Below, in pieces: positions 1 to 64,000 of a DNA stretch of 64,000 nt. This stretch comes from Streptomyces formicae (GTDB lineage: Bacteria; Actinomycetota; Actinomycetes; Streptomycetales; Streptomycetaceae): assembly GCF_002556545.1 (NCBI RefSeq), contig NZ_CP022685.1, forward strand, positions 1,612,001 to 1,676,000, written 5' to 3'. A program made the position numbers and the translations under genes. Position 1 is the first letter of the stretch. Every line of letters begins with the position of its first letter. The notes below the pieces were generated by a model, which had not been told where the DNA came from, did not search any database, and saw only the letters and a list, made by a program, of their open reading frames with translations.

Positions 1-381
1 CCTGCCCTTTTTGGACTTCACGCCGGAGGCGCGCAGGCCCTGACTGGCCGTCACTGTGGTCATCCTCTCGTCCACGAGCCTCACCGAAACGGGGGCGACC
101 ATGCGGGCGAGGTCCTGGGTGAAGGCGCGGATCTTGGCGGCCGCCGGGCCCTCGCCCCCGTTGAGGGAGCGAGGGAGGCCGACGACGATCTCGATCGGCT
201 CGTACTCGTCGACCAGCTGCTTCAACCGGCGCTGGGCCGCCGGGACGTCGCGCCCCGGCACCGTCTCGACCGGCGTCGCCAGGATCCCGTCGGGGTCGCA
301 CGAGGCGACCCCGATGCGGGCGTCACCGACGTCGATGGCGAGCCGTCGGCCCCTGCGCATGCCCTGGGCAGGCTCGGTCAT
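1..381 (-). CDS. ruvX: RuvX/YqgF-family Holliday junction resolvase-like protein (3' end cut by window)
   Basis: Partial: 127 codons are visible and the C-terminus runs off the left edge (family about 140-155 aa). The RNase H-like fold is shown by DVGDARIGVA near residue 16, the GLPRSLNGG loop, and LVDERMTT near residue 98, which carries the conserved acidic/arginine pair. Bacterial YqgF proteins are linked to pre-16S rRNA end processing; resolvase activity was proposed from the fold. The ATG shares one base with the alaS stop (TGATG), indicating translational coupling; an internal ATG seven codons in is an alternative start. The alaS-ruvX order is the standard actinobacterial arrangement. 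Confidence 0.9.
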   Translation of the reverse strand, partial: MTEPAQGMRRGRRLAIDVGDARIGVASCDPDGILATPVETVPGRDVPAAQRRLKQLVDEYEPIEIVVGLPRSLNGGEGPAAAKIRAFTQDLARMVAPVSVRLVDERMTTVTASQGLRASGVKSKKGR

Positions 382-3050
382 CAGGCCGTCTCGGTGACGA
401 GGCGCTCGACCGCGGCGATGGCGTCGCCGACCGCGGCCGGGTTCTGGCCGCCGCCCTGGGCGACGTCCGGCTTGCCGCCGCCACCGCCGCCGAGGGTCTT
501 GGCGGCCGTGCGGACCAGGTCACCGGCCTTGAGACCGCGCTCGCGCGCGGCCTCGTTGGTGGCGATCACCGTGATCGGGCGGCCGTTGGCCGTGGCGAAG
601 AGGGCGACGACCGCGGGCCGGTCGCCCGGGATGCGGCCGCGCACGTCGAGGACCAGCTTGCGCAGGTCGTCGGCGCCCGTGCCGTCCGGCACCTGGCCGG
701 TGACCAGGGCGACGCCGCGGACGTCCTTGGCGGAGTCGACGAGTCCCGCGGCGGCCGCGAGGACCTTCTCCGCGCGGAACTTCTCGATCTCCTTCTCGGC
801 GTCCTTCAACTTGCCGAGCATGGCGGAGACCTTCTCGGGCAGCTCCTCGGGGCGGCCCTTGACCAGCTCCTGGAGCTGGGCGACGACCGTGTGCTCCTTG
901 GCGAGGAAGTTGTACGCGTCGACGCCGACCAGGGCCTCGATGCGGCGCACGCCGGAGCCGATGGAGGACTCGCCGAGCAGCTTCACCAGACCGAGCTGGG
1001 CGGTGTTGTGCACGTGCGTGCCGCCGCACAGCTCCTTGGAGAAGTCGCCGATGGTGACGACGCGCACGCGCTCGCCGTACTTCTCGCCGAACTCGGCGAT
1101 GGCACCGGACTTCTTGGCGTCGTCGATCGACATGACCTCGGCCTGGACGTCCAGCTCGCGGGAGAGGACCTCGTTGATCCGCTGCTCGACGTCCGTCATC
1201 ACGGCCGTGGGCACGGCGGACGGCGAACCGAAGTCGAAGCGGAAACGTCCCGGCTGGTTCTCCGAACCGGCCTGGGCGGCCGTCGGGCCGAGCGCGTCGC
1301 GCAGCGCCTGGTGCGTGAGGTGCGTGGCCGAGTGGGCGCGGGCGATGGCCCGGCGGCGGTGCGAGTCGATCGAGGCCCAGACGGGGGCGCCGACGGTGAT
1401 CTCGCCGACCTGGACGACACCCTTGTGCACGTGGACGCCGGGGACCGGCTTCTGCACGTCACGGATCTCGACGACGGCGCCGCTGTCCAGGCGGATGCGC
1501 CCGGTGTCACCGATCTGGCCGCCGCCCTCGGCGTAGAAGGGGGTGCGGTCGAGGACGATCTCGACGTCGTCGCCCTCGGTGGCGGCGGGCGAGGAGGCGC
1601 CGTTGACCAGCAGGCCGACGATGACGGCCTCGTTCTCGGTGAGCGCGTAGCCGGTGAAGTCGGTGGCGCCCGCGGCGTCGGCGATCTCGCGGTAGGCGTG
1701 CAGGTCGGCGTGGCCGGTCTTCTTGGCCATGGCGTCGGCCTTGGCCCGGTCCCGCTGCTCCTTCATCAGGCGGCGGAAGCCGTCCTCGTCCACGGTCAGG
1801 CCCTGTTCGGCGGCCATCTCCAGGGTGAGGTCGATCGGGAAGCCCCACGTGTCGTGCAGCAGGAACGCCTTGTCGCCGGAGAGGACCTGGCCACCGGCGG
1901 CCTTGGTCTCGGTGACGGCGGTGTCGAGGATGTTCGTGCCGCCCTTGATGGCCTTGAGGAAGGCGGCCTCTTCGGCGAGGGCGACGGTCTCGATGCGCTT
2001 GCGGTCGGTGACGAGCTCCGGGTACTGCAGGCCCATCGTGTCGATCACGACGCCGACGAGGTCCTTGACGACGGGGCCGGTGGCGCCCATCAGGCGCATG
2101 TTGCGGATGGCGCGGCGCATGATGCGGCGCAGCACGTAGCCGCGGCCCTCGTTGCCGGGGGTGACGCCGTCGCCGATCAGCATCGTCGACGTGCGGATGT
2201 GGTCGGCGACCACGCGCAGGGAGACGTCGGAGCCGTGCTCGGCGCCGTAGCGCACGCCGGTCAGCTCGGTGGCCTTGTCCATGACGACGCGCAGGGTGTC
2301 GGTCTCGTACATGTTCTGTACGCCCTGGAGGATCATGGCGAGGCGCTCGAGACCGAGACCGGTGTCGATGTTCTTCGTCGGCAGCTCGCCGAGGATCTCG
2401 AAGTCCTCCTTGGAGGTGCCCGCGCCGCGCTCGTACTGCATGAAGACCAGGTTCCAGATCTCCACATAGCGCTCGTCGTTGACGGCGGGGCCGCCCTCGA
2501 CGCCGAACTCCGGGCCGCGGTCGTAGTTGATCTCGGAGCACGGGCCGCAGGGTCCGGGCACGCCCATGGACCAGAAGTTGTCCTTCTTGCCCAGGCGCTG
2601 GATGCGCTCCTTGGGGACGCCGACCACCTCGTGCCAGATCCGCTCGGCCTCGTCGTCGTCGAGGTAGACCGTGATCCAGAGCTTCTCGGGCTCCAGGCCG
2701 AAGCCGCCGTCGGCCACGGAGCCGGTGAGCAGCTCCCAGGCCAGCTTGATGGCGCCTTCCTTGAAGTAGTCGCCGAAGGAGAAGTTGCCGCACATCTGGA
2801 AGAACGTGCCGTGACGCGTGGTCTTGCCGACCTCTTCGATGTCGGGCGTGCGCACGCACTTCTGCACGCTGGTGACGCGCGGCGCGGGCGGCTTGACCTC
2901 ACCCAGGAAGTAGGGCTTGAAGGGCACCATGCCGGCGGGGACGAGGAGCAGAGTCGGGTCGTCCGCGATGAGCGACGCCGAAGGGACGACGGTGTGCCCG
3001 CGCTCCTCGAAGAAGCTCAGCCAGCGGCGGCGGATTTCAGCCGACTCCAT
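381..3050 (-). CDS. alaS: Alanyl-tRNA synthetase
   Basis: Full-length 889-aa class II AlaRS that charges tRNA-Ala in the cytoplasm. The N-terminal aminoacylation domain opens with [15 protein letters not shown]. The editing domain has both zinc-binding halves, HSATH at residues 573-577 and CGGTH at 675-679, so mischarged Ser/Gly-tRNA-Ala should be hydrolysed. The Gly-rich C-terminal domain (GGGGGG near residue 865) is the usual C-Ala dimerisation region. It starts with ATG at 3050, abutting the stop of the DUF6167-type gene, and its stop overlaps ruvX. It is probably cotranscribed with the two small genes upstream. No T-box leader is visible. Confidence 0.98.
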
Positions 3051-3424
3051 CAGTGGTCCTCATTCCGGTCGTACGAGTACCGCGTGTTCTCGAGGTACTT
3101 CGTCTTGTTGTTGGTGCTGTCGTGCTTGTCGTGCTTGGTGGCGCTGTGGTTCTCGATGACCGCGAAGCGCCGCTGCGCGGGCAGCTCGCTGTCGGGGTGG
3201 TGGTTCATGCCGAGCGCCTCGCCCAGCTCGGCCTCGCGCTCGGCCATGCCGTCGCGGACGTCGAGGGCGAAGTCCTTCAGACGGTGCCCCGCCTCGACCG
3301 CCTTGTTCGCGGCCTGCGCGGCGAGGCTCTCGGGCGTCAGCTGCTTGAGCTTGCGGTTGACCTTCGTGGTGGCCCATACGCCGGCGGCTGCGCCCGCGGT
3401 GAACCAGAACGTACGGCGGAACAT
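3050..3424 (-). CDS. DUF6167-like small membrane-anchored protein
   Basis: 124 aa, conserved next to alaS in streptomycetes as I remember the family. One N-terminal hydrophobic segment ([13 protein letters not shown], residues 6-18) is followed by a basic, then charged, hydrophilic tail ending in a His/Asp/Asn-rich stretch. A single-pass protein facing the cytoplasm is likely. It lies 7 bp after the DUF948-type gene and touches the alaS start, so it belongs to the same transcription unit. No catalytic motif is visible and the function is unknown. Confidence 0.8.
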
Positions 3425-3431
3425 CGCTGCG

Positions 3432-3878
3432 TCAGTCCTTCTTCCGCTTACCCCGCCGTGCGACCGGGACGGTGCGGCCCACGATCACCGTACGACGGGA
3501 CGGCTTGGCGGGCATTTCCTTGGCCTCGGGCCCGGTCTTGCGACTGATGGCCCTGCGCACGCCGTAACCGAACGCGGCCACCTTGACGAGCGGGCCGCCG
3601 AAGGTGGACGCGACGGTCGTGGACAGCGCCGAAGCGTTCGAGGTGACTTCCTGGACGTCCGAGGCGATGGCGTCGACGCGGTCGATCTGGGTCTGCGCGG
3701 AGCGCACCGCGGTGGAGGCGTCGGCCAGGAGCGGAACGGCCTGCTCCGTCACGTCGGCGACGAGCTTGGTGGTCGCCCTGAGCGTCTGGGCCAGCCTCGC
3801 CAGTGCCACCGCGAGGAAGGAGACCAGGATCGCCCAGAAGACGGCCACCAGGATTCCGGCAACCTCTCCACCCGACAC
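3432..3878 (-). CDS. DUF948-domain protein
   Basis: 148 aa from a GTG at 3878 preceded by GGGAGC; the frame extends further upstream but without a better ribosome site. One transmembrane helix (residues 5-25, VAGILVAVFWAILVSFLAVA) precedes an amphipathic region with heptad character (LAQTLRATTKLVADVTEQ), as in DUF948 proteins, which resemble methyl-accepting coiled coils. The basic C-terminus (ARRGKRKKD) may contact membrane or nucleic acid. It is the first gene of the DUF948-DUF6167-alaS-ruvX unit and divergent from the ATPase gene at 4052. Function unknown. Confidence 0.8.
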   Translation of the reverse strand: MSGGEVAGILVAVFWAILVSFLAVALARLAQTLRATTKLVADVTEQAVPLLADASTAVRSAQTQIDRVDAIASDVQEVTSNASALSTTVASTFGGPLVKVAAFGYGVRRAISRKTGPEAKEMPAKPSRRTVIVGRTVPVARRGKRKKD

Positions 3879-4014
3879 TTGGCACCGCTCCCTGGATCTC
3901 GTCCCTGAACATCGTTCCTGAACATCGAAAAGTCGTCCCCCGACCCTATCGCGCCGGGGCCGCACGTCCGTACCGCATTCCCCCTCGGCCCGGCAGGAGT
4001 TGCCCGAAGCGATT

Positions 4015-4048
4015 GTACGGACCGCATACGGGTGAGTACGCTCCGTAC
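4015..4048. promoter_or_regulatory. Inverted repeat GTACGGA/TCCGTAC upstream of the ATPase gene
   Basis: A perfect 7-bp inverted repeat (4015-4021 and 4042-4048, 20-bp spacer) ends three bases before the ATG at 4052. Another TCCGTAC lies at 3967-3973. The position would suit an operator or a site overlapping the transcription start in the divergent 3879-4051 region. It is inferred from symmetry and position only; no regulator is known. Confidence 0.35.
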
Positions 4049-4051
4049 CCC

Positions 4052-6202
4052 ATGCGACCTTCTCAGCCCGGCAACCTCCCCCTGGAACTCAACGCCTTCG
4101 TCGGACGCACCACCGAACTGGCGGAGCTGGCAACGGCGTTGGAGGCGGGGCGGTTGGTCACGGTGACCGGGGTCGGCGGGGTCGGCAAGTCGCGCCTCGC
4201 CGCGCGGGCCGCCGCCGGGAGCAGGCTGCGCGACGGGGCCTGGCTGGTGGATCTCACCGCGCTGCGCGATCCGGACCTGGTGGAGCACGCGGTCGCGGAG
4301 GCTCTCGAACTGACGGACCACACCAGCAGGCCGCCGCGGCAGGTGCTCCTCGGGCATCTCGCGGAGCGGGAACTGCTCCTCGTCGTCGACGGGTTCGAGC
4401 ACCTCGTGGACGTCTGCGCGTCGCTGGTGAACGACCTGCTCACGCACTCCCCCGGGCTGCGGGTGCTCGCCGTGGGGCGCAGGCCGCTGGAGACCGCGGG
4501 CGAGCGGCTCTTCCCGCTGGCACCGCTGCCCGCCCCGGACGCGGCCGCGCTCTTCACGGACCGGGCGACGGACACGCTGCCCGGCTTCGCCGTCGACGAC
4601 GCCAACCGCGCGGACGTCCTCGAACTGTGCCACCGCCTCGACGGCATCCCCCTCGCCGTCGAACTGGCCGCGGGCCGGCTGCGGGCCCTCTCCCCCGGGC
4701 AGCTCCTCGCCCGGCTCGACGACCGGTTCCGGCTGCTCACCGGGGCCAGGCGCGACGTGCCGACCCGGCACCAGACGCTGCGTACGGCCATCGGCTGGAG
4801 CCATGAGCTGTGCAGCCCGAGGGAGCGGCTGCTCTGGTCGCGGCTCTCGGTCTTCGACGGGCAGTTCGACCTGGAGGCCGTCGAGTACATCTGCACCGGG
4901 GACGGGCTGCACGCCGACGACGTCCTCGACGTACTCGGCGAGCTGCTCGCGCAGTCCGTGGTGTGCCGCGAGGACGGGCCGTCGGGCGCGCGGTACCGCA
5001 TGCTCGACACGGTCAGGGCGTACGGCGCCGACTGGCTGGAGGCGGCGGGCGAGTCCACGCGGATGCGCCGCAGGCACCGCGACTGGTACATGGGGCTCGC
5101 CACCTGGTGCGAGCTGGACTGGTTCTCGCCTCGGCAGGCGCAGGTCGCGGCCCTGGTCGACAGGGAACTGCCCAATCTGCGCGCCGCGTTGGAGTTCTGT
5201 CTGACCGAGCGGGACGAGGCGCACCTGGGGCAGCACCTCGCGGGCACGCTGTGGTTCTACTGGGTCGGCTGCGGACGCCTCGCCGAGGGCAGGCACTGGC
5301 TCGGCCGCGCCCTCGAGCTGGACGGCGGCCATGAGGAGTCGCGGCTCAAGGCGCTCTGGGTGCTCGGCTACGTCGCGGTGTTGCAGGGCGACACGGTCGC
5401 CGCGCTCGCCGCGCTGCACGAGTGCCGTGACGAGGCGGAGCGCACCGGCAGCGCCGCCGCTGCCGCCTACGCCGAGCACCGCATCGGCTGTCTCGCCCTG
5501 GTCTCGGACGACATCTCGCGTGCGGAAACGCTGCTGCGCTCGGCGCTGGAGCGCTATCGCGAGATCGGCGAGCTCAACAGCAACGTCCTGATGGGCCAGG
5601 TCGAGCTGGCCATGGCGCTGGCCTTCGGCGGTGAGCTCGCCACCGCGGTGGAGCTCTGCGAGGACGTACGCCGGGTCTGCGAGGACCACGGCGAGAGTTG
5701 GACCCTCGCCTACGCCCTCTACGTCCTCGGCTACGCGGCCTGGACGCGCGGCGAGGCCGACGCGGCCCGTGAGCTGCTCGCCCAGTCCCTCGACCTGGAC
5801 CACCGCTTCCACGATCTGCTCGGCGCGGTCCTGTCCCTGGAGCTGCTCGCGCTGTTCACGGCGGCGGAGGGCGATCCGGCGGAGGCGGCGGTGCTCCAGG
5901 GCGCGGCGGCGGGCATCTGGCCGTCGGTGGGTCTGCCGCTGTTCGGCTCCGGCCATTTCGGCGGGCCGCACGCGGCGTGCGAGGAGCAGGCCCGCGAGGC
6001 GCTGGGCGACGAGCGGTACGAGGAGTGCCTGCGGGCGGGCGCGGAGCTGGGCCTGGACGCGGCGGTGGCGCGGGCGCTGCGCGCCGACGACGGCGCGGGG
6101 ACCGACCCCAGGAACGAGCGAACCCGCCGCCCGCCCCGCCAGGAAGGGCGGGGAGGCGACGGGCTGAAGCAGGGAGAGCTACGTCCGGGTCAGCGGGCGT
6201 AG
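4052..6202 (+). CDS. AfsR-like NB-ARC ATPase with TPR-type C-terminus, lacking a DNA-binding domain
   Basis: 716 aa from the ATG at 4052; upstream in-frame codons look non-coding and no clear ribosome site precedes the ATG, so it may be leaderless. It begins with the [14 protein letters not shown] motif typical of AfsR/STAND regulators, then a P-loop GVGGVGKS near residues 41-48, a Walker B-like [11 protein letters not shown] near 110, and [13 protein letters not shown]. The second half is helical and alanine-rich with TPR-like spacing. STAND proteins oligomerise on ATP when a sensor domain is triggered. No SARP, wHTH or LuxR helix-turn-helix is present, so it probably acts through a partner. 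The 3' end overlaps rpsD tail-to-tail by 13 bp. Confidence 0.8.
6130..6152. terminator. GC-rich hairpin near the ATPase/rpsD convergence
   Basis: CCCGCCC (6130-6136) pairs with GGGCGGG (6146-6152) across a 9-nt loop. It sits inside the 3' end of the ATPase reading frame and just downstream of the rpsD stop, so it most plausibly terminates rpsD transcription. There is no strong U tract, as is common in Streptomyces. Confidence 0.5.
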
Positions 6203-6804
6203 TACTCGACGACGAGCTGCTCGTCGCAGATCACGGGGATCTCCTTGCGGTTCGGGTCGCGGTCCAGGCGGAAGGCCAGGGCCTTCAGGTTCACCTGGAG
6301 GTAGCGCGGGGTCTCGCCGTCGGGGGCGAAGCCACCCTCACGCGCGACCTGGAACAGCGGCTTCTCGCGGCTGCGCTCGCGGACCATCACGACGTCGTCG
6401 GGACGGACGCGGAACGACGGCTTGTCGACCTTGCCGCCGTTGACCTCGATGTGGCCGTGCACGACCATCTGGCGGGCCTGGTAGATCGTGCGGGCGATGC
6501 CCGAACGCAGAACCAGGGCGTCGAGACGACGCTCCAGCTCGATGACCAGGGCCTCACCGGTCTTGAGCTGCGTCTTGGACGCACGCTCGTAGGCACGGAC
6601 GAGCTGGCGCTCGGACAGGTCGTACTGCGCGCGCAGACGCTGCTTCTCGAGCAGACGGACCTTGTAGTCCGAGTTCTGCTTGCGCCCACGGCCGTGCTCG
6701 CCCGGCGGGTAGGGGCGGGCCTCGAAGTACTTGACGGCCTTCGGGGTCAGCGCGATGCCGAGGGCACGCGACTTCTTGACCTTGGGGCGGGACTGGTTCG
6801 GCAT
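6190..6804 (-). CDS. rpsD: 30S ribosomal protein S4
   Basis: 204 aa with the S4 RNA-binding core ([20 protein letters not shown], about residues 92-111, then [17 protein letters not shown]). S4 is a primary 16S rRNA-binding protein that nucleates 30S assembly. The N-terminus has no cysteines where zinc-binding S4 proteins have four; the only Cys is in VICDEQ near the C-terminus, so this is the zinc-free form. GAGAGG lies 7 nt before the ATG. The gene stands alone rather than in the rpsM-rpsK-rpoA operon, which matches the arrangement I recall for Streptomyces. Confidence 0.97.
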
Positions 6805-7148
6805 GAACCAACCTCTCTGTTCTCTGTGAAATCGGCTTCACCAGGGTTAGGGGAGGTCGCAATCCGCAGCCGGGGAAACCCATCGGATCGGGTGATGCGT
6901 GATCCGGCGGGCAGCCGCTCCCTGGTCTGGGCACATACGTGCAGCACGCGAGTGGCCCACCGACCGCTTCCCGGGATCCGGGATGGTGGTGGGCTGCCCG
7001 CGACACCTTCGACGGTGCGCGACGCTCCTGGATCCCCGTCGCCTTGCGGTGCGGGGCTCCGGCTGAATGTCCCGTTCTGGTGATGCCGGTACAGGACCGG
7101 ACACGGGACGCAGCGCTCGGGCCAGTGTACCGGGTGGCGGAGGGTGCC
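6805..7148. other. Gene-free 344-bp leader region upstream of rpsD
   Basis: No credible coding frame. It must hold the rpsD promoter and 5' leader. Immediately upstream of the rpsD ribosome site is a small inverted repeat GTGAA-N6-TTCAC (6826-6841) that could form a weak leader hairpin. I could not identify a convincing -35/-10 pair or a known ribosomal-protein autoregulatory structure. Confidence 0.6.
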
Positions 7149-7868
7149 TCAGCCGCAGGTGGCGAGGAGGTCCTGGAGGGCCAGCTTCTCGGGGGCGGTG
7201 ACCGTCAGCTCGTACTTGGCCTTGATCCCGGTCCAGCGGCGCCCGTACTCGCACCAGTATTCCTTGCGGGGCGGCTTCCACTTGTCGGGGGTCTGGCTGC
7301 TCTTGACGTGGTTCGTGTCCTTGTCGGCGGCGAGCAGGACGTCCAGGTCGTTGGCGTAGGTGAGGCGCCGCTCCGGGGTCCAGGCCCAGGCACCCGCCCG
7401 CCAGGCGGCGCCGAGCGCGACGACGTGGTCGGTCTGGATCTGGGAGGCCCTGCGGTAGGAGTAGGGCAGTGCCTTGCCGGTGTAGGGGTCCTTCAGCGTC
7501 CCTGAGAGGACGACGCAGGGGTTGCGGTCGCCCTCGCGGAGGTCCTTCAGGTCGCGCCGCAGCACGTCGTCGCGGGTGTCGCAGCCGTTGCGCCCGCCGG
7601 GGGCGTCGGTGTCGTCGGACCAGCCGTCGCCGAACTCGGAGCGCTTGTACGTCTGCCAGTTCTTGCCCCAGGCGACGGTGAGACGGGCGAGCTGCTCACG
7701 GGCGACGCCCGCGGTGGGCGGGAAGCCGGGGCTCGTGAGGGGGGCCTTCGTAGGAGGACGCGTCGTGCGGCGGGCGTCCGCGCGGTCCAGCTGCGGCGGC
7801 GTACAGGCCGTGACCACAGCGGCCAGGACGAGCACCGCCCTTACACCGGATCCGGCGGCTCTGCCCAT
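7149..7868 (-). CDS. HNH-family (DUF1524-type) nuclease, predicted lipoprotein
   Basis: 239 aa from the ATG at 7868. An N-terminal hydrophobic segment (VRAVLVLAAVVTAC, residues 9-22) ends in a lipobox-like VTAC, so a surface-anchored lipoprotein is predicted. The catalytic part has QIQTDHVVALGAAW with the general-base His and DKDTNHVKSSQTPDKW, giving the conserved Asn-His-Lys cluster of DUF1524/HNH proteins. Paired cysteines (NGCDT, NPCVV, YWCEY, ATCG) suit an exported protein. It lies between rarA and rpsD, all minus. A nutritional or competitive extracellular nuclease role is inference. Confidence 0.85.
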   Translation of the reverse strand: MGRAAGSGVRAVLVLAAVVTACTPPQLDRADARRTTRPPTKAPLTSPGFPPTAGVAREQLARLTVAWGKNWQTYKRSEFGDGWSDDTDAPGGRNGCDTRDDVLRRDLKDLREGDRNPCVVLSGTLKDPYTGKALPYSYRRASQIQTDHVVALGAAWRAGAWAWTPERRLTYANDLDVLLAADKDTNHVKSSQTPDKWKPPRKEYWCEYGRRWTGIKAKYELTVTAPEKLALQDLLATCG

Positions 7869-7887
7869 GACGCCGAGCGTAGGCGGC

Positions 7888-7905
7888 CGCGCCCAAAGGG
7901 GCGCG
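7888..7905. terminator. Hairpin between rarA and the HNH gene
   Basis: CGCGCCC (7888-7894), loop AAAG, GGGCGCG (7899-7905). It lies downstream of rarA on the minus strand and partly inside a dispersed Streptomyces repeat (7897-7916). Likely a rarA terminator. Confidence 0.5.
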
Positions 7906-7916
7906 GGGAACTGCGC
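7897..7916. repeat. Dispersed intergenic repeat AGGGGCGCGGGGAACTGCGC, copy 1
   Basis: The same 20 bases recur at 60537-60556. From memory this word is very common between Streptomyces genes, often as the right half of a hairpin. Its role is unknown; termination or a remnant of an intergenic repeat family are both possible. Confidence 0.7.
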
Positions 7917-7974
7917 GACCAGCCACGACGCGCCCGCAGGCGCAGAGGCCAGGTGCCCCGCAGAGGTAGAGCGC

Positions 7975-9336
7975 CTAGCTCTCGGTCTTCTCGCCCTTGA
8001 GCCGCGCACGGACCCGCTCGACCACATCCGCGTAACGGGCCTCCGCACCGTACCGAGTGGGTTGGTAGTACCGCTTGCCCTCGATGGCGTCGGGCGCGTA
8101 CTGCTGGGTGGCGATGCCGCCGGGCACGTCGTGCGGGTACACGTACCCCTGGGCGTGGCCGAGCTTGGCCGCGCCCTTGTAGTGGCCGTCGCGCAGGTGG
8201 GGCGGGACGGGTCCGGCGAGACCGCCTCGGACGTCCGCCTGGGCCTGCTGGATCGCGATCGTCGCGGCGTTCGACTTGGGGGCGAGCGCGAGGGCGATCG
8301 TGGCGTGGCTGAGGGTGAGCGCGGCCTCCGGGAAGCCGATCATCGCGACGGCCTGGGCGGCGGCGACCGCGGTCGGCAGCGCGGTGGGGTCGGCGAGGCC
8401 GATGTCCTCGCTGGCGGAGATCATCAGGCGCCGGGCGATGAAGCGGGGGTCCTCGCCCGCCTCGATCATGCGGGCCAGATAGTGCAGGGCCGCGTCCACG
8501 TCCGAGCCGCGGATGGACTTGATGAGGGCGCTCGCGACGTCGTAGTGCTGGTCGCCGTCCCTGTCGTACTTCACGGCGGCGCGGTCGACCGACTCCTCCA
8601 GGGTCTGGAGGGTGATCTCCTTCTCGCCCTTGGCCAGGGCCGAGCCCGCGCCCGCCTCCAGGGCGGTCAGCGCGCGCCGGGCGTCGCCGCCCGCGATGCG
8701 CAGCAGGTGCTCCTCGGCTTCCTCGGGCAGCTCGACGGCGCCGCCGAGGCCCCGCTCGTCGACGAGCGCCCGGCGCAGCAGGCCGCGCAGGTCGTCGTCG
8801 GTGAGCGGTTCGAGCGTGAGCAGCAGGGAGCGGGACAGGAGCGGCGAGATGATCGAGAAGTACGGATTCTCGGTGGTGGCCGCGATCAGCGTCACCCAGC
8901 GGTTCTCGACGGCGGGCAGCAGGGAGTCCTGCTGGGCCTTGCTGAAGCGGTGGATCTCGTCGAGGAAGAGGACGGTCTCCTTGCCGTGACCGCCCATCGC
9001 CCTGCGGGCGCCGTCGATGACCGCGCGCACTTCCTTGACGCCCGCGGTGATCGCGGAGAGCTCGACGAAGCGCTTGTTCGTCGCCTTGGACACCACGTAC
9101 GCCAGGGTCGTCTTGCCGATGCCCGGCGGGCCCCACAGGAAGACCGACGACGGCCCCGCGGGCCCTCCCCCGCCCTCGCCCACCAGGCGGCGCAGGGGTG
9201 AGCCCGGCTTCAGCAGGTGCTGCTGGCCGACGACTTCGTCGAGGGTGCGGGGGCGCATCCGGACGGCCAGGGGACTACTGGACGGGTCCTTCTCCTGGCG
9301 GTCTTCGGCTGCGGCGGTGAACAGGTCGGGCTCCAC
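7975..9336 (-). CDS. rarA: Replication-associated recombination AAA+ ATPase RarA/MgsA
   Basis: 453 aa from a GTG at 9336, where family homology begins ([13 protein letters not shown]); an upstream ATG adds ten codons but fits less well. Walker A is GPPGIGKTT (about residues 61-69) and Walker B is [25 protein letters not shown] matches the RarA/WRIP1 sensor 1 and arginine-finger region, and the C-terminal half has the tetramerisation region with [20 protein letters not shown] sequence. RarA acts at stalled forks together with RecA and SSB. It lies upstream of the HNH gene in the rarA-rpsD-alaS block shared by actinobacteria. Confidence 0.95.
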
Positions 9337-9393
9337 GTCAAGAACCCTATGCCACGCCACTGACAATCCCGCCAGGACCGGATCAGGCCCTGG

Positions 9394-10035
9394 TCAGGCC
9401 CAGAGGTCGGCGCCCCAGCGGGTCAGGATCAGCATCGCGATGACGCCGATGTGCATCACGGGGAGCGCCCAGGTGAAGTCCGTGAGGAAGCTCTTGGCCC
9501 AGCCCGGCGCGGGCAGGAAACCCTTGCGGATGGTGAAGGACGTGACGTACCAGAACATCAGGAGCGTGGCGACCCAGGCCAGGCAGCACCAGAGGCAGAG
9601 CGCGTTGATCTCGTACAGCGACTGGATCATCAGCCAGGTGCAGAATCCGACACCGAAGAGCGTGCCCGCGTTGAAGGTGAGCCAGTACCAACGCGGGAAG
9701 CGGGCCCCGGCGAGCAGGCTCATGCCGACGCAGATCACGATGCCGTAGGTGACGAGGCCCAGCATCGGGTTGGGGAACCCGAAGGCCTCGGCCTGCTCGC
9801 TCTTCATGATGCTGCCGCAGGCGACCACGGGGTTGATGCTGCAACCCGGCTGGAAGTTCGGGTCCTTCAGGAGCTCGAACTTGTCCAGGGTGATGATCCA
9901 GGAGGCGAGCACACCGGCCGCGCCCGTGATCACCAGGAGCAGGGCGAACGCGCGGCTGCCGCCGACGGAACCCGGAGCGTGCCGCGTCTCCTGGTCGTCC
10001 AGGGCGTCGTCCTTCGCTGACATCGTTTTGCTCAT
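9394..10035 (-). CDS. Vitamin K epoxide reductase (VKOR) family membrane protein
   Basis: 213 aa from the ATG at 10035. Four to five hydrophobic segments are visible. The redox motif CLWC (in NALCLWCCLAW) and the outer cysteine pair in PGCSINPVVACGS are the VKOR signature. Bacterial VKORs reoxidise DsbA-type thiol oxidases using menaquinone, promoting disulfides in exported proteins. Several cysteine-containing exported products lie in this window, including the HNH lipoprotein and the M4/M28 protease, but no specific partner can be assigned. It is divergent from the ABC transporter genes. Confidence 0.93.
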   Translation of the reverse strand: MSKTMSAKDDALDDQETRHAPGSVGGSRAFALLLVITGAAGVLASWIITLDKFELLKDPNFQPGCSINPVVACGSIMKSEQAEAFGFPNPMLGLVTYGIVICVGMSLLAGARFPRWYWLTFNAGTLFGVGFCTWLMIQSLYEINALCLWCCLAWVATLLMFWYVTSFTIRKGFLPAPGWAKSFLTDFTWALPVMHIGVIAMLILTRWGADLWA

Positions 10036-10171
10036 CACGCCGTTCCGTCGCTTGTGGTGGCCGCGGGCACCGACATTGTGCCGTACGCGCGTGTGTGTCC
10101 ACCGTTCGATGGACATAAGGAAGTACGCACGGAGGTCCCGAGGCGTTCGTTCCGCGGCGAGACTCGACCGC

Positions 10172-11038
10172 ATGAGCGCATACGGGCACGAACTCGCGGT
10201 CGACGTACGGGGACTGCGCAAGCGGTACGGCGACGTCACGGCCGTCGACGGGGTGGACCTGCGGATCGAGCCGGGCGAGGTCTTCGGGATCCTCGGCCCC
10301 AACGGCGCGGGCAAGAGCACCACGGTGGAGATCCTCCAGGGCAACAGGGCCAGGGACGGCGGCGACGTCACCGTGCTCGGCGCCGACCCCGGCACGGCGG
10401 GGCGGGCCTGGCGCTCGCGCGTCGGGATCGTGTGGCAGGACGAGTCCGCGCCCGCCGAGTTGACGGTGGCCGAGACGGTGCGGCACTTCGCGCGCTACTA
10501 CCCGCGGCCGCGCGACCCCGACGAAGTGATCGCGCTCGTGGGCCTGGCGGAGAAGGCGACGAGTCGGATCAAGGCGCTCTCGGGCGGCCAGCGGCGGCGA
10601 CTCGACGTGGCGCTCGGCGTGATCGGCGGACCCGAGCTGCTGCTCCTGGACGAGCCGACGACCGGCTTCGACCCGGCGGCCAGGCGGCAGTTCTGGGCCC
10701 TGATCCGGACGCTCGCCGACGAGGGCACGACCATCGTGCTCACCACGCACTACCTGGAGGAGGCCGAGGCGCTCGCGCACCGGCTCGCGGTGATCGCCGA
10801 GGGGCGGGTGGTGGCGCGGGGCGAGCCCGCGGAGCTGCGCAGGCGGTACGGCACCGAGGCCACCGTCGAGTGGACCGCGGCGGACGGCACCGCGCGCCAG
10901 GAGCGCACCGCGACCCCGACCCGCACGGTCGCCGGGCTCCTCGGCGCCTTCGACGGGGAGATCCCCGACCTGCGGATCCGCCGACCCACACTGGAGGACG
11001 TCTACCTCCGGCTGACCGGACAGGAGGACGGGCGATGA
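10172..11038 (+). CDS. ABC transporter ATP-binding protein (drug/antibiotic exporter type)
   Basis: 288 aa from the ATG at 10172. Walker A GPNGAGKST (about residues 41-49), Q-loop VWQDES, signature LSGGQRRRLD, Walker B LLLLDEPTTG, and the switch His in LTTHYLEEAEALA. This is the CcmA/DrrA-type exporter ATPase with the typical C-terminal ARRRYGTEATVEW-like extension. Its stop overlaps the permease start by 4 bp (ATGA). Substrate unknown. Confidence 0.95.
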   Translation: MSAYGHELAVDVRGLRKRYGDVTAVDGVDLRIEPGEVFGILGPNGAGKSTTVEILQGNRARDGGDVTVLGADPGTAGRAWRSRVGIVWQDESAPAELTVAETVRHFARYYPRPRDPDEVIALVGLAEKATSRIKALSGGQRRRLDVALGVIGGPELLLLDEPTTGFDPAARRQFWALIRTLADEGTTIVLTTHYLEEAEALAHRLAVIAEGRVVARGEPAELRRRYGTEATVEWTAADGTARQERTATPTRTVAGLLGAFDGEIPDLRIRRPTLEDVYLRLTGQEDGR

Positions 11039-11886
11039 CCACGACCGGCACGGAGGGAACGCGCTCCCGGAGCGCCGCCACCGACCGGCTGCCCGGCGCC
11101 TGGGGGCTCGGCCTGCATCAAGGCGTCCTGGAACTGCGGCAGTTCTTCCGCCAGCGCGAACAGGTCGTCTTCACCTTCGCCTTCCCCGTCGTCTTCCTCT
11201 TCCTCTTCGCGTCGATCTTCAGCGACGACGTGGAGGGCGCGGGCATCACCGCGTCCCAGCTCTACGTCGCCGCGATGATCGCCGCGGGCATCATGTCGAC
11301 GAGCTTCCAGTCCCTCGGCATCTCGATCGCGATCGAGCGGGACGAGAAGGTCCTGCGCAGGCTGCGCGGGACGCCGATGCCCCCGGCCGCGTACTTCCTG
11401 GGGAAGATCTGGCTGGTCCTGGTCACCGGACTCCTGGAGACGGCGCTCCTGCTGATCGTCGGCGTCACCCTCTTCGACGTCGACCTGCCCACGCGCGCGG
11501 GCGACTGGCTGACCTTCGGCTGGATCTTCGTCCTGGGACTCACCGGCTGCGCGCTGCTCGGCATCGCGATCAGCAGCGTCCCGAAGTCGGGGCGGAGCGC
11601 CAGCTCGGTGGTCATCCTGCCGTTCCTGGTGCTGCAGTTCATCTCCGGCGTGTACATCGCCATCGACACCATTCCGGACTGGATGCTGACGATCGGCGCC
11701 CTCTTCCCCCTGAAGTGGATGTGCCAGGGTTTTCGCGGGGTGTTCCTGCCGGACTCCGCGCGCGTGCTCGAACAGGCGGGGAGCTGGGAGTACGGGAAGA
11801 CCGCCCTGGTGCTCGGCGCCTGGTGCGTCGGAGGACTGGTGCTGTGTCTGCTGACGTTCCGGTGGAAGGACCGGCGCGACGGCTGA
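11035..11886 (+). CDS. ABC-2 type transporter permease
   Basis: 283 aa with six hydrophobic segments in the DrrB/NatB arrangement (VVFTFAFPVVFLFLFASIF at about 44-62; a central four-helix block; a C-terminal helix ALVLGAWCVGGLVLCLLTF). The cytoplasmic loop ERDEKVLRRLRGTPM is the usual ABC-2 coupling element. It is translationally coupled to the ATPase, so the two form a two-gene exporter. Its stop lies within a bidirectional terminator shared with hisS. Confidence 0.94.
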   Translation: MTTTGTEGTRSRSAATDRLPGAWGLGLHQGVLELRQFFRQREQVVFTFAFPVVFLFLFASIFSDDVEGAGITASQLYVAAMIAAGIMSTSFQSLGISIAIERDEKVLRRLRGTPMPPAAYFLGKIWLVLVTGLLETALLLIVGVTLFDVDLPTRAGDWLTFGWIFVLGLTGCALLGIAISSVPKSGRSASSVVILPFLVLQFISGVYIAIDTIPDWMLTIGALFPLKWMCQGFRGVFLPDSARVLEQAGSWEYGKTALVLGAWCVGGLVLCLLTFRWKDRRDG

Positions 11887-11956
11887 GCCCCTCCGCCGGG
11901 GGGCGAGGTCCCGGGGCGCTGCCCCGGACCCCGCTCCTCAATCGTCGGAGGGGCTC
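11885..11956. terminator. Bidirectional terminator between the ABC permease and hisS
   Basis: Outer arms GAGCCCCTCCG (11885-11895) and CGGAGGGGCTC (11946-11956) enclose a second hairpin, GGTCCCGGGGC/GCCCCGGACC (11908-11930). The genes converge here. The right part belongs to a repeat family seen again at 29181-29214. Confidence 0.8.
11929..11956 (-). repeat. Dispersed terminator-like repeat, copy 1
   Basis: Read on the minus strand it is GAGCCCCTCCGACGATTGAG followed by GAGCGGGG. Copy 2 at 29181-29214 has AGCCCGTCCGGCGTTTGAGG. The shape CCSTCCGRCGWTTGAGGA is, from memory, abundant after genes in many Streptomyces. Confidence 0.7.
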
Positions 11957-11965
11957 TGCCTCGTC

Positions 11966-13231
11966 CTACTTGCCGAGCTCGGCCGTCAGCTTGGCCACGA
12001 TCTCGTCCACCGCCACCGCCTCCTGCTCCCCGGACTCCATGTCCTTGAGCTGGACGACGCCCTCGTCGAGGTCGCGCTCGCCCGCGACGACGGTGAAGCG
12101 CGCGCCCGAGCGGTTGGCGTTCTTCATCGCTCCCTTGAGGCCCTTGCCGCCGTACGAGAAGTCCGCCGCGACACCGGCCTTGCGCAGCTCCGTCACCTTG
12201 GCGAACAGGACGCGGCGCGCCTCCTCGCCGAGCGGCACCGCGAACACGCTGGTGGCCGCGGGGATGTCGAGCTCGACGCCCTCCGCCTCCAGGGCGAGCA
12301 CCGTGCGGTCCACGCCGAGGGCCCAGCCGACCGAGGGCAGCGAGGGGCCGCCGATCATCTCGGACAGGCCGTCGTACCGGCCGCCGCCGCCGACCGCGGA
12401 CTGCGAACCGAGGCCGTCGTGGACGAACTCGAAGGTGGTGCGGGTGTAGTAGTCCAGGCCGCGGACCAGCTTCTCGTCGTCCTCGAAGACGACGCCCGCC
12501 GCCGTGACCAGCTCGCGAACCTGCTCGTGGTACGCCTTGCAGGCGTCGCACAGGTAGTCGCGCAGCGAGGGCGCGCCCACCAGCTGCTTCTGGACGTCGG
12601 CCCGCTTGTCGTCGAGGACCCGCAGCGGATTGATGTCGATACGTCGACGTGTCTCCTCGTCCAGGTCGAGCCCGCGCAGGAAGTCCTGCAGCGCGGCGCG
12701 GTAGACGGGGCGGCACTCCTTGTCGCCGAGCGAGTTGAGCAGGATGCGGAAGTTCCGCAGTCCGAGGGTGCGGTACGCCTGGTCGGCCAGGATGATCAGC
12801 TCGGCGTCGAGCGCCGGGTCCTCGGCACCGATCGCCTCGGCGCCCACCTGGGAGAAGTGCCTGTACCGGCCCTTCTGGGGACGCTCGTAGCGGTAGTAGG
12901 AGCCCGAGTACCAGAGCTTGACCGGGAGGTTGCCCGCCTTGTGCAGGTTGCCCTCGAGCGCGGCGCGCAGCACGGACGCCGTGCCCTCGGGGCGCAGCGC
13001 GAGCTGGTCACCGCCCTTGGTCTCGAAGGCGTACATCTCCTTGGAGACGATGTCCGTGGACTCGCCGACGCCGCGCGAGAACAGCTCGACGTTCTCAAAT
13101 CCGGGCGTCTCGATGTAGCCGTAGCCCGAGTTGCGCAGCGGGGCCGCGATCGCCTCGCGCACCGCCAGGTACTTCGCGGAGTCCGGCGGAAGCAGGTCGT
13201 AGGTGCCCTTGGGGGCCTTGAAGGTGCTCAC
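11966..13231 (-). CDS. hisS: Histidyl-tRNA synthetase
   Basis: 421 aa class II HisRS. Motif 1/2 region: [16 protein letters not shown] and [18 protein letters not shown]. The histidine-A signature [14 protein letters not shown] lies near residue 260 and the C-terminal anticodon-binding domain includes [16 protein letters not shown]. It starts with ATG 12 bp after the metallo-hydrolase stop, so the two are cotranscribed. Confidence 0.97.
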
Positions 13232-13243
13232 GGTGTTCTCTCG

Positions 13244-13957
13244 TCACATTCCTCGTCGCGGGGCGGACGTCTCGTCCGCGCCCAGGCCGGCGGCCACCTG
13301 CCGCAGATACGGATTGGTGGCGCGCTCCTGGCCGATGGATGTCTGGGGACCGTGCCCTGACAGGACCACGGTCGAGTCGTCGAGCGGCAGGCACACGCGG
13401 GCCAGCGATTCGAGGATCTCGGGGTGGCTGCCGCCGGGCAGGTCGGTGCGTCCGATGGAGCCGGCGAAGAGCAGATCGCCCGAGAAGAAGACCGAGGGGA
13501 CTTCCTGGGTCTCGGGCATCTGGAAGGTCACCGACCCCTTCGTATGGCCCGGCGCGTGCGCGACGGAGAAGTCGAGGCCCGCGAGCTTCAGGTCCGCGCC
13601 GTCGGTCAGCTCCCGCATGTCGTCGGGCTCCCCCACCGTCAGCTCGCCCATCAGCGGCATCCCGATGGAGCGGCCGAGCGCCTTCTCGGGGTCGCTCAGC
13701 ATGTACCGGTCGCGGGGGTGGATCCACGCGGGGACGTCGTGCGCCCCGCACACCGGGACGACCGAGGCGACGTGGTCGATGTGGCCGTGGGTGAGGATGA
13801 CCGCGACGGGCTTGAGCCGATGCTTCTTGAGTGCGTCCTCGACTCCCTGGGCGGCCTGGTGGCCCGGGTCGATGATCACGCACTCCTCGCCTGCGGCGGG
13901 GGCGACCAGGTAGCAGTTGGTGCCCCAGGCCCCGGCGGGGAACCCGGCAATGAGCAC
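13244..13957 (-). CDS. Metallo-beta-lactamase-fold hydrolase (glyoxalase II-like)
   Basis: 237 aa. Metal-binding motif THGHIDH (about residues 56-62), second-shell APGHTKGS and SGDLLFAGSIGRTDLPGG, final ligand VLSGHGPQTS. This is the GloB-like subfamily found beside hisS in actinobacteria, including the Rv2581c-hisS pair of M. tuberculosis as I recall. The natural thioester substrate is unproven; hydroxyacylglutathione itself is unlikely because streptomycetes use mycothiol. Confidence 0.92.
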   Translation of the reverse strand: MLIAGFPAGAWGTNCYLVAPAAGEECVIIDPGHQAAQGVEDALKKHRLKPVAVILTHGHIDHVASVVPVCGAHDVPAWIHPRDRYMLSDPEKALGRSIGMPLMGELTVGEPDDMRELTDGADLKLAGLDFSVAHAPGHTKGSVTFQMPETQEVPSVFFSGDLLFAGSIGRTDLPGGSHPEILESLARVCLPLDDSTVVLSGHGPQTSIGQERATNPYLRQVAAGLGADETSAPRRGM

Positions 13958-14123
13958 GATCGTCCTTCGTTCGTCGTCCGGCTGGCGGCGCCACGGCCCC
14001 CGGCGGGAGAACGCGGCAGATCAGAGCCTACCGGCGCTGCCGATTCCACAGGTAACCCATATACGGTACGGGGCACTACGCAGCGCATGGGGAGACGTGC
14101 GCGGGAGAAGGGGAGAAGAGCCG

Positions 14124-14948
14124 GTGGTCAGCCAGGAACAGCGCCGCAAGCAGCTCGCCCGGGAGAAGGCGCTGCGCCAGCAGCAGCGCCGCGAGGCCGC
14201 GCGCCGCAGGGCGCGGATGCGCAACGCGGTGCTCGCGGGGGCCCTCGCGGTGGTCGTGGCGGGCGGCGCGGTGTCGTACGCGGCGGGCGCCTTCGACGGT
14301 GACGACACGAAGGACGGCGCGAACGCGGAGCCCAGCAGCACGCCGCCGAAGGACCCGTGCGCGAAGGCGGCCCCGGGCAAGGTGAAGCCGCTGAGCTTCA
14401 AGAAGGAGCCCGCGCTCACCATCGACAAGTCGGCCGACTACGCGATGGACCTGAAGACGACGTGCGGCGACATCGGCCTCGACCTGGACGCCGCCAAGGC
14501 CCCGCACACGGTCAACTCGTTCAACTTCCTGGTGAACAAGGGCTACCTCGACCACACCAAGTGCCACCGGCTCACCACCGGCGGCATCTACGTCCTGCAG
14601 TGCGGCGACCCCAAGGGCACCGGCGAGGGCGGCCCCGGCTACTCGATCCCCGACGAGAACCTGAAGGACAAGCGCCTGAAGGGGAAGGTGTATCCGGCGG
14701 GCACGGTCGCCATGGCGAACCAGTACAACGCCGCGAAGAAGACGGGCCGCGACACCGGCGGCAGCCAGTTCTTCCTGGTCTACCAGGACAGTCAGCTCCC
14801 GCCCGACTACACACCGTTCGGGACCATTTCCGAATCCGGCATGAAGGTGCTCAAGAAGATCGCCGCCGCCGGGGAGAGCAGCGGCCAGGGCGACGGCGCC
14901 CCGAACGCGACGGTCGTCATCGACAAGGCGACCGTGACGAAATCCTGA
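14124..14948 (+). CDS. Membrane-anchored cyclophilin-type peptidyl-prolyl isomerase
   Basis: 274 aa from a GTG at 14124 behind GGGGAGAAG. A very basic N-terminus (QRRKQLAREKALRQQQRREA) leads to one transmembrane helix (about residues 33-52), a Pro/Ser/Thr linker and an extracytoplasmic cyclophilin domain: MDLKTTCGDIGLDL, HTVNSFNFLVNKGYLD, CHRLTTGGIYVLQCGDP, GSQFFLVY. The canonical FHR motif is CHR and two extra Cys are present, a common actinobacterial variant. It probably assists folding of exported proteins. Orthologous position between the MBL gene and rel is conserved. Confidence 0.93.
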   Translation: MVSQEQRRKQLAREKALRQQQRREAARRRARMRNAVLAGALAVVVAGGAVSYAAGAFDGDDTKDGANAEPSSTPPKDPCAKAAPGKVKPLSFKKEPALTIDKSADYAMDLKTTCGDIGLDLDAAKAPHTVNSFNFLVNKGYLDHTKCHRLTTGGIYVLQCGDPKGTGEGGPGYSIPDENLKDKRLKGKVYPAGTVAMANQYNAAKKTGRDTGGSQFFLVYQDSQLPPDYTPFGTISESGMKVLKKIAAAGESSGQGDGAPNATVVIDKATVTKS

Positions 14949-15082
14949 GCGCCGCCAGGCAAACTTCGGTCGTGCGGGATGCGGACAGCCGCCCCGCCGG
15001 TCGCCTATGTTGGCGGTGACGAAACTGTGGACGATGCCGGGGGCCCCGAGGCCCTGCGCAGGCATCATGTGGAGGAGGCGCT

Positions 15083-16315
15083 GTGAGCAGCGACCCGTGG
15101 GGCCGCGTCGACGAGACGGGGACCGTGTACGTGCGTACGGCCGACGGCAGCGAGCGAGTGGTCGGTTCGTGGCAGGCAGGATCTCCTGACGAGGCCCTCG
15201 CCTATTTCGAGCGCAAGTACGACGGTCTGGTCGTCGAGATCGGACTTCTCGAGCGCCGGGTGAAGACGACCGACCTGTCGGCCAAGGACGCCATGACCGC
15301 CATCGACCACCTGCGCCAGCAGGTCGTCGAGGCGCACGCGGTCGGCGATCTGGACGCCCTGGGCAAGCGGCTCGACAAGCTCGTGGAGAGCGTCGAGGCG
15401 CGGCGCGAGGAGCGCAAGGTCCAGAAGGCCAAGCAGTCCGACGAGGCGCGGCACGCCAAGGAAGCCCTGGTCGTGGAGGCCGAGGAGCTGGCCCAGAGCG
15501 AGCAGTGGCGGGCGGCGGGCGAGCGGCTGCGCGCCCTGGTCGACACCTGGAAGGGCCTGCCGCGGCTCGACCGCAAGTCGGACGACGAGCTGTGGCACCG
15601 CTTCTCGCACGCCCGCTCGGCGTTCTCCAAGCGCCGCAAGGCGCACTTCGCGTCGCTGGACGCCCAGCGCGAGGACGCCCGCAAGGCCAAGGAGAAGCTG
15701 GTCGCCGAGGCCGAGGCGCTGTCGGGTTCGACGGACTGGGGTCCGACGGCCGCCCGGTACCGCGACCTGATGACCGACTGGAAGGCGGCGGGCCGCGCAC
15801 AGCGCGAGCACGAGGACGACCTGTGGAACCGCTTCCGCGGCGCCCAGGACGTGTTCTTCGCGGCGCGCAGCGCGGTCTTCGCGGAGCGCGACGCCGAGCA
15901 GGGCGAGAACCTGAAGCTCAAGGAGGAGCTGGCGGACGAGGCCGAGAAGCTCGTCCCGGTGACGGACCTGAAGGCGGCCCGTGCCGCGTTCCGCTCCATC
16001 AACGAGCGCTGGGAGGCCATCGGCCACGTGCCGCGTGACGCGCGGCCCAAGGTCGAGGGCCGGATGCACGCGGTCGAGCGGGCGCTTCAGGAGTCCGAGG
16101 AAGCCGAGTGGCGCCGCACGAACCCGGAGGCACGCGCGCGTGCCGAGGGTCTCACCGGTCAGCTGCAGGCCGCCGTGGACAAGCTCCAGGGCCAGATCGA
16201 GACCGCTCGCGCCGCGGGCAACACCTCGAAGGCCGACAAGCTCCAGCGCGAGCTCGACGGCCGCCAGGCCCTCCTCGACCAGGCCCTGAAGGGTCTGCAC
16301 GAGTTCGGCGGCTGA
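15083..16315 (+). CDS. DUF349-repeat protein
   Basis: 410 aa from a GTG at 15083 preceded by GGAGGAGG. At least three DUF349 repeats are visible, each with the W-K/R-x-G...LW-x-RF pattern (for example DTWKGLPRLDRKSDDELWHRF near 155, DWKAAGRAQREHEDDLWNRF near 232, RWEAIGHVPRD near 310). It is highly charged and almost wholly helical with no transmembrane segment. The family's role is unknown. It is convergent with rel and shares its terminator. Confidence 0.9.
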   Translation: MSSDPWGRVDETGTVYVRTADGSERVVGSWQAGSPDEALAYFERKYDGLVVEIGLLERRVKTTDLSAKDAMTAIDHLRQQVVEAHAVGDLDALGKRLDKLVESVEARREERKVQKAKQSDEARHAKEALVVEAEELAQSEQWRAAGERLRALVDTWKGLPRLDRKSDDELWHRFSHARSAFSKRRKAHFASLDAQREDARKAKEKLVAEAEALSGSTDWGPTAARYRDLMTDWKAAGRAQREHEDDLWNRFRGAQDVFFAARSAVFAERDAEQGENLKLKEELADEAEKLVPVTDLKAARAAFRSINERWEAIGHVPRDARPKVEGRMHAVERALQESEEAEWRRTNPEARARAEGLTGQLQAAVDKLQGQIETARAAGNTSKADKLQRELDGRQALLDQALKGLHEFGG

Positions 16316-16342
16316 GTCTTCGGCCGCAGGCGTTCTCGCTGT

Positions 16343-16391
16343 CTACGTAGAGGGGCTCCCACACATCATGTGCGGGAGCCCCTCTACGTAG
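16343..16391. terminator. Perfect 18-bp stem bidirectional terminator between DUF349 gene and rel
   Basis: CTACGTAGAGGGGCTCCC (16343-16360), 13-nt loop, then its exact complement at 16374-16391. The arm tips are the palindrome CTACGTAG, which occurs a third time at 16404-16411 next to a repeated GCCGTCTCT. The length and perfection of the stem are unusual. Confidence 0.85.
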
Positions 16392-16420
16392 TGGCCGTCT
16401 CTCCTACGTAGCAGCCGTCT

Positions 16421-18961
<2,541 letters not shown>

Positions 18962-19253
18962 GAGCGCTCCCTGTGCGCGATCGGGGTCCCTCGGACAGGC
19001 CCCGAAGAGCCCATGGTATCGATCCTGGGCCTCCGGCTCGCCTTCGGCCGATGAGACAGCTCTGTACTGGAGAAACACGAGGGGTCGCCCCCGGATTCCC
19101 CCGACCCCGACACTCTGGCCCCTCGGGCGCCCCCCGTCCACCGCGTCCCGTCCGTCGGACGGTCCGCCTCGGCGCGGCACACGCATCCGTGGCGGGATCC
19201 GGCCGGTCCCTCGACCGCCTCGTGCCGCCCGGCGGCATGCCCTCCCCGACCAG

Positions 19254-19293
19254 CACGAAGGGCGCCCCGGCCGAAGCCGGAGCGCCCTTCGTG
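19254..19293. terminator. apt operon terminator
   Basis: CACGAAGGGCG (19254-19264) pairs with CGCCCTTCGTG (19283-19293), with an inner CCGGC/GCCGG hairpin. It lies 40 bp after the apt stop and separates the secD-secF-apt unit from the rel promoter region (18962-19253). Confidence 0.8.
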
Positions 19294-19333
19294 GCGTCCT
19301 GCGAGCCGTCCGGAGACGGCGGTCAGGCGGTGG

Positions 19334-19882
19334 TCAGACAGTGATGAGAGCCTCCAGCGGCGCCCCGTCCAGGGCGCGCTCCAGCTTCTGCCGACCGTCG
19401 AGGAAGCCGAGTTCCATGAGGACCGCGACGCCTGCCACCTCGGCGCCCGCGCGACGGATGAGGTCGAGCGAGGCCCCGGCGGTACCGCCGGTGGCGAGGA
19501 CGTCGTCGATGACCATGACGCGGTCACCCGCGGCCAGGTCCTCGGCGTGCACCTCGATCTCGGCGCTGCCGTACTCCAGGTCGTAGCGCTGCTTGAGCGT
19601 CGCTCCGGGGAGCTTGCCCGCCTTGCGTACGGGGATGAAGCCGAGCCCCGCGCGGAGCGCGACGGGGGCGCCGAGGATGAAGCCGCGGGCCTCCAGGCCG
19701 ACGATCTTCGTGGCGCCCTGCCGAACGCTGAGGTCGGCCAGCGTGTCCGTCAGCGCGGCGAACGCCTCGGGATCCGCCAGGAGCGGGGTGATGTCCTTGA
19801 ACATCACGCCCGGCTTCGGGTAGTCCGGGACGTCACGGATACGGCTGAGCAGCAGCTCCGTGACGCCTGCCAGCTCGGTCAT
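19334..19882 (-). CDS. apt: Adenine phosphoribosyltransferase
   Basis: 182 aa. PRPP-binding motif VMVIDDVLATGGTA (about residues 124-137); N-terminal DYPKPGVMFKDITPLL and GLEARGFILG are typical of bacterial APRTs. It salvages adenine to AMP. Its ATG overlaps the secF stop by 4 bp. The apt-rel neighbourhood is conserved in actinobacteria and links purine salvage with (p)ppGpp metabolism. Confidence 0.96.
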   Translation of the reverse strand: MTELAGVTELLLSRIRDVPDYPKPGVMFKDITPLLADPEAFAALTDTLADLSVRQGATKIVGLEARGFILGAPVALRAGLGFIPVRKAGKLPGATLKQRYDLEYGSAEIEVHAEDLAAGDRVMVIDDVLATGGTAGASLDLIRRAGAEVAGVAVLMELGFLDGRQKLERALDGAPLEALITV

Positions 19883-21006
19883 CGGCGCTTCCCCGAGGGA
19901 CGGCCCCGGCCGCGGTTGCGCGAAGCGGGCTGCGTGCGCGGGCCGACCACCGCCGGGGCGGCGTCATCCGGGCCGTCCTCGACGTCGTCCGCCTCGTCGG
20001 CCTCCCGCTCGGGGGCCTCGGCCGACTCGCCCTTGGCCGCGGCCGCCGCGCGCTTGGCGAGCACCCGCTTCTTGAGGGCCTTCATCTGCGGCTCGCGCTC
20101 CTTGAAGTCGGCGACGAGCGGCGTGGCGATGAAGATCGAGGAGTACGCACCGGCCGCGAGGCCGACGAACAGCGAGAGCGAGATGTCGTTGAGCATGCCC
20201 GCGCCCAGGACACCACCACCGATGAAGAGCAGGCCCGCCACCGGGAGCAGCGCGACGACCGTGGTGTTGATGGAGCGCACCAGGGTGCCGTTGATGCTCT
20301 TGTTGGCGAGTTCGCTGTAGGTCTGCCTGGTCTGCTTGGTGATGTCCTTCGACTGCTCCTTCAAGCTGTCGAAGACCACGACCGTGTCGTAGAGCGAGTA
20401 ACCGAGAATGGTCAGCAGACCGATCACCGTACCCGGCGTGACCTCGAAGCCGACCAGGGCGTACACGCCCACGGTGATCGTGATGTCATGGATCAGCGCG
20501 ATCAGTGCCGCGATGGCCATGCGCCACTCGAAGGCGATGGCCAGGTAGATCACCACGAGGACCATGAAGATCGCCAGGCCCTGCCAGGCCTTGTTGGCGA
20601 TCTGCTCGCCCCAGCTGGGGCCGACCAGGTCGGCGTCGATGTCCTCGGCCTTGACGTCGAGATCGGCGGCCAGCGACTTCTTGATCTGGTCGGACTTCTT
20701 GATGTCGACGCCCGCGATCTGGATGCGGAGCTTGTCGTCACCCAGCTTCTGGACGATCGCGTCGTGGCCCGAGGCCTTTTCGGCGGACTCCTCGGCCTTG
20801 GCGACCGAGGCGCTCGTCTTCGGGGTGTTGAAGACGGCACCGCCCTCGAACTCGATGCCCATGTTCAGACCGCGCACCGCGAGGCCGACGATGGCCGTGA
20901 TGGTGATCAGGATCGAGACGGCGTACCAGATCTTGCGCTTGCCGACGAAGTCGTAGCCGACCTCACCGCGGTAGAGCCTGGCGCCGAGATTGCCGAGCTT
21001 CGACAT
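19879..21006 (-). CDS. secF: Protein translocase subunit SecF
   Basis: 375 aa with six transmembrane helices: one near residues 28-46, a periplasmic-type P1 domain, then five clustered from about 145. The RND-type core has VIGLLTILGYSLYDTVVVFDSLKE and INTTVVALLPVAGLLFIGGG. It works with SecD in proton-driven late steps of Sec export. The C-terminus is a long acidic/Ala-rich tail (about residues 310-375). It starts 1 bp after secD and overlaps apt. Confidence 0.96.
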   Translation of the reverse strand: MSKLGNLGARLYRGEVGYDFVGKRKIWYAVSILITITAIVGLAVRGLNMGIEFEGGAVFNTPKTSASVAKAEESAEKASGHDAIVQKLGDDKLRIQIAGVDIKKSDQIKKSLAADLDVKAEDIDADLVGPSWGEQIANKAWQGLAIFMVLVVIYLAIAFEWRMAIAALIALIHDITITVGVYALVGFEVTPGTVIGLLTILGYSLYDTVVVFDSLKEQSKDITKQTRQTYSELANKSINGTLVRSINTTVVALLPVAGLLFIGGGVLGAGMLNDISLSLFVGLAAGAYSSIFIATPLVADFKEREPQMKALKKRVLAKRAAAAAKGESAEAPEREADEADDVEDGPDDAAPAVVGPRTQPASRNRGRGRPSGKRR

Positions 21007-21007
21007 C

Positions 21008-22747
21008 TCACGCCTCCTTCGGGTCGACGGGGGCGGAGGCGGTGCGGGACCTGCGCAGCGGCGGCTTGGCGCCGAGCCGCTTCGGGTCGAGTCCGGACCA
21101 CTTGTGGCCGTTCGCGAAGAACTTCTTGCGGGCCATGAGCGTCATCAGCGGCTTGGTGAAGAAGAACACCACGACGACGTCGAGCAGGGTGGTCAGACCG
21201 AGCGTGAACGCGAAGCCCTGCACCTTGCCGACCGTGACCACGAAGAGCACCGCGGCGGCGAGGAACGAGACGAAGTCGGAGACCAGGATGGTGCGCCGGG
21301 CGCGCGGCCAGGCCCTCTCGACGGCGGGGCGCAGCGTGCGTCCCTCGCGGACCTCGTCCCGTACGCGTTCGAAGAACACGATGAACGAGTCCGCGGTGAT
21401 ACCGATGGCAACGATCGCACCACACACCGCTGGCAGGTTGAGCGCGAACTTAATCGTCGGGCCGAGCAGCGTCATGATCGCGTACGTCAGCGCCGCGGAG
21501 ACCAGGAGGCTCGCGATGGCGATGAGCGACAGGCCGCGGTAGTAGACCACCAGGTAGATGATGACCAGGGCGAGGCCGATGGCACCGGCGATCAGACCCG
21601 CCTTGAGCTGCTCGCCACCGAGCGCCGGGCTGACCGTGGTGACGCTCTGCTCGTGGAAGGTGAGCGGCAGGGCGCCGTACGAAAGGACGTTCGCCAGGTC
21701 CTTGGCGGACTCCTGATCGAAGCTGCCGGAGATCTCGGCGTTGGCGCTCAGGGTCGTGTTGACGCTGGGGGCCGAGACGACGTCGCCGTCCAGGACGATC
21801 GCGAACTGGTTCTGCGGGGGCTGCTGCTGCGAGAGCTTGCTGGTGACCTTCGCGAACTTCTTCGAGCCGCCCTTGGTGAAGGTCATGTTGACGACCCAGG
21901 CACCGGAGTTCTGGTTGATGGTCGCCTGCGCCTTGCCGACGTCCTTGCCGTTGACCTCGGCGGGGCCGAGGACGAACTTGTCCCAGGTCTTGCCGTCGGG
22001 GCTCTTGCCACAGGCGACGGTCGGCTCGGACGGCTTGACGCCCTGGCCCGCGGCGACGCGGGCCTTCTTGTCCGTGCAGTCGAGCTTGGTGAACTTCTCC
22101 TGCAGCTTGGCCGTGGCCGGGTCGGCGGACGGGGTGGGGTCCTTCTTCCCGTCCTTGTCCTTGTCCGAGGCGGGCGGCGTCGGGGCGTCCTTCAGGGCGT
22201 CGCTGACGGCACGGCCCTGGGAGGTCGGGGTGGAGGTCGGAGAGGTCGCCTTGTCGGTGGCCTTGTCCTTCTCGTCCTTCTTGCCCTTGTCCTTGTCGGC
22301 GCCGGTCGAGGCGCTGTCGGACGGCTGGGGCGTCGGCTCACCAGGGGCCTGCGTGATCACCGGGCGGAAGAAGAGCTGAGCGGTCGTACCGACCTGCTCG
22401 CGCGCCTGCTTCTCGTTCGTCCCCTTGGGGATGTTGACGATGATGTTCTTGTCGCCCTGGGTCTGAACCTCGGCCTCGGAGACGCCCAGACCGTTGACGC
22501 GGTTGTTGATGATGTCAACCGCGGTGTTCATGTTGGTCGGGTTGATCGCGTTCTTCTGGCCCGGCTCGTTCTTCGCCTCGAGCGTGATGCTCGTACCACC
22601 GGCGAGGTCGATGCCGAGGCGCGGCGTGGTGTGCCCGGAGAGGAACATTCCCCCGGTGAGCGCCACGAGGGCGATCAAGATGAAGACCAGTGAGCGGCCC
22701 GGCTTGCCCGGCGCGCTCTGCCTTCGGCCCTTCTTCGGTGCTGCCAC
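21008..22747 (-). CDS. secD: Protein translocase subunit SecD
   Basis: 579 aa from a GTG at 22747 with AGGGAG upstream; a TTG seven codons earlier is possible. First TM at about residues 20-38 (LVFILIALVALTGGMFLSG), large P1 domain, then five TMs from about 395. Motifs GIDLAGGTSITLEA near the first TM and DSFIVFFERVRDEVREG in the RND core. P1 carries a low-complexity Lys/Asp/Pro/Thr/Ser insertion of roughly 70 residues (about 125-200). Cotranscribed with secF and apt. Confidence 0.96.
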   Translation of the reverse strand: MAAPKKGRRQSAPGKPGRSLVFILIALVALTGGMFLSGHTTPRLGIDLAGGTSITLEAKNEPGQKNAINPTNMNTAVDIINNRVNGLGVSEAEVQTQGDKNIIVNIPKGTNEKQAREQVGTTAQLFFRPVITQAPGEPTPQPSDSASTGADKDKGKKDEKDKATDKATSPTSTPTSQGRAVSDALKDAPTPPASDKDKDGKKDPTPSADPATAKLQEKFTKLDCTDKKARVAAGQGVKPSEPTVACGKSPDGKTWDKFVLGPAEVNGKDVGKAQATINQNSGAWVVNMTFTKGGSKKFAKVTSKLSQQQPPQNQFAIVLDGDVVSAPSVNTTLSANAEISGSFDQESAKDLANVLSYGALPLTFHEQSVTTVSPALGGEQLKAGLIAGAIGLALVIIYLVVYYRGLSLIAIASLLVSAALTYAIMTLLGPTIKFALNLPAVCGAIVAIGITADSFIVFFERVRDEVREGRTLRPAVERAWPRARRTILVSDFVSFLAAAVLFVVTVGKVQGFAFTLGLTTLLDVVVVFFFTKPLMTLMARKKFFANGHKWSGLDPKRLGAKPPLRRSRTASAPVDPKEA

Positions 22748-22864
22748 CTTCTCGTTCTCCCTGTCCAACCGCCCGACATCCGGTCTGCCCCCTTACCGTG
22801 CGAGGAGGTCCCGGGCGGGCGGCCATGAAGTGGTGTCGAGACTCGGCGTGAAGTACCACGTGAT

Positions 22865-22907
22865 CCGGGGACCGCGGCACGCGAGCGGCGCGCACCGCGG
22901 TCCCCGG
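22865..22907. terminator. Terminator between yajC and secD
   Basis: CCGGGGACCGCGG (22865-22877) pairs with CCGCGGTCCCCGG (22895-22907), 17-nt loop. It suggests that yajC is mostly terminated and secD has its own promoter in 22748-22864. Confidence 0.75.
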
Positions 22908-22913
22908 TCGTGG

Positions 22914-23375
22914 CTACTTCGCGTCGGACTCGCCGTCGGTCTTCTTCGGCTGCGCTTCGTCGGCCTCGGCGGCCGCGTCCTTCTTGCCGAGGTCGATGGG
23001 CGAGTCGTCGGAAGCGTCGGCGGGCTCGTCGGTCTCGGTCAGGGAGGAGGCGTCGTCAGGAACGACGGGGGCGTCCTCGTTCAGGTCGTCCTCGGTGCCG
23101 TGCACGATGCGGTTGTACTCGTCGTCGTCGAGGACGGCGCCGATCGAGTTCTTCGCGTAAACCGCGTGGACACCGGGGGCCACCTCAAGGAGGACGGCTT
23201 CGTCGTGGACCTCCTTGACGGTGGCGTACATGCCCCCGATCGTGCGGATGCCGGTGCCGGGCTGCATCTCGTTACGCATCGCCGCGGCGGCCTGCTGCTT
23301 CTTCTTGGCCGAGCGGGTCATCAGGAACATGGCCCCGATGAGCACGATGAACGGGAGGAGGGTCACGATATTCAC
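22914..23375 (-). CDS. yajC: Preprotein translocase accessory subunit YajC
   Basis: 153 aa from a GTG at 23375 with AAGGAA upstream. N-terminal helix (VTLLPFIVLIGAMFLMTRS, residues 4-22), then KKKQQAAAAMRNEMQPGTGIRTIGG, the hallmark YajC region. The acidic C-terminal tail of about 60 residues is longer than in E. coli YajC (110 aa). It associates with SecDF. Position next to secD is conserved. Confidence 0.94.
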   Translation of the reverse strand: MNIVTLLPFIVLIGAMFLMTRSAKKKQQAAAAMRNEMQPGTGIRTIGGMYATVKEVHDEAVLLEVAPGVHAVYAKNSIGAVLDDDEYNRIVHGTEDDLNEDAPVVPDDASSLTETDEPADASDDSPIDLGKKDAAAEADEAQPKKTDGESDAK

Positions 23376-23572
23376 GGGACGGAGTTTCCTTCGCACGACC
23401 GCGCAGGTAAGCGGCCATTGGGATGGGGGTGGGCACGCCGCCCGCAAAGGCGGCATCGGCGGAGTCTAAGCGAGTCCGCACCTAACGAACAACGCTCAGC
23501 ATGGCACCGCAGTTCCTGAGGGGTCGACTCTCCGCGCCGTTCTCCTTCACGCGCGGCGTCGTCTCGCCGATA

Positions 23573-24646
23573 TCACGCCCCGAAGAGGTCCTGTTGTCCC
23601 TTTCCGCCCGCCTGACGTGGCGGCACGAGGCCGAGATGCGCCCATGCCGCGGGGGTGGCGACGCGGCCGCGCGGGGTGCGGGCCAGCAGGCCCTCCCGTA
23701 CCAGGAAGGGCTCCGCCACCTCCTCGACCGTCTCGCGCTCCTCCCCCACCGCGACCGCGAGCGTCGACAGGCCGACGGGGCCGCCGCCGAACAGCTTGAG
23801 CAGGGCCTCCAGGACGGCCCGGTCGAGGCGGTCGAGGCCGCGCTCGTCCACTTCGTAGACCGCGAGGGCCGCGCCCGCGATGTCGCGGTTGATCTCGCCG
23901 TCGGCCTTGACCTGGGCGTAGTCCCGCACGCGGCGCAGCAGGCGGTTGGCGATGCGGGGCGTGCCGCGGGAGCGCCCGGCGATCTCGGCCGCCCCCGCCG
24001 GGTCGATCTCCACGTCGAGGAGCTGGGCGGAGCGGTGCACGACCCGCTCCAGCTCGGCGGGCTCGTAGAACTCCATGTGCGCGGTGAAGCCGAAGCGGTC
24101 GCGCAGCGGCGGCGGCAGCAGGCCCGCGCGCGTGGTGGCGCCGACCAGGGTGAAGGGCGGCAGTTCGAGCGGGATGGCGGTGGCGCCCGGGCCCTTGCCG
24201 ACGATCACGTCGACGCGGAAGTCCTCCATCGCCATGTAGAGCATCTCCTCGGCGGGCCGCGACATCCGGTGGATCTCGTCAAGGAAGAGAACCTCGCCCT
24301 CCTGGAGGGAGGAGAGGATCGCGGCGAGGTCGCCCGCGTGCTGGATGGCGGGGCCGCTGGTGATGCGGATCGGGGCGCCCATCTCGGCGGCGATGATCAT
24401 CGAGAGGGTCGTCTTGCCGAGGCCGGGGGCGCCGGAGAGCAGGACGTGGTCGGCGGTGGCACCCCGCGCGCGGGCCGCGCGCAGCACCAGGTCGAGCTGC
24501 TCGCGGACCTTCTCCTGGCCGATGAACTCGCCCAGGTCCTTGGGGCGCAGGGCGGCCTCCACGGCCTGGTCCTCGCCGTCGGCGGACGCACCGACCAGTC
24601 GCTCGGCCGCGACGGCAGCTTCGTCGGTCGTGTCGTCCCAGTTCAT
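23573..24646 (-). CDS. ruvB: Holliday junction branch migration ATPase RuvB
   Basis: 357 aa AAA+ motor. [19 protein letters not shown], Walker [10 protein letters not shown] (about residues 73-81), Walker B LFLDEIHR, sensor 1 [12 protein letters not shown]-terminal winged helix ending [17 protein letters not shown]. It pumps DNA through RuvA-bound junctions. Last gene of ruvC-ruvA-ruvB. Confidence 0.97.
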
Positions 24647-24710
24647 GCGGTGTGCCTCGCGATGCGGTTCAGGGGGTGGCAGGCGGCTGCGGGGGGCTGG
24701 CGGAGAAGGG

Positions 24711-25319
24711 CTAGCGGGTGCGGTTCAGGGTCTGGAGCGCCGCCTTGAGGAGCTGGCCCACCTGCGGCGACTCCATGGCCTCGGCCTGCGGGGTGACGGC
24801 GGCGACGGCCTCGTCGGCCTCGCGCGTGGCGTACCCGAGGCCGATCAGCGCGGCGTGCAGCTGGTCGTGCCAGCCCGCGGTGACGGCCTTGCCGATCGCG
24901 GGTCCTCCGGTGCCGAGCGGCTCCCCCAGGCGGTCCTTGTACTCCAGGAGGAGCTTCTGGGCGCCCTTCTTGCCGATGCCGGGCACGGCCGTGAGGGCCT
25001 TCTCGTCGCCGGTGGCGACCGCGCGGCGCAGCGCGTCCGGGCTGTGCACGGCGAGCATGGCCTGCGCCAGGCGCGGCCCGACGCCGCTCGCGGTCTGCAG
25101 GAGCTCGAAGGTCTGGCGCTCGTCGTCGTCCGCGAACCCGTACAGGGTGAGGGAGTCCTCCCGTACGACGAGGGAGGTGGCGAGCTTGGCGTGCTGGCCG
25201 ACGCGGAGCGTGGAGAGCGTGTTCGGCGCGCACTGGACGGCCATGCCGATGCCGCCGACCTCGACCACCGCGGTATCGGGGGCGAGGGCGGCTACGGGGC
25301 CGCTGACGAAGGCGATCAT
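24711..25319 (-). CDS. ruvA: Holliday junction DNA-binding protein RuvA
   Basis: 202 aa from the ATG at 25319, which overlaps the ruvC stop by 4 bp. OB-fold N-terminus ([12 protein letters not shown]...[11 protein letters not shown]), two helix-hairpin-helix motifs ([17 protein letters not shown] and [18 protein letters not shown]), and the C-terminal RuvB-contact domain ([15 protein letters not shown]). 64-bp gap to ruvB. Confidence 0.97.
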
Positions 25320-25906
25320 GCGGTACGGCCTTTCTGTGCTGTGGAGGTCTTGGACGCTGCGGTCTTCGCCGCGTGCAGCGCCGCGGCCTGCTGGAGGCGG
25401 TTCTGGGTGACGGCCTGCTGGAGGCGGTTCTGCGCGGGGGCGCGCCAGATGTGACAGATGGCGAGGGCGAGGGCGTCCGCGGCGTCGGCGGGCTTGGGGG
25501 GCGCGTCGAGCCGCAGGAGGCGGGTGACCATGGCTCCGACCTGCGCCTTGTCGGCGCGGCCGCTGCCGGTGACGGCGGCCTTGACCTCGCTGGGGGTGTG
25601 CAGGGCGACGGGGATGCCGCGACGCGAGGCGCAGAGCATGGCGACGGCGCTGGCCTGGGCGGTGCCCATGACCGTGCGCACGTTGTGCTGGCTGAACACG
25701 CGCTCGACGGCGAGGACTTCGGGGTCGTGCTCGTCGAGCCACTGCTCGATGCCCTGCTCGATGGCGACCAGCCGGTGGCCCAACTCGGCGTCCGGCGGGG
25801 TGCGGACGACACCGACCCCGCGCAGGGTGAGCGGGCGCCCGGCGACTCCGTCGACGACCCCGACACCGCACCGGGTCAGCCCCGGGTCCACACCCAGTAC
25901 CCGCAC
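25316..25906 (-). CDS. ruvC: Crossover junction endodeoxyribonuclease RuvC
   Basis: 196 aa from a GTG at 25906 with GGAGGGGG seven bases upstream; an ATG 18 codons earlier lacks homology. Catalytic Asp in [12 protein letters not shown], Glu in [11 protein letters not shown], and the C-terminal Asp pair in [12 protein letters not shown]. It resolves Holliday junctions as a dimer. The C-terminus is extended and contains the repeated heptapeptide QNRLQQA, encoded by a tandem 27-bp DNA repeat (25384-25434). Confidence 0.96.
25384..25434. repeat. Tandem 27-bp direct repeat inside the ruvC 3' end
   Basis: CGGCCTGCTGGAGGCGGTTC starts at 25384 and again at 25411, the two units being adjacent. In ruvC it duplicates QNRLQQA-V/A after the catalytic domain. 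It is in frame, consistent with recent slippage in a dispensable tail. Confidence 0.85.
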
Positions 25907-25972
25907 CGAGCCCCCTCCATCGATCGCCTGTTTGTGCAGGGTATCGGGGACCTCTGACAAACCGACAAAGCG

Positions 25973-26004
25973 ACGGGCCGACGGGGGTGTCCCCGTCGGC
26001 CCGT
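25973..26004. terminator. yebC terminator
   Basis: ACGGGCCGACGGGG (25973-25986), 4-nt loop, CCCCGTCGGCCCGT (25991-26004), 14-bp perfect stem, 15 bp after the yebC stop and just upstream of the ruvC leader. Confidence 0.85.
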
Positions 26005-26018
26005 TCGTTGACTGCCTG

Positions 26019-26771
26019 TCAGGCGTCGACCTTCGCCATGACCTCGTCCGAGACGTCGAAGTTGGCGAAGACGTTCTGCACGTCGTCGCTGTCCTCCAGG
26101 GCGTCGATCAGCTTGAAGATCTTCCGCGCGCCCTCCTCGTCCAGCTCGACCTGCATGGTCGGGACGAAGTTGGCGTCCGCCGAGTCGTACTCGATGCCCG
26201 CGTCCTGGAGCGCGGTGCGGACCGCGACCATGTCGGTGGCCTCGGAGAGGACCTCGAAGGACTCGCCGAGGTCGTTGACCTCTTCGGCGCCCGCGTCCAG
26301 GACGGCGCCGAGGACGTCGTCCTCGGACAGCTCTCCCTTGGGAACGATCACGACGCCCTTGCGGTTGAAGAGGTACGAGACGGAGCCCGGGTCGGCCATC
26401 GAGCCGCCGTTGCGCGTCATGGCGACGCGCACGTCGGACGCGGCACGGTTGCGGTTGTCGGTGAGGCACTCGATGAGCACCGCGACGCCGTTCGGGCCAT
26501 AGCCCTCGTACATGATCGTCTCGTAGTCGGCGCCACCCGCTTCGAGACCGGCGCCGCGCTTGACCGCCGAGTCGATGTTCTTGTTCGGGACCGAGCTCTT
26601 CTTGGCCTTCTGGATGGCGTCGAAGAGGGTCGGGTTACCCGAGACGTCAGCCCCACCGGTGCGGGCCGCCACCTCGATGTTCTTGATCATCTTCGCGAAG
26701 AGCTTGCCGCGCTTGGCGTCGATCACGGCCTTCTTGTGCTTCGTCGTAGCCCATTTAGAGTGGCCGGACAT
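26019..26771 (-). CDS. YebC/PmpR-family protein
   Basis: 250 aa with the family start [14 protein letters not shown], then [19 protein letters not shown] and [12 protein letters not shown]. YebC-type proteins were described as transcriptional regulators (PmpR) and, more recently for some members, as translation factors easing ribosome stalling at proline runs; the role here is undetermined. Its place between pdxT and ruvC is standard in actinobacteria. Confidence 0.94.
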
Positions 26772-26850
26772 CTGCCTGTCTCCTTCGCGTTACCCAACAA
26801 CCAGTACGAACTCTCCCAGACCTTAAGGCCCCGGGGGATCCCACGAGATC

Positions 26851-27456
26851 CTACAAGGATCCCGCGCGCCCGTTCCCTCGCACCATGTCCACGAACAACG
26901 CGTGGATGCGGTGGTCGCCCGTCAACTCGGGGTGGAACGAGGTGGCGAGCGCGTTGCCCTCGCGTACGGCGACGATGTGGCCCTCGTGCTCGGCGAGCAC
27001 GTCGACCTCGGCGCCGACCGACTCCACCCAGGGGGCCCGGATGAAGACACCCTCCACGGGGTCACCGTCCACGCCGTTGACGCCGACGGACGCCTCGAAC
27101 GACTCGTTCTGCCTGCCGAAGGCGTTGCGTCGCACGATCATGTCGATGCCGCCCACCGTCTCCTGGCCCGAACGCGGGTCGAGGATCTTGTCGGCGAGCA
27201 TGATCATGCCCGCGCAGGTGCCGTAGACGGGCATGCCGTCCCGCACGCGCGCGCGAAGGGGTTCCAGGAGGCCGAACAGGGCGGCCAGCTTCGAGATGGT
27301 GGTGGACTCGCCGCCGGGGATGACCAGGCCATCCACCTCGGCGAGCTCTTCGGGGCGCCGGACCGGCCTGGCCACGGCGTCCGCCGAGGCCAGGGCGATC
27401 AGGTGCTCCCGCACGTCCCCCTGAAGAGCGAGGACGCCCACGACGGGAGAGGTCAT
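26851..27456 (-). CDS. pdxT: Pyridoxal 5'-phosphate synthase glutaminase subunit
   Basis: 201 aa class I glutaminase. Catalytic Cys in GTCAGMIML (about residue 82), GGESTTISK near 50, and the His-Glu pair in SFHPELTGD near 178. It releases ammonia from glutamine for PdxS. Its ATG shares a base with the pdxS stop (TGATG), so the subunits are translationally coupled. Confidence 0.97.
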
Positions 27457-28370
27457 CACCAGCCCCGGTTCGCGTAGCGCTCGGTCTCCGGCAGGGTGTC
27501 GCAGTTGATGCCGACCATGGCCTCGCCGAGGTTGCGGGAGGCGTCCGCGATGATCTTCGGGTCGTCGAAGAACGTGGTGGCCTTGACGATCGCGGCGGCG
27601 CGCTTGGCCGGGTCGCCGGACTTGAAGATGCCGGAGCCGACGAAGACGCCCTCGGCGCCGAGCTGACGCATCAGGGCGGCGTCGGCGGGGGTGGCGACGC
27701 CACCGGCGGAGAAGAGGACCACGGGGAGCTTGCCGAGCTCGGCGGTCTCCTTGACCAGCTCGTAGGGGGCGCGGAGCTCCTTGGCGGCGGCGTACAGCTC
27801 GTTGTTGTCGAAGCCGCGCAGCTTGGCGATCTCGTTCTTGATCTGGCGCAGGTGGCGGACGGCCTCGACGACGTTGCCGGTGCCGGCCTCGCCCTTGGAG
27901 CGGATCATGGCCGCGCCCTCGGCGATGCGGCGCAGGGCCTCGCCCAGGTTGGTGGCGCCGCAGACGAACGGGGTCGTGAAGGCGAACTTGTCGCTGTGGT
28001 TGACCTCGTCGGCCGGGGTGAGGACCTCGGACTCGTCGATGTAGTCGACGCCGAGGGACTGGAGCACCTGGGCCTCGACGAAGTGGCCGATGCGGGACTT
28101 CGCCATGACCGGGATGGAGACGGCCTCGATGATCTCTTCGATCATGTTCGGGTCGGACATCCGGGCGACGCCGCCGTCCTTGCGGATGTCGGCGGGGACC
28201 CGCTCCAGCGCCATGACGGCGACGGCGCCGGCGTCCTCGGCTATCTTCGCCTGCTCGGCGTTGACGACGTCCATGATCACGCCGCCCTTGAGCTGCTCGG
28301 CCATGCCGCGCTTCACGCGCGCGGTGCCGATCTCGGGCGTCGGGTTGCTGCTGGAGGGGGTGCTGGACAC
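27456..28370 (-). CDS. pdxS: Pyridoxal 5'-phosphate synthase lyase subunit
   Basis: 304 aa from a GTG at 28370 preceded by GAGG; the longer upstream frame lacks homology. TIM-barrel PdxS with the catalytic lysines in [20 protein letters not shown] and [13 protein letters not shown], plus [15 protein letters not shown]. It makes PLP from ribose 5-phosphate, glyceraldehyde 3-phosphate and ammonia with PdxT. Confidence 0.97.
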
Positions 28371-28548
28371 GGAGTTGACCTCGCTCGCTGAAGAGGATTT
28401 CTGCAGCTCCGAGGAAACTCCCGGACACCAGGCCACAGCAAGGGCCAATGGGTGACCGGTGGCTCATTTTCCGGGGACGTGGCTGGTCAGAGCCGTGTGG
28501 GACCTTGCCGACCTGCGCTTTCGTGTCTCTCCGGAGACGTGCCGTCGG

Positions 28549-29094
28549 CTACGCGGTCGCCCGGTCCGCCAGTGCCACCGGCGGCTCGTCGTCCATCTCG
28601 AACGCCATCGGGAACGGCGCGTGCCCCGCGAGCCGGAACCAGCGGACCTTGCGGTGCCTGCGCAGCGCCCTCGCCGCGCGCACCGCGTCGTTGTGGAAGC
28701 GCCTGGCCATCGGCACCCTGCGTACCGCCGCGGCCAGTTCGGTCGCCGCCTCGTCGCCGCCGGGCGCCTCGCGCAGCGCCTCGACCTGTCCGGCCTCGCC
28801 GAAGATGGCCCGCAGCGCCTGGCTCAACTCGCTCTCGGCGACCTCGCGCTGCTCCTCCTCCGCCTGCCGTGCCGCGTGGGCCGCCTCGTAGAGCACGATC
28901 GAGGCGGCGGGGTCGAGCACGCCGGAGGTGGCCAGTTCCTGGGCGACCGAGGCGCGGCGCAGCAGTTGTGCGTCGAGGGCGGCGCGGGCCGCGTCGATGC
29001 GCGCGTGCAGGCGGTCGAGTCTGCCCGCGGTCCAGCTCAGGTAGAGGCCGATCGCGAAGAGGGCGGCTGCGATCCAGATCAAGGTGGAGGTCAC
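28549..29094 (-). CDS. Conserved single-pass membrane protein of unknown function
   Basis: About 181 aa from a GTG at 29094 (a TTG three codons earlier is also possible; neither has a strong ribosome site). One N-terminal TM (LIWIAAALFAIGLYLSW) is followed by a cytoplasmic, Ala/Glu/Arg-rich helical domain (LDRLHARIDAARAALDAQLL). This layout recalls LemA-like proteins, but I cannot confirm homology. It sits between pimA and pdxS in the conserved block. Confidence 0.75.
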   Translation of the reverse strand: MTSTLIWIAAALFAIGLYLSWTAGRLDRLHARIDAARAALDAQLLRRASVAQELATSGVLDPAASIVLYEAAHAARQAEEEQREVAESELSQALRAIFGEAGQVEALREAPGGDEAATELAAAVRRVPMARRFHNDAVRAARALRRHRKVRWFRLAGHAPFPMAFEMDDEPPVALADRATA

Positions 29095-29127
29095 GGGCGG
29101 CAAGGGTACCGGGCGGGGGCGCCTCGA

Positions 29128-29188
29128 ACCGGGGGCCGGGTCCGGGCTGCCCGGGCCTTTTCGGGGGCTTCGCCGCCGGGCCCCCGGT
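29128..29188. terminator. Terminator region after pimA
   Basis: ACCGGGGGCC (29128-29137) pairs with GGCCCCCGGT (29179-29188), with further G/C-rich hairpins inside. It lies between the pimA stop and the start of the membrane protein gene, all minus. Confidence 0.65.
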
Positions 29189-29214
29189 CCTCAAACGCCG
29201 GACGGGCTGGATTT
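29181..29214 (-). repeat. Dispersed terminator-like repeat, copy 2
   Basis: On the minus strand AAATCCAGCCCGTCCGGCGT continues TTGAGGACCGGGGG. It resembles copy 1 at 11929-11956 and ends ten bases before the pimA stop codon. From memory, near-identical copies are common across Streptomyces intergenic DNA. Confidence 0.75.
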
Positions 29215-29223
29215 CTCCCCGGC

Positions 29224-30387
29224 TCAGCCCTTCTGCGCCAAGCCGAAGCGCGCCCGCAACCCCGTGCGTTCGTCCGCGGCTACCGACGCCGCTCCGTCCG
29301 TCACCGTTTCGTAGACCGCCAGGATGTCCGCGCCGACCGTCGACCAGTCGAAGCGGCGTACGTGGGCGCTGCCCCGGTCGCGCAGGCCCGTGCGGCGGTC
29401 CGGGTCGGACAGGAGGCGTACGGCCGCCTTGGCCAGGGACTCCGCGTCCTCGTTGGTGAACAGGTCGCCCGCCGCGCCCTGGTCGAGGACCTGGGCGAAG
29501 GCATCCAGGTCGCTGGCGAGCACCGGGGCGCCCGCCGACATCGCCTCGACCAGGATGATGCCGAAGCTCTCGCCGCCGGTGTTCGGGGCGACGTACAGGT
29601 CGACGCTGCGCAGCAGCCGTGCCTTGTCCTCGTCGCTGACCATGCCGAGGAACTCGACGCGGGAGCGCAGTTCGGCGGGGAGGGAGGCCACCGCCTCGTC
29701 CTCGTCGCCGCGGCCCGCCACCAGGAGACGTGCCTCGGGGCGTTCGGCGAAGATCTGCGGCAGGGCCTTCATCAGCACCGGAAGGCCCTTGCGGGGTTCG
29801 TCGATGCGGCCGATGAAGCCGATCGTCTCCCCCTGCCACTCGGGCTTGGGCTCGGCCTCGGCGAAGAAGTCGACGTCGACGCCGTTGGGGATGACGACCG
29901 CGTCGCCGCCCAGGTGTTCGACGAGGGTCCGGCGCGCGTACTCGCTCACCGCGACGCGCGCGCTGATCTTCTCCAGGGCGGGCTGCAGGATCGGGTACGC
30001 GGCGATCATCGCCCGTGAGCGCGGGTTGGACGTGTGGAACGTCGCCACGATCGGGCCCTGCGCGGCCCAGCAGGCGAGCAGGCCGAGCGAGGGTGAGGCG
30101 GGCTCGTGGATGTGGATGACGTCGAACGTGCCGTCGTGCAGCCATCGGCGTACCCGCGCGGCCGAAAGGAAGCCGAAGTTGAGCCGCGCGACCGAGCCGT
30201 TGTACGGCACGGGAACGGCCCGGCCCGCCGACACGACGTACGGCGGAAGCGGTGTCTCGTCGTCGGCGGGAGCGAGGACGGAGACCTCGTGCCCGAGGCG
30301 GATGAGGTGCTCCGCCAGATCGCGGATGTGGAACTGGACGCCGCCCGGCACGTCCCAGGAGTACGGGCAGACGATGCCGATCCTCAC
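29224..30387 (-). CDS. pimA: Phosphatidyl-myo-inositol mannosyltransferase (GT4)
   Basis: 387 aa from a GTG at 30387, where the family begins (VRIGIVCPYSWDVPGGVQFH). GT-B fold with the donor-site Glu region GESFGIILVEAMSAG near 300 and GFIGRIDEPRKGL near 205. It transfers the first mannose from GDP-mannose to phosphatidylinositol at the inner membrane. The start overlaps the acyltransferase stop by 4 bp. Confidence 0.93.
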   Translation of the reverse strand: MRIGIVCPYSWDVPGGVQFHIRDLAEHLIRLGHEVSVLAPADDETPLPPYVVSAGRAVPVPYNGSVARLNFGFLSAARVRRWLHDGTFDVIHIHEPASPSLGLLACWAAQGPIVATFHTSNPRSRAMIAAYPILQPALEKISARVAVSEYARRTLVEHLGGDAVVIPNGVDVDFFAEAEPKPEWQGETIGFIGRIDEPRKGLPVLMKALPQIFAERPEARLLVAGRGDEDEAVASLPAELRSRVEFLGMVSDEDKARLLRSVDLYVAPNTGGESFGIILVEAMSAGAPVLASDLDAFAQVLDQGAAGDLFTNEDAESLAKAAVRLLSDPDRRTGLRDRGSAHVRRFDWSTVGADILAVYETVTDGAASVAADERTGLRARFGLAQKG

Positions 30388-31304
30388 GAGCGCCCCTCCG
30401 GCCGAGCTTCGTCGGGGCGGGGCTCCAGGTCGGCGAGCCACAGACGCTGCAGCATGTGCCAGTCCTCCGGGTGGTCGGCGATTCCCGTGGCGAAGGCGTC
30501 GGCCAGGGCCTGCGTCATGACAGACGTCTTCTCGGCCTTGGTACCTGTCTCGGGGACGTCGATGGGTGGGTGGACACGGCCCTTCATGACGGGCGAATCG
30601 TCGTACCAGAGGGTGACGGGAAGCAAGAGCGCGCCGGTCTGCTGGGCGAGCATCGCGGGCCCCGCGGGCATCCGGGCGGTGTCTCCGAAGAACTTCACCT
30701 CGACTCCGGAGGCCGACAGGTCGCGGTCGGAGACGAGACAGACCAGGCCGCCCGCGCGCAGTCGGCGGGCCAGCGTGCCGAAGGCGGATCCGCCGGTGTG
30801 CGGCAGGACCTCCATGCCGAGGCTCTCGCGGTAGGCGACGAAGCGGTCGTAGAGCGTCTCGGGCTTGAGGCGTTCGGCGACGGTGGTGAAGGGGGTCTCG
30901 AGCTTGGTGGTGACCCAGGCGCCCGCGAGGTCCCAGTTGCCCAGGTGCGGGAGCGCGAGGACGACGCCCTTGCCGGACGCGAGCCCTTCGGTGAGGTGGT
31001 GGACGTCCTTGACGTCGAAGCCGTTCTTGACCCGCTCCCTGCTCCAGGAGGGGAGACGGAAGGACTCCATCCAGTAGCGCAGGTAGGAGCGCATGCCCGC
31101 CTTGGAGAGCTCGGCGAGCCGCTCCGGCGTGGCGTCGGGCACCACGCGCGCGAGGTTGGACTCCAGGCGCAGGACGCCCTTGCCCCGCTTCTTCCAGACC
31201 GTGTCGGCGATGGTCCTGCCCAGGCGGTCGGCGACCGGCTCCGGCAGCTTCTTGACGGTGCTCCAGCCGAGCCCGTACAGCGCGTCGGTGAGTCGGTCCT
31301 TCAC
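30384..31304 (-). CDS. Phosphatidylinositol mannoside acyltransferase (LpxL/HtrB fold)
   Basis: 306 aa from a GTG overlapping the pgsA stop. The catalytic HLGNWD (HX4D) lies near residue 121 and LVSDRDLSASGVEVKFFG matches the acceptor region of LpxL-like acyltransferases. By position and motif it is the counterpart of mycobacterial Rv2611c/PatA, which acylates the mannose of PIM. Membrane-associated without a clear TM helix. Confidence 0.93.
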   Translation of the reverse strand: MKDRLTDALYGLGWSTVKKLPEPVADRLGRTIADTVWKKRGKGVLRLESNLARVVPDATPERLAELSKAGMRSYLRYWMESFRLPSWSRERVKNGFDVKDVHHLTEGLASGKGVVLALPHLGNWDLAGAWVTTKLETPFTTVAERLKPETLYDRFVAYRESLGMEVLPHTGGSAFGTLARRLRAGGLVCLVSDRDLSASGVEVKFFGDTARMPAGPAMLAQQTGALLLPVTLWYDDSPVMKGRVHPPIDVPETGTKAEKTSVMTQALADAFATGIADHPEDWHMLQRLWLADLEPRPDEARPEGRS

Positions 31305-31972
31305 TGCGCGGCCTCACTCTCCTGGGCCTGCGCGGCCGCGGCGGCGTCCGCCTCGGCGGACTCGCGGCGCACGGTCACGACCCGCTGGACGAGGGTGACG
31401 GCGCTGCCCGCGGCGACGATCCACAGGGCGATGGGCAGCAGGACCTGGATGCCGGGCACGCCGAACTTGTGGAGCCCCGCGAGACCCGCGGCGACCAGCG
31501 TGATCACCAGGCGCTCGGCGCGCTCCACCAGGCCGTTGACCGCCACGGGCAGGCCGATCGCCTCGCCGCGCGCCTTCGTGTACGAGACCACCTGGCCGCT
31601 GGCCAGACAGAAGAGGGAGACGGCGCACAGGATGTTGTCGTCGCCGGAGCCCGCGTACCAGAGGGCGAGGCCGCCGAAGATCGCGCCGTCGGCCACCCGG
31701 TCGAGCGTGGAGTCCAGGAAGGCGCCCCAGCGGCTCGAGCGGCCGAGCTGGCGTGCCATGTTGCCGTCGACCAGGTCCGAGAAGACGAACAGCGTGATGA
31801 CGATCGTGCCCCAGAAGAACTCTCCCCTGGGGAAGAAGACCAGCGCTCCCGCCATGACACCGGCCGTGCCGATGAAGGTGACCGCGTCGGGGCTGACCCC
31901 GCGGCGGATCAAAAACGCGGCGAACGGTGTGAGGACACGCGTGAAGAATGCACGCGCGTACTTGTTCAGCAT
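31301..31972 (-). CDS. pgsA: CDP-alcohol phosphatidyltransferase, phosphatidylinositol phosphate synthase
   Basis: 223 aa from the ATG at 31972 with GGAAGG six bases upstream. Signature DGNMARQLG...GAFLDSTLD fits the DG-x2-AR-x8-G-x3-D-x3-D active site. Five to six TM helices. It joins CDP-diacylglycerol and inositol phosphate, the first step before pimA. First gene of the pgsA-acyltransferase-pimA operon, divergent from the EF-G-like gene across 31973-32230. Confidence 0.93.
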   Translation of the reverse strand: MLNKYARAFFTRVLTPFAAFLIRRGVSPDAVTFIGTAGVMAGALVFFPRGEFFWGTIVITLFVFSDLVDGNMARQLGRSSRWGAFLDSTLDRVADGAIFGGLALWYAGSGDDNILCAVSLFCLASGQVVSYTKARGEAIGLPVAVNGLVERAERLVITLVAAGLAGLHKFGVPGIQVLLPIALWIVAAGSAVTLVQRVVTVRRESAEADAAAAAQAQESEAAQ

Positions 31973-32230
31973 GGCCTTCCCGAGGGGTCGGTGCGCCGCG
32001 CGGCCCCGTTGGCCACCGGCTGGCCCATCGTAGTCACGACGTTGACGCACCGGCTCGCCCCCTCACGTTCGCGTACGACGTATGGACGCAGAGTGACCCG
32101 AGTGGAAAGCTCGAAGGCACCGCGGGCGTCGCCGGAGCCGACCCGCACGCGGCCCCGCGTGTCCGCGAGCAGCCAGCATCCCCGAGGGGGCTGAGCCTCC
32201 TCACCGCGCACGTAACCGGGAGGCCAAGGC

Positions 32231-34429
32231 ATGGGCGACAAGGCGAACGCACACCCCGGAGCCGCCGGCAGGGCAGCATCGGCCGACCACCCCGCGTCCG
32301 TACGGAATGTGGTGCTGGTCGGCCACAGCGGATCGGGCAAGACGACTCTGGTGGAGGCCCTCGCGCTGACCGCGGGGGCGGTGAACAGGGCGGGCCGTGT
32401 GGAGGACGGCGGCACCGTCTCCGACTACGACGAGATCGAGCACCGGCAGCAGCGCTCGGTGCAGCTGTCCCTGGTCCCCGTCGAATGGGGCGGCTACAAG
32501 GTCAATCTCCTGGACACACCCGGCTACGCGGACTTCGTCGGGGAGCTGAGGGCCGGTCTGCGCGCCGCGGACGCGGCCCTCTTCGTCGTCTCGGCGGCGG
32601 ACGGCGTGGACGGCGCGACCCGCATGGTGTGGGAGGAGTGCGCGGCGGTCGGCATGCCGCGGGCCATCGTGATCACACACCTGGAGTCGGCCCGCGCCGA
32701 CTTCACCGAGATGACCCGCACCTGCGCCCAGGCGTTCGGTGCGGACGACCCCGACGCGGTCCTTCCGCTGTACCTGCCGCTCTACGGCGAGCAGGGACCG
32801 GACGGGCACGCTCCGGTCACCGGCCTGATCGGGCTGCTCTCGCAGCGGATATTCGACTACGCCTCCGGCGAGCGCAAGGAGTCCGAGCCGGGCGCCGACC
32901 AGCTGCCGCTGATCGAGGAGGCGCGCAACAAACTGATCGAGGGGATCATCGCCGAGAGCGAGGACGAGTCCCTCATGGACCGCTACCTCAGCGGCGAGGA
33001 CATCGACTTCACGACGCTCGTGGACGACCTGGAGCGGGCCGTGGCGCGCGGCATCTTCCACCCCGTGCTCGCCGCGGCACCGGCCGCTGAGGGCGCCCGC
33101 CAGGGCATCGGCACGGTCGAGCTCCTCGAACTCATCACGGGCGGCTTCCCGACGCCGCTCGAACACCCCGCGCCCGCCGTCACCACACCGGGCGGCAAGC
33201 CGCGGCCCGCGCTCGCCTGCGACCCTTCGGGGCCGCTGGTCGCCGAGGTGGTGAAGACGGCGTCCGACCCGTACGTGGGCCGCATCTCGCTCGTCCGCGT
33301 CTTCTCCGGCACCCTGCACCCCGACGAGACCGTGCACGTCTCCGGGCACGGCCTCGCCGACCGGGGGCACGAGGACCACGACGTCGACGAGCGGATCGGC
33401 GCGCTCTCCTCGCCCTTCGGCAAGCAGCAGCGCGGCCTCACCCACTGCTGCGCGGGCGACCTGGCCTGCGTGGCCAAGCTGAGCCGCGCCGAGACCGGCG
33501 ACACCCTGTCCGCCAAGGACGATCCGCTCCTGATGGAGCCCTGGGACATGCCCGACCCGCTCCTGCCGCTCGCCATCCAGGCGCACAGCAAGGCCGACGA
33601 GGACAAGCTCTCGCAGGGGCTCTCGCGCCTGGTCGCGGAGGATCCGACCATGCGGCTCGAACAGAACCAGGACACCCACCAGGTGGTCCTGTGGTGCCTG
33701 GGCGAGGCGCACGCGGACGTGGCACTGGAGCGGCTGCGCAGCCGGTACGGGGTGCAGGTGGACGTCGTGCCGTACAAGGTCTCGCTGCGGGAGACGTTCG
33801 CGGGCAGGTCCGGTGGCCGCGGGCGCCACGTGAAGCAGTCCGGCGGGCACGGGCAGTACGCGATCTGCGAGATCGAGGTCGAACCGCTGCCCGGCGGCAG
33901 CGGCATCGAGTTCGTCGACAAGGTCGTCGGCGGCGCGGTCCCCCGCCAGTTCATCCCGTCCGTCGAGAAGGGCGTGCGCGCGCAGGCGGCGAAGGGCGTC
34001 GCCGCCGGGTACGCGCTCATCGACGTACGCGTCACGCTCCTGGACGGCAAGGCGCACTCGGTGGACTCCTCCGACGCCGCGTTCCAGACGGCGGGCGCGC
34101 TCGCGCTGCGCGAGGCCGCGGCCGACGCGCGGATCCACCTCCTCGAACCGGTCGCGGAGGTACAGGTGTTGGTCTCCGACGACCACGTGGGCGCGGTGAT
34201 GAGCGACCTGTCGGGCCGCCGTGGCCGGGTCGTCGGCACCGAGCAGGCGCCCGGCGGGCGCACGCTCGTGCGGGCCGAGGTGCCCGAGATCGAGATCGGC
34301 AGGTACGCGGTGGACCTGCGGTCCCTCTCGCAGGGCACCGCGCGCTTCACTCGTGCCTACGCGCGCCACGAGCCGATGCCCCCGCAGCTCTCCGAGAAGA
34401 TCCGCGAACAGGCGGCGGACGCCTCGTAG
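32231..34429 (+). CDS. Elongation factor G-like GTPase (EF-G2 type)
   Basis: 732 aa. G1 GHSGSGKTTL (about residues 32-41), G3 DTPGYADF near 95, then EF-G-like domain II, domain IV (RGRHVKQSGGHGQYAICEIE) and domain V. Aligning MPRAIVITHLESARADF with the canonical region puts THLE where EF-G has NKMD, so the guanine-specificity motif is not conserved. Canonical EF-G lies elsewhere in Streptomyces (str operon), so this is a paralog like mycobacterial FusA2 whose job is unsettled. Start ATG lies nine bases after GGGAGG. Confidence 0.88.
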   Translation: MGDKANAHPGAAGRAASADHPASVRNVVLVGHSGSGKTTLVEALALTAGAVNRAGRVEDGGTVSDYDEIEHRQQRSVQLSLVPVEWGGYKVNLLDTPGYADFVGELRAGLRAADAALFVVSAADGVDGATRMVWEECAAVGMPRAIVITHLESARADFTEMTRTCAQAFGADDPDAVLPLYLPLYGEQGPDGHAPVTGLIGLLSQRIFDYASGERKESEPGADQLPLIEEARNKLIEGIIAESEDESLMDRYLSGEDIDFTTLVDDLERAVARGIFHPVLAAAPAAEGARQGIGTVELLELITGGFPTPLEHPAPAVTTPGGKPRPALACDPSGPLVAEVVKTASDPYVGRISLVRVFSGTLHPDETVHVSGHGLADRGHEDHDVDERIGALSSPFGKQQRGLTHCCAGDLACVAKLSRAETGDTLSAKDDPLLMEPWDMPDPLLPLAIQAHSKADEDKLSQGLSRLVAEDPTMRLEQNQDTHQVVLWCLGEAHADVALERLRSRYGVQVDVVPYKVSLRETFAGRSGGRGRHVKQSGGHGQYAICEIEVEPLPGGSGIEFVDKVVGGAVPRQFIPSVEKGVRAQAAKGVAAGYALIDVRVTLLDGKAHSVDSSDAAFQTAGALALREAAADARIHLLEPVAEVQVLVSDDHVGAVMSDLSGRRGRVVGTEQAPGGRTLVRAEVPEIEIGRYAVDLRSLSQGTARFTRAYARHEPMPPQLSEKIREQAADAS

Positions 34430-34440
34430 TTGCGCGGCGT

Positions 34441-34473
34441 CGATCACCGCCCGCACCGGGTGGGCGGTGATCG
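34441..34473. terminator. Terminator after the EF-G-like gene
   Basis: CGATCACCGCCC (34441-34452) pairs with GGGCGGTGATCG (34462-34473), 9-nt loop, 11 bp after the stop. Confidence 0.8.
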
Positions 34474-34533
34474 GCCGCATTCCGTCGTCCGCTGACGGAT
34501 GTCGGTACGCCCGGATACGCTGATGACCTGATC

Positions 34534-34571
34534 AACAGATGTGCCGGGCGGCAACAGGTGTGCCGGGCAGT
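34534..34571. repeat. Tandem 19-bp imperfect repeat upstream of the membrane protein gene
   Basis: AACAGATGTGCCGGGCGGC (34534-34552) is followed directly by AACAGGTGTGCCGGGCAGT (34553-34571), 16 of 19 identical, about 40 bp before the start. It could be a regulatory site; nothing else supports this. Confidence 0.5.
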
Positions 34572-34610
34572 GAAGTCGGGAAGAGCCGCAGCAGCGAAGG
34601 CGTCGCGGCG

Positions 34611-36278
34611 ATGGGGGCGGCAGTGGCGGACGATGGATTCGACTTCAGGCCGGGGGCCCAGGTCCCGCTCTCCGGCGCGGCCGGACAGACCGCGGCGACA
34701 CATGCCCTGGCCTCGGCCGCGTACCGCGACAGCGACGTGGACGAGATCCTCACGGCCAACAACGAGTGGCACAAGTCCGAGGTGAAGCCCGGCCTCTGGT
34801 CGCTGTTCAAGCCGAGCCTGGGCGAGGCGTTCGCGCGCACCGTGCAGGTGCGGATGCTCGGCGGCGGCCGCAAGCCGCTCATCCAGTCCTTCGGCATAGA
34901 GCCGCAGGCGGTCGTCGAGCACTGCCTCGCGGCGAGCAACATCCGCAAGCAGCGCGACAGTTGGCTCACCGCCGTGATGGTCCTGTGCGGGCTCCTCTTC
35001 CTGCCGGGGCTGCTCGTCTGGCTCGCGGTCTTCACCATCAGGCGGCAGGTCGCCAAGAGCGAGAACAAGCGCGCGGGCGCGCTCGCCACGGCCGTGCTCG
35101 TCGCGGTGGGCGTGCTCGCCGTGCTGTTCCTGCTCAAGCTGCCGTTCGGCGGCTTCTGGGCCTGGTACCTCCGGGCGGCGATCGTGCTGCCCGTGGTGGG
35201 CTGGTTCCTGGCCAAGCAGATCGCCGAGCGCACGGCACGGGACATGCGCGATCGCTGGTCGGGCCTGCTCGCGGGCGGCGGCATCGGCGCGAAGATCCCC
35301 GAGGCGGTGCCGGGCAGCCCCGGCGAGACGGCCGCCGAGCGGCTCCGGCAGGGCCTCGCGCGGCTCTCCGCCGAGCAGCAGAGCAACTCCGTCTTCTACG
35401 CGGGGCCCAAGGGCATACTGGGCATGGGCACGCGCTGGGGCAGCTGGCAGCTCGCGGAGGAGCTGGTGCCCGCCGAGGAGGGCAAGGAGATCCACCCCTT
35501 CCGCAGCTGGGACGTCATACGCGCGGTGCACGACCAGCTCCGCATGCTGGAGCGTGGCCCCCTGCACACCGGCGGCTTCCCGACCCCGTCGATAAAGCAC
35601 TGGGTCGTCTCCCCCATCGGGGAGAACGCGAAGGCGGTGGCCCGTCCCAGCGGCACGGACGTCGAGGCGTTCCAGGTCCGCGGCCACGAGATCCAGCGCA
35701 TCTGCAACGAGCAGCAGTTCGGCAGCGGCGACCGGCACTACCTGGGCGTCCAGTTCACCCTCTGGGACGGCCAGTTGGTGATCACGATGCTGATCACCGT
35801 GACGGTGCTGCACGAGACCCTGCGCATCGAGGTCACCGGGCACGCGCTCGGCCCGGTGCACTCGCTGTTCACCAGCAAGCCCTCCCCCAAGACGAAGACG
35901 GTCGCCAAGCCGATCAAGTTCTGGGAGACCACCACGCGCAATCTGCCGCTGGTCGACGCCGACGAGGTCGTACGCCTCGCGGTCCGCGCCCCCTTCACCT
36001 GGTACCCGCCGCTGCTCGACTACCTCGGCGGCAACCTCTCGCTGCCCGAGCCCTTCGGCCTGCGGCACGCCTGGGCGGACCGGCCCTGGCGGCACCGCTT
36101 CATGGCCGACGACGCGCTGCGCGCGGCCACGCCCGTGCTGCGCGTGGTGCACTCGGCCGCGATCAAGGTCCTCGACGAGAACGGCGTGAACACGGAGAAG
36201 TTCGGCAGCCGTTCCGGCTTCCTCAGCGGGATGATCCAGGACCCCATGCCGAGGAAGGCGGACGTGTACGACGCGTGA
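34611..36278 (+). CDS. Conserved integral membrane protein of unknown function
   Basis: 555 aa from the ATG at 34611 (a GTG at 34623 is also plausible). Three hydrophobic segments cluster at about residues 120-200 (VMVLCGLLFLPGLLVWLAVF; AVLVAVGVLAVLFLL; AIVLPVVGWFLA). A shorter hydrophobic stretch lies near 395, in a large soluble C-terminal part rich in Trp and charged residues. I do not recognise a domain. In S. coelicolor, as I recall, an ortholog lies directly between the EF-G-like and HIT genes, so it is core. Confidence 0.8.
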   Translation: MGAAVADDGFDFRPGAQVPLSGAAGQTAATHALASAAYRDSDVDEILTANNEWHKSEVKPGLWSLFKPSLGEAFARTVQVRMLGGGRKPLIQSFGIEPQAVVEHCLAASNIRKQRDSWLTAVMVLCGLLFLPGLLVWLAVFTIRRQVAKSENKRAGALATAVLVAVGVLAVLFLLKLPFGGFWAWYLRAAIVLPVVGWFLAKQIAERTARDMRDRWSGLLAGGGIGAKIPEAVPGSPGETAAERLRQGLARLSAEQQSNSVFYAGPKGILGMGTRWGSWQLAEELVPAEEGKEIHPFRSWDVIRAVHDQLRMLERGPLHTGGFPTPSIKHWVVSPIGENAKAVARPSGTDVEAFQVRGHEIQRICNEQQFGSGDRHYLGVQFTLWDGQLVITMLITVTVLHETLRIEVTGHALGPVHSLFTSKPSPKTKTVAKPIKFWETTTRNLPLVDADEVVRLAVRAPFTWYPPLLDYLGGNLSLPEPFGLRHAWADRPWRHRFMADDALRAATPVLRVVHSAAIKVLDENGVNTEKFGSRSGFLSGMIQDPMPRKADVYDA

Positions 36279-36284
36279 GCCGAA

Positions 36285-36316
36285 GGGGCGGTGGGGTGCG
36301 CGCACCCCACCGCCCC
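36285..36316. terminator. Perfect 32-bp palindrome, bidirectional terminator
   Basis: GGGGCGGTGGGGTGCG (36285-36300) is followed immediately by its complement CGCACCCCACCGCCCC (36301-36316). It lies between the convergent membrane protein and protease genes, 6 bp after one stop and 14 bp before the other. Confidence 0.88.
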
Positions 36317-36330
36317 CGGTCGAGCGCCGA

Positions 36331-39300
36331 TCAGATGGCCTGCCACAGGGCGGGAACGTTCGGCGGCTCCCAGCCCGGGTAGGCGGTGTGGCCCTGGATG
36401 CAGCGGTAGCGGACGCCGTTGTAGGTCACCACGTCACCCGCCTTGTAGGTGGCACCCAGCTGCCAGGTGGTCTCGCCGCCGCCCGGCACCGTCAGGGTGT
36501 ACGTGGTGGTGTGGGTGGCCTGGCCGCTGCCGGTGAAGGTCAGCGTGTACGTCCCGGCGGTCGTGCCCGCCGCGACCGAGACGGTGGCCGTCGCCGAATC
36601 GCCCGAGAGCACCGCGTCGGGGCTGATGGAGACGCTCACTCCTGACGGGGCCCCCGCGGCCGCGAGCGCCACCTTCTGCGCCGAGCCACTGGTGGTGGCG
36701 GTGGCGAGGGTGACCTTCGCGGAGGAACCGGGCTCGACCGTGCCCGAGGCCGGGTTGGCGGAGAGGGAGAAGTCGTCCGTCGGTGCGGGCTTGTCGCTGA
36801 CGGACGTCTTCCAGACCGCGTACGCGAGCCCGTCCGAGCTGCGGTCCAGCGAGGTGGCGCTGACGTTGGCGGTGGTGTCACAGGCCGAGTGGTAGCACGA
36901 GTCGTACGAACGGCCCGCGGTACCGCCCCACTTCGCGGCCTCGGCCGCGGACTTCGTGGCGGAGGCGCCGGTGGCGTAGCCGGAGGTCGGGATGCCGACG
37001 CTCTGGAAGGAGGCGTCGTCCGAGCGGCCCTGTCCCTCGACGTTCTCCTGGGGTGCGAGGTTGAGGGAGGTCCAGTAGTCCCGCAACGGCACCGAGGCGG
37101 CCGAGTTCAGGTTGTTGATGAAGTACCCGGCGTTCGTCGAGCCCACCATGTCGAAGTTGTAGTACGCCTTGATCTTGGCGCGCTCCGTGCTCGACAGGGA
37201 CCTGGCGTAGTAGTCCGAGCCGTTCAGGCCCTTCTCCTCGTCGGTCCACCAGGCGAAGCGGACCCGGTTCTTCATCGTGGGGTTGTTCTGGGCCAGGCTC
37301 AGCGCGGCCTCCAAGATCGCGGCGGATCCCGAGCCGTTGTCGTTGATTCCGGGGCCCGCGGCCACGCCGTCGAGGTGCGCGCCGAACATGTAGACGTTGT
37401 CCGCGTCGCCCTGCGGCCACTCGGCGATCAGGTTGTTGCCCGCGCCCGCGGAGCAGCCGGAGGCGCAGCTCTGCTCGGTGACCTTGTATCCGGCCGCTTC
37501 GAGCTTGCCCTTCACGTACGCGAGGGATTCGCGGTAACCGGCACCGGTGGCGCGGCGGTTGCCGCCGTTCTGCGTGGCGATGGTGTTGAGCTGGGCCAGG
37601 TGCCCGCGCACCTTCTCCACGTCGATGTCCGGCGGCTGCGTCGGGTTGCCGCCACCGCCCACGGTCAGCGTGTACTGGGCGGTGTGCGTCTTGGTGCCCG
37701 CGGTGCCCGTGACGGTGATCGGGTAGGTGCCGGGCGTGGTGGACGCCGTGGTGGTGATCTTCATGGTGGCGTTGGAGCCGGACGTGACGGTTCCCGGGTC
37801 GAACGAGACGTTCACGCCGGTCGGCGCGCCCGAGGCGGTCAGCGAGATCTGCTGGGCGCTGCCGGTGACGGTCGTGGTGTTGACCGTGGCGGTGGTCGAG
37901 GCGCCCGGCTCGACCTTCCCCGAGGCAGGGCTGAGGCCGAGGGAGAAGTCGCTCTGCTGCCCGGAGCAGGTCGGGTCACCGCTCTGGGCCGGGATGCTGA
38001 TGGCGTCCCAGGCGGCCTTGGTGGCGTTGAACAGGTCGCAGCTCGCGTCGAGGTTCTTCGCCGAGGTCAGGGTGGCGCTGCGGTAGCGCTTGTACGTCAT
38101 GCCGCTGGTCTTGAGCAGCATGGCGCCGTAGAAGATCTTGCCGGCGTTCTTGTTGCCGATGCCGGTCACCTGCTGGTTGTTGCAGGTGGGGCTGTTGGGC
38201 TTGCCGCCGCCGGGGTTGGAGCCCTCGGCGAGGAGGTAGAACCAGTGGTTCATGGGCCCGGCCGCCTTGTGCTCCTCCGTGTTGGGGATCGAGGCGGAGT
38301 AGCAGTTGGGGTCGTTGTTGACCCGGCTCGGGTCGTACATGTTCCGGATCGGGCCCCGGCCCTGGAGGTTGATCATTTCCCCGACGGTGTAGTCGGGGGT
38401 GTCGTAGGGCGCGGGCTCGTTGATGTACGCCTCGGTCAGGGCGCCCATGATGTCGCCGGTCGCCTCGCCCAGGCCGCTCTCGTGGTTCGCGCCGCCGGGC
38501 GTGTTGGAGTCGAGGCCGTGGCCGAACTCGTGGGCGACGACGTCCACTCCGGCGATCCACTCATTGGCACTGTTGTGGCCGATGGTGACGGAGGAGCCGT
38601 CCCAGTAGGCGTTGAGCTCGTTGAGGCCCACGCTCACCGGCCAGCTGCCGCCGTTGCCGTTGTGCCCGTTGCGGCCGAACCACTCCTTGAGCATGTTCGA
38701 CTGCTTCTGCGCGGCGAACATCACGTCGACGCAGCCGGTCTCCCTGCTGGTGGGGTTGCCGGTGCCCCAGTCGTCGGTCGCCTTGGAGAAGACGCTGCCC
38801 TGGTAGCTGGAGCACTGGAGGCCAGGACGCGTGGTGTCGCGCAGCACGTAGTTGCTGCCGGACCGGGAGGTGTCGATGGTCAGCGGGTCGGGGCCGTTCC
38901 ACTTGCTGTGTCCCGTGCCCGCGCGCACGTCGTCGTAGGTGTCGATGACCTTGCCGGTGAGGGCGTTGACGAAGACGTGCAGCTTGCTGGGGTCGCCCGC
39001 CTTGGTCCTGCCGGACAGCTTGGTCTCCCAGGCGAGCGCGGGCGCGTCCTTCTTGACCCGGACGACCAGGCGCTTGGAGTCGACCTTCTTGACCGACGCC
39101 AGCTTCGTACGGCTCGTCCTGACCGCCTGCGCGGCCGTCACCTTCGCCTTGGTGGTGACCGCGATCCTCGCGTCGGTCGCGGCCCGCACGTCGCGGACCT
39201 TGCCCTTGCCGTCGGCGAGGACCACCGCGTCTCCGCCCACCACCGGCAACCCGCGGTAGGTGCGCTCGTACGCGACCGAGTAGAGGCCCTTGACCCAGGG

Positions 39301-39522
39301 CGTGACCTGGTGTCGGTCGTACTGCTCCTCGGGGCCCTTGGCCAGCGAGTCGAGGCCGCTGCGCACCGCCTTGTCGGCGGCGGCGACGGCTCTCGCGAGG
39401 GGGTCCGGCTTGCCCGCGGCGGGCGCGGTCCGTGCCGCCGCCGAGGCGAAGGAGGCCGGTACCGTCACCCCCGCGAGTGCCAGGGCCAGGGTTATCCCGG
39501 CCGCTGCGGATCTTCTGAGCAT
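36331..39522 (-). CDS. Secreted multidomain protease: M4 endopeptidase + M28 aminopeptidase + Ig-like modules + CBM5/12-like tail
   Basis: 1063 aa from the ATG at 39522 with AAGGAG six bases upstream. Order: signal peptide (about 1-29); FTP/PepSY-type propeptide (to about 200); M4 thermolysin-like domain with HEFGH at 331-335 and third ligand Glu353 in GLGEATGD, plus [16 protein letters not shown]. Then an Ig-like module (about 524-620) and an M28 domain with a full ligand set: His716 in [30 protein letters not shown] near 790 and the final His near 877 in CYHSAC. A second Ig-like module (about 917-1013) and a C-terminal Trp-rich domain ([17 protein letters not shown]) like chitin-binding CBM5/12 follow. 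Endo- and exopeptidase in one chain would digest protein on a chitin-like surface; that role is inferred. Confidence 0.9.
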
Positions 39523-39691
39523 CACGGCTCCTTGTGAGAGGTGTTGAGGCTCCGTCGGGCCAGGGGGGAGTACGTGTGCGTCAGGCCGTGCGGTCGTGCC
39601 CGCTGCTCCCGTTCCGGACTGGCGGTGACATGACACCCTCGTGGCAGGCGGAACCCTCACACCGGCCCGGGTCCCGGTCAATGGATTCCCG

Positions 39692-39718
39692 GCCTCCGGT
39701 TCGCCCTGTCAAGAACTG
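39692..39718 (-). promoter_or_regulatory. Possible promoter for the M4/M28 protease
   Basis: In the 221-bp gap upstream of the protease (39523-39743), the minus strand reads TTCTTGACAGGGCGAACCGG, giving a good -35 TTGACA, but no convincing -10 follows at normal spacing. Weak candidate only; I see nothing else in the gap. Confidence 0.25.
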
Positions 39719-39743
39719 GCAAGCGCGGCACACGGGCACCGCC

Positions 39744-41156
39744 TCACTCCGACACGGCCCGCAGCCGCTCCCGGTACTCCCGTACCTCCGGCAGGTCGCC
39801 CCAGCGCCCCGCAAGCCTGCTGTGCAGTCCGCGCAACTCCACGGTGACCATGAACTCCCGCGCGCACACGGCCTCTTCGAGGACCGGCTGCGCCAGGGCG
39901 ACCGCCGCGACGGGATCACCGGCGCACGCCCAGCTGTCCGCGAGGCGCAGCGTGAGCAGCAGGCGCGTGGTGTGCATCACCGGCGGCAGCAGCGCGTACG
40001 AACGGGCGGTGGCCTCGATCGCGCGCCGGGCCACCGCGCGGTCCTCCGTCACCACCGCGAGGTCGCGCAGCGCCCCGCCGACGGCCGATTCGAGCCGCAG
40101 CAGGCCCTCCGCGCCCGCGAGCCAGGGCGCTTCGAGGAGGTCCCGGTCGTCCAGCCTGGCGAACCTGCGCCGCGCGAGCGAGATGTGCCGGCGGCACGCG
40201 GCGGCGTCGTGGTTCAGCGCGTACGCGCGCGCCTGGTACAGGTCCGCCAGGGTCGTCATCCAGCGCCGCTTGGCGTCCACCGCCCCGATGGCCTCCGCGT
40301 ACACGAGCATCGACGCGGCGTCCCCGTCGAGCCGGACGAGGGTCGACATGTCACTGAGGAGGGTCGCGCGGGCCTCGGCGTCCTGGGCGGCGTCGGCCCA
40401 TCGCAGGCCGTGCCCGAACCAGGCCATGGCCACGCCGCTTTGCCCGCGCTCCATCCGCAGCCGCCCCGCGACCTGGGCGTACTGGGCGGCGAGCCGTAAC
40501 TGGCCGTACGGCAGGCGGCCCGTGGAGTTGACCGCCTCGGCCCAGCGGGCCACTCCGCGCAGCAGCCGCTCCACGGTGGTCGCGCACGCGTCGTTGACGC
40601 GGACGAACGCCTCGCGGATCAGACAGGCCAGCGCCGCGGTCAGGCCGTGCAGCAGCTCCGCCTCCGCGCCGACGGGCTCGTCGGCGCGCTCGCGCGGCCC
40701 GGCCGGTCCGGTCAGCAGGTCCATCACCGAACTCCGGTCGGGGGTTTCGCAGCCCACCCTGCCGTGCAGCGGGCAGGCAAGGCCCTCGGCGGGCAGCCGC
40801 GCGGGCCACGGCTGCGTGGTCAGGAGGGCCTCTTCGCCGGGGGTGTCCGCGCCGGGGATCGGCGAGAACAGCGTGGGCGCCGTCAGGAGGGGCCCTGGCA
40901 CGCGCACTGACGGTGGCGGCGAGGCGAGGGCGGCGGCGAGCCGTCCCCCGGTCTCCAGGACGGCGTCGAGCCGGTTCACCAGGTCGAAGGGCGGCTCCCG
41001 CAGCCCGCCCTCGAGCCTGCTGATGAAGCTGTGGTGGTACCCCACCCGCCTGCCGAGCTGCAGCTGGGTGAGTCCGGCCCGCCGACGGTGGAAGCGCAGC
41101 TGCCGCCCGAACTCCACCCACCCCGGGTCGGCCGCCTGTGACACGCCGCCGGACAT
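39744..41156 (-). CDS. XRE-family helix-turn-helix regulator with a long helical C-terminus
   Basis: 470 aa from the ATG at 41156 behind AGGGAGGGG. N-terminal HTH: FGRQLRFHRRRAGLTQLQLG then YHHSFISRLEGGLREPP (about residues 16-57), with the recognition-helix pattern of XRE proteins. The remaining roughly 380 residues are Ala/Leu/Arg-rich helices, likely TPR-like, as in Streptomyces ligand-responsive XRE regulators. It lies directly upstream of and codirectional with the protease, so it may control it and itself. A palindrome at 41215-41241 lies upstream. Confidence 0.85.
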   Translation of the reverse strand: MSGGVSQAADPGWVEFGRQLRFHRRRAGLTQLQLGRRVGYHHSFISRLEGGLREPPFDLVNRLDAVLETGGRLAAALASPPPSVRVPGPLLTAPTLFSPIPGADTPGEEALLTTQPWPARLPAEGLACPLHGRVGCETPDRSSVMDLLTGPAGPRERADEPVGAEAELLHGLTAALACLIREAFVRVNDACATTVERLLRGVARWAEAVNSTGRLPYGQLRLAAQYAQVAGRLRMERGQSGVAMAWFGHGLRWADAAQDAEARATLLSDMSTLVRLDGDAASMLVYAEAIGAVDAKRRWMTTLADLYQARAYALNHDAAACRRHISLARRRFARLDDRDLLEAPWLAGAEGLLRLESAVGGALRDLAVVTEDRAVARRAIEATARSYALLPPVMHTTRLLLTLRLADSWACAGDPVAAVALAQPVLEEAVCAREFMVTVELRGLHSRLAGRWGDLPEVREYRERLRAVSE

Positions 41157-41214
41157 GACCCCTCCCTGACCGTGCTCTCCCTGAGAGCAGGGTGGCAGGT
41201 GAGGTTGCCGCCTC

Positions 41215-41241
41215 CAACCCCCTTATCTGCCAGGGGGGTTG
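41215..41241. promoter_or_regulatory. Inverted repeat upstream of the XRE regulator (candidate operator)
   Basis: CAACCCCC (41215-41222) and GGGGGTTG (41234-41241) are exact complements separated by 11 bp, 59 bp upstream of the regulator start. Size and spacing suit a dimeric HTH repressor site. It might instead serve as a terminator for the HIT gene that ends at 41286. Confidence 0.4.
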
Positions 41242-41285
41242 ACGCTATGCAACAGGCCGTGCGGCCCGCTGTGCGACGACAGGGC

Positions 41286-41840
41286 CTAGCCCGCGAGCGC
41301 GGGCCAGGCGTCGGCGAGCATCTTGCGGGTGTCGGCGAGCAGCTGCGGCAGCACCTTGGTGTGCCCCACGACCGGCATGAAGTTGGTGTCGCCGCCCCAG
41401 CGCGGGACGACGTGCTGGTGCAGGTGCGCAGCGATGCCCGCGCCCGCCACGGTCCCCTGGTTCATGCCGATGTTGAAGCCGTGCGCGCCGGACGCGGTGC
41501 GCAGCGCCGTCATCGCCTGCTTGGTGAGCTCGGCGAGCTCGGCCGTCTCCGCGGCCGTCAGGTCCGTGTAGTCGGCGACGTGCCGGTAGGGCACGACCAT
41601 CAGGTGGCCGCCGTTGTACGGGTAGAGGTTGAGCACCGCGTACACGTGCTCGCCGCGCGCGATCACCAGGCCGTCCTCGTCGGACTTGGCCGGGATGGAG
41701 CAGAAGGGGCAGCCGTCGTCGGCTCCTGGCCCCGTGGGCTTGTTCTCGCCCTGGATGTAGGCCATCCGGTGGGGCGTCCACAGGCGCTGGAACGCGTCCT
41801 GCGTACCCACTCCGATCTGCTGCTCCGGCTCACTCGTCAT
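41286..41840 (-). CDS. HIT-domain nucleotide hydrolase/phosphorylase
   Basis: 184 aa from the ATG at 41840. Catalytic triad HLHQHVVPR near residue 140 and a zinc-type CPFC near 46. The M. tuberculosis ortholog by synteny (Rv2613c) is reported as a diadenosine tetraphosphate phosphorylase, so this probably acts on Ap4A, a by-product of aminoacyl-tRNA synthetases, fitting its place directly after thrS. The strong thrS terminator at 41912-41945 separates the two genes. Confidence 0.93.
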   Translation of the reverse strand: MTSEPEQQIGVGTQDAFQRLWTPHRMAYIQGENKPTGPGADDGCPFCSIPAKSDEDGLVIARGEHVYAVLNLYPYNGGHLMVVPYRHVADYTDLTAAETAELAELTKQAMTALRTASGAHGFNIGMNQGTVAGAGIAAHLHQHVVPRWGGDTNFMPVVGHTKVLPQLLADTRKMLADAWPALAG

Positions 41841-41911
41841 GAGGTGCAGCATATGACTTCATCCCTGCGGAGCGAGCCGCCGGGGCGGATGTGCGCGACT
41901 CCGCGACGGCA

Positions 41912-41945
41912 CGAGGCCCCCGGGGAAACTCCCCCGGGGGCCTCG
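41912..41945. terminator. thrS terminator
   Basis: CGAGGCCCCCGGGG (41912-41925), loop AAACTC, CCCCGGGGGCCTCG (41932-41945): 14-bp perfect stem 20 bp after the thrS stop. Confidence 0.88.
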
Positions 41946-41965
41946 GACGGCCTCTCGGCGCGCGA

Positions 41966-43948
41966 TCAGACCTGAGCGCGGTCCTCGACGGCCTTGGTGA
42001 TCTTGGCGATCGCCTCGTCGACCGGGATGCCGTTCTCCTGCGAGCCGTCGCGGTAGCGGAAGGAGACGGCGCCGTTGGCCATGTCCTCGTCGCCCGCGAT
42101 GACCATGAACGGGACCTTGGACTTCTGGGCGTTGCGGATCTTCTTCTGCATGCGGTCCGACGACGCGTCGACCTCGACGCGCAGCCCCTGCTCCTTCGCC
42201 TTGGCGGCGAACTCCTGGAGGTAGGGCACGTGCGCGTCACCGATCGGGATGCAGGTCGCCTGCACCGGGGCCAGCCACACCGGGAAGGCGCCCGCGTAGT
42301 GCTCGAGGAGCACCGCGAAGAACCGCTCGATGGAGCCGAAGAGCGCCCGGTGGATCATGACGGGCTGCTGCTTGCTGCCGTCGGACGCGGTGTACTCCAG
42401 GCCGAACCGCTTGGGCTGCTGGAAGTCGACCTGGATGGTCGACATCTGCCAGGAGCGGCCGATCGCGTCCTTGGCCTGGACGGAGATCTTCGGGCCGTAG
42501 TACGCGGCGCCGCCCGGGTCGGGCACCAGCGGCAGGTCCTGCTTGGCGGCCGCCTGGCGCAGCGCCTCGGTGGCCTCCTCCCACTCCGCGTCCTCGCCGA
42601 TGAACTTGTCGGACTCGGGGTCGCGGGTGGAGAGCTCCAGCTCGAACTCGTTCAGGCCGTAGTCGCGCAGGAGGTCGAGGACGAAAGTGAGCAGCGAGTC
42701 GAGCTCGCCCGCCATCTGCTCCTTGGTGCAGTAGATGTGCGAGTCGTCCTGTGTGAAGCCGCGCGAGCGGGTCAGGCCGTGCACCACGCCGGACTTCTCG
42801 TAGCGGTAGACCGTGCCGAACTCGAAGAGCCGCAGCGGCAGTTCGCGGTAGGAGCGGCCGCGCGCCTTGAAGATCAGGTTGTGCATCGGGCAGTTCATCG
42901 CCTTGAGGCGGTAGTTCTGCTCGTCGAACTCGATGGCCGGGAACATCCCGTCCGAGTAGTTCGGCAGGTGGCCCGAGATCTCGAAGAGGCGCTCCTTGGA
43001 GATGTGCGGGGTGTTCACGAACTCGTAGTTCGTGTCCTCGTGCCGCTTGCGGGAGTAGGTCTCCATCTCCTTGCGGATCACGCCGCCCTTGGGGTGGAAG
43101 ACCGCGAGGCCCGGACCCAGCTCCTCCGGGAAGGAGAAGAGGTCGAGCTCGGCACCGAGCTTGCGGTGGTCGCGCTTCTCGGCCTCCGCGAGGAACTCCA
43201 GGTGGGCCTTCAGCTCGTCCTTCGACGGCCACGCGGTGCCGTAGATGCGCTGGAGCTGCGGGTTCTTCTCGCTGCCTCGCCAGTAGGCGGCGGCGGAGCG
43301 CATCAGCTTGAACGCCGGGATGTTCCGGGTGGTGGGCAGATGGGGACCGCGGCAGAGGTCCTTCCAGCACAGCTCGCCGGTCTTGGCGTCGAGGTTGTCG
43401 TAGATCGTCAGCTCACCGGCGCCCACCTCGGCGTCGGCACCGTCGGCGGCCTGTGCGGCGTTGCCCTTGAGGCCGATCAGCTCCAGCTTGTACGGCTCGC
43501 CGGACAGCTCCTCGCGGGCGTCCTCGTCCGTGGTGACGCGGCGCGAGAACTTCTGGCCGCGCTTCTGGATCTCCTGCATCTTCTTCTCGACGCGCTTGAG
43601 ATCCTCGGGCGTGAACGGCTCCGCGACGTCGAAGTCGTAGTAGAAGCCGTCGCGGATGGGCGGGCCGATGCCGAGCTTGGCCTCGGGGAAGAGCTCCTGC
43701 ACGGCCTGCGCCATGACGTGCGCGGTGGAGTGGCGCAGGATGTTCAGGCCGTCCTCGGAGGAGATCTCGACGGGCTCGATCTCCTCGCCGTCGGCCACGG
43801 CGTACGCGAGGTCCTTCAGCTCACCGGCCACGCGCGCGGCGACGATGGTGCGCTCACCGGCGAAGAGCTCGGCCGCCGTAGTGCCCGTCGTCACCACGCG
43901 CTCTTCCCGCTCGGAATCGCGTTGGATGATCACACGGACGTCTGACAC
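41966..43948 (-). CDS. thrS: Threonyl-tRNA synthetase
   Basis: 660 aa. N-terminal TGS domain, editing-domain motif [16 protein letters not shown] near residue 73, class II catalytic core with zinc ligands in [11 protein letters not shown] and [25 protein letters not shown] motif 3, and the anticodon-binding domain ([20 protein letters not shown]). No T-box leader is visible in the 156 bp upstream. Confidence 0.97.
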
Positions 43949-44104
43949 CGGTCTCTCCTAGCTGAAGGGGGGTGCGGCGCTTCCTGATGCGCACGCACTA
44001 GGGATCGTACCGAGCCGGAGGGGCCCGCCGCGAAACGGATGTCCCGCGCCCACCGGAAGCACCCCCTCCGACCGGGCGCCCCTCAGGACCGCGCCCCGCT
44101 CCCC

Positions 44105-45340
44105 TCAGTCCGTGCCGCACGCCTCCTCGAAGAAGTCGAGGTTCTCCTGGAGCGACTTCATGAGCCGGTCCCGCTCCGCCTCGTCCACCTGCACCGGCAC
44201 CACGCCGGTCGCCCCGGTGAGCCTGCGGAACCCGCCCCGGCTCTCCAGCCGCCCGTGCACCCGGATCGGCAGCCCCACCAGGTGTGCGTGGCCCGCTATG
44301 CGGTACGCCTCCTCGTCCAGCGTCATCCGTACGTGGGGGACCTCCGCGCCCGCGATGACCCGGATCCGCACCGTGCCGTCACCGCGCGGCGCGGCACGCC
44401 GCATCCGCACCACGGCCCCGGTGATCCGCACCGGCACCGACGGCTCGTCGCGCAGGTACCGGGCGCCCGCCTCACGCAGCACGGCCAGGTCGCCCGGCGA
44501 GAACTCCACGGGCTCGGCCGGTGCCGCGCACCCCTCGGGCACCCCGGCGCCCGGCGCCCACTCCACCGCGATCCGCGCTCCCTCGGTGCCCCGCACCAGC
44601 GCCACGATCGCCTCGGTCAGCTCGTGGCTGACCCCCGCCTCGACCGCTCCGTCGAAGGCGTCCATGCCACCGGTCGCGCGCTGGTAGTCGACGGCTTCCC
44701 GCGCGGCGTACAGCGCCTGGTGCAGGCGGACCGCGAGCGGCCGCCCGGTCAGGACGGGCACGAACGCGGTGAGCCGGCGACCGCCCACCGCGGGCCCCAC
44801 CAGGACGTGGTCCAGGGACGCGGCGGCGGGGCCCCGGTGCCGCGCCCCGTAGTACCCGGCGCGGCCGCGCGCGGCGAGCGCCCCCGCGAGCAGCATCTGC
44901 CGTGCGGCGGAGCGCAGTTGCTCCTCCATCGGCCAGGTCGCGGCGCCCGCGGGCCCGGCCGGGACGTCGCGCCACCAGCGGATCTCGTCGCTGGGCACGG
45001 CGAGCCCGACGAGCACGTCGCGCGCGGCGGGCGAGGCGCTGCGGGTCAGCGCGACGAGTGCCTCGGCGATCAGGTCCTCGCAGTCGGGGAAGGCCCTGCT
45101 CTCCGGCACGAGCAGGCTGATGCCGCCGCCCCCGGGTCCCGGCGGCGTCCACCGGGCGTAGCGTCCCGCGGCTCCCCCGCGCCGCTGCCAGCCGTGCCGG
45201 AGCAGCAGCGCGCCGAGCACGGCGGGGTCGACGTGGGCGGGCTCGGGCGGGTCCGTCCAGGGGCCCGCGACGGGCGCGGGGTGCGGGCGGACGGGAAGTA
45301 CCGGCTCGTCGGAGCCGAAGGGGCGGTGCGTCACGGTCAC
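44105..45340 (-). CDS. Unrecognised 411-aa protein coupled to a DUF4365 gene
   Basis: Start GTG at 45340 overlaps the stop of the DUF4365 gene by 4 bp (GTGA). No signal peptide, TM helix or catalytic motif is evident. The N-terminal 250 residues are Ala/Arg/Trp-rich and the C-terminal 120 look beta-rich with OB-like segments (VPVRITGAVVRMRRAAP; GTVRIRVIAGAEVPHVRMTL; LPIRVHGRLESRGGFRRL). Function unknown. Strict coupling implies joint action with the DUF4365 protein. Confidence 0.75.
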   Translation of the reverse strand: MTVTHRPFGSDEPVLPVRPHPAPVAGPWTDPPEPAHVDPAVLGALLLRHGWQRRGGAAGRYARWTPPGPGGGGISLLVPESRAFPDCEDLIAEALVALTRSASPAARDVLVGLAVPSDEIRWWRDVPAGPAGAATWPMEEQLRSAARQMLLAGALAARGRAGYYGARHRGPAAASLDHVLVGPAVGGRRLTAFVPVLTGRPLAVRLHQALYAAREAVDYQRATGGMDAFDGAVEAGVSHELTEAIVALVRGTEGARIAVEWAPGAGVPEGCAAPAEPVEFSPGDLAVLREAGARYLRDEPSVPVRITGAVVRMRRAAPRGDGTVRIRVIAGAEVPHVRMTLDEEAYRIAGHAHLVGLPIRVHGRLESRGGFRRLTGATGVVPVQVDEAERDRLMKSLQENLDFFEEACGTD

Positions 45341-45903
45341 GGTCTCCCTCCCGTACCGACCCGCGTCATGATCTCGCAGAGGGCGCGGTCGTCGAAGATC
45401 CGCGAGGTCGGTACGCGCACGGTGGTCCTGCGCCTGCCGGTCACGGGGTGCCCGGCGAGATTGGTCCAGTAGCAGCAGTGCCGCAGGTCGAGCCTGTCGT
45501 GCCCGGCCCGCAGCCAGTCGTCCCGCGACCGGGGCACGAGCATCACGACCAGGATCTTGTGCACCGAGACCGGGGTGCGGGCGAGCTTCTCCAGATGCGC
45601 GTTGTCGAGCGTGAAGGAGAAGGCGGGGCCCGCCGGACGGGGCGGTATCTGGTACGTGCACTTGAGCTGGACCTTGATGGTGACTTCGTCGTCGACCGTG
45701 TGCCCGGGGGCGCTGTGGCTGACGTGCCAGTCGATGCCGTTGTCCGGAAAGGGCTGGGAGAGCGAGCACCCCGCCGCGGCGGCGACGGCGTGCAGATAGC
45801 CCACCTGGAGCGTCTCCATGCAGGCGGTGGTGGCGAGTGTGCCGCGCGGCGGTGCGATCCGCTCGGGCAGCAGCCCACCCTGTTCGGGCTGCGCGAGCGC
45901 CAT
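45337..45903 (-). CDS. DUF4365-domain protein (possible PD-(D/E)XK-like nuclease fold)
   Basis: 188 aa from the ATG at 45903; upstream in-frame codons look non-coding. The core GIDWHVSH...VTIKVQLKCT resembles the D...(E/Q)xK active site of PD-(D/E)XK nucleases, the fold usually suggested for DUF4365. It probably acts in the cytoplasm with the downstream 411-aa partner. It is divergent from the DEDDh exonuclease at 46070. DUF4365 genes appear in defence loci elsewhere, but nothing here proves that role. Confidence 0.8.
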   Translation of the reverse strand: MALAQPEQGGLLPERIAPPRGTLATTACMETLQVGYLHAVAAAAGCSLSQPFPDNGIDWHVSHSAPGHTVDDEVTIKVQLKCTYQIPPRPAGPAFSFTLDNAHLEKLARTPVSVHKILVVMLVPRSRDDWLRAGHDRLDLRHCCYWTNLAGHPVTGRRRTTVRVPTSRIFDDRALCEIMTRVGTGGRP

Positions 45904-46069
45904 GTCCAACAAGCCTTCCGAACCCGGTAGTTCCCCGCTCGGGCCGTCGATGTCAAGGCCCCGTACCTCTGTTGTCTCCGGGCCGCGTACAGCGCAAACG
46001 GCCCGGGTATCACCAGCGTGGGCGGGGACTGACGTCATCTGCCGGACATGAACGAGGAGTTGCGTCACC

Positions 46070-46795
46070 ATGACGTGCTGGTACGAGGGGCCCTTGGCCG
46101 CATTCGACACGGAGACCACGGGCGTCGACGTCGAGACCGACCGGATCGTGTCGGCCGCCGTCGTCGTCCAGCAGGGCGCGGGCACCCGTCCGCGCATCAC
46201 TCGCTGGCTGGTGAATCCGGGCGTTCCCGTGCCCGAAGGAGCCACGGCCATCCACGGACTGACGGAGGAACACCTCCAGCGCAACGGCCGCTGGCCCGCG
46301 CCCGTGATGGAGGAGATAGCCAGGGATCTGGCCGAGCAGGGCGCGGCGGGACGGCCGATCGTGGTGATGAACGCGCCGTTCGACCTGACCATCCTGGACC
46401 GGGAGTTGCGCAGGCACCGCGCCTCGTCCCTGGGTCGCTACATGGAGGGCTCGCCGCTCTGCGTGGTCGACCCCCGGGTCCTCGACAAACACCTGGACCG
46501 CTACCGCAAGGGCCGCCGCACGCTCACGGACCTGTGCGCGCACTACGCGGTGGAGCTCTCCGACGCGCACGACGCGGCGGCGGACGCGCAGGCCGCCCTC
46601 GATGTCGTACGCGCGGTGGGGCGGCGTTTCGCCTCCCGCCTCGAACGGCTCTCACCGGCCGAACTGCACTCGCTGCAAGCGGTCTGGCACGCGGCCCAGG
46701 CGCGCGGCCTACAGGCGTGGTTCGCCAAGAGCGGCACACCCGAAGCGGTGGATCCGGCCTGGCCGCTGCGGCCCGAACTGCCCGCGGCGGCGTGA
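46070..46795 (+). CDS. DEDDh-family 3'-5' exonuclease (DnaQ/epsilon-like)
   Basis: 241 aa. Exo I LAAFDTETTGVD (about residues 9-20), Exo II VVMNAPFDLTILDRE, Exo III HDAAADAQAALDV, giving the DEDDh set. Stand-alone, without a polymerase. Likely DNA proofreading or RNA trimming. It is followed by the tRNA-Val terminator in the opposite orientation. Confidence 0.93.
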   Translation: MTCWYEGPLAAFDTETTGVDVETDRIVSAAVVVQQGAGTRPRITRWLVNPGVPVPEGATAIHGLTEEHLQRNGRWPAPVMEEIARDLAEQGAAGRPIVVMNAPFDLTILDRELRRHRASSLGRYMEGSPLCVVDPRVLDKHLDRYRKGRRTLTDLCAHYAVELSDAHDAAADAQAALDVVRAVGRRFASRLERLSPAELHSLQAVWHAAQARGLQAWFAKSGTPEAVDPAWPLRPELPAAA

Positions 46796-46847
46796 GCGCG
46801 GGGCCACGCGCATCGATCGGAAACCCGTCGGCGAACCGATCGGGGCA

Positions 46848-46879
46848 AGAAAAAACCGGTCCGTCTGCTGACGGACCGG
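46848..46879 (-). terminator. Terminator of tRNA-Val(CAC) copy 1
   Basis: CCGGTCCGTC (46856-46865) pairs with GACGGACCGG (46870-46879). On the minus strand the stem is followed by a T-rich run (46848-46855), a classic intrinsic terminator just beyond the tRNA 3' end. Confidence 0.9.
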
Positions 46880-46890
46880 CATCCTCCGGG

Positions 46891-46962
46891 TGGGCGATAC
46901 TGGGTTCGAACCAGTGACCTCTTCGGTGTGAACGAAGCGCTCTCCCACTGAGCTAATCGCCC
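46891..46962 (-). tRNA. tRNA-Val (anticodon CAC), copy 1
   Basis: 72 nt. Acceptor GGGCGAT/ATCGCCC, D-arm AGCTCAGTGGGAGAGC, anticodon arm CTTCGTTCACACCGAAG giving CAC (reads GUG), T-arm CACTGGTTCGAACCCAGTA. CCA is not encoded. Identical to the copy at 50039-50110. Confidence 0.97.
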
Positions 46963-46975
46963 GGGAACGCACTGA

Positions 46976-47005
46976 ACAATACAGGTCCGATCGCCGTTCC
47001 TTCAA
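46976..47005 (-). promoter_or_regulatory. Candidate promoter of tRNA-Val copy 1
   Basis: Minus strand -35 TTGAAG (47000-47005) and -10 TATTGT (46976-46981) with 18-bp spacing, ending 14 bp before the tRNA 5' end. It overlaps the 3' end of the SRPBCC gene. Confidence 0.45.
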
Positions 47006-47448
47006 ACCGCTGCCAGGTACGCCGTCAGACCTCGCCGCCCCGCCCTCATCATCAGCGCGTGATTGAGCAGGAACACGGGTCTGCCGGGGACGGCGAGGCG
47101 CCGCATCAACGGCCGACGCACCTCGACCTTCTGGTCGTAGACGGCCCGCGTCCCGCCGGACCCCGCCGCGACCGTCCAGCGCGCCCAGCCCTCCAGGTCT
47201 CCGCTCATGGCGATCTCGAGCACCCCGGCCGCCGGGTCGCGGCGCCGCTCCCGCGCGGTGACGACCAAGTCGTACGGCAGGAAGGAGCGGAAGCGCGCGA
47301 TGCCGCTGTGGTCGTCGACCGGCGTCACCTCCCGCACCTGCGGCCACCACCGCGGATACTCCTCGACCCGTTCGAGGACGGCATAGACGTCCTCGGGCGC
47401 GCGGGGCAGATCCCAGACGCTGCGGAAGCGGTAGCGGCACCAGTCCAT
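47002..47448 (-). CDS. SRPBCC (START/polyketide cyclase-like) protein
   Basis: 148 aa from the ATG at 47448. N-terminal FRSVWDLPRAPEDVYAVLERVEEYPRWWPQ-type opening and a helix-grip pattern with a hydrophobic pocket mark the SRPBCC superfamily, which binds small hydrophobic ligands. No biosynthetic genes are adjacent, so the ligand is unknown. It is divergent from the membrane protein gene at 47532. Confidence 0.88.
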   Translation of the reverse strand: MDWCRYRFRSVWDLPRAPEDVYAVLERVEEYPRWWPQVREVTPVDDHSGIARFRSFLPYDLVVTARERRRDPAAGVLEIAMSGDLEGWARWTVAAGSGGTRAVYDQKVEVRRPLMRRLAVPGRPVFLLNHALMMRAGRRGLTAYLAAV

Positions 47449-47531
47449 GACGGCAGTCTGCCCGGATCTGAGTACGTCCTGAGTATCCGCGCCGATGCCG
47501 AGCGGCGTGGCGCGGACCACACTCACCTGAC

Positions 47532-49922
47532 ATGACGAACCTTCCGCCACCCGCCGAGGAGCTCCGCGTCCTCGACTGGGAGTTGCGCCAACTGGAGGCG
47601 CGCAGGACGCAGTTGCTGCAGCGCCGGGCCTGGCTGCTCGGTGCCCTGCGCGCGGCGGGCCCGGCCGGGCAACCCCCTCACCCGGCCGGCCCGCCCGCAT
47701 CAGAGGCCACCCCGCCGAGCGTGCAGAACGTGCTGCTCGCCCTCGGCGGCGTGCTCCTGACCATCGCCGCGATCGCCTTCACGGTGGTCAGCTGGGGTCA
47801 CTTGGGCATCGGCGGCCGCAGCGCGGTGCTCGGCGCGGTCACCCTCGCCGCGCTCGGCGTGCCCGCGGTGCTGCTGCGCAGGAAGCTCCGCTCGACGGCC
47901 GAGACGGTGGCGGCCCTCGGCATGGCCCTGACCGTCCTCGACGCGTACGCGCTGCGCCATCTGGCGCTGTCCGACGTGGACGCCCTCGGCTTCGCGGCGG
48001 TGACGTCCGCACTGCTCGCCGCGGTCTGGGCGGGGTACGGGCTGCTCCTCGGCGGGCTGCGCCTGCCGCTGCCGACCGCCGTGGCCACGGCCCAACTCCC
48101 GCTGATCCTCTGGGCGGGGGCCGCGGGCGCGGGCGCGCACACGATGACGGCGGCGCTCCTGGTGACGGCCGCCTTCGACACCGCGCTCGCGCTGTGGGTG
48201 TCCGCCAGGCCGGTCCGCGTCACCGCCTCGGTCGGCGCCTGCGCGCTCGGGCTGTGGGGCGCGGCGAGCGCGGGCTGGCTGTCCGCGCAGGCCACGGACC
48301 CGGCGGGGGCGGCGCGCGCGGGCGCCCTGCTGCTGTTCGCCGCGTCGATCGCCCTGGTGGCGGCGTGGCGCTCGGCCCGCGCCGAGGTCGCGACCGGCGC
48401 CGCGTGCGCTGCCGGTCTGCTCGTGGTGGCCGCGTCCGGCGGGGTGCTGCGGACGGCGCTGCCCGCCGCGTGGACGGTACCGGCCCATCTGGCGTGCGGC
48501 ATCGCGCTGTTGGCGGTCCTGCGCACCGCTCTTCCGTGGACCTTGCGGCGCGGCGTCGCCGGGGCGTCGGCCGCGGTGCAGGCGCTCGCGGCGCTGTGGG
48601 CGCTGCCCGTGGCCGCCCTCGCGCTGCTCGGCCCCCTCGGCTGGGCCACCAGGGCCTGGTCGGGCACGCCTTCGGACGCCAGGGACGCCCTGCTCGTCGA
48701 GCTCCCCACGGCCCACCCGCTCCTCGCCCCGCTGGTGCTCGCCTCCGTCGCCGCAGTGTGCGCGGTCGCGGCGGGCCGGATCGGCGGCGCGGGGCAGCGC
48801 GCGGCCGGGTACGGCGCGGGGGCCCTCGCCTGGTCCGCCGCGCTCGCGCTGCCGCCCGCCCTGGCCCTTCCGTACGCGGCGGGAGTGGTCGCCCACCTCG
48901 CGCTGACGGCGGTCGCGCTGATCCTCGCCGTGCGCGCGACATCGGCCGTCACGGCGCTGACCGCGTCGGCTCTGGCCCTCGCGTCCTCGGTGAGCGTCGC
49001 GTTCCTCTCCCTGGCCACCACCGCCGCGACCCTCGGCACGCTCGCCTTCCTGACGGCGGCGTTCCTCGCCGCCTGCGTGGGCCTGGCGCGGCGCGCGGAG
49101 CCCGCCCCCGGCGCCGCGGCCCTCGCCGTCTGCGCGACCCTCGCCCACGCCACGGCGCTAGCCTGCGCCGTGGGCGCCTCCTGGGGACTGCGCCCGGAAC
49201 ACACCGGCCTGCTGGCCCTCGCCGTGCCCGCCCTCGCGGCGCTCGTCGCGGCCCGCATGGGCCGCCATCCGCTCACCCTGCCCGTCGAGATCATGGCGGC
49301 CGCTTCGGGCGCGCTCGCCATCAGCCTCACCGCGCCGCACGCCCCGACCCTGGCGCTGGCCCTCGGGCTCGGCGGGCTCATCGCGTCGGGCACGGCCCTG
49401 CGCGCCGACCGCCGCCCCGTCGGATACGCGGCCGCGGCCCTGCTGGTCCTGGCGAGCTGGGTCCGCCTCGCCTCCTGGGACGTGCTGACACCGGAGGCGT
49501 ACGCCCTGCCCGTCACCGTCCCCGCGCTGCTCATCGGCGCTCTGCGGCGGCGCCGCGACCCGGAGCTCTCCTCCTGGGCCGCGTACGGTCCCGGGCTCGC
49601 CGCGACGCTGCTGCCGAGCCTCGCCGCGGCGTGGGGCGATCCGCACTGGCAGCGCCCGCTGCTGCTCGGCCTCGCGGCGCTCGCGGTCACGCTCGTCGGC
49701 GCCCGGCACCGGCTGCGGGCACCGCTGGTCATCGGCGGCGCGGTCCTCGCGCTCGACGCGCTGCACGAACTGGCGCCGTACCTCGTCCAGGCCGTGGGCG
49801 TCCTGCCGCGCTGGCTGCCGCCCGCCCTCGCGGGGCTGCTCCTGCTCGCGCTCGGCGCCACCTATGAGCAACGCCTGCGCGACGCACGCCGGTTCCGGAA
49901 TGTACTGAACCGAATGCACTGA
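47532..49922 (+). CDS. Large polytopic membrane protein (SCO7613 C-terminal-like family)
   Basis: 796 aa with about 20 or more hydrophobic segments after a charged N-terminus (LRVLDWELRQLEARRTQLLQ). Ala+Leu exceed a third of the residues. No transporter or enzyme motif is visible. It resembles proteins annotated in Streptomyces with an SCO7613 C-terminal domain; function unknown. Expansion-prone Ala-rich TMs make homology by eye unreliable. Confidence 0.75.
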   Translation: MTNLPPPAEELRVLDWELRQLEARRTQLLQRRAWLLGALRAAGPAGQPPHPAGPPASEATPPSVQNVLLALGGVLLTIAAIAFTVVSWGHLGIGGRSAVLGAVTLAALGVPAVLLRRKLRSTAETVAALGMALTVLDAYALRHLALSDVDALGFAAVTSALLAAVWAGYGLLLGGLRLPLPTAVATAQLPLILWAGAAGAGAHTMTAALLVTAAFDTALALWVSARPVRVTASVGACALGLWGAASAGWLSAQATDPAGAARAGALLLFAASIALVAAWRSARAEVATGAACAAGLLVVAASGGVLRTALPAAWTVPAHLACGIALLAVLRTALPWTLRRGVAGASAAVQALAALWALPVAALALLGPLGWATRAWSGTPSDARDALLVELPTAHPLLAPLVLASVAAVCAVAAGRIGGAGQRAAGYGAGALAWSAALALPPALALPYAAGVVAHLALTAVALILAVRATSAVTALTASALALASSVSVAFLSLATTAATLGTLAFLTAAFLAACVGLARRAEPAPGAAALAVCATLAHATALACAVGASWGLRPEHTGLLALAVPALAALVAARMGRHPLTLPVEIMAAASGALAISLTAPHAPTLALALGLGGLIASGTALRADRRPVGYAAAALLVLASWVRLASWDVLTPEAYALPVTVPALLIGALRRRRDPELSSWAAYGPGLAATLLPSLAAAWGDPHWQRPLLLGLAALAVTLVGARHRLRAPLVIGGAVLALDALHELAPYLVQAVGVLPRWLPPALAGLLLLALGATYEQRLRDARRFRNVLNRMH

Positions 49923-49996
49923 ACGCGCAAGACGACTTCGCGCGGGGCCGCGTATGTGGACCCGTCAATTCCCTTGAAAGGCGGGGGAATACGAGA

Positions 49997-50029
49997 ACGG
50001 CCCGGAGGCTCTAAGAGCCTCCGGGCCGT
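49997..50029. terminator. Terminator of tRNA-Val(CAC) copy 2
   Basis: ACGGCCCGGAGGCTC (49997-50011), loop TAA, GAGCCTCCGGGCCGT (50015-50029): 15-bp perfect stem, 9 bp beyond the tRNA 3' end. It may also stop the plus-strand membrane protein gene. Confidence 0.88.
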
Positions 50030-50038
50030 AATCCGGGG

Positions 50039-50110
50039 TGGGCGATACTGGGTTCGAACCAGTGACCTCTTCGGTGTGAACGAAGCGCTCTCCCACTGAG
50101 CTAATCGCCC
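50039..50110 (-). tRNA. tRNA-Val (anticodon CAC), copy 2
   Basis: 72 nt, base-for-base identical to 46891-46962, same strand, 3.15 kb apart. Anticodon CAC within CTTCGTTCACACCGAAG. CCA not encoded. Confidence 0.97.
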
Positions 50111-50176
50111 CGGGCGCATGGAGAACATTACCGCATGTCAGCGGGTGCCTCCGACCGCCTCGGAGTCACCCCCGGG

Positions 50177-50632
50177 TCACTCCTTGATCTTCCACGGCAT
50201 GGTGATGCCGAACTTCCACACGTAGACGCCGACGAGCACCGCGATGATGACGAGGCCGATCGTCGTCAGGATGATGTTGCGGCGGCGCACCTTGGGGTCG
50301 AGCGCGCGCTGCGCGGCCTCGGTGACCTTGCGCTTGGTCCAGCGGAGCACCAGCTGGGCCCAGACGAACTCGGTCGCCCAGATCGCCATTCCGCCGAAGA
50401 TCACGAGCCAGCCGGGGCCCGGCAGCGGCAGCATGATGATGCCCGCGACGACCACCGCGAGACCCACGATGAAGACGCCGACCTGCCAGCTGAGGTGCAG
50501 CACCCTGCGTGACTGGATGTACTGCGGCGCCCGCGATCCGAGCGGTTGCTCGGCCTTCGCGTCCAACTGCTCGCCCACTGACGCGACGGTCGGTTCCGCG
50601 ACCCTCGCAGGCTCGTTACTCCCCGTATTCAT
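50177..50632 (-). CDS. TIGR02611-type (PGPGW) small membrane protein
   Basis: 151 aa from the ATG at 50632. TM helices at about residues 55-75 and 120-140; between them LPLPGPGWLVIFGGMAIWATEF carries the PGPGW motif of this actinobacterial family. Function unknown. Divergent from ssgB across 50633-50823. Confidence 0.88.
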   Translation of the reverse strand: MNTGSNEPARVAEPTVASVGEQLDAKAEQPLGSRAPQYIQSRRVLHLSWQVGVFIVGLAVVVAGIIMLPLPGPGWLVIFGGMAIWATEFVWAQLVLRWTKRKVTEAAQRALDPKVRRRNIILTTIGLVIIAVLVGVYVWKFGITMPWKIKE

Positions 50633-50735
50633 GCAGCCAAACCTTACCGGACGGAAACCCGTCACCGGAATGGGTGCACACGCGGAGGGGACAACCCGCC
50701 ATACGAGCTACCTAAAGACACGCAAAACCCTCAGA

Positions 50736-50762
50736 GGGGTTTACAACGGCACCGTAGGTGGC
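50736..50762 (+). promoter_or_regulatory. Candidate stress-sigma-type promoter of ssgB
   Basis: GGGGTTTAC (50736-50744) followed by GTAGGTGGC (50754-50762) about 65 bp upstream of ssgB. A GTTT -35 with a G-rich -10 is the shape recognised by SigH/SigB-type factors, and S. coelicolor ssgB is reported to be SigH-dependent. The -10 match is imperfect. Confidence 0.35.
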
Positions 50763-50823
50763 ATGTCGATTTCGCCGACGTGCGAATCCCCGAGCGCACA
50801 CTGAGCGAAAGGCCCTGGCGCTT

Positions 50824-51237
50824 ATGAACACCACGGTCAGCTGCGAGCTGCACCTGCGCCTCGTTGTGTCGAGCGAGTCCTCACTGCCTGTACCCGCAGG
50901 ACTGCGGTATGACACGGCCGATCCCTATGCCGTGCACGCCACCTTCCACACCGGAGCCGAGGAAACCGTCGAGTGGGTGTTCGCCCGCGACCTCCTCGCC
51001 GAGGGCCTGCACCGGCCCACCGGTACCGGCGACGTCCGAGTCTGGCCGTCCCGGAGCCACGGTCAGGGCGTCGTCTGCATCGCCCTGAGCTCTCCGGAGG
51101 GCGAGGCTCTGCTCGAGGCCCCGGCGCGGGCCCTGGAGTCCTTCCTGAAGCGAACCGACGCGGCAGTGCCGCCCGGTACCGAACACCGTCACTTCGACCT
51201 CGACACGGAGCTCTCGCACATCCTGGCCGAAAGCTAG
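50824..51237 (+). CDS. ssgB: Sporulation-specific cell division protein SsgB
   Basis: 137 aa from the ATG at 50824, essentially the canonical SsgB sequence (MNTTVSCELHLRLVVSSESS; HFDLDTELSHILAES at the end). SsgB is the most conserved SALP; it positions FtsZ at sporulation septa with SsgA. Its near-identity across the genus makes this the best single marker that the DNA is Streptomyces. Confidence 0.98.
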   Translation: MNTTVSCELHLRLVVSSESSLPVPAGLRYDTADPYAVHATFHTGAEETVEWVFARDLLAEGLHRPTGTGDVRVWPSRSHGQGVVCIALSSPEGEALLEAPARALESFLKRTDAAVPPGTEHRHFDLDTELSHILAES

Positions 51238-51335
51238 CGCCAGGCGCTGTCGGGAGCCGCTCGACGCCGTCCGACTCGGGGCGACGGCGCACGGGCGTGC
51301 GACGCGACACAACGACAGAAGGCGAACAGAGCAGG

Positions 51336-51382
51336 CACCGGCGCCGTCGCCGCGGATCCCTTCCGCGACGACGGCGCCGGTG
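51336..51382. terminator. ssgB terminator
   Basis: CACCGGCGCCGTCG (51336-51349) pairs with CGACGGCGCCGGTG (51369-51382), continued by an inner CGCGGA/TCCGCG stem with one mismatch between and a 5-nt loop. About 100 bp after ssgB. The rest of 51238-51514 shows no gene. Confidence 0.85.
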
Positions 51383-51514
51383 CGTCGCGTCCCTGCACCT
51401 CCTGACCCCGCGCGTCCGACCCGGTGCCTCCTGACCCGGTGCGTCCCGAGAAGAAGCCGCTAGCATCGGCCAGCACCGGCGGGCGCGCGCCCGCCCCTGG
51501 CCAGGGAGCGAATC

Positions 51515-52072
51515 GTGCTGATCACCCATGACACCCGGTGCTCGCTGGACGCCGTGGTCGATCTGGTGAACACCGCACCGGAGGAGGACGGCGCCGACGG
51601 ACTCGCCCACGTGGCAGCGCTGAGCGACTTCGTACGAACCCACAACGTGAGCGACGTCGGGGTGCTCTCGGAGCGTGACCTCGCCGACGTGCGCCAGGTG
51701 CGGGCCCGGTTCGCCGAGGTCTTCGCGGACCCCGAGCCGCGGGCCGCCGCCGCGACCATCAACGAGCTGATCGCGGCCGCGGGCACCACTCCCCGGCTCA
51801 CCGACCACGACGGCTACGACTGGCACGTCCACTACTTCGCGCCCGGCGCCTCCGTCGCCGACCACCTGGCGGCCGACTGCGGGATGGCGCTCGCCTTCTT
51901 CGTGGTCGCCGGGGAGCAGGACCGGCTGCGGCGCTGCGAGGCGCCCGACTGCCGGCGCGCCTTCGTCGACCTCTCCCGCAACCGGTCCCGGCGCTACTGC
52001 GACAGCCGCACCTGCGGAAACCGTCTGCACGTCGCCGCCTACCGGGCCCGCCGCAAGGAAGCCGCGGGCTAG
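51515..52072 (+). CDS. CGNR zinc-finger protein (ABATE domain)
   Basis: 185 aa from a GTG at 51515 with AGGGAGCG upstream. N-terminal ABATE-like domain (SLDAVVDLVNT) and C-terminal CGNR zinc finger: LRRCEAPDCRRAFVDLSRN then RRYCDSRTCGNRLHVAAYR, containing the CGNR signature. Presumed DNA-binding regulator. Neighbour of ssgB in S. coelicolor as I recall. Confidence 0.93.
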   Translation: MLITHDTRCSLDAVVDLVNTAPEEDGADGLAHVAALSDFVRTHNVSDVGVLSERDLADVRQVRARFAEVFADPEPRAAAATINELIAAAGTTPRLTDHDGYDWHVHYFAPGASVADHLAADCGMALAFFVVAGEQDRLRRCEAPDCRRAFVDLSRNRSRRYCDSRTCGNRLHVAAYRARRKEAAG

Positions 52073-52094
52073 CCGCGCCGGGCCGCTCCGGCGG

Positions 52095-52313
52095 CTACAG
52101 CAACAGCAGGTCGTGCAGCGAAGCCATCAGGATCAGCGTGCCGATCACCGCCAGAAAGATCATCAAAGGTGGTTGGGAGAGGGCGAAGAGACAGCCCTGC
52201 CGCTCTTCGTCGGTGGCCCGCCACTCTTCGTCGGTGACTCGTCGCTCATGTGCCGAAGCCGATCGCCGTCCGTCGTCCGGCGGGGCGGCATCGCCCTGTG
52301 TGGTGTCCAGCAT
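52095..52313 (-). CDS. Small C-tail membrane protein
   Basis: 72 aa if started at the ATG at 52313 (no clear ribosome site). A hydrophilic first half is followed by a single hydrophobic C-terminal helix, LMIFLAVIGTLILMASLHDL, so it looks tail-anchored. Its position, convergent with the CGNR gene, recurs in Streptomyces as I recall. The start and the gene itself are moderately certain. Confidence 0.55.
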   Translation of the reverse strand: MLDTTQGDAAPPDDGRRSASAHERRVTDEEWRATDEERQGCLFALSQPPLMIFLAVIGTLILMASLHDLLLL

Positions 52314-52495
52314 CTCGCGGTGATGATGACGCAGGTGCCGCGTCCCCGCTGACCAACACGCCCGGACCGGACAGGAGTTCGCCCCAACCCGTGAACGGGC
52401 GAAAGTCCAGCGTCCGGTGCGTTCCGTCCATGGCCGGGGACCCTCGACCCTCGCGAGACTCCCCGACATCGCCCGCACCCGAACGAGGGAGCCCC

Positions 52496-54073
52496 ATGTC
52501 CATGGAACGCAGACGGCTGTTGACGACCGCGCTCGGCACCGCCGCCGTGGCGGCCGTGCCGCTCGGTCCCGCCGCGGCCGCTCGGGCCGCCTCGACCGCT
52601 TCGGCCGCCACGCGGACCGCGGGCCCCTGGACGACCGTCCGGCACCGCGGCATCCGCCCGGACGATCCGGAAGGGCGCGCCCCACTGGCCAACCCCCGCC
52701 GGGGCTTTCGCTACGAGATGTCGTACAACGCCCTTGACCTGACGAGCCCTTGGCCGAACGAGCAGGACCACTCCCCCGACGTCACCAGGACGCTCGACCT
52801 CCTGGAGCGCGAGTACGGCACGGGCGCGAACCTGACCCAGCTCTACTTCTACCTCTGGGACTTCGCCACCTCCGAGATCCCCCAGAGCGCGCTCGACAAC
52901 ATCGAGCGCGTCCTGCGGGGACTGCGGAGCAAGGGGTACGCGGCGGTCCTGCGTTTCGTGTACGACGATGGGGTGCGCGAGAACCGGCGCTACACCGTGC
53001 GGGACATCCAGCGCCACATAGGGCAGTTGGCGCCCCTGGTCGCGCGCCACAGCGACGTCGTCGCGGTCTGGCAGGCGGGCTTCCTCGGCACCTGGGGCGA
53101 GTGGCACGGGAGCCACTACGGGCACGAGACCTACCCCGACGCCGTGACCGCCATCATGACGACACTGGTCGAGGCGCTGCCGCCGGGCATGCACACCCAG
53201 GTCAGATACGCCGAGAAGCGCGACATGATCACCAACAGGGCGATCCTGGACCGGGTCGGCTTCCACAACGACTACGTGACCCTGGGCGAGGGCCTGTGGG
53301 ACTACTACGTCCCCGACAACCCCGGCTGGCCGCGCTACCTCCAGGTCTCGCAGGCCGGGATGATGGACGGCGAGATGCCCTGGGACAAGGGGCAGAGCGC
53401 CGACCCCTACGCGTGGAGCACCGTGATCCCCGGGATCGCCGCCGCGCGCCGGCTCCAGACTCTCCGCTTCGACAGCCTCTCCCTGGTGCACAACGCCACG
53501 GTGACCCTTCCCGGCTGGAAGGCGGCCGAGCTGACCGAGCGGCAGGTGACGGAGGCTCAACTACCGCTCTCCGACGGGTACTTCCGCGGCCGGGCGGGGC
53601 GTCCCGTGGCCCGCACCCAGTTCGAGTACCTGCGCGATCACCTCGGCTACCGGCTGGAGGTGCGGGAGGCACGGCACGACGTGTCGGCGCTGCGGCGGAG
53701 CGGGCGGCTGCCGGTGGAGGTGGACGTGGTCAACCGCGGGTTCGCCGCGCCGAAGCACCCCCGTCCCGTACGTCTGGTGCTGCTCGACGCCGCGGGGCGG
53801 ACGGTGGCCTCGGCCGACACGGGTGCCGACTGGCGCGCGTGGCAGCCGCAGGGGCGATCCGAGACCGGCGACGACCACGCGGCGCCCGCCGTCACCACCG
53901 TGCGCGGGGAACTCGACGTGCCGAAGGGGGCGCGGGGCCCGCACCGCATCGGTCTCGCCCTGCCCGATCCCGCCTTCCCCGGGCGCGGGCGTGCCGTGCG
54001 GTGCGCGAACGCCTCGGTGGCCTGGGTCGACGGGGTGAACGTGCTGACCCAGGTGCGCCTCGGCGGGCGCTGA
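52496..54073 (+). CDS. Secreted DUF4874/DUF4832-type protein
   Basis: 525 aa from the ATG at 52496 behind GAGGGAG. Twin-arginine-like signal (MSMERRRLLTTALGTAAVAA, cleavage near residue 32). The mature part begins NPRRGFRYEMSYN, then a TIM-barrel-like region with TQLYFYLWDF, GYAAVLRFVYDDG and VVAVWQAGFLGTWGEWH, typical of DUF4874, followed by DUF4832 (beta-rich C-terminus). The glycosidase-like fold and the acidic GEWH/LGEGLW motifs suggest polysaccharide binding or hydrolysis, unproven. Confidence 0.85.
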   Translation: MSMERRRLLTTALGTAAVAAVPLGPAAAARAASTASAATRTAGPWTTVRHRGIRPDDPEGRAPLANPRRGFRYEMSYNALDLTSPWPNEQDHSPDVTRTLDLLEREYGTGANLTQLYFYLWDFATSEIPQSALDNIERVLRGLRSKGYAAVLRFVYDDGVRENRRYTVRDIQRHIGQLAPLVARHSDVVAVWQAGFLGTWGEWHGSHYGHETYPDAVTAIMTTLVEALPPGMHTQVRYAEKRDMITNRAILDRVGFHNDYVTLGEGLWDYYVPDNPGWPRYLQVSQAGMMDGEMPWDKGQSADPYAWSTVIPGIAAARRLQTLRFDSLSLVHNATVTLPGWKAAELTERQVTEAQLPLSDGYFRGRAGRPVARTQFEYLRDHLGYRLEVREARHDVSALRRSGRLPVEVDVVNRGFAAPKHPRPVRLVLLDAAGRTVASADTGADWRAWQPQGRSETGDDHAAPAVTTVRGELDVPKGARGPHRIGLALPDPAFPGRGRAVRCANASVAWVDGVNVLTQVRLGGR

Positions 54074-54101
54074 GCCACGACGGGCCCGCCCGGCGGCGCG
54101 C

Positions 54102-54545
54102 TCAGATGCCGTGCTTCTTGAGGATCGCCTCGATGTCGCTGAAGTCCTCCCCGGCCGAGGCGGCCTTCGGCTTGGCCGCGGGCTTGGCGGCCGGGCGGGC
54201 CGCGCCGCCGAGCGAGGGCGCGGACGCGGCGGGCGCCACCGCCTCGCGCTGGGCGGCCTTCGCGGCCTTGCGCTCCTTGCGGGTGCCTCCCGTGCGGCGC
54301 TCGATCGCGCGGGTCGTCATGAAGCCCAGCCAGGCCACACCGAGCACGCCGAAGCCCACCCACGCCTTCAGGCTGAACGCGGTGTCGGCCGCCCACCCCA
54401 CGACTCCCGTGAGCACCAGACCCACCGGGACCAGGGAGTACGCGGCGAGCCTCGCCGCGGACAGGAAGCGCTTGCGGTAGGCCGTGACCGCGGCGATGCC
54501 CAGCCCGGCCGCGGACACGGCGGAACAGACGGTCTCGGCAATCAT
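54102..54545 (-). CDS. Conserved membrane protein with Ala/Lys/Pro-rich cytoplasmic tail
   Basis: 147 aa from the ATG at 54545. Three hydrophobic segments (about residues 4-20, 34-52, 60-78), then a basic stretch (RRTGGTRKERKAAKAAQ) and a low-complexity tail ending SDIEAILKKHGI. No enzyme motif. Convergent with the DUF4832 gene; function unknown. Confidence 0.75.
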   Translation of the reverse strand: MIAETVCSAVSAAGLGIAAVTAYRKRFLSAARLAAYSLVPVGLVLTGVVGWAADTAFSLKAWVGFGVLGVAWLGFMTTRAIERRTGGTRKERKAAKAAQREAVAPAASAPSLGGAARPAAKPAAKPKAASAGEDFSDIEAILKKHGI

Positions 54546-54733
54546 CCGGTCCTCCAGGCATACAGGCGTACGTAGGGATATGACGCTGTCGTCCCTTCCA
54601 TCCTGCACCGAGTGGCCACCGCGGAGCCACGTCCGGGGCGGACCTGGGGGACATCTCCGGGTCATTTCCGGGTCGGGTCTCCTCCGCAGGTCCCGGTTGG
54701 GCGCCTCGCGCGCGGGCTGGAAGACTGGACCCC

Positions 54734-55246
54734 ATGAGCGACTCCTCCCCCGCGCGCCCCGTCGTCATCGACGTCTGGTGCGAGCTGCAGTGCCCCGACT
54801 GCCGTACCGCCCTCGACGACGTGCGCGCCCTGCGCGCCCGCTACGGCGACCGCGTCGATCTGCGCCTGCGGCACTTCCCCCTCGAGAAGCACAAGCACTC
54901 CTTCGCCGCCGCGCAGGCCGCCGAGGAAGCTCTTGAGCAGGGGAAGGGCTGGCCGTTCGTCGAGGCGGTGCTCGACCGGGTCGAGGAGCTGGACCGGGCG
55001 GGCGAACCGCTCCTGGTCGACGTCGCCCGCGAACTGGGCCTGGACGCCGAGGAGTTGGACACCGCCCTGGTCGACGGCAGGCACATCCTGATCGTCGACG
55101 CCGACCAGGCCGAGGGCAAGGCGATCGGCGTCACCGGCACCCCGACGTACGTCGTCGACGGCGAGCGCCTCGACGGCGGCAAGAGCCAGGAGGGGCTGCG
55201 CGAGCGCGTCGAGGAGATCACCGACCGGCTGCTCGGCGACGCCTAG
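54734..55246 (+). CDS. Thioredoxin-fold DsbA-like protein
   Basis: 170 aa from the ATG at 54734. Redox motif CPDC at about residues 21-24 (WCELQCPDCR) and cis-Pro loop GVTGTPTYVVDGERL. DsbA/FrnE-like layout with a helical insertion. No signal peptide, so probably cytoplasmic thiol chemistry, perhaps with mycothiol. Its 3' end overlaps the GNAT gene by 4 bp tail-to-tail. Confidence 0.92.
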   Translation: MSDSSPARPVVIDVWCELQCPDCRTALDDVRALRARYGDRVDLRLRHFPLEKHKHSFAAAQAAEEALEQGKGWPFVEAVLDRVEELDRAGEPLLVDVARELGLDAEELDTALVDGRHILIVDADQAEGKAIGVTGTPTYVVDGERLDGGKSQEGLRERVEEITDRLLGDA

Positions 55247-56067
55247 AGCAGGTGCTTGTAGAGGTAGTACGAGGTCGGCTCGTAACCGAGTGACTCGTAC
55301 AGGCGCAGGGCCGGGGTGTTGCCCGCGAAGACGTTGAGACCGAGGCGGCTGTGGCCCTCCGCACGGGCCTGGGCCTCGGCGCACAGCATCAGGGAGCGCC
55401 CGTGGCCCCGGCCCCGGTGCTCCTGTTCGACCTCGACCTTGAAGACGAACGCGTCCGCACCCATCGTGCCGAGCCACAGGGTGCCCACCCTGACGCCCCG
55501 GTCGGTGAGGACGCTCAGCCAGGTGTCCTGGGACGCGAAACCGTCGGGGAGGAAGCGCGCGTGGTCGGCGACGGCCTTCTCCCGTGCCGCCGCCTCGGGC
55601 ACACCGCGCTCGACCCAACTGCGCGCATAACCCTCCTTGTGGTGCGCGAACCACGGCCCGTACTCGTCCTCGGACATCGGCCGCCACGCCACCCCGTCGG
55701 GCAGCACGGGCGCGTCGCCGGTCAGCGACTTCGCCATCTGGCGGCTGCGCTCGACGTATCCGAGGGCCGTGGCGAGGCGCAGCGCGCCCGTGGCCGCGGC
55801 GGGGACGGTCGCCTCGACGCGCCGGCAGCCCCAGCCGCGCGCCACCTCCTCGGCGGCGAGCGCGGCGACGGTGGCACGCCCGCGCCCGCGGTCGGGCTCG
55901 TCGATGCGCAGGTCCTTGACCTGGCAGACCTCGGGCCCGAACACCGGATCGGTGGCCAGTGCTATCGAGCCCACGGGACGGCTGTTCACACAGACGTCGT
56001 ACGTGCGCGATCGTGCGCCGTCGGCGCCTTGCTTGAGCGGCGCTGTGGGCCGCAGGGTCGTGGTCAT
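55243..56067 (-). CDS. Double-GNAT N-acetyltransferase
   Basis: 274 aa from the ATG at 56067 (a GTG one codon earlier is possible). Two GNAT folds: N-terminal with VCQVKDLRIDEPDRGRGRA and C-terminal with KVEVEQEHRGRGHGRSLM and NVFAGNTPALRLYESLGYE, the acetyl-CoA-binding motif A region. The second is the more complete. Tandem GNATs in actinobacteria include mycothiol synthase, but this sequence lacks closer resemblance; substrate unknown. Confidence 0.9.
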   Translation of the reverse strand: MTTTLRPTAPLKQGADGARSRTYDVCVNSRPVGSIALATDPVFGPEVCQVKDLRIDEPDRGRGRATVAALAAEEVARGWGCRRVEATVPAAATGALRLATALGYVERSRQMAKSLTGDAPVLPDGVAWRPMSEDEYGPWFAHHKEGYARSWVERGVPEAAAREKAVADHARFLPDGFASQDTWLSVLTDRGVRVGTLWLGTMGADAFVFKVEVEQEHRGRGHGRSLMLCAEAQARAEGHSRLGLNVFAGNTPALRLYESLGYEPTSYYLYKHLL

Positions 56068-56120
56068 CACAGAGGTTCTACCCGCCCCGCGACCCGGTCG
56101 TCACCGGGAATTCGACCGGT

Positions 56121-56942
56121 TCACGGATCCAGGTCGTCCGCGGCCCGCTCGGCGAAGACGCGCATCGCCTTGGCGGTCACCGGGCCCGGGGCGCCGGGCA
56201 GTTGGCGCCCGTCCACGCGGTGCACGCCCTGCACGTCGCGCAGTGTCGAGGTCAGGAAGACCTCGTCGGCGCGGGCCAGGACGTCCAGCGGCAGCTCGGT
56301 CTCGCGCGCGCCCGTCCACCGGACGGCCAGCTCGCGGGTGATGCCCGCCAGACACCCCGAGGCGAGCGGCGGGGTGTGGATCTCGCCGTCGAGGACGACG
56401 AAGACGTTGGTGCCCGTGCCCTCGCACAGCTGCCCGACGGTGTTACCGAACAGCGCCTCGGAGGCGCCCTGTTCGTGGGCGCGGGCGAGAGCGACGACGT
56501 TCTCCGCGTACGACGTGGTCTTCAGCCCGGTCAGCGCGCCGCGTTCGTTGCGGGCCCACGGCACGGTGATCACCGCGGTGGACGCGGCGGGCTCGGCGGC
56601 CTCGGCGAGGGCCACGACGAGCGTGGTCCCCTGGTCGCCCCGGTCCGAACCGAGCGGCGAGATGCCTCCCGTGTAGGTGATCCGCAACCGGCCGAGCGCC
56701 AGCGGGTTGGCCTCCAGGACGGCGGCGCAGGCGCGGCGCACCTCGTCGAGGTCCGGCTCCGGCAGACCGAGGCCGCGCGCGGAACCGGCGAGCCTGGTCA
56801 GGTGCCTGGTCAGCGCGAAAGGCCGCCCCGCCACGGACTTCACCGTCTCGAAGACGCCGTCGCCCACCGTGAGCCCGTGGTCGAGCACGGAGACGCGGGC
56901 GTCGTCGATGTCCTGCAGCCCGTCATTGAGCCAGATCTTCAC
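56121..56942 (-). CDS. pabC: Class IV aminotransferase, probable aminodeoxychorismate lyase
   Basis: 273 aa from a GTG at 56942, overlapping the upstream chorismate-binding gene by 4 bp, with GGAGGGACC as ribosome site. PLP Lys in LKTTSYAENV near 138 and phosphate contacts in LCEGTGTNVFVV and LTSTLRDVQGV. Next to a PabB-like gene it should release p-aminobenzoate for folate. D-amino-acid or branched-chain aminotransferases share the fold. Confidence 0.88.
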   Translation of the reverse strand: MKIWLNDGLQDIDDARVSVLDHGLTVGDGVFETVKSVAGRPFALTRHLTRLAGSARGLGLPEPDLDEVRRACAAVLEANPLALGRLRITYTGGISPLGSDRGDQGTTLVVALAEAAEPAASTAVITVPWARNERGALTGLKTTSYAENVVALARAHEQGASEALFGNTVGQLCEGTGTNVFVVLDGEIHTPPLASGCLAGITRELAVRWTGARETELPLDVLARADEVFLTSTLRDVQGVHRVDGRQLPGAPGPVTAKAMRVFAERAADDLDP

Positions 56943-58006
56943 GTCGGGGTCCCTCCACTCGCTTCGTACGCGCCCGACGCTACCGCCAGGAGCCGCTCCG
57001 CCTTCAGCTCGGTCTCCCGCCACTCCCCCTCGGGGTCCGAGCCCCAGGTGATCCCGGCGCCGGTGCCGAAGCGCAGGACGCCCTCGTCGCGGTCGATCCA
57101 GAAGGTGCGGATGCCGACCGCCAGCTCCCCGGTACCCCGATCGGCGTCGACCCAGCCGATGCCGCCGCAGTAGGGGCCGCGCGGCGCCGTCTCCAGCTCG
57201 TCGATGATCCGCAGGGCGCTGGACTTCGGGGCGCCGGTGACGGAACCGGGCGGGAACGTGGCGTCGAACAGCTCGGGCCAGCCCGCGCCCGCCCTCAGCT
57301 CGCCGTGGACGGTGGAGACGAGATGGACGAGCCCGGGGTGCTTCTCGACCACGCAGAGGTCGGGGACGGTCACCGAACCCGTGGCGCAGACCCGCCCCAG
57401 GTCGTTGCGGACCAGGTCCACGATCATGACGTTCTCCGCGTAGTCCTTCTCCAGGAGATCCGCCTCGGTACGTCCGGTGCCCTTGATCGGCCCGGACTCC
57501 ACGGACCGTCCCGCGCGGCGCAGGAACAGCTCGGGGGACGCGGTGGCTATCTCCACGCCGTGCTCCGGCAGCCGGATCGTTCCCGCGTACGGAGCGGGGT
57601 TCCCGCGTGCGAGGAGGGCGGTCAGGGCGTCCACGTCGGCGTCGGGGGCCACCGGCGCCGAGAGGACCCGGCAGAGGTTCGCCTGATAGACCTCACCGGC
57701 CGCGATGTACGCCCGTATCCGCCGCACGCCCTCCGTGTACGCCGCGCGGTCCAGGGACGACGTCCAGTCACCGGCCGCGGGGCCGTGCCAGGCCCCGGGG
57801 ACCGGCGCGGGCACGGACTCCCCGCGCACGTCGGCGAAGCGCGCGCAGACCAGGCCCCCCTCGAAATCCGCGGACACCGCCCAGAAGCCGGTGGAGTCCA
57901 GGGCCGCGGGGTCGCTGGTCACATCGCGCAGACCGGTGGCCACGAGGGGGCCGAAGCGCGCCATGGGAGGGAGCGTCGAAGACGATGTCAGAGGGGGGCT
58001 GTGCAC
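56939..58006 (-). CDS. pabB: Aminodeoxychorismate synthase component I-like, chorismate-binding
   Basis: 355 aa from a GTG at 58006 (the ATG at 57964 is an alternative). Chorismate-binding core: AYIAAGEVYQANLCRVL, VESGPIKGTGRTEAD, ENVMIVDLVRNDLGRVC, FPPGSVTGAPKSSALRIIDE, GGIGWVD. Short for the family and lacking the N-terminal region of TrpE. No PabA glutaminase gene is adjacent, so ammonia must come from one elsewhere. Two-gene operon with pabC. Confidence 0.92.
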   Translation of the reverse strand: MHSPPLTSSSTLPPMARFGPLVATGLRDVTSDPAALDSTGFWAVSADFEGGLVCARFADVRGESVPAPVPGAWHGPAAGDWTSSLDRAAYTEGVRRIRAYIAAGEVYQANLCRVLSAPVAPDADVDALTALLARGNPAPYAGTIRLPEHGVEIATASPELFLRRAGRSVESGPIKGTGRTEADLLEKDYAENVMIVDLVRNDLGRVCATGSVTVPDLCVVEKHPGLVHLVSTVHGELRAGAGWPELFDATFPPGSVTGAPKSSALRIIDELETAPRGPYCGGIGWVDADRGTGELAVGIRTFWIDRDEGVLRFGTGAGITWGSDPEGEWRETELKAERLLAVASGAYEASGGTPT

Positions 58007-58081
58007 GGCTGCGAGTCTATGACCGGCGTGCCGGCGGCGCCCCTGACCGGCGACAGCGCAGCACGCTGCGCAAACGCGTTT

Positions 58082-58109
58082 TTGTACTGGCCCAGGAATC
58101 CGCTAGAGT
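58082..58109 (+). promoter_or_regulatory. Promoter of the tRNA cluster
   Basis: -35 TTGTAC (58082-58087), 16-bp spacer, -10 TAGAGT (58104-58109), close to the HrdB-type consensus, 42 bp before tRNA-Gly. The start of pabB is on the other strand nearby. Confidence 0.6.
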
Positions 58110-58151
58110 TCAACACGTCGCCGGGACGCGCAAGCGGACCGGGAAAGACAA

Positions 58152-58224
58152 GCGGACGTAGCTCAGTTGGTAGAGCGCAACCTTGCCAAGGTTGAGGTCG
58201 CCAGTTCGAACCTGGTCGTCCGCT
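58152..58224 (+). tRNA. tRNA-Gly (anticodon GCC)
   Basis: 73 nt. Acceptor GCGGACG/CGTCCGC, anticodon arm AACCTTGCCAAGGTT giving GCC, T-arm GCCAGTTCGAACCTGGT. First of the Gly-Cys-Val-Val-Val cluster. Confidence 0.96.
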
Positions 58225-58264
58225 CGCAGGAAAGTGGGGGATCTTCCCGAGCCCCTACGCTCCT

Positions 58265-58335
58265 GGTGGAGTGGCCGAGAGGCGAGGCAACGGCCTGCAA
58301 AGCCGTCTACACGGGTTCAAATCCCGTCTCCACCT
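58265..58335 (+). tRNA. tRNA-Cys (anticodon GCA)
   Basis: 71 nt. Acceptor GGTGGAG/CTCCACC, anticodon arm GGCCTGCAAAGCC giving GCA, T-arm ACGGGTTCAAATCCCGT. The bases after the discriminator are CCA. Confidence 0.96.
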
Positions 58336-58339
58336 CCAA

Positions 58340-58411
58340 GCGCGATTAGCTCAGCGGGAGAGCGCTTCCCTGACACGGAAGAGGTCACTGGTTCAATCCC
58401 AGTATCGCGCA
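58340..58411 (+). tRNA. tRNA-Val (anticodon GAC), copy 1
   Basis: 72 nt. Acceptor GCGCGAT/ATCGCGC, anticodon arm CTTCCCTGACACGGAAG giving GAC (reads GUC/GUU). It begins only 4 bp after tRNA-Cys, so they share a precursor. Confidence 0.97.
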
Positions 58412-58448
58412 CGCAGCACAACCGAAGATCCGGTCCGCAAGGATCCCC

Positions 58449-58520
58449 GCGCGATTAGCTCAGCGGGAGAGCGCTTCCCTGACACGGAAGAGGTCACTGG
58501 TTCAATCCCAGTATCGCGCA
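58449..58520 (+). tRNA. tRNA-Val (anticodon GAC), copy 2
   Basis: 72 nt, identical to copy 1, separated by a 37-bp spacer. Confidence 0.97.
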
Positions 58521-58549
58521 CGCAGTACGCAGCACACGCAGGTCCACCC

Positions 58550-58621
58550 GCGCGATTAGCTCAGCGGGAGAGCGCTTCCCTGACACGGAAGAGGTCACTG
58601 GTTCAATCCCAGTATCGCGCA
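58550..58621 (+). tRNA. tRNA-Val (anticodon GAC), copy 3
   Basis: 72 nt, identical to copies 1 and 2, after a 29-bp spacer. Here the bases following the discriminator are CCA. Confidence 0.97.
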
Positions 58622-58630
58622 CCATCCACA

Positions 58631-58664
58631 CGAAGCCCCGGCCGTTCCCACGGCCGGGGCTTCG
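58631..58664. terminator. tRNA cluster terminator
   Basis: CGAAGCCCCGGCCGT (58631-58645), loop TCCC, ACGGCCGGGGCTTCG (58650-58664), perfect 15-bp stem. It also serves the convergent zinc-ribbon gene. Confidence 0.9.
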
Positions 58665-58673
58665 TCGTTCCCG

Positions 58674-58997
58674 TCAGGACGAGAAGAGCATGTGCCCGAA
58701 GCTCTTGTGCCGGTTGTGTCCGCCGTAGTGACCGCCGTGGCCTCCGTGGCCGCCGTGCGGGGCGCCCCACGCGGGAGCCTGGGCCGCCGGGTAGCCCTGG
58801 GGGGCCGGGGGCGCGGGGTAACCCTGCGGGCCGGGCGGCGGCGGGGCCTGCTGTCCGCCCCACTGGGCCTCCAGCCGGGTCAGGGACTCCAGCTCGCCGT
58901 AGTCGAGGAATATCCCCCGGCAGCCGTTGCACTGCTCGATCTGGACGCCGTTGCGGTTGTACGTGTGCATCGGTGCGTGACACTTGGGGCACTGCAT
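58674..58997 (-). CDS. TFIIB-type zinc-ribbon protein
   Basis: 107 aa. Zinc ribbon CPKC...CNGC (residues 3-6 and 23-26) with CRGIFLDYGELESL, the zf-TFIIB family signature. The tail is Pro/Gly/Gln/Tyr-rich then His/Gly-rich (GGHGGHGGHYGGHNRH), which may bind metal. Function unknown. Confidence 0.9.
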   Translation of the reverse strand: MQCPKCHAPMHTYNRNGVQIEQCNGCRGIFLDYGELESLTRLEAQWGGQQAPPPPGPQGYPAPPAPQGYPAAQAPAWGAPHGGHGGHGGHYGGHNRHKSFGHMLFSS

Positions 58998-59107
58998 GGA
59001 CGGCTCAACTCCTCGCCGGTGGTGACTGCTTCGCCGGATTACTGCCCGGCTTCGGTGCGTTGCACCCTACTTCGTGGTCCCGGGCGCCAACTCCGCCGGT
59101 AGGGGCG

Positions 59108-60025
59108 TCACTCGGACATGCGGTCGCACGCGTCGACCAGCGCCTGCTCGATCTCGTCCAGGGGGCGGTCGGCCGCGACGGCCTTGGTGATCGCCAGCGC
59201 CGCGGTCTGCGCGGTCAGGGCGCGGGCCGGGACGTCGAGCGCGGGCCAGGGGTCGGTGCCGTCGCTGGGGACCGCCGCGCCGTCCGCCCTTCGGTAGGCG
59301 TCCAGGAAGCGGGTCCACTCGTCGGGGGCGAGCAGACCACAGGCGAACCAGGCGGCGGGTCTGGCCAGGTCCCACGCGGGGTCGCCGGTGCCGAGGTCGT
59401 CCACGTCGATCAGGCGCCAGTGGCCCTCTTCGGTGCGGACCAGTTGGCCGAGGTGGAAGTCGCCGTGGCACAGGTGGCGGGAGCCGGGGGGCGGGCCCTC
59501 GGCACGGGCCCAGGGTGGGAGTGCCGCCCAGGCGCGCAGTACCGGGGGTGCGGCGGGGTGGGGTCCTGCCGCGTGCAGCCTGGCGACGGCACGGGCGGCC
59601 TTGATGGGGCCTCTCATGGCGGGGAGCGGGTGGGGCAGCGCGCTCGCGGGGACCGCGTGCAGGCGGGCCAGGAGGGCGGCTGCCGCTTCCCAGGGGGCCG
59701 CGTCGGGATCGTCCCGGTCTACAGGGGTGCCGTAGGGCCAGAGCGTGATGGGGCGGCCCTGTAGTTCGGTGAGGGTGGCGTGGAGCGGGGGGAGGAGGGT
59801 GGTGGCGAGTGTGGGGTGCGCCGCGGTCTCCAGGCGTGCGGTCAGGTCGGTGGGGGGTGTGCCCGGGGCGTGCGCCTTGGCGACGATGCCGCCGTGGCGG
59901 ATGACGGTGGCGTCGGGGCGGTCCGCGAGGACGGGGGTGGGGCAGGTGCACGGGCGGGGGTGGGTCGCGTCGTGGGCGGCGGCTTTGGCTGTGCTGGTCA
60001 GGGCGGGCAGGAGGGTGGTGGTCAC
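59108..60025 (-). CDS. APH-family (aminoglycoside phosphotransferase-like) kinase
   Basis: 305 aa from a GTG at 60025. Catalytic loop HLCHGDFHLGQLV near residue 170 with the Brenner HGDFH, and metal-binding IDVDDLGTGDPAWDLA. The N-lobe is short, with VIRHGGIVAKAH in the position of the ATP-binding lysine. Such proteins phosphorylate small hydroxyl compounds; no antibiotic link is visible. Repetitive Pro/Thr-rich N-terminus. Confidence 0.85.
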   Translation of the reverse strand: MTTTLLPALTSTAKAAAHDATHPRPCTCPTPVLADRPDATVIRHGGIVAKAHAPGTPPTDLTARLETAAHPTLATTLLPPLHATLTELQGRPITLWPYGTPVDRDDPDAAPWEAAAALLARLHAVPASALPHPLPAMRGPIKAARAVARLHAAGPHPAAPPVLRAWAALPPWARAEGPPPGSRHLCHGDFHLGQLVRTEEGHWRLIDVDDLGTGDPAWDLARPAAWFACGLLAPDEWTRFLDAYRRADGAAVPSDGTDPWPALDVPARALTAQTAALAITKAVAADRPLDEIEQALVDACDRMSE

Positions 60026-60170
60026 GGGGCCCCCGGGGGTGTGGCGTGGAGTCTGGGGTGAGCGTACGCAGCGGGGGCCTTGGGGCGGGAGCGAACCTTT
60101 CATGCACCCGTCGGTCGGCAGGCTCGCGGGGCGTCTTGGGTGCGGGTGTGCGCCTTGGGTTCGTCTCGGG

Positions 60171-60464
60171 GGCGGGGCCGCGGGGGTATGTGCGTACTCG
60201 CCGTCCCAGAGCATTGCCAACGGACTTGCTTCCCTGCCCCCGTCACTTATGTGCTCCGTGCGCACATACCCCCACGTCCCCTCACGCGCGCTCGCGACCG
60301 CCCCCCGGCGGGGGTTCCCGGCCCCCACCGGTCTGCGGCCGCCGTTCGACCGGAGGGGACGTGGCGGTATGTCCGCCCGGAGCACATGTGGCCACGCCCC
60401 GAGGTGCCCGGAGTGTGGCGGCCATCTGGGACGGCGAGGACGGACATACCGCCGCGGCCCCGCC
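60171..60464. repeat. Nested inverted-repeat (double-hairpin) element
   Basis: Outer arms 60171-60210 and 60425-60464 are inverted copies, 37 of 40 matching. Inner arms 60249-60283 and 60353-60387 are inverted copies, 32 of 35. All four share a core GSGGTATGTSCG. Within each half the outer and inner cores are also complementary (for example GGGGGTATGTGCG with CGCACATACCCCC), so each half can fold into its own hairpin. The three bases that differ between halves change in step on both strands of each stem. Confidence 0.8.
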
Positions 60465-60536
60465 CCACGACCGAACCAGAAGCGCGACCCCAGCCCCTAC
60501 GGAGCCGCACCGGACCACCGGGGGGGGGACCCCTTC

Positions 60537-60556
60537 AGGGGCGCGGGGAACTGCGC
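60537..60556. repeat. Dispersed intergenic repeat AGGGGCGCGGGGAACTGCGC, copy 2
   Basis: Exact 20-base match to 7897-7916. Here it follows GGGGACCCCTTC, allowing a CCCCT/AGGGG hairpin. Confidence 0.7.
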
Positions 60557-60639
60557 AAAACCCCGTGTGACACCACACCGGACGTGGGCAAGAACCACCT
60601 CCCCGCCCACCCGAACGCACCGCGCCGCAGCGGAAAAGA

Positions 60640-60675
60640 AACAACCCGCGCAGCTCCCCAGCTGCGCGGGTTGTT
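60640..60675 (-). terminator. Terminator of the 67-aa membrane protein gene
   Basis: AACAACCCGCGCAGCT (60640-60655), loop CCCC, AGCTGCGCGGGTTGTT (60660-60675), 16-bp perfect stem. On the minus strand a T-rich run (60631-60639) follows. Confidence 0.9.
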
Positions 60676-60760
60676 GTGCCGTCCGCCGCACCCCCGTCCC
60701 CACGGGGTTTCATGGCCGGATGTCCCCGCCCGGACCGCTCTTCCGGGCCCGGGGCGCCGC

Positions 60761-60964
60761 TCAGCGCCCCAGCATCACGCCCACGGACGACGCTTGTGTG
60801 ACCACTGCTTCCCAGCCGCCGAAGACGACCACGAGCAGGGCTGCCAGGGGAAGGACCATGGCCGTCGCCACCAAGGGGTGGCGCGTGCCGGACGGGCGGA
60901 CGCCGAACGCGGAGAACCTGCGCCCTTGCGTGCGGAGCATGGTCCGCGGTGCCGTGTCCGCCAT
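60761..60964 (-). CDS. Small single-pass membrane protein
   Basis: 67 aa from the ATG at 60964 behind AGGAGAGG, a strong ribosome site. Basic N-terminus (RTMLRTQGRRFSAFGVRPSG) then one TM helix (VATAMVLPLAALLVVVFGGW) and a short tail, N-in by the positive-inside rule. A strong terminator follows, so it is a real transcription unit. Function unknown. Confidence 0.75.
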   Translation of the reverse strand: MADTAPRTMLRTQGRRFSAFGVRPSGTRHPLVATAMVLPLAALLVVVFGGWEAVVTQASSVGVMLGR

Positions 60965-61165
60965 GGTTCCTCTCCTGACCGATCTCGATGTGGATTTGGC
61001 AAGCGGCGAGCAACTGACCTCGGGGGACGAGTGCTGCCACCCGCCGCTTGACCTCAAATCTAGGTGCGCGGAGCCTGCTGGACGTCATGCCCTCGTACCG
61101 ATTGCCGGGCCTCCCGGAGGATGACCGACCGGTGCGCGCGTACTCCCGTGGGTGGAGACGGGGTC

Positions 61166-61432
61166 CTAGGACTCAGGGTCTTCCCGCAGGGGTCGGGCCA
61201 CCACTTCCGAGGAGTCCTCCCTCGGGACCGGCTGTTCGACCAGGGCCAGGACGCGGGTCGCCATGAACCGCGCCGTACGCACCACGGAGCCGCTGCGGGT
61301 GACTTCGCTCACTTCCACCACTCCCCTGCGCACCGCCGTCTCCACCCGGCGGCCCGCCCGGCTCGCCACCACTTCGTACGTACGCGTCGTGTCCCCGGCG
61401 TCCACGACTATCTCCACGCGATCACCCTTCAC
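61166..61432 (-). CDS. Small conserved hypothetical protein
   Basis: 88 aa from a GTG at 61432. Predicted beta-rich with short strands (RVEIVVDAGD, TYEVVASRAG, VVEVSEVTRSG), no cysteines, no TM. Likely a small SH3- or OB-like protein found in many streptomycetes; function unknown. Confidence 0.75.
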   Translation of the reverse strand: MKGDRVEIVVDAGDTTRTYEVVASRAGRRVETAVRRGVVEVSEVTRSGSVVRTARFMATRVLALVEQPVPREDSSEVVARPLREDPES

Positions 61433-61628
61433 GGGATCAATCCCCCTTCAGCGATGGTTGGTTGGGGATCCGGGCGGTGTCGACGGCCCCTCGTCCCCCG
61501 TGCCCTGACCACTCTTCGAGTTTCCCACCCGGCACTGACAATCGATCGGCCCGCGAGGGCGCGGCCTCTGCACGTGCTCGCCCGTGGAAACGTAAGCTGT
61601 GGCTCGTCAGACGGACCGGGCAGCGGGG

Positions 61629-62942
61629 ATGGACATGGCGATGATGCGGCTCCGGCGCGAGGACCCGCGTGTCGTCGGCTCGTTCAGGTTGCACAGGCGC
61701 CTGGGCGCCGGCGGCATGGGGGTCGTTTATCTGGGGTCGGACCGGCGGGGGCAGCGCGTCGCCCTGAAGGTGATCCGGCCCGATCTGGCGGAGGATCAGG
61801 AGTTCCGGTCGCGGTTCGCGCGGGAGGTCTCGGCCGCCCGCCGGATCAGGGGCGGCTGCACGGCGCGGCTCGTCGCCGCCGATCTCGACGCCGACCGGCC
61901 GTGGTTCGCCACCCAGTACGTTCCCGGGCCCTCGCTGCACGACAAGGTCGCTGCCGAGGGCCCGCTCTCGGCAGCCGACGTGGCCGTGGTGGGCTCCGCG
62001 CTCGCCGAGGGGCTCGTGGCCGTGCACGAGGCCGGTGTCGTGCACCGGGACCTGAAGCCGTCGAACATCCTGCTGTCCCCGAAGGGGCCGCGGATCATCG
62101 ACTTCGGCATCGCCTGGGCCACGGGGGCCTCGACGCTCACGCACGTCGGTACGGCCGTCGGCTCGCCCGGGTTCCTCGCGCCCGAGCAGGTGCGCGGCGC
62201 CGCCGTCACGCCCGCCACCGACGTGTTCGCGCTGGGGGCCACCCTCGCGTACGCGGGCATGGCGGACTCGCCCTTCGGGCACGGCAGTTCCGAGGTCATG
62301 CTCTACCGCGTCGTACACGAGGAGGCGCAGCTGCACGGTGTGCCCGACGCGCTCGCGCCGCTGATCAGGGCCTGTCTCGCCAAGGATCCCGAGGAGCGGC
62401 CCAGCACGCTCCAACTGTCGCTCAGGCTCAAGGAGATCGCCGCGCGCGAGGCCCAGGGGCTCGGTGACGTGCGGCCGCCCGCGCCGCGCCAGGACCACGA
62501 CCGGCCCACGGGACGGCTCGCCGAGGGGTACGCGGAGCAGCGCACCCAGCGGCGTGCGGCGCCCGGTGCCACTCCCCCGCCGCGGACGGGATCCTCACGG
62601 CCCAACGCGTCGCGGCCTAGTGCGTCGCGGTCCGGCTCGCGCCCCGGCGCGCCCAGGAACACCACGCGCTCCGGCAGCAGGTCGGCGCCGCGCAGCGGCA
62701 CCGGGCGGCAGGGGCCGCGCACCACGGGTACGGGGCGAAGGGGGCCCGCCAATCCCCGGCTGCTTCGCCAGCGGCTCTTCGTCTTCGTGGTCGTGACGCT
62801 GCTCGTGGCCCTCGGCATCGCCGCGGCCCAGGGGTGCCAGGGGCCCGCGCGCGGCCTCGGGGACAGCGACGTACACCCGGGGCAGTCGCAGCAGTCGCAC
62901 GGTCCGCGGGTCGATTCCGGGCACGGCGCCCCGCAGAGCTGA
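61629..62942 (+). CDS. Membrane-linked serine/threonine protein kinase (PknB-like catalytic domain)
   Basis: 437 aa from the ATG at 61629 (a GTG ten codons earlier is possible). Gly loop LGAGGMGVVY (about residues 26-35), ATP Lys in VALKVI, catalytic HRDLKPSN near 145, DFG near 165 and APEQVRG. After residue about 275 comes a Pro/Arg/Ser/Thr-rich linker, one TM helix (LFVFVVVTLLVALGIAAAQG, about 388-407) and a short outer tail without PASTA repeats. Convergent with the methyltransferase gene, 12 bp apart. Confidence 0.94.
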   Translation: MDMAMMRLRREDPRVVGSFRLHRRLGAGGMGVVYLGSDRRGQRVALKVIRPDLAEDQEFRSRFAREVSAARRIRGGCTARLVAADLDADRPWFATQYVPGPSLHDKVAAEGPLSAADVAVVGSALAEGLVAVHEAGVVHRDLKPSNILLSPKGPRIIDFGIAWATGASTLTHVGTAVGSPGFLAPEQVRGAAVTPATDVFALGATLAYAGMADSPFGHGSSEVMLYRVVHEEAQLHGVPDALAPLIRACLAKDPEERPSTLQLSLRLKEIAAREAQGLGDVRPPAPRQDHDRPTGRLAEGYAEQRTQRRAAPGATPPPRTGSSRPNASRPSASRSGSRPGAPRNTTRSGSRSAPRSGTGRQGPRTTGTGRRGPANPRLLRQRLFVFVVVTLLVALGIAAAQGCQGPARGLGDSDVHPGQSQQSHGPRVDSGHGAPQS

Positions 62943-62954
62943 GGGGCGCTCCCC

Positions 62955-63773
62955 TCAGAGCCGGGGGCGGCCCGTCGCCACCGCGTAGAAGGCGACCGCG
63001 GCCGCCGCTCCCACGTTGAGCGAGTCCACGCCGTGGGCCATCGGGATGCGGACCCATTCGTCGGCCGCGACCAGGGCCTGGGTGGAGAGTCCGTCGCCCT
63101 CGGCGCCGAGCATCAGCGCCACGCGGTCCATCCGGTGCGGTGCCACCTCGTCCAGGGACTCGGCCTTCTCGTCCGGGGTGAGGGCGAGGAGGTTGAAGCC
63201 CGCCTCGCGCACGCCGTCGAGGCCCTTGGGCCAGGACTCCAGGCGGGCGTAGGGGACCGAGAAGACGGCGCCCATCGAGACCTTGACCGAGCGGCGGTAG
63301 AGCGGGTCGGCGCAGTCCGGTGAGAGCAGGACCGCGTCCATGCCGAGGGCCGCGGCGGAGCGGAAGATCGCGCCGATGTTGGTGTGGTCGTTCACCGCCT
63401 CCATGACGACCACGCGGCGGGTGGTGGCGAGGAGTTCGTCGGCGGTGGGCAGCGGCTTGCGCTGCATCGAGGCGAGGGCGCCGCGGTGCACGTGGTAGCC
63501 GGTGACGCGCTCGGCGAGGTCCGGGCTCACCGCGTACACGGGGGCCGGGAGTTCGTCGATGACGTCGCGCATGACGTCGACCCACTTGGCCGAGAGCAGC
63601 ATCGAGCGCATCTCGTAGCCGGCGTCCTTGGCCCGTCTGATGACCTTCTCGCCCTCGGCGATGAACAGTCCCTCGGCCGGTTCGCGCCTGCGGCGCAGTT
63701 CGACGTCGGTCAGGCCGGTGAAGTCGCGCAGGCGCGGGTCGTCGGGGTCGTCGACGGTGATGAGATCAGCCAC
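62955..63773 (-). CDS. SpoU/TrmH-family RNA 2'-O-methyltransferase
   Basis: 272 aa from a GTG at 63773. N-terminal substrate-binding region (LFIAEGEKVIRRAKDAGYE) and the SPOUT knot motifs: EAVNDHTNIGAIFRSAAALG (motif 1), LMLGAEGDGLS (motif 2), IPMAHGVDSLNVGAAAAVAF (motif 3). It methylates rRNA or tRNA ribose; the exact target cannot be read from sequence. Confidence 0.94.
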   Translation of the reverse strand: MADLITVDDPDDPRLRDFTGLTDVELRRRREPAEGLFIAEGEKVIRRAKDAGYEMRSMLLSAKWVDVMRDVIDELPAPVYAVSPDLAERVTGYHVHRGALASMQRKPLPTADELLATTRRVVVMEAVNDHTNIGAIFRSAAALGMDAVLLSPDCADPLYRRSVKVSMGAVFSVPYARLESWPKGLDGVREAGFNLLALTPDEKAESLDEVAPHRMDRVALMLGAEGDGLSTQALVAADEWVRIPMAHGVDSLNVGAAAAVAFYAVATGRPRL

Positions 63774-63862
63774 AGGGTGATACTGCCTTGTCCTGGGTGT
63801 GGTGCCAACGGCTGGGAACGGGTCGCGTTACCGCTGGTTACGTTCGGGGTGGGGCGGGCCGG

Positions 63863-64000
63863 TCAGGCGGTGGGCGCGGGGCCGACCTTCACGACCTCGC
63901 CGATGACGATGACCGCGGGGGGCTTCACCTCGTGGGTGCGCACCGCGTCGGCGACCGTGCCGAGCGTCGCGTCGACGCGGCGCTGGGCGGCCGTCGTGCC
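63863..64000 (-). CDS. cobA: Uroporphyrinogen-III C-methyltransferase, C-terminal 45 residues (5' end outside window)
   Basis: Partial. The visible tail begins GTTAAQRRVDATLGTVAD and ends PPAVIVIGEVVKVGP...A followed by a stop at 63863. This matches the end of SUMT/CobA/CysG methyltransferase domains, which make precorrin-2 for siroheme and cobalamin. The catalytic part lies outside the window. Confidence 0.85.
   Translation of the reverse strand, partial: GTTAAQRRVDATLGTVADAVRTHEVKPPAVIVIGEVVKVGPAPTA

Follow-up and report, generated by a model that had tools for sequence, protein, structure and literature searches.

A predicted secreted M4-M28 fusion protease with an adjacent NsdA-family regulator and candidate operator in Streptomyces formicae

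The fusion gene and its two catalytic halves

The window analysed here is a 64,000-nucleotide stretch of Streptomyces formicae contig NZ_CP022685.1 (positions 1,612,001 to 1,676,000), and it contains a gene for a putative secreted metalloprotease, preceded by a regulator gene with a candidate operator and promoter-like boxes between them (Table 1). A preliminary description made from the nucleotide sequence had placed the protease reading frame at 36331-39522, and these coordinates stand, although the coding strand is the minus strand, as the plus-strand reading contains a stop. Translation from 39522 to 36331 gives the single 1063-codon frame without interruption that had been described, with a GTG directly preceding the ATG and the start thus uncertain by one codon. 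G+C at the third codon position ranges from 90 to 100% across all 100-codon blocks, and the gene lacks TTA codons, a pattern usual for genes of organisms rich in G+C.

Table 1. Features of the protease locus, in window coordinates.
Feature	Coordinates	Strand	Details
M4-M28 fusion protease gene	36331..39522	-	1063 aa; ATG at 39522, stop 36333-36331
Sec signal peptide, predicted	39436..39522	-	~residues 1-29; cleavage site estimated by eye
Propeptide	38920..39435	-	~residues 30-201; FTP 74-112, sub-threshold PepSY 147-196
M4 thermolysin-type catalytic part	37993..38919	-	residues 202-510; HEFGH 331-335, Glu353, His418
Ig-like module 1	37657..37950	-	~residues 525-622; 56/100 identical to module 2; boundaries approximate
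M28 aminopeptidase-S-type domain	36790..37632	-	residues 631-911; His716, Asp728, Glu762/763, Asp791, His878
Ig-like module 2	36484..36774	-	~residues 917-1013; boundaries approximate
CBM5/12 module	36340..36468	-	residues 1019-1061; Pfam 1.7e-19; chitinase A1 domain 1ed7, 1e-13
Ribosome-binding-site-like AAGGAG	39528..39533	-	conserved in most aligned loci
Promoter-like boxes	39653..39681	-	TTGACC (39681-39676), 17-nt spacer, GAGGGT (39658-39653)
Candidate operator CTTGCCAGTTCTTGACA	39707..39723	-	direct repeat, 10-bp period; starts 201 bp before ATG
NsdA-family HTH regulator	39744..41156	-	470 aa; co-directional, immediate upstream neighbour of the fusion

Along the protein the order is signal peptide, FTP-type propeptide, M4, Ig-like module, aminopeptidase-S-type M28, Ig-like module and CBM5/12. 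All five Pfam families that the preliminary description had anticipated were found above curated cut-offs, namely FTP (residues 74-112), Peptidase_M4 (202-337), M4_C (350-510), Peptidase_M28 (697-902) and CBM_5_12 (1019-1061), the last confirming the proposed CBM5/12-like tail with 70.0 bits against a cut-off of 26.2 and coverage of positions 1-44 of the 44-position profile; a PepSY match at 147-196 fell below its cut-off. The resemblance noticed earlier between the two Ig-like modules was upheld, with an alignment score of 282 compared with 57.6 +- 8.1 (maximum 88) in 300 shuffles, and judged by this score they are clearly duplicates.

Both active sites previously described as complete are indeed so, in a single polypeptide that is predicted to be secreted. 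The M4 half has the HExxH motif, the third ligand Glu353 and, at the place of the M4 catalytic His, His418, which was absent from the earlier list of residues, while the M28 half has the full two-zinc ligand set (His, Asp, Glu, Asp, His) together with the catalytic Glu. These eleven catalytic and metal positions, five in M4 (His331, Glu332, His335, Glu353, His418) and six in M28 (His716, Asp728, Glu762, Glu763, Asp791, His878), are invariant in 235/235 distinct listed homologues, which comprise the best 120 of 1551 and the best 120 of 2975 matches with the window's protein included, both searches drawing on limited candidate sets of a very large protein collection.

Using a profile of 21 M4 domains we found thermolysin at 2.3e-33, and its residues Val139, Val192 and Leu202, which we take to line the S1' pocket, align with Val328, Ile384 and Ile392 of the fusion. 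Thermolysin cleaves before hydrophobic residues. Elsewhere in this genome there are four M4 and two M28 paralogues. Proteins akin to the M4 half, with an Ig-like module and no M28, were seen at loci L012-L018, L099, L100, L137 and L138, and inspection by eye of L013 and L018 suggests that there the place of M28 is taken by putative-Ig and MAM-like modules.

Likewise, 141 of 279 aligned residues of the M28 half are identical to the solved aminopeptidase 1cp7, which we take to be Streptomyces aminopeptidase S (SGAP). SGAP favours hydrophobic N-termini, and if its preference and that of thermolysin both hold here, the M4 half would make substrates for the M28 half. However, Phe219 of SGAP, presumably a pocket residue, aligns with Ala850 of the fusion, which is invariant in a 62-sequence alignment; this weakens a simple transfer of SGAP specificity, and the specificity of the M28 half may differ. 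One fusion protein (P0176) is named 'Leupeptin-inactivating enzyme 1 precursor' by its source, presumably after its M28 half, and S. lividans SLIV_15325, with the same leupeptin-inactivating name, appears in a published deletion-strain table (PMC5994538).

Distribution, tails and naming of the family

Far from being an isolated oddity, the M4-M28 core is present in the best 120 of 1551 protein matches (the window's own and one labelled partial included), and M4-Ig-M28 lies in one frame in 80/80 of the best GTDB loci, a fraction to be expected of best full-length matches and no estimate of frequency in the family as a whole, as these loci are the best 80 of 219 confirmed relatives ranked by match to the full-length query. 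An assembly artefact or frameshift at residues 600-640, the point at which the preliminary description had considered that the fusion might fail, is ruled out, since M4 and M28 are in frame in all 80 of these loci, from other assemblies. The 80 loci fall in seven named actinobacterial families (Streptomycetaceae 63, Kribbellaceae 6, Pseudonocardiaceae 4, Micromonosporaceae 2, Thermomonosporaceae 2, Nocardioidaceae 1, Intrasporangiaceae 1) plus one unassigned record. Within the window's genus the fusion was found in 10 of 61 sampled genomes, and in a phylum sample (E up to 1e-60) in 1 of 60, the window's own.

C-terminal tails differ between these loci: CBM5/12 in 30, a CBM5/12 variant in 2, MAM-like in 36, He_PIG in 8, P-domain in 2, none in one and cut by a contig end in one, with classes set by script from the sequence ends and Pfam run on seven loci and five other homologues. 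He_PIG and P-domain tails were each confirmed by Pfam on one locus, and both CBM variants were confirmed; an InhA-like MAM match was above cut-off in P0172 alone, below it in others and absent from L066 and P0121. By these assignments the tail module is swapped between lineages, and because of this, chitin binding is not the core function: the idea of action on a chitin-like surface does not hold as a general account when the CBM5/12 tail is found in just 30/80 loci (plus the 2 variants).

Databases mostly name the fusion by its M28 half only, as 'M28 family peptidase' or 'M20/M25/M40 family metallo-hydrolase', with a few entries as 'Zn-dependent metalloprotease'. Both sites are intact in this family. 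It had also been considered that this might be a large, already characterised family; it is large, but no description of an M4-M28 fusion was present among the open-licence titles and abstract starts listed. The family is thus widespread, well populated in databases and apparently unstudied.

An NsdA-family regulator and a candidate operator

A regulator lies beside the fusion in 35 of the 80 loci, co-directionally upstream in 34 and divergently in L040, the latter detected by profile search. The 34 include four Actinokineospora loci and one of Embleya, at 46.6-48.5% identity, and the gap between regulator and fusion is 158-315 bp in 33 loci and 948 bp in L074. Four other neighbours (EF-G-like, a 579-aa protein, HIT-like and threonyl-tRNA-synthetase-like, named by eye) stand beside the fusion in 1/80 each, all at the same locus L073, some loci having short flanks. 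Among the 61 genus genomes a regulator homologue (E up to 1e-30) was found in three (G000, G099, G105), all of them among the ten fusion carriers, and it adjoins the fusion each time.

The regulator scores 90.8 bits against the cut-off of 75 for the NCBIfam NsdA-family model NF053720, and 25.4 against the cut-off of 830 for the NsdA equivalog NF050130. By these profile scores it belongs among the TPR-like regulators of the NsdA family without being NsdA itself. A profile match to PlcR (RRNPP, 2qfc) covers the HTH only (positions 14-65), and no Pfam match was obtained in the C-terminal part. Residues Cys128-Pro-Leu-His131-x4-Cys136 are invariant in 20/20 aligned members and, with no Pfam match at 128-136, form a possible metal site.

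Aligned intergenic regions before the fusion contain the direct repeat YTTGCCRGNNNTTGMCR. Allowing two mismatches at most, the repeat lies ahead of the fusion in 34/34 loci with a co-directional regulator, at -151 to -236 and without mismatch in 31 of them, and in 5/46 other loci; as the pattern was written after viewing regulator-adjacent loci, and the loci are related, the 34/34 is descriptive and not independent. Less affected by this choice are the spacing of the TTGA box, the genome-wide count of the exact pattern and the regulator content of genomes with and without the motif, all given below. The pattern has 126 matches over the 80 loci (1.465 Mb, both strands, true sites included). A TTGA box follows 42-43 nt after the motif start in 35/40 sites, which come from related genomes, compared with 23/4000 random placements, and is itself followed by a GAGGGT-like box. 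A sigma-70 promoter and terminator scan of the region returned 0 and 0 sites and did not pick up these promoter-like boxes. Between the boxes and the start codon (39523-39652, minus strand, ~130 nt), Streptomyces loci have further conserved blocks, such as CATGTCAC or CATGACATG.

In the whole 9.6-Mb genome the exact operator occurs once, at the fusion gene. Sites with one mismatch number 22 besides the exact one (23 in all), compared with 44 in the reversed control, and with fewer sites than in that control there is no sign of a wider operator regulon in this genome. Upstream of the regulator gene itself the operator was matched in 1/35 loci, and this sole match (L027) is explained by a contig end that cuts the regulator, so that the match lies at the protease operator. 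A search of the 61 genus genomes for operator plus TTGA gave G000, G099 and an isolated site in G014, a genome with no fusion or regulator within the cut-offs applied; G105 instead carries a site with one mismatch.

Five motif-bearing fusions have no co-directional regulator beside them, and all five of their genomes hold a regulator (G137 and G139 known beforehand; G135, G136 and G140 new), compared with 0/6 genomes of motif-less fusions (E up to 1e-10; 6 of 41 loci tested). In the three new genomes the regulator, whose match in G135 is divided between two contigs, adjoins another fusion copy, convergently in G135 and G136 and co-directionally in G140, where the co-directional copy has exact operator matches upstream. 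Its presence is therefore not proof that it serves the sampled copy, and it may serve the neighbouring one. At L128 and L130 a regulator and a further fusion are convergent (7017-8372 (+) and 11813-9123 (-); 44-409 (+) and 2998-1148 (-), respectively), and at L129 they are co-directional (2519-1164 (-) and 686-3 (-)); in the three genomes of L128-L130 the other fusion copy has the operator without an adjoining regulator. One Embleya hyalina genome (G139) has two fusion copies (L062 and L064); the copy adjoining the regulator matches the operator exactly, whereas its counterpart shows two mismatches and bears another kind of tail. Neither motif nor nearby regulator was found in 41/80 loci, and regulation through this operator is thus not general to the family.

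We read regulator, operator and protease as a dedicated cassette, with predicted activity, regulation and specificity, and since the candidate operator lies upstream of the -35-like box, its placement favours an activator over a repressor. That the regulator instead represses the protease until released by a ligand seems to us rather unlikely: a report on its NsdA relative in S. rimosus, NsdAsr, describes DNA binding in gel shifts and repression of targets (PMC12243394), and NCBIfam labels NF050130 a transcriptional repressor, but the conserved site lies outside the promoter, upstream of the -35-like box and at a constant distance of 42-43 nt from it.

Evolution and proposed action of the fusion

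We compared trees of the two halves, both of a quick kind without bootstrap. Each holds 56 fused rows, which remained after near-copies were removed from a set made up of the window's protein, 82 loci and 8 other named homologues. To these the M28 tree adds 49 stand-alone rows out of 128, a number reached from 134 matches by dropping three repeated loci and three likely fusion fragments; it retains some rows labelled partial by their source (P0283, P0292, P0296, P0316, P0330, P0341) and one very long branch (L120). In the M4 tree the fused rows and 13 M4-only rows form one fully supported group, and the three of the genome's four other M4 proteins that were included all lie outside it. In the M28 tree the fused forms are intermingled with stand-alone ones, with 13 changes, at least 7 of which are forced by well-supported (starred) branches. 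A single origin of the fusion was considered and rejected, as the grouping of fused rows in the M4 tree is not repeated in the M28 tree, where the two forms are mixed; because of this mixing, repeated separation and repeated joining are indistinguishable. By these trees the fusion is probably old, with repeated separation or joining, and it is not indispensable, given that M28 also occurs alone and the two states switch often.

Activation of M28 by M4 in cis, which the case of PaAP and elastase had brought to mind, was also set aside as the reason for the fusion. In the complete stand-alone M28 enzymes among 20 N-termini inspected, signal peptide and enzyme are separated by a short segment only, and nothing obvious would have to be removed from them.

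We consider it reasonably probable that the gene encodes a secreted, bifunctional zinc protease under a dedicated local switch. Its active sites are intact and conserved, as are its architecture and, around part of the family, the association of regulator, operator and gene. Transcription would start from the promoter-like boxes ~135-160 bp before the ATG, with the NsdA-family regulator presumably bound at the direct-repeat operator, whose centre lies ~34 bp upstream of the -35 box. Once expressed, the preproprotein would be exported via its predicted signal peptide and the FTP-type propeptide removed, as in other M4 enzymes. The M4 domain would then cut proteins internally, most likely before hydrophobic residues, and the attached M28 aminopeptidase would cooperate by trimming the newly exposed N-terminal residues, so that free amino acids and shorter peptides would be released in one place. 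The presumed role of the Ig-like modules is that of spacers, and the tail, a CBM5/12 in this protein, may anchor the enzyme to a surface that differs between lineages. An endo- and an exopeptidase in one chain would be an attractive natural design for the full breakdown of tough proteins, and the regulator with its operator, the exact form of which is unique in the genome, offers a directly testable switch.

An extension of this reading, which we advance only tentatively, is a self-contained cassette in which an NsdA-family regulator with a single genome target senses its own signal, perhaps a metal or a peptide in view of the Cys-x2-His-x4-Cys element and the TPR-like C-terminal part, and turns on the protease through one operator, the products or metal need of the bifunctional enzyme closing the loop. 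Such a protease-specific, one-gene regulon would move between actinobacterial families as a unit.

It seems to us rather doubtful that the fusion is instead a form of delivery, in which the chain is cut in the Ig linker after secretion, by the M4 half or another protease, and the enzymes work separately in soluble form. Pseudomonas elastase and aminopeptidase, which are separate proteins, provide the model for this. Apparently complete stand-alone M28 relatives (~61-77% identity, among the best 120 of 6529 matches) and M4-Ig proteins without M28 are in keeping with it, as is the interleaving in the M28 tree. Furthermore, in P. aeruginosa the M28 enzyme pro-PaAP can be activated by elastase alone, but elastase is dispensable for this and LysC is the main activator (PMC8208579). 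However, one frame and both active sites are kept in the 235 listed homologues and across seven named families, and if the chain were stably split there would be less need to keep it as one. Ordinary modular shuffling, with the halves joined by chance and kept passively without coupled action, is improbable: tails are shuffled freely and the genome has M4 and M28 paralogues, but the eleven catalytic and metal positions are fully conserved and the regulator-operator unit is maintained around part of the family.

Compared with known systems, the M4 half of the fusion resembles thermolysin and LasB-type elastases in its zinc motif, third Glu ligand, His418, hydrophobic residues at S1' positions and FTP propeptide, and differs in a three-residue deletion before the zinc helix (profile alignment) and in the Ig-like and M28 domains that follow. 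Its M28 half keeps the metal ligands of SGAP and the equivalents of Arg202, Cys245, Tyr246 and Cys250, but SGAP is a separate protein whereas this domain sits behind M4-Ig, with a conserved Cys pair (686, 690) and Ala in place of Phe219. In the PDB, 'Keratinase KP1' (M28-like, 8ac7), which we infer to be the Pseudomonas enzyme PaAP, and 'Keratinase KP2' (Pseudomonas elastase, 1ezm) form an M28-type and M4-type pair with paired keratinase names; unlike the fusion these are two separate proteins, and KP1 matches in two stretches ~160 residues apart, a domain arrangement different from that of the fusion's M28. Finally, the regulator passes the cut-off of the NsdA family (NF053720) and lies far below that of the NsdA equivalog, and in the 61 sampled genomes it was found only beside the fusion.
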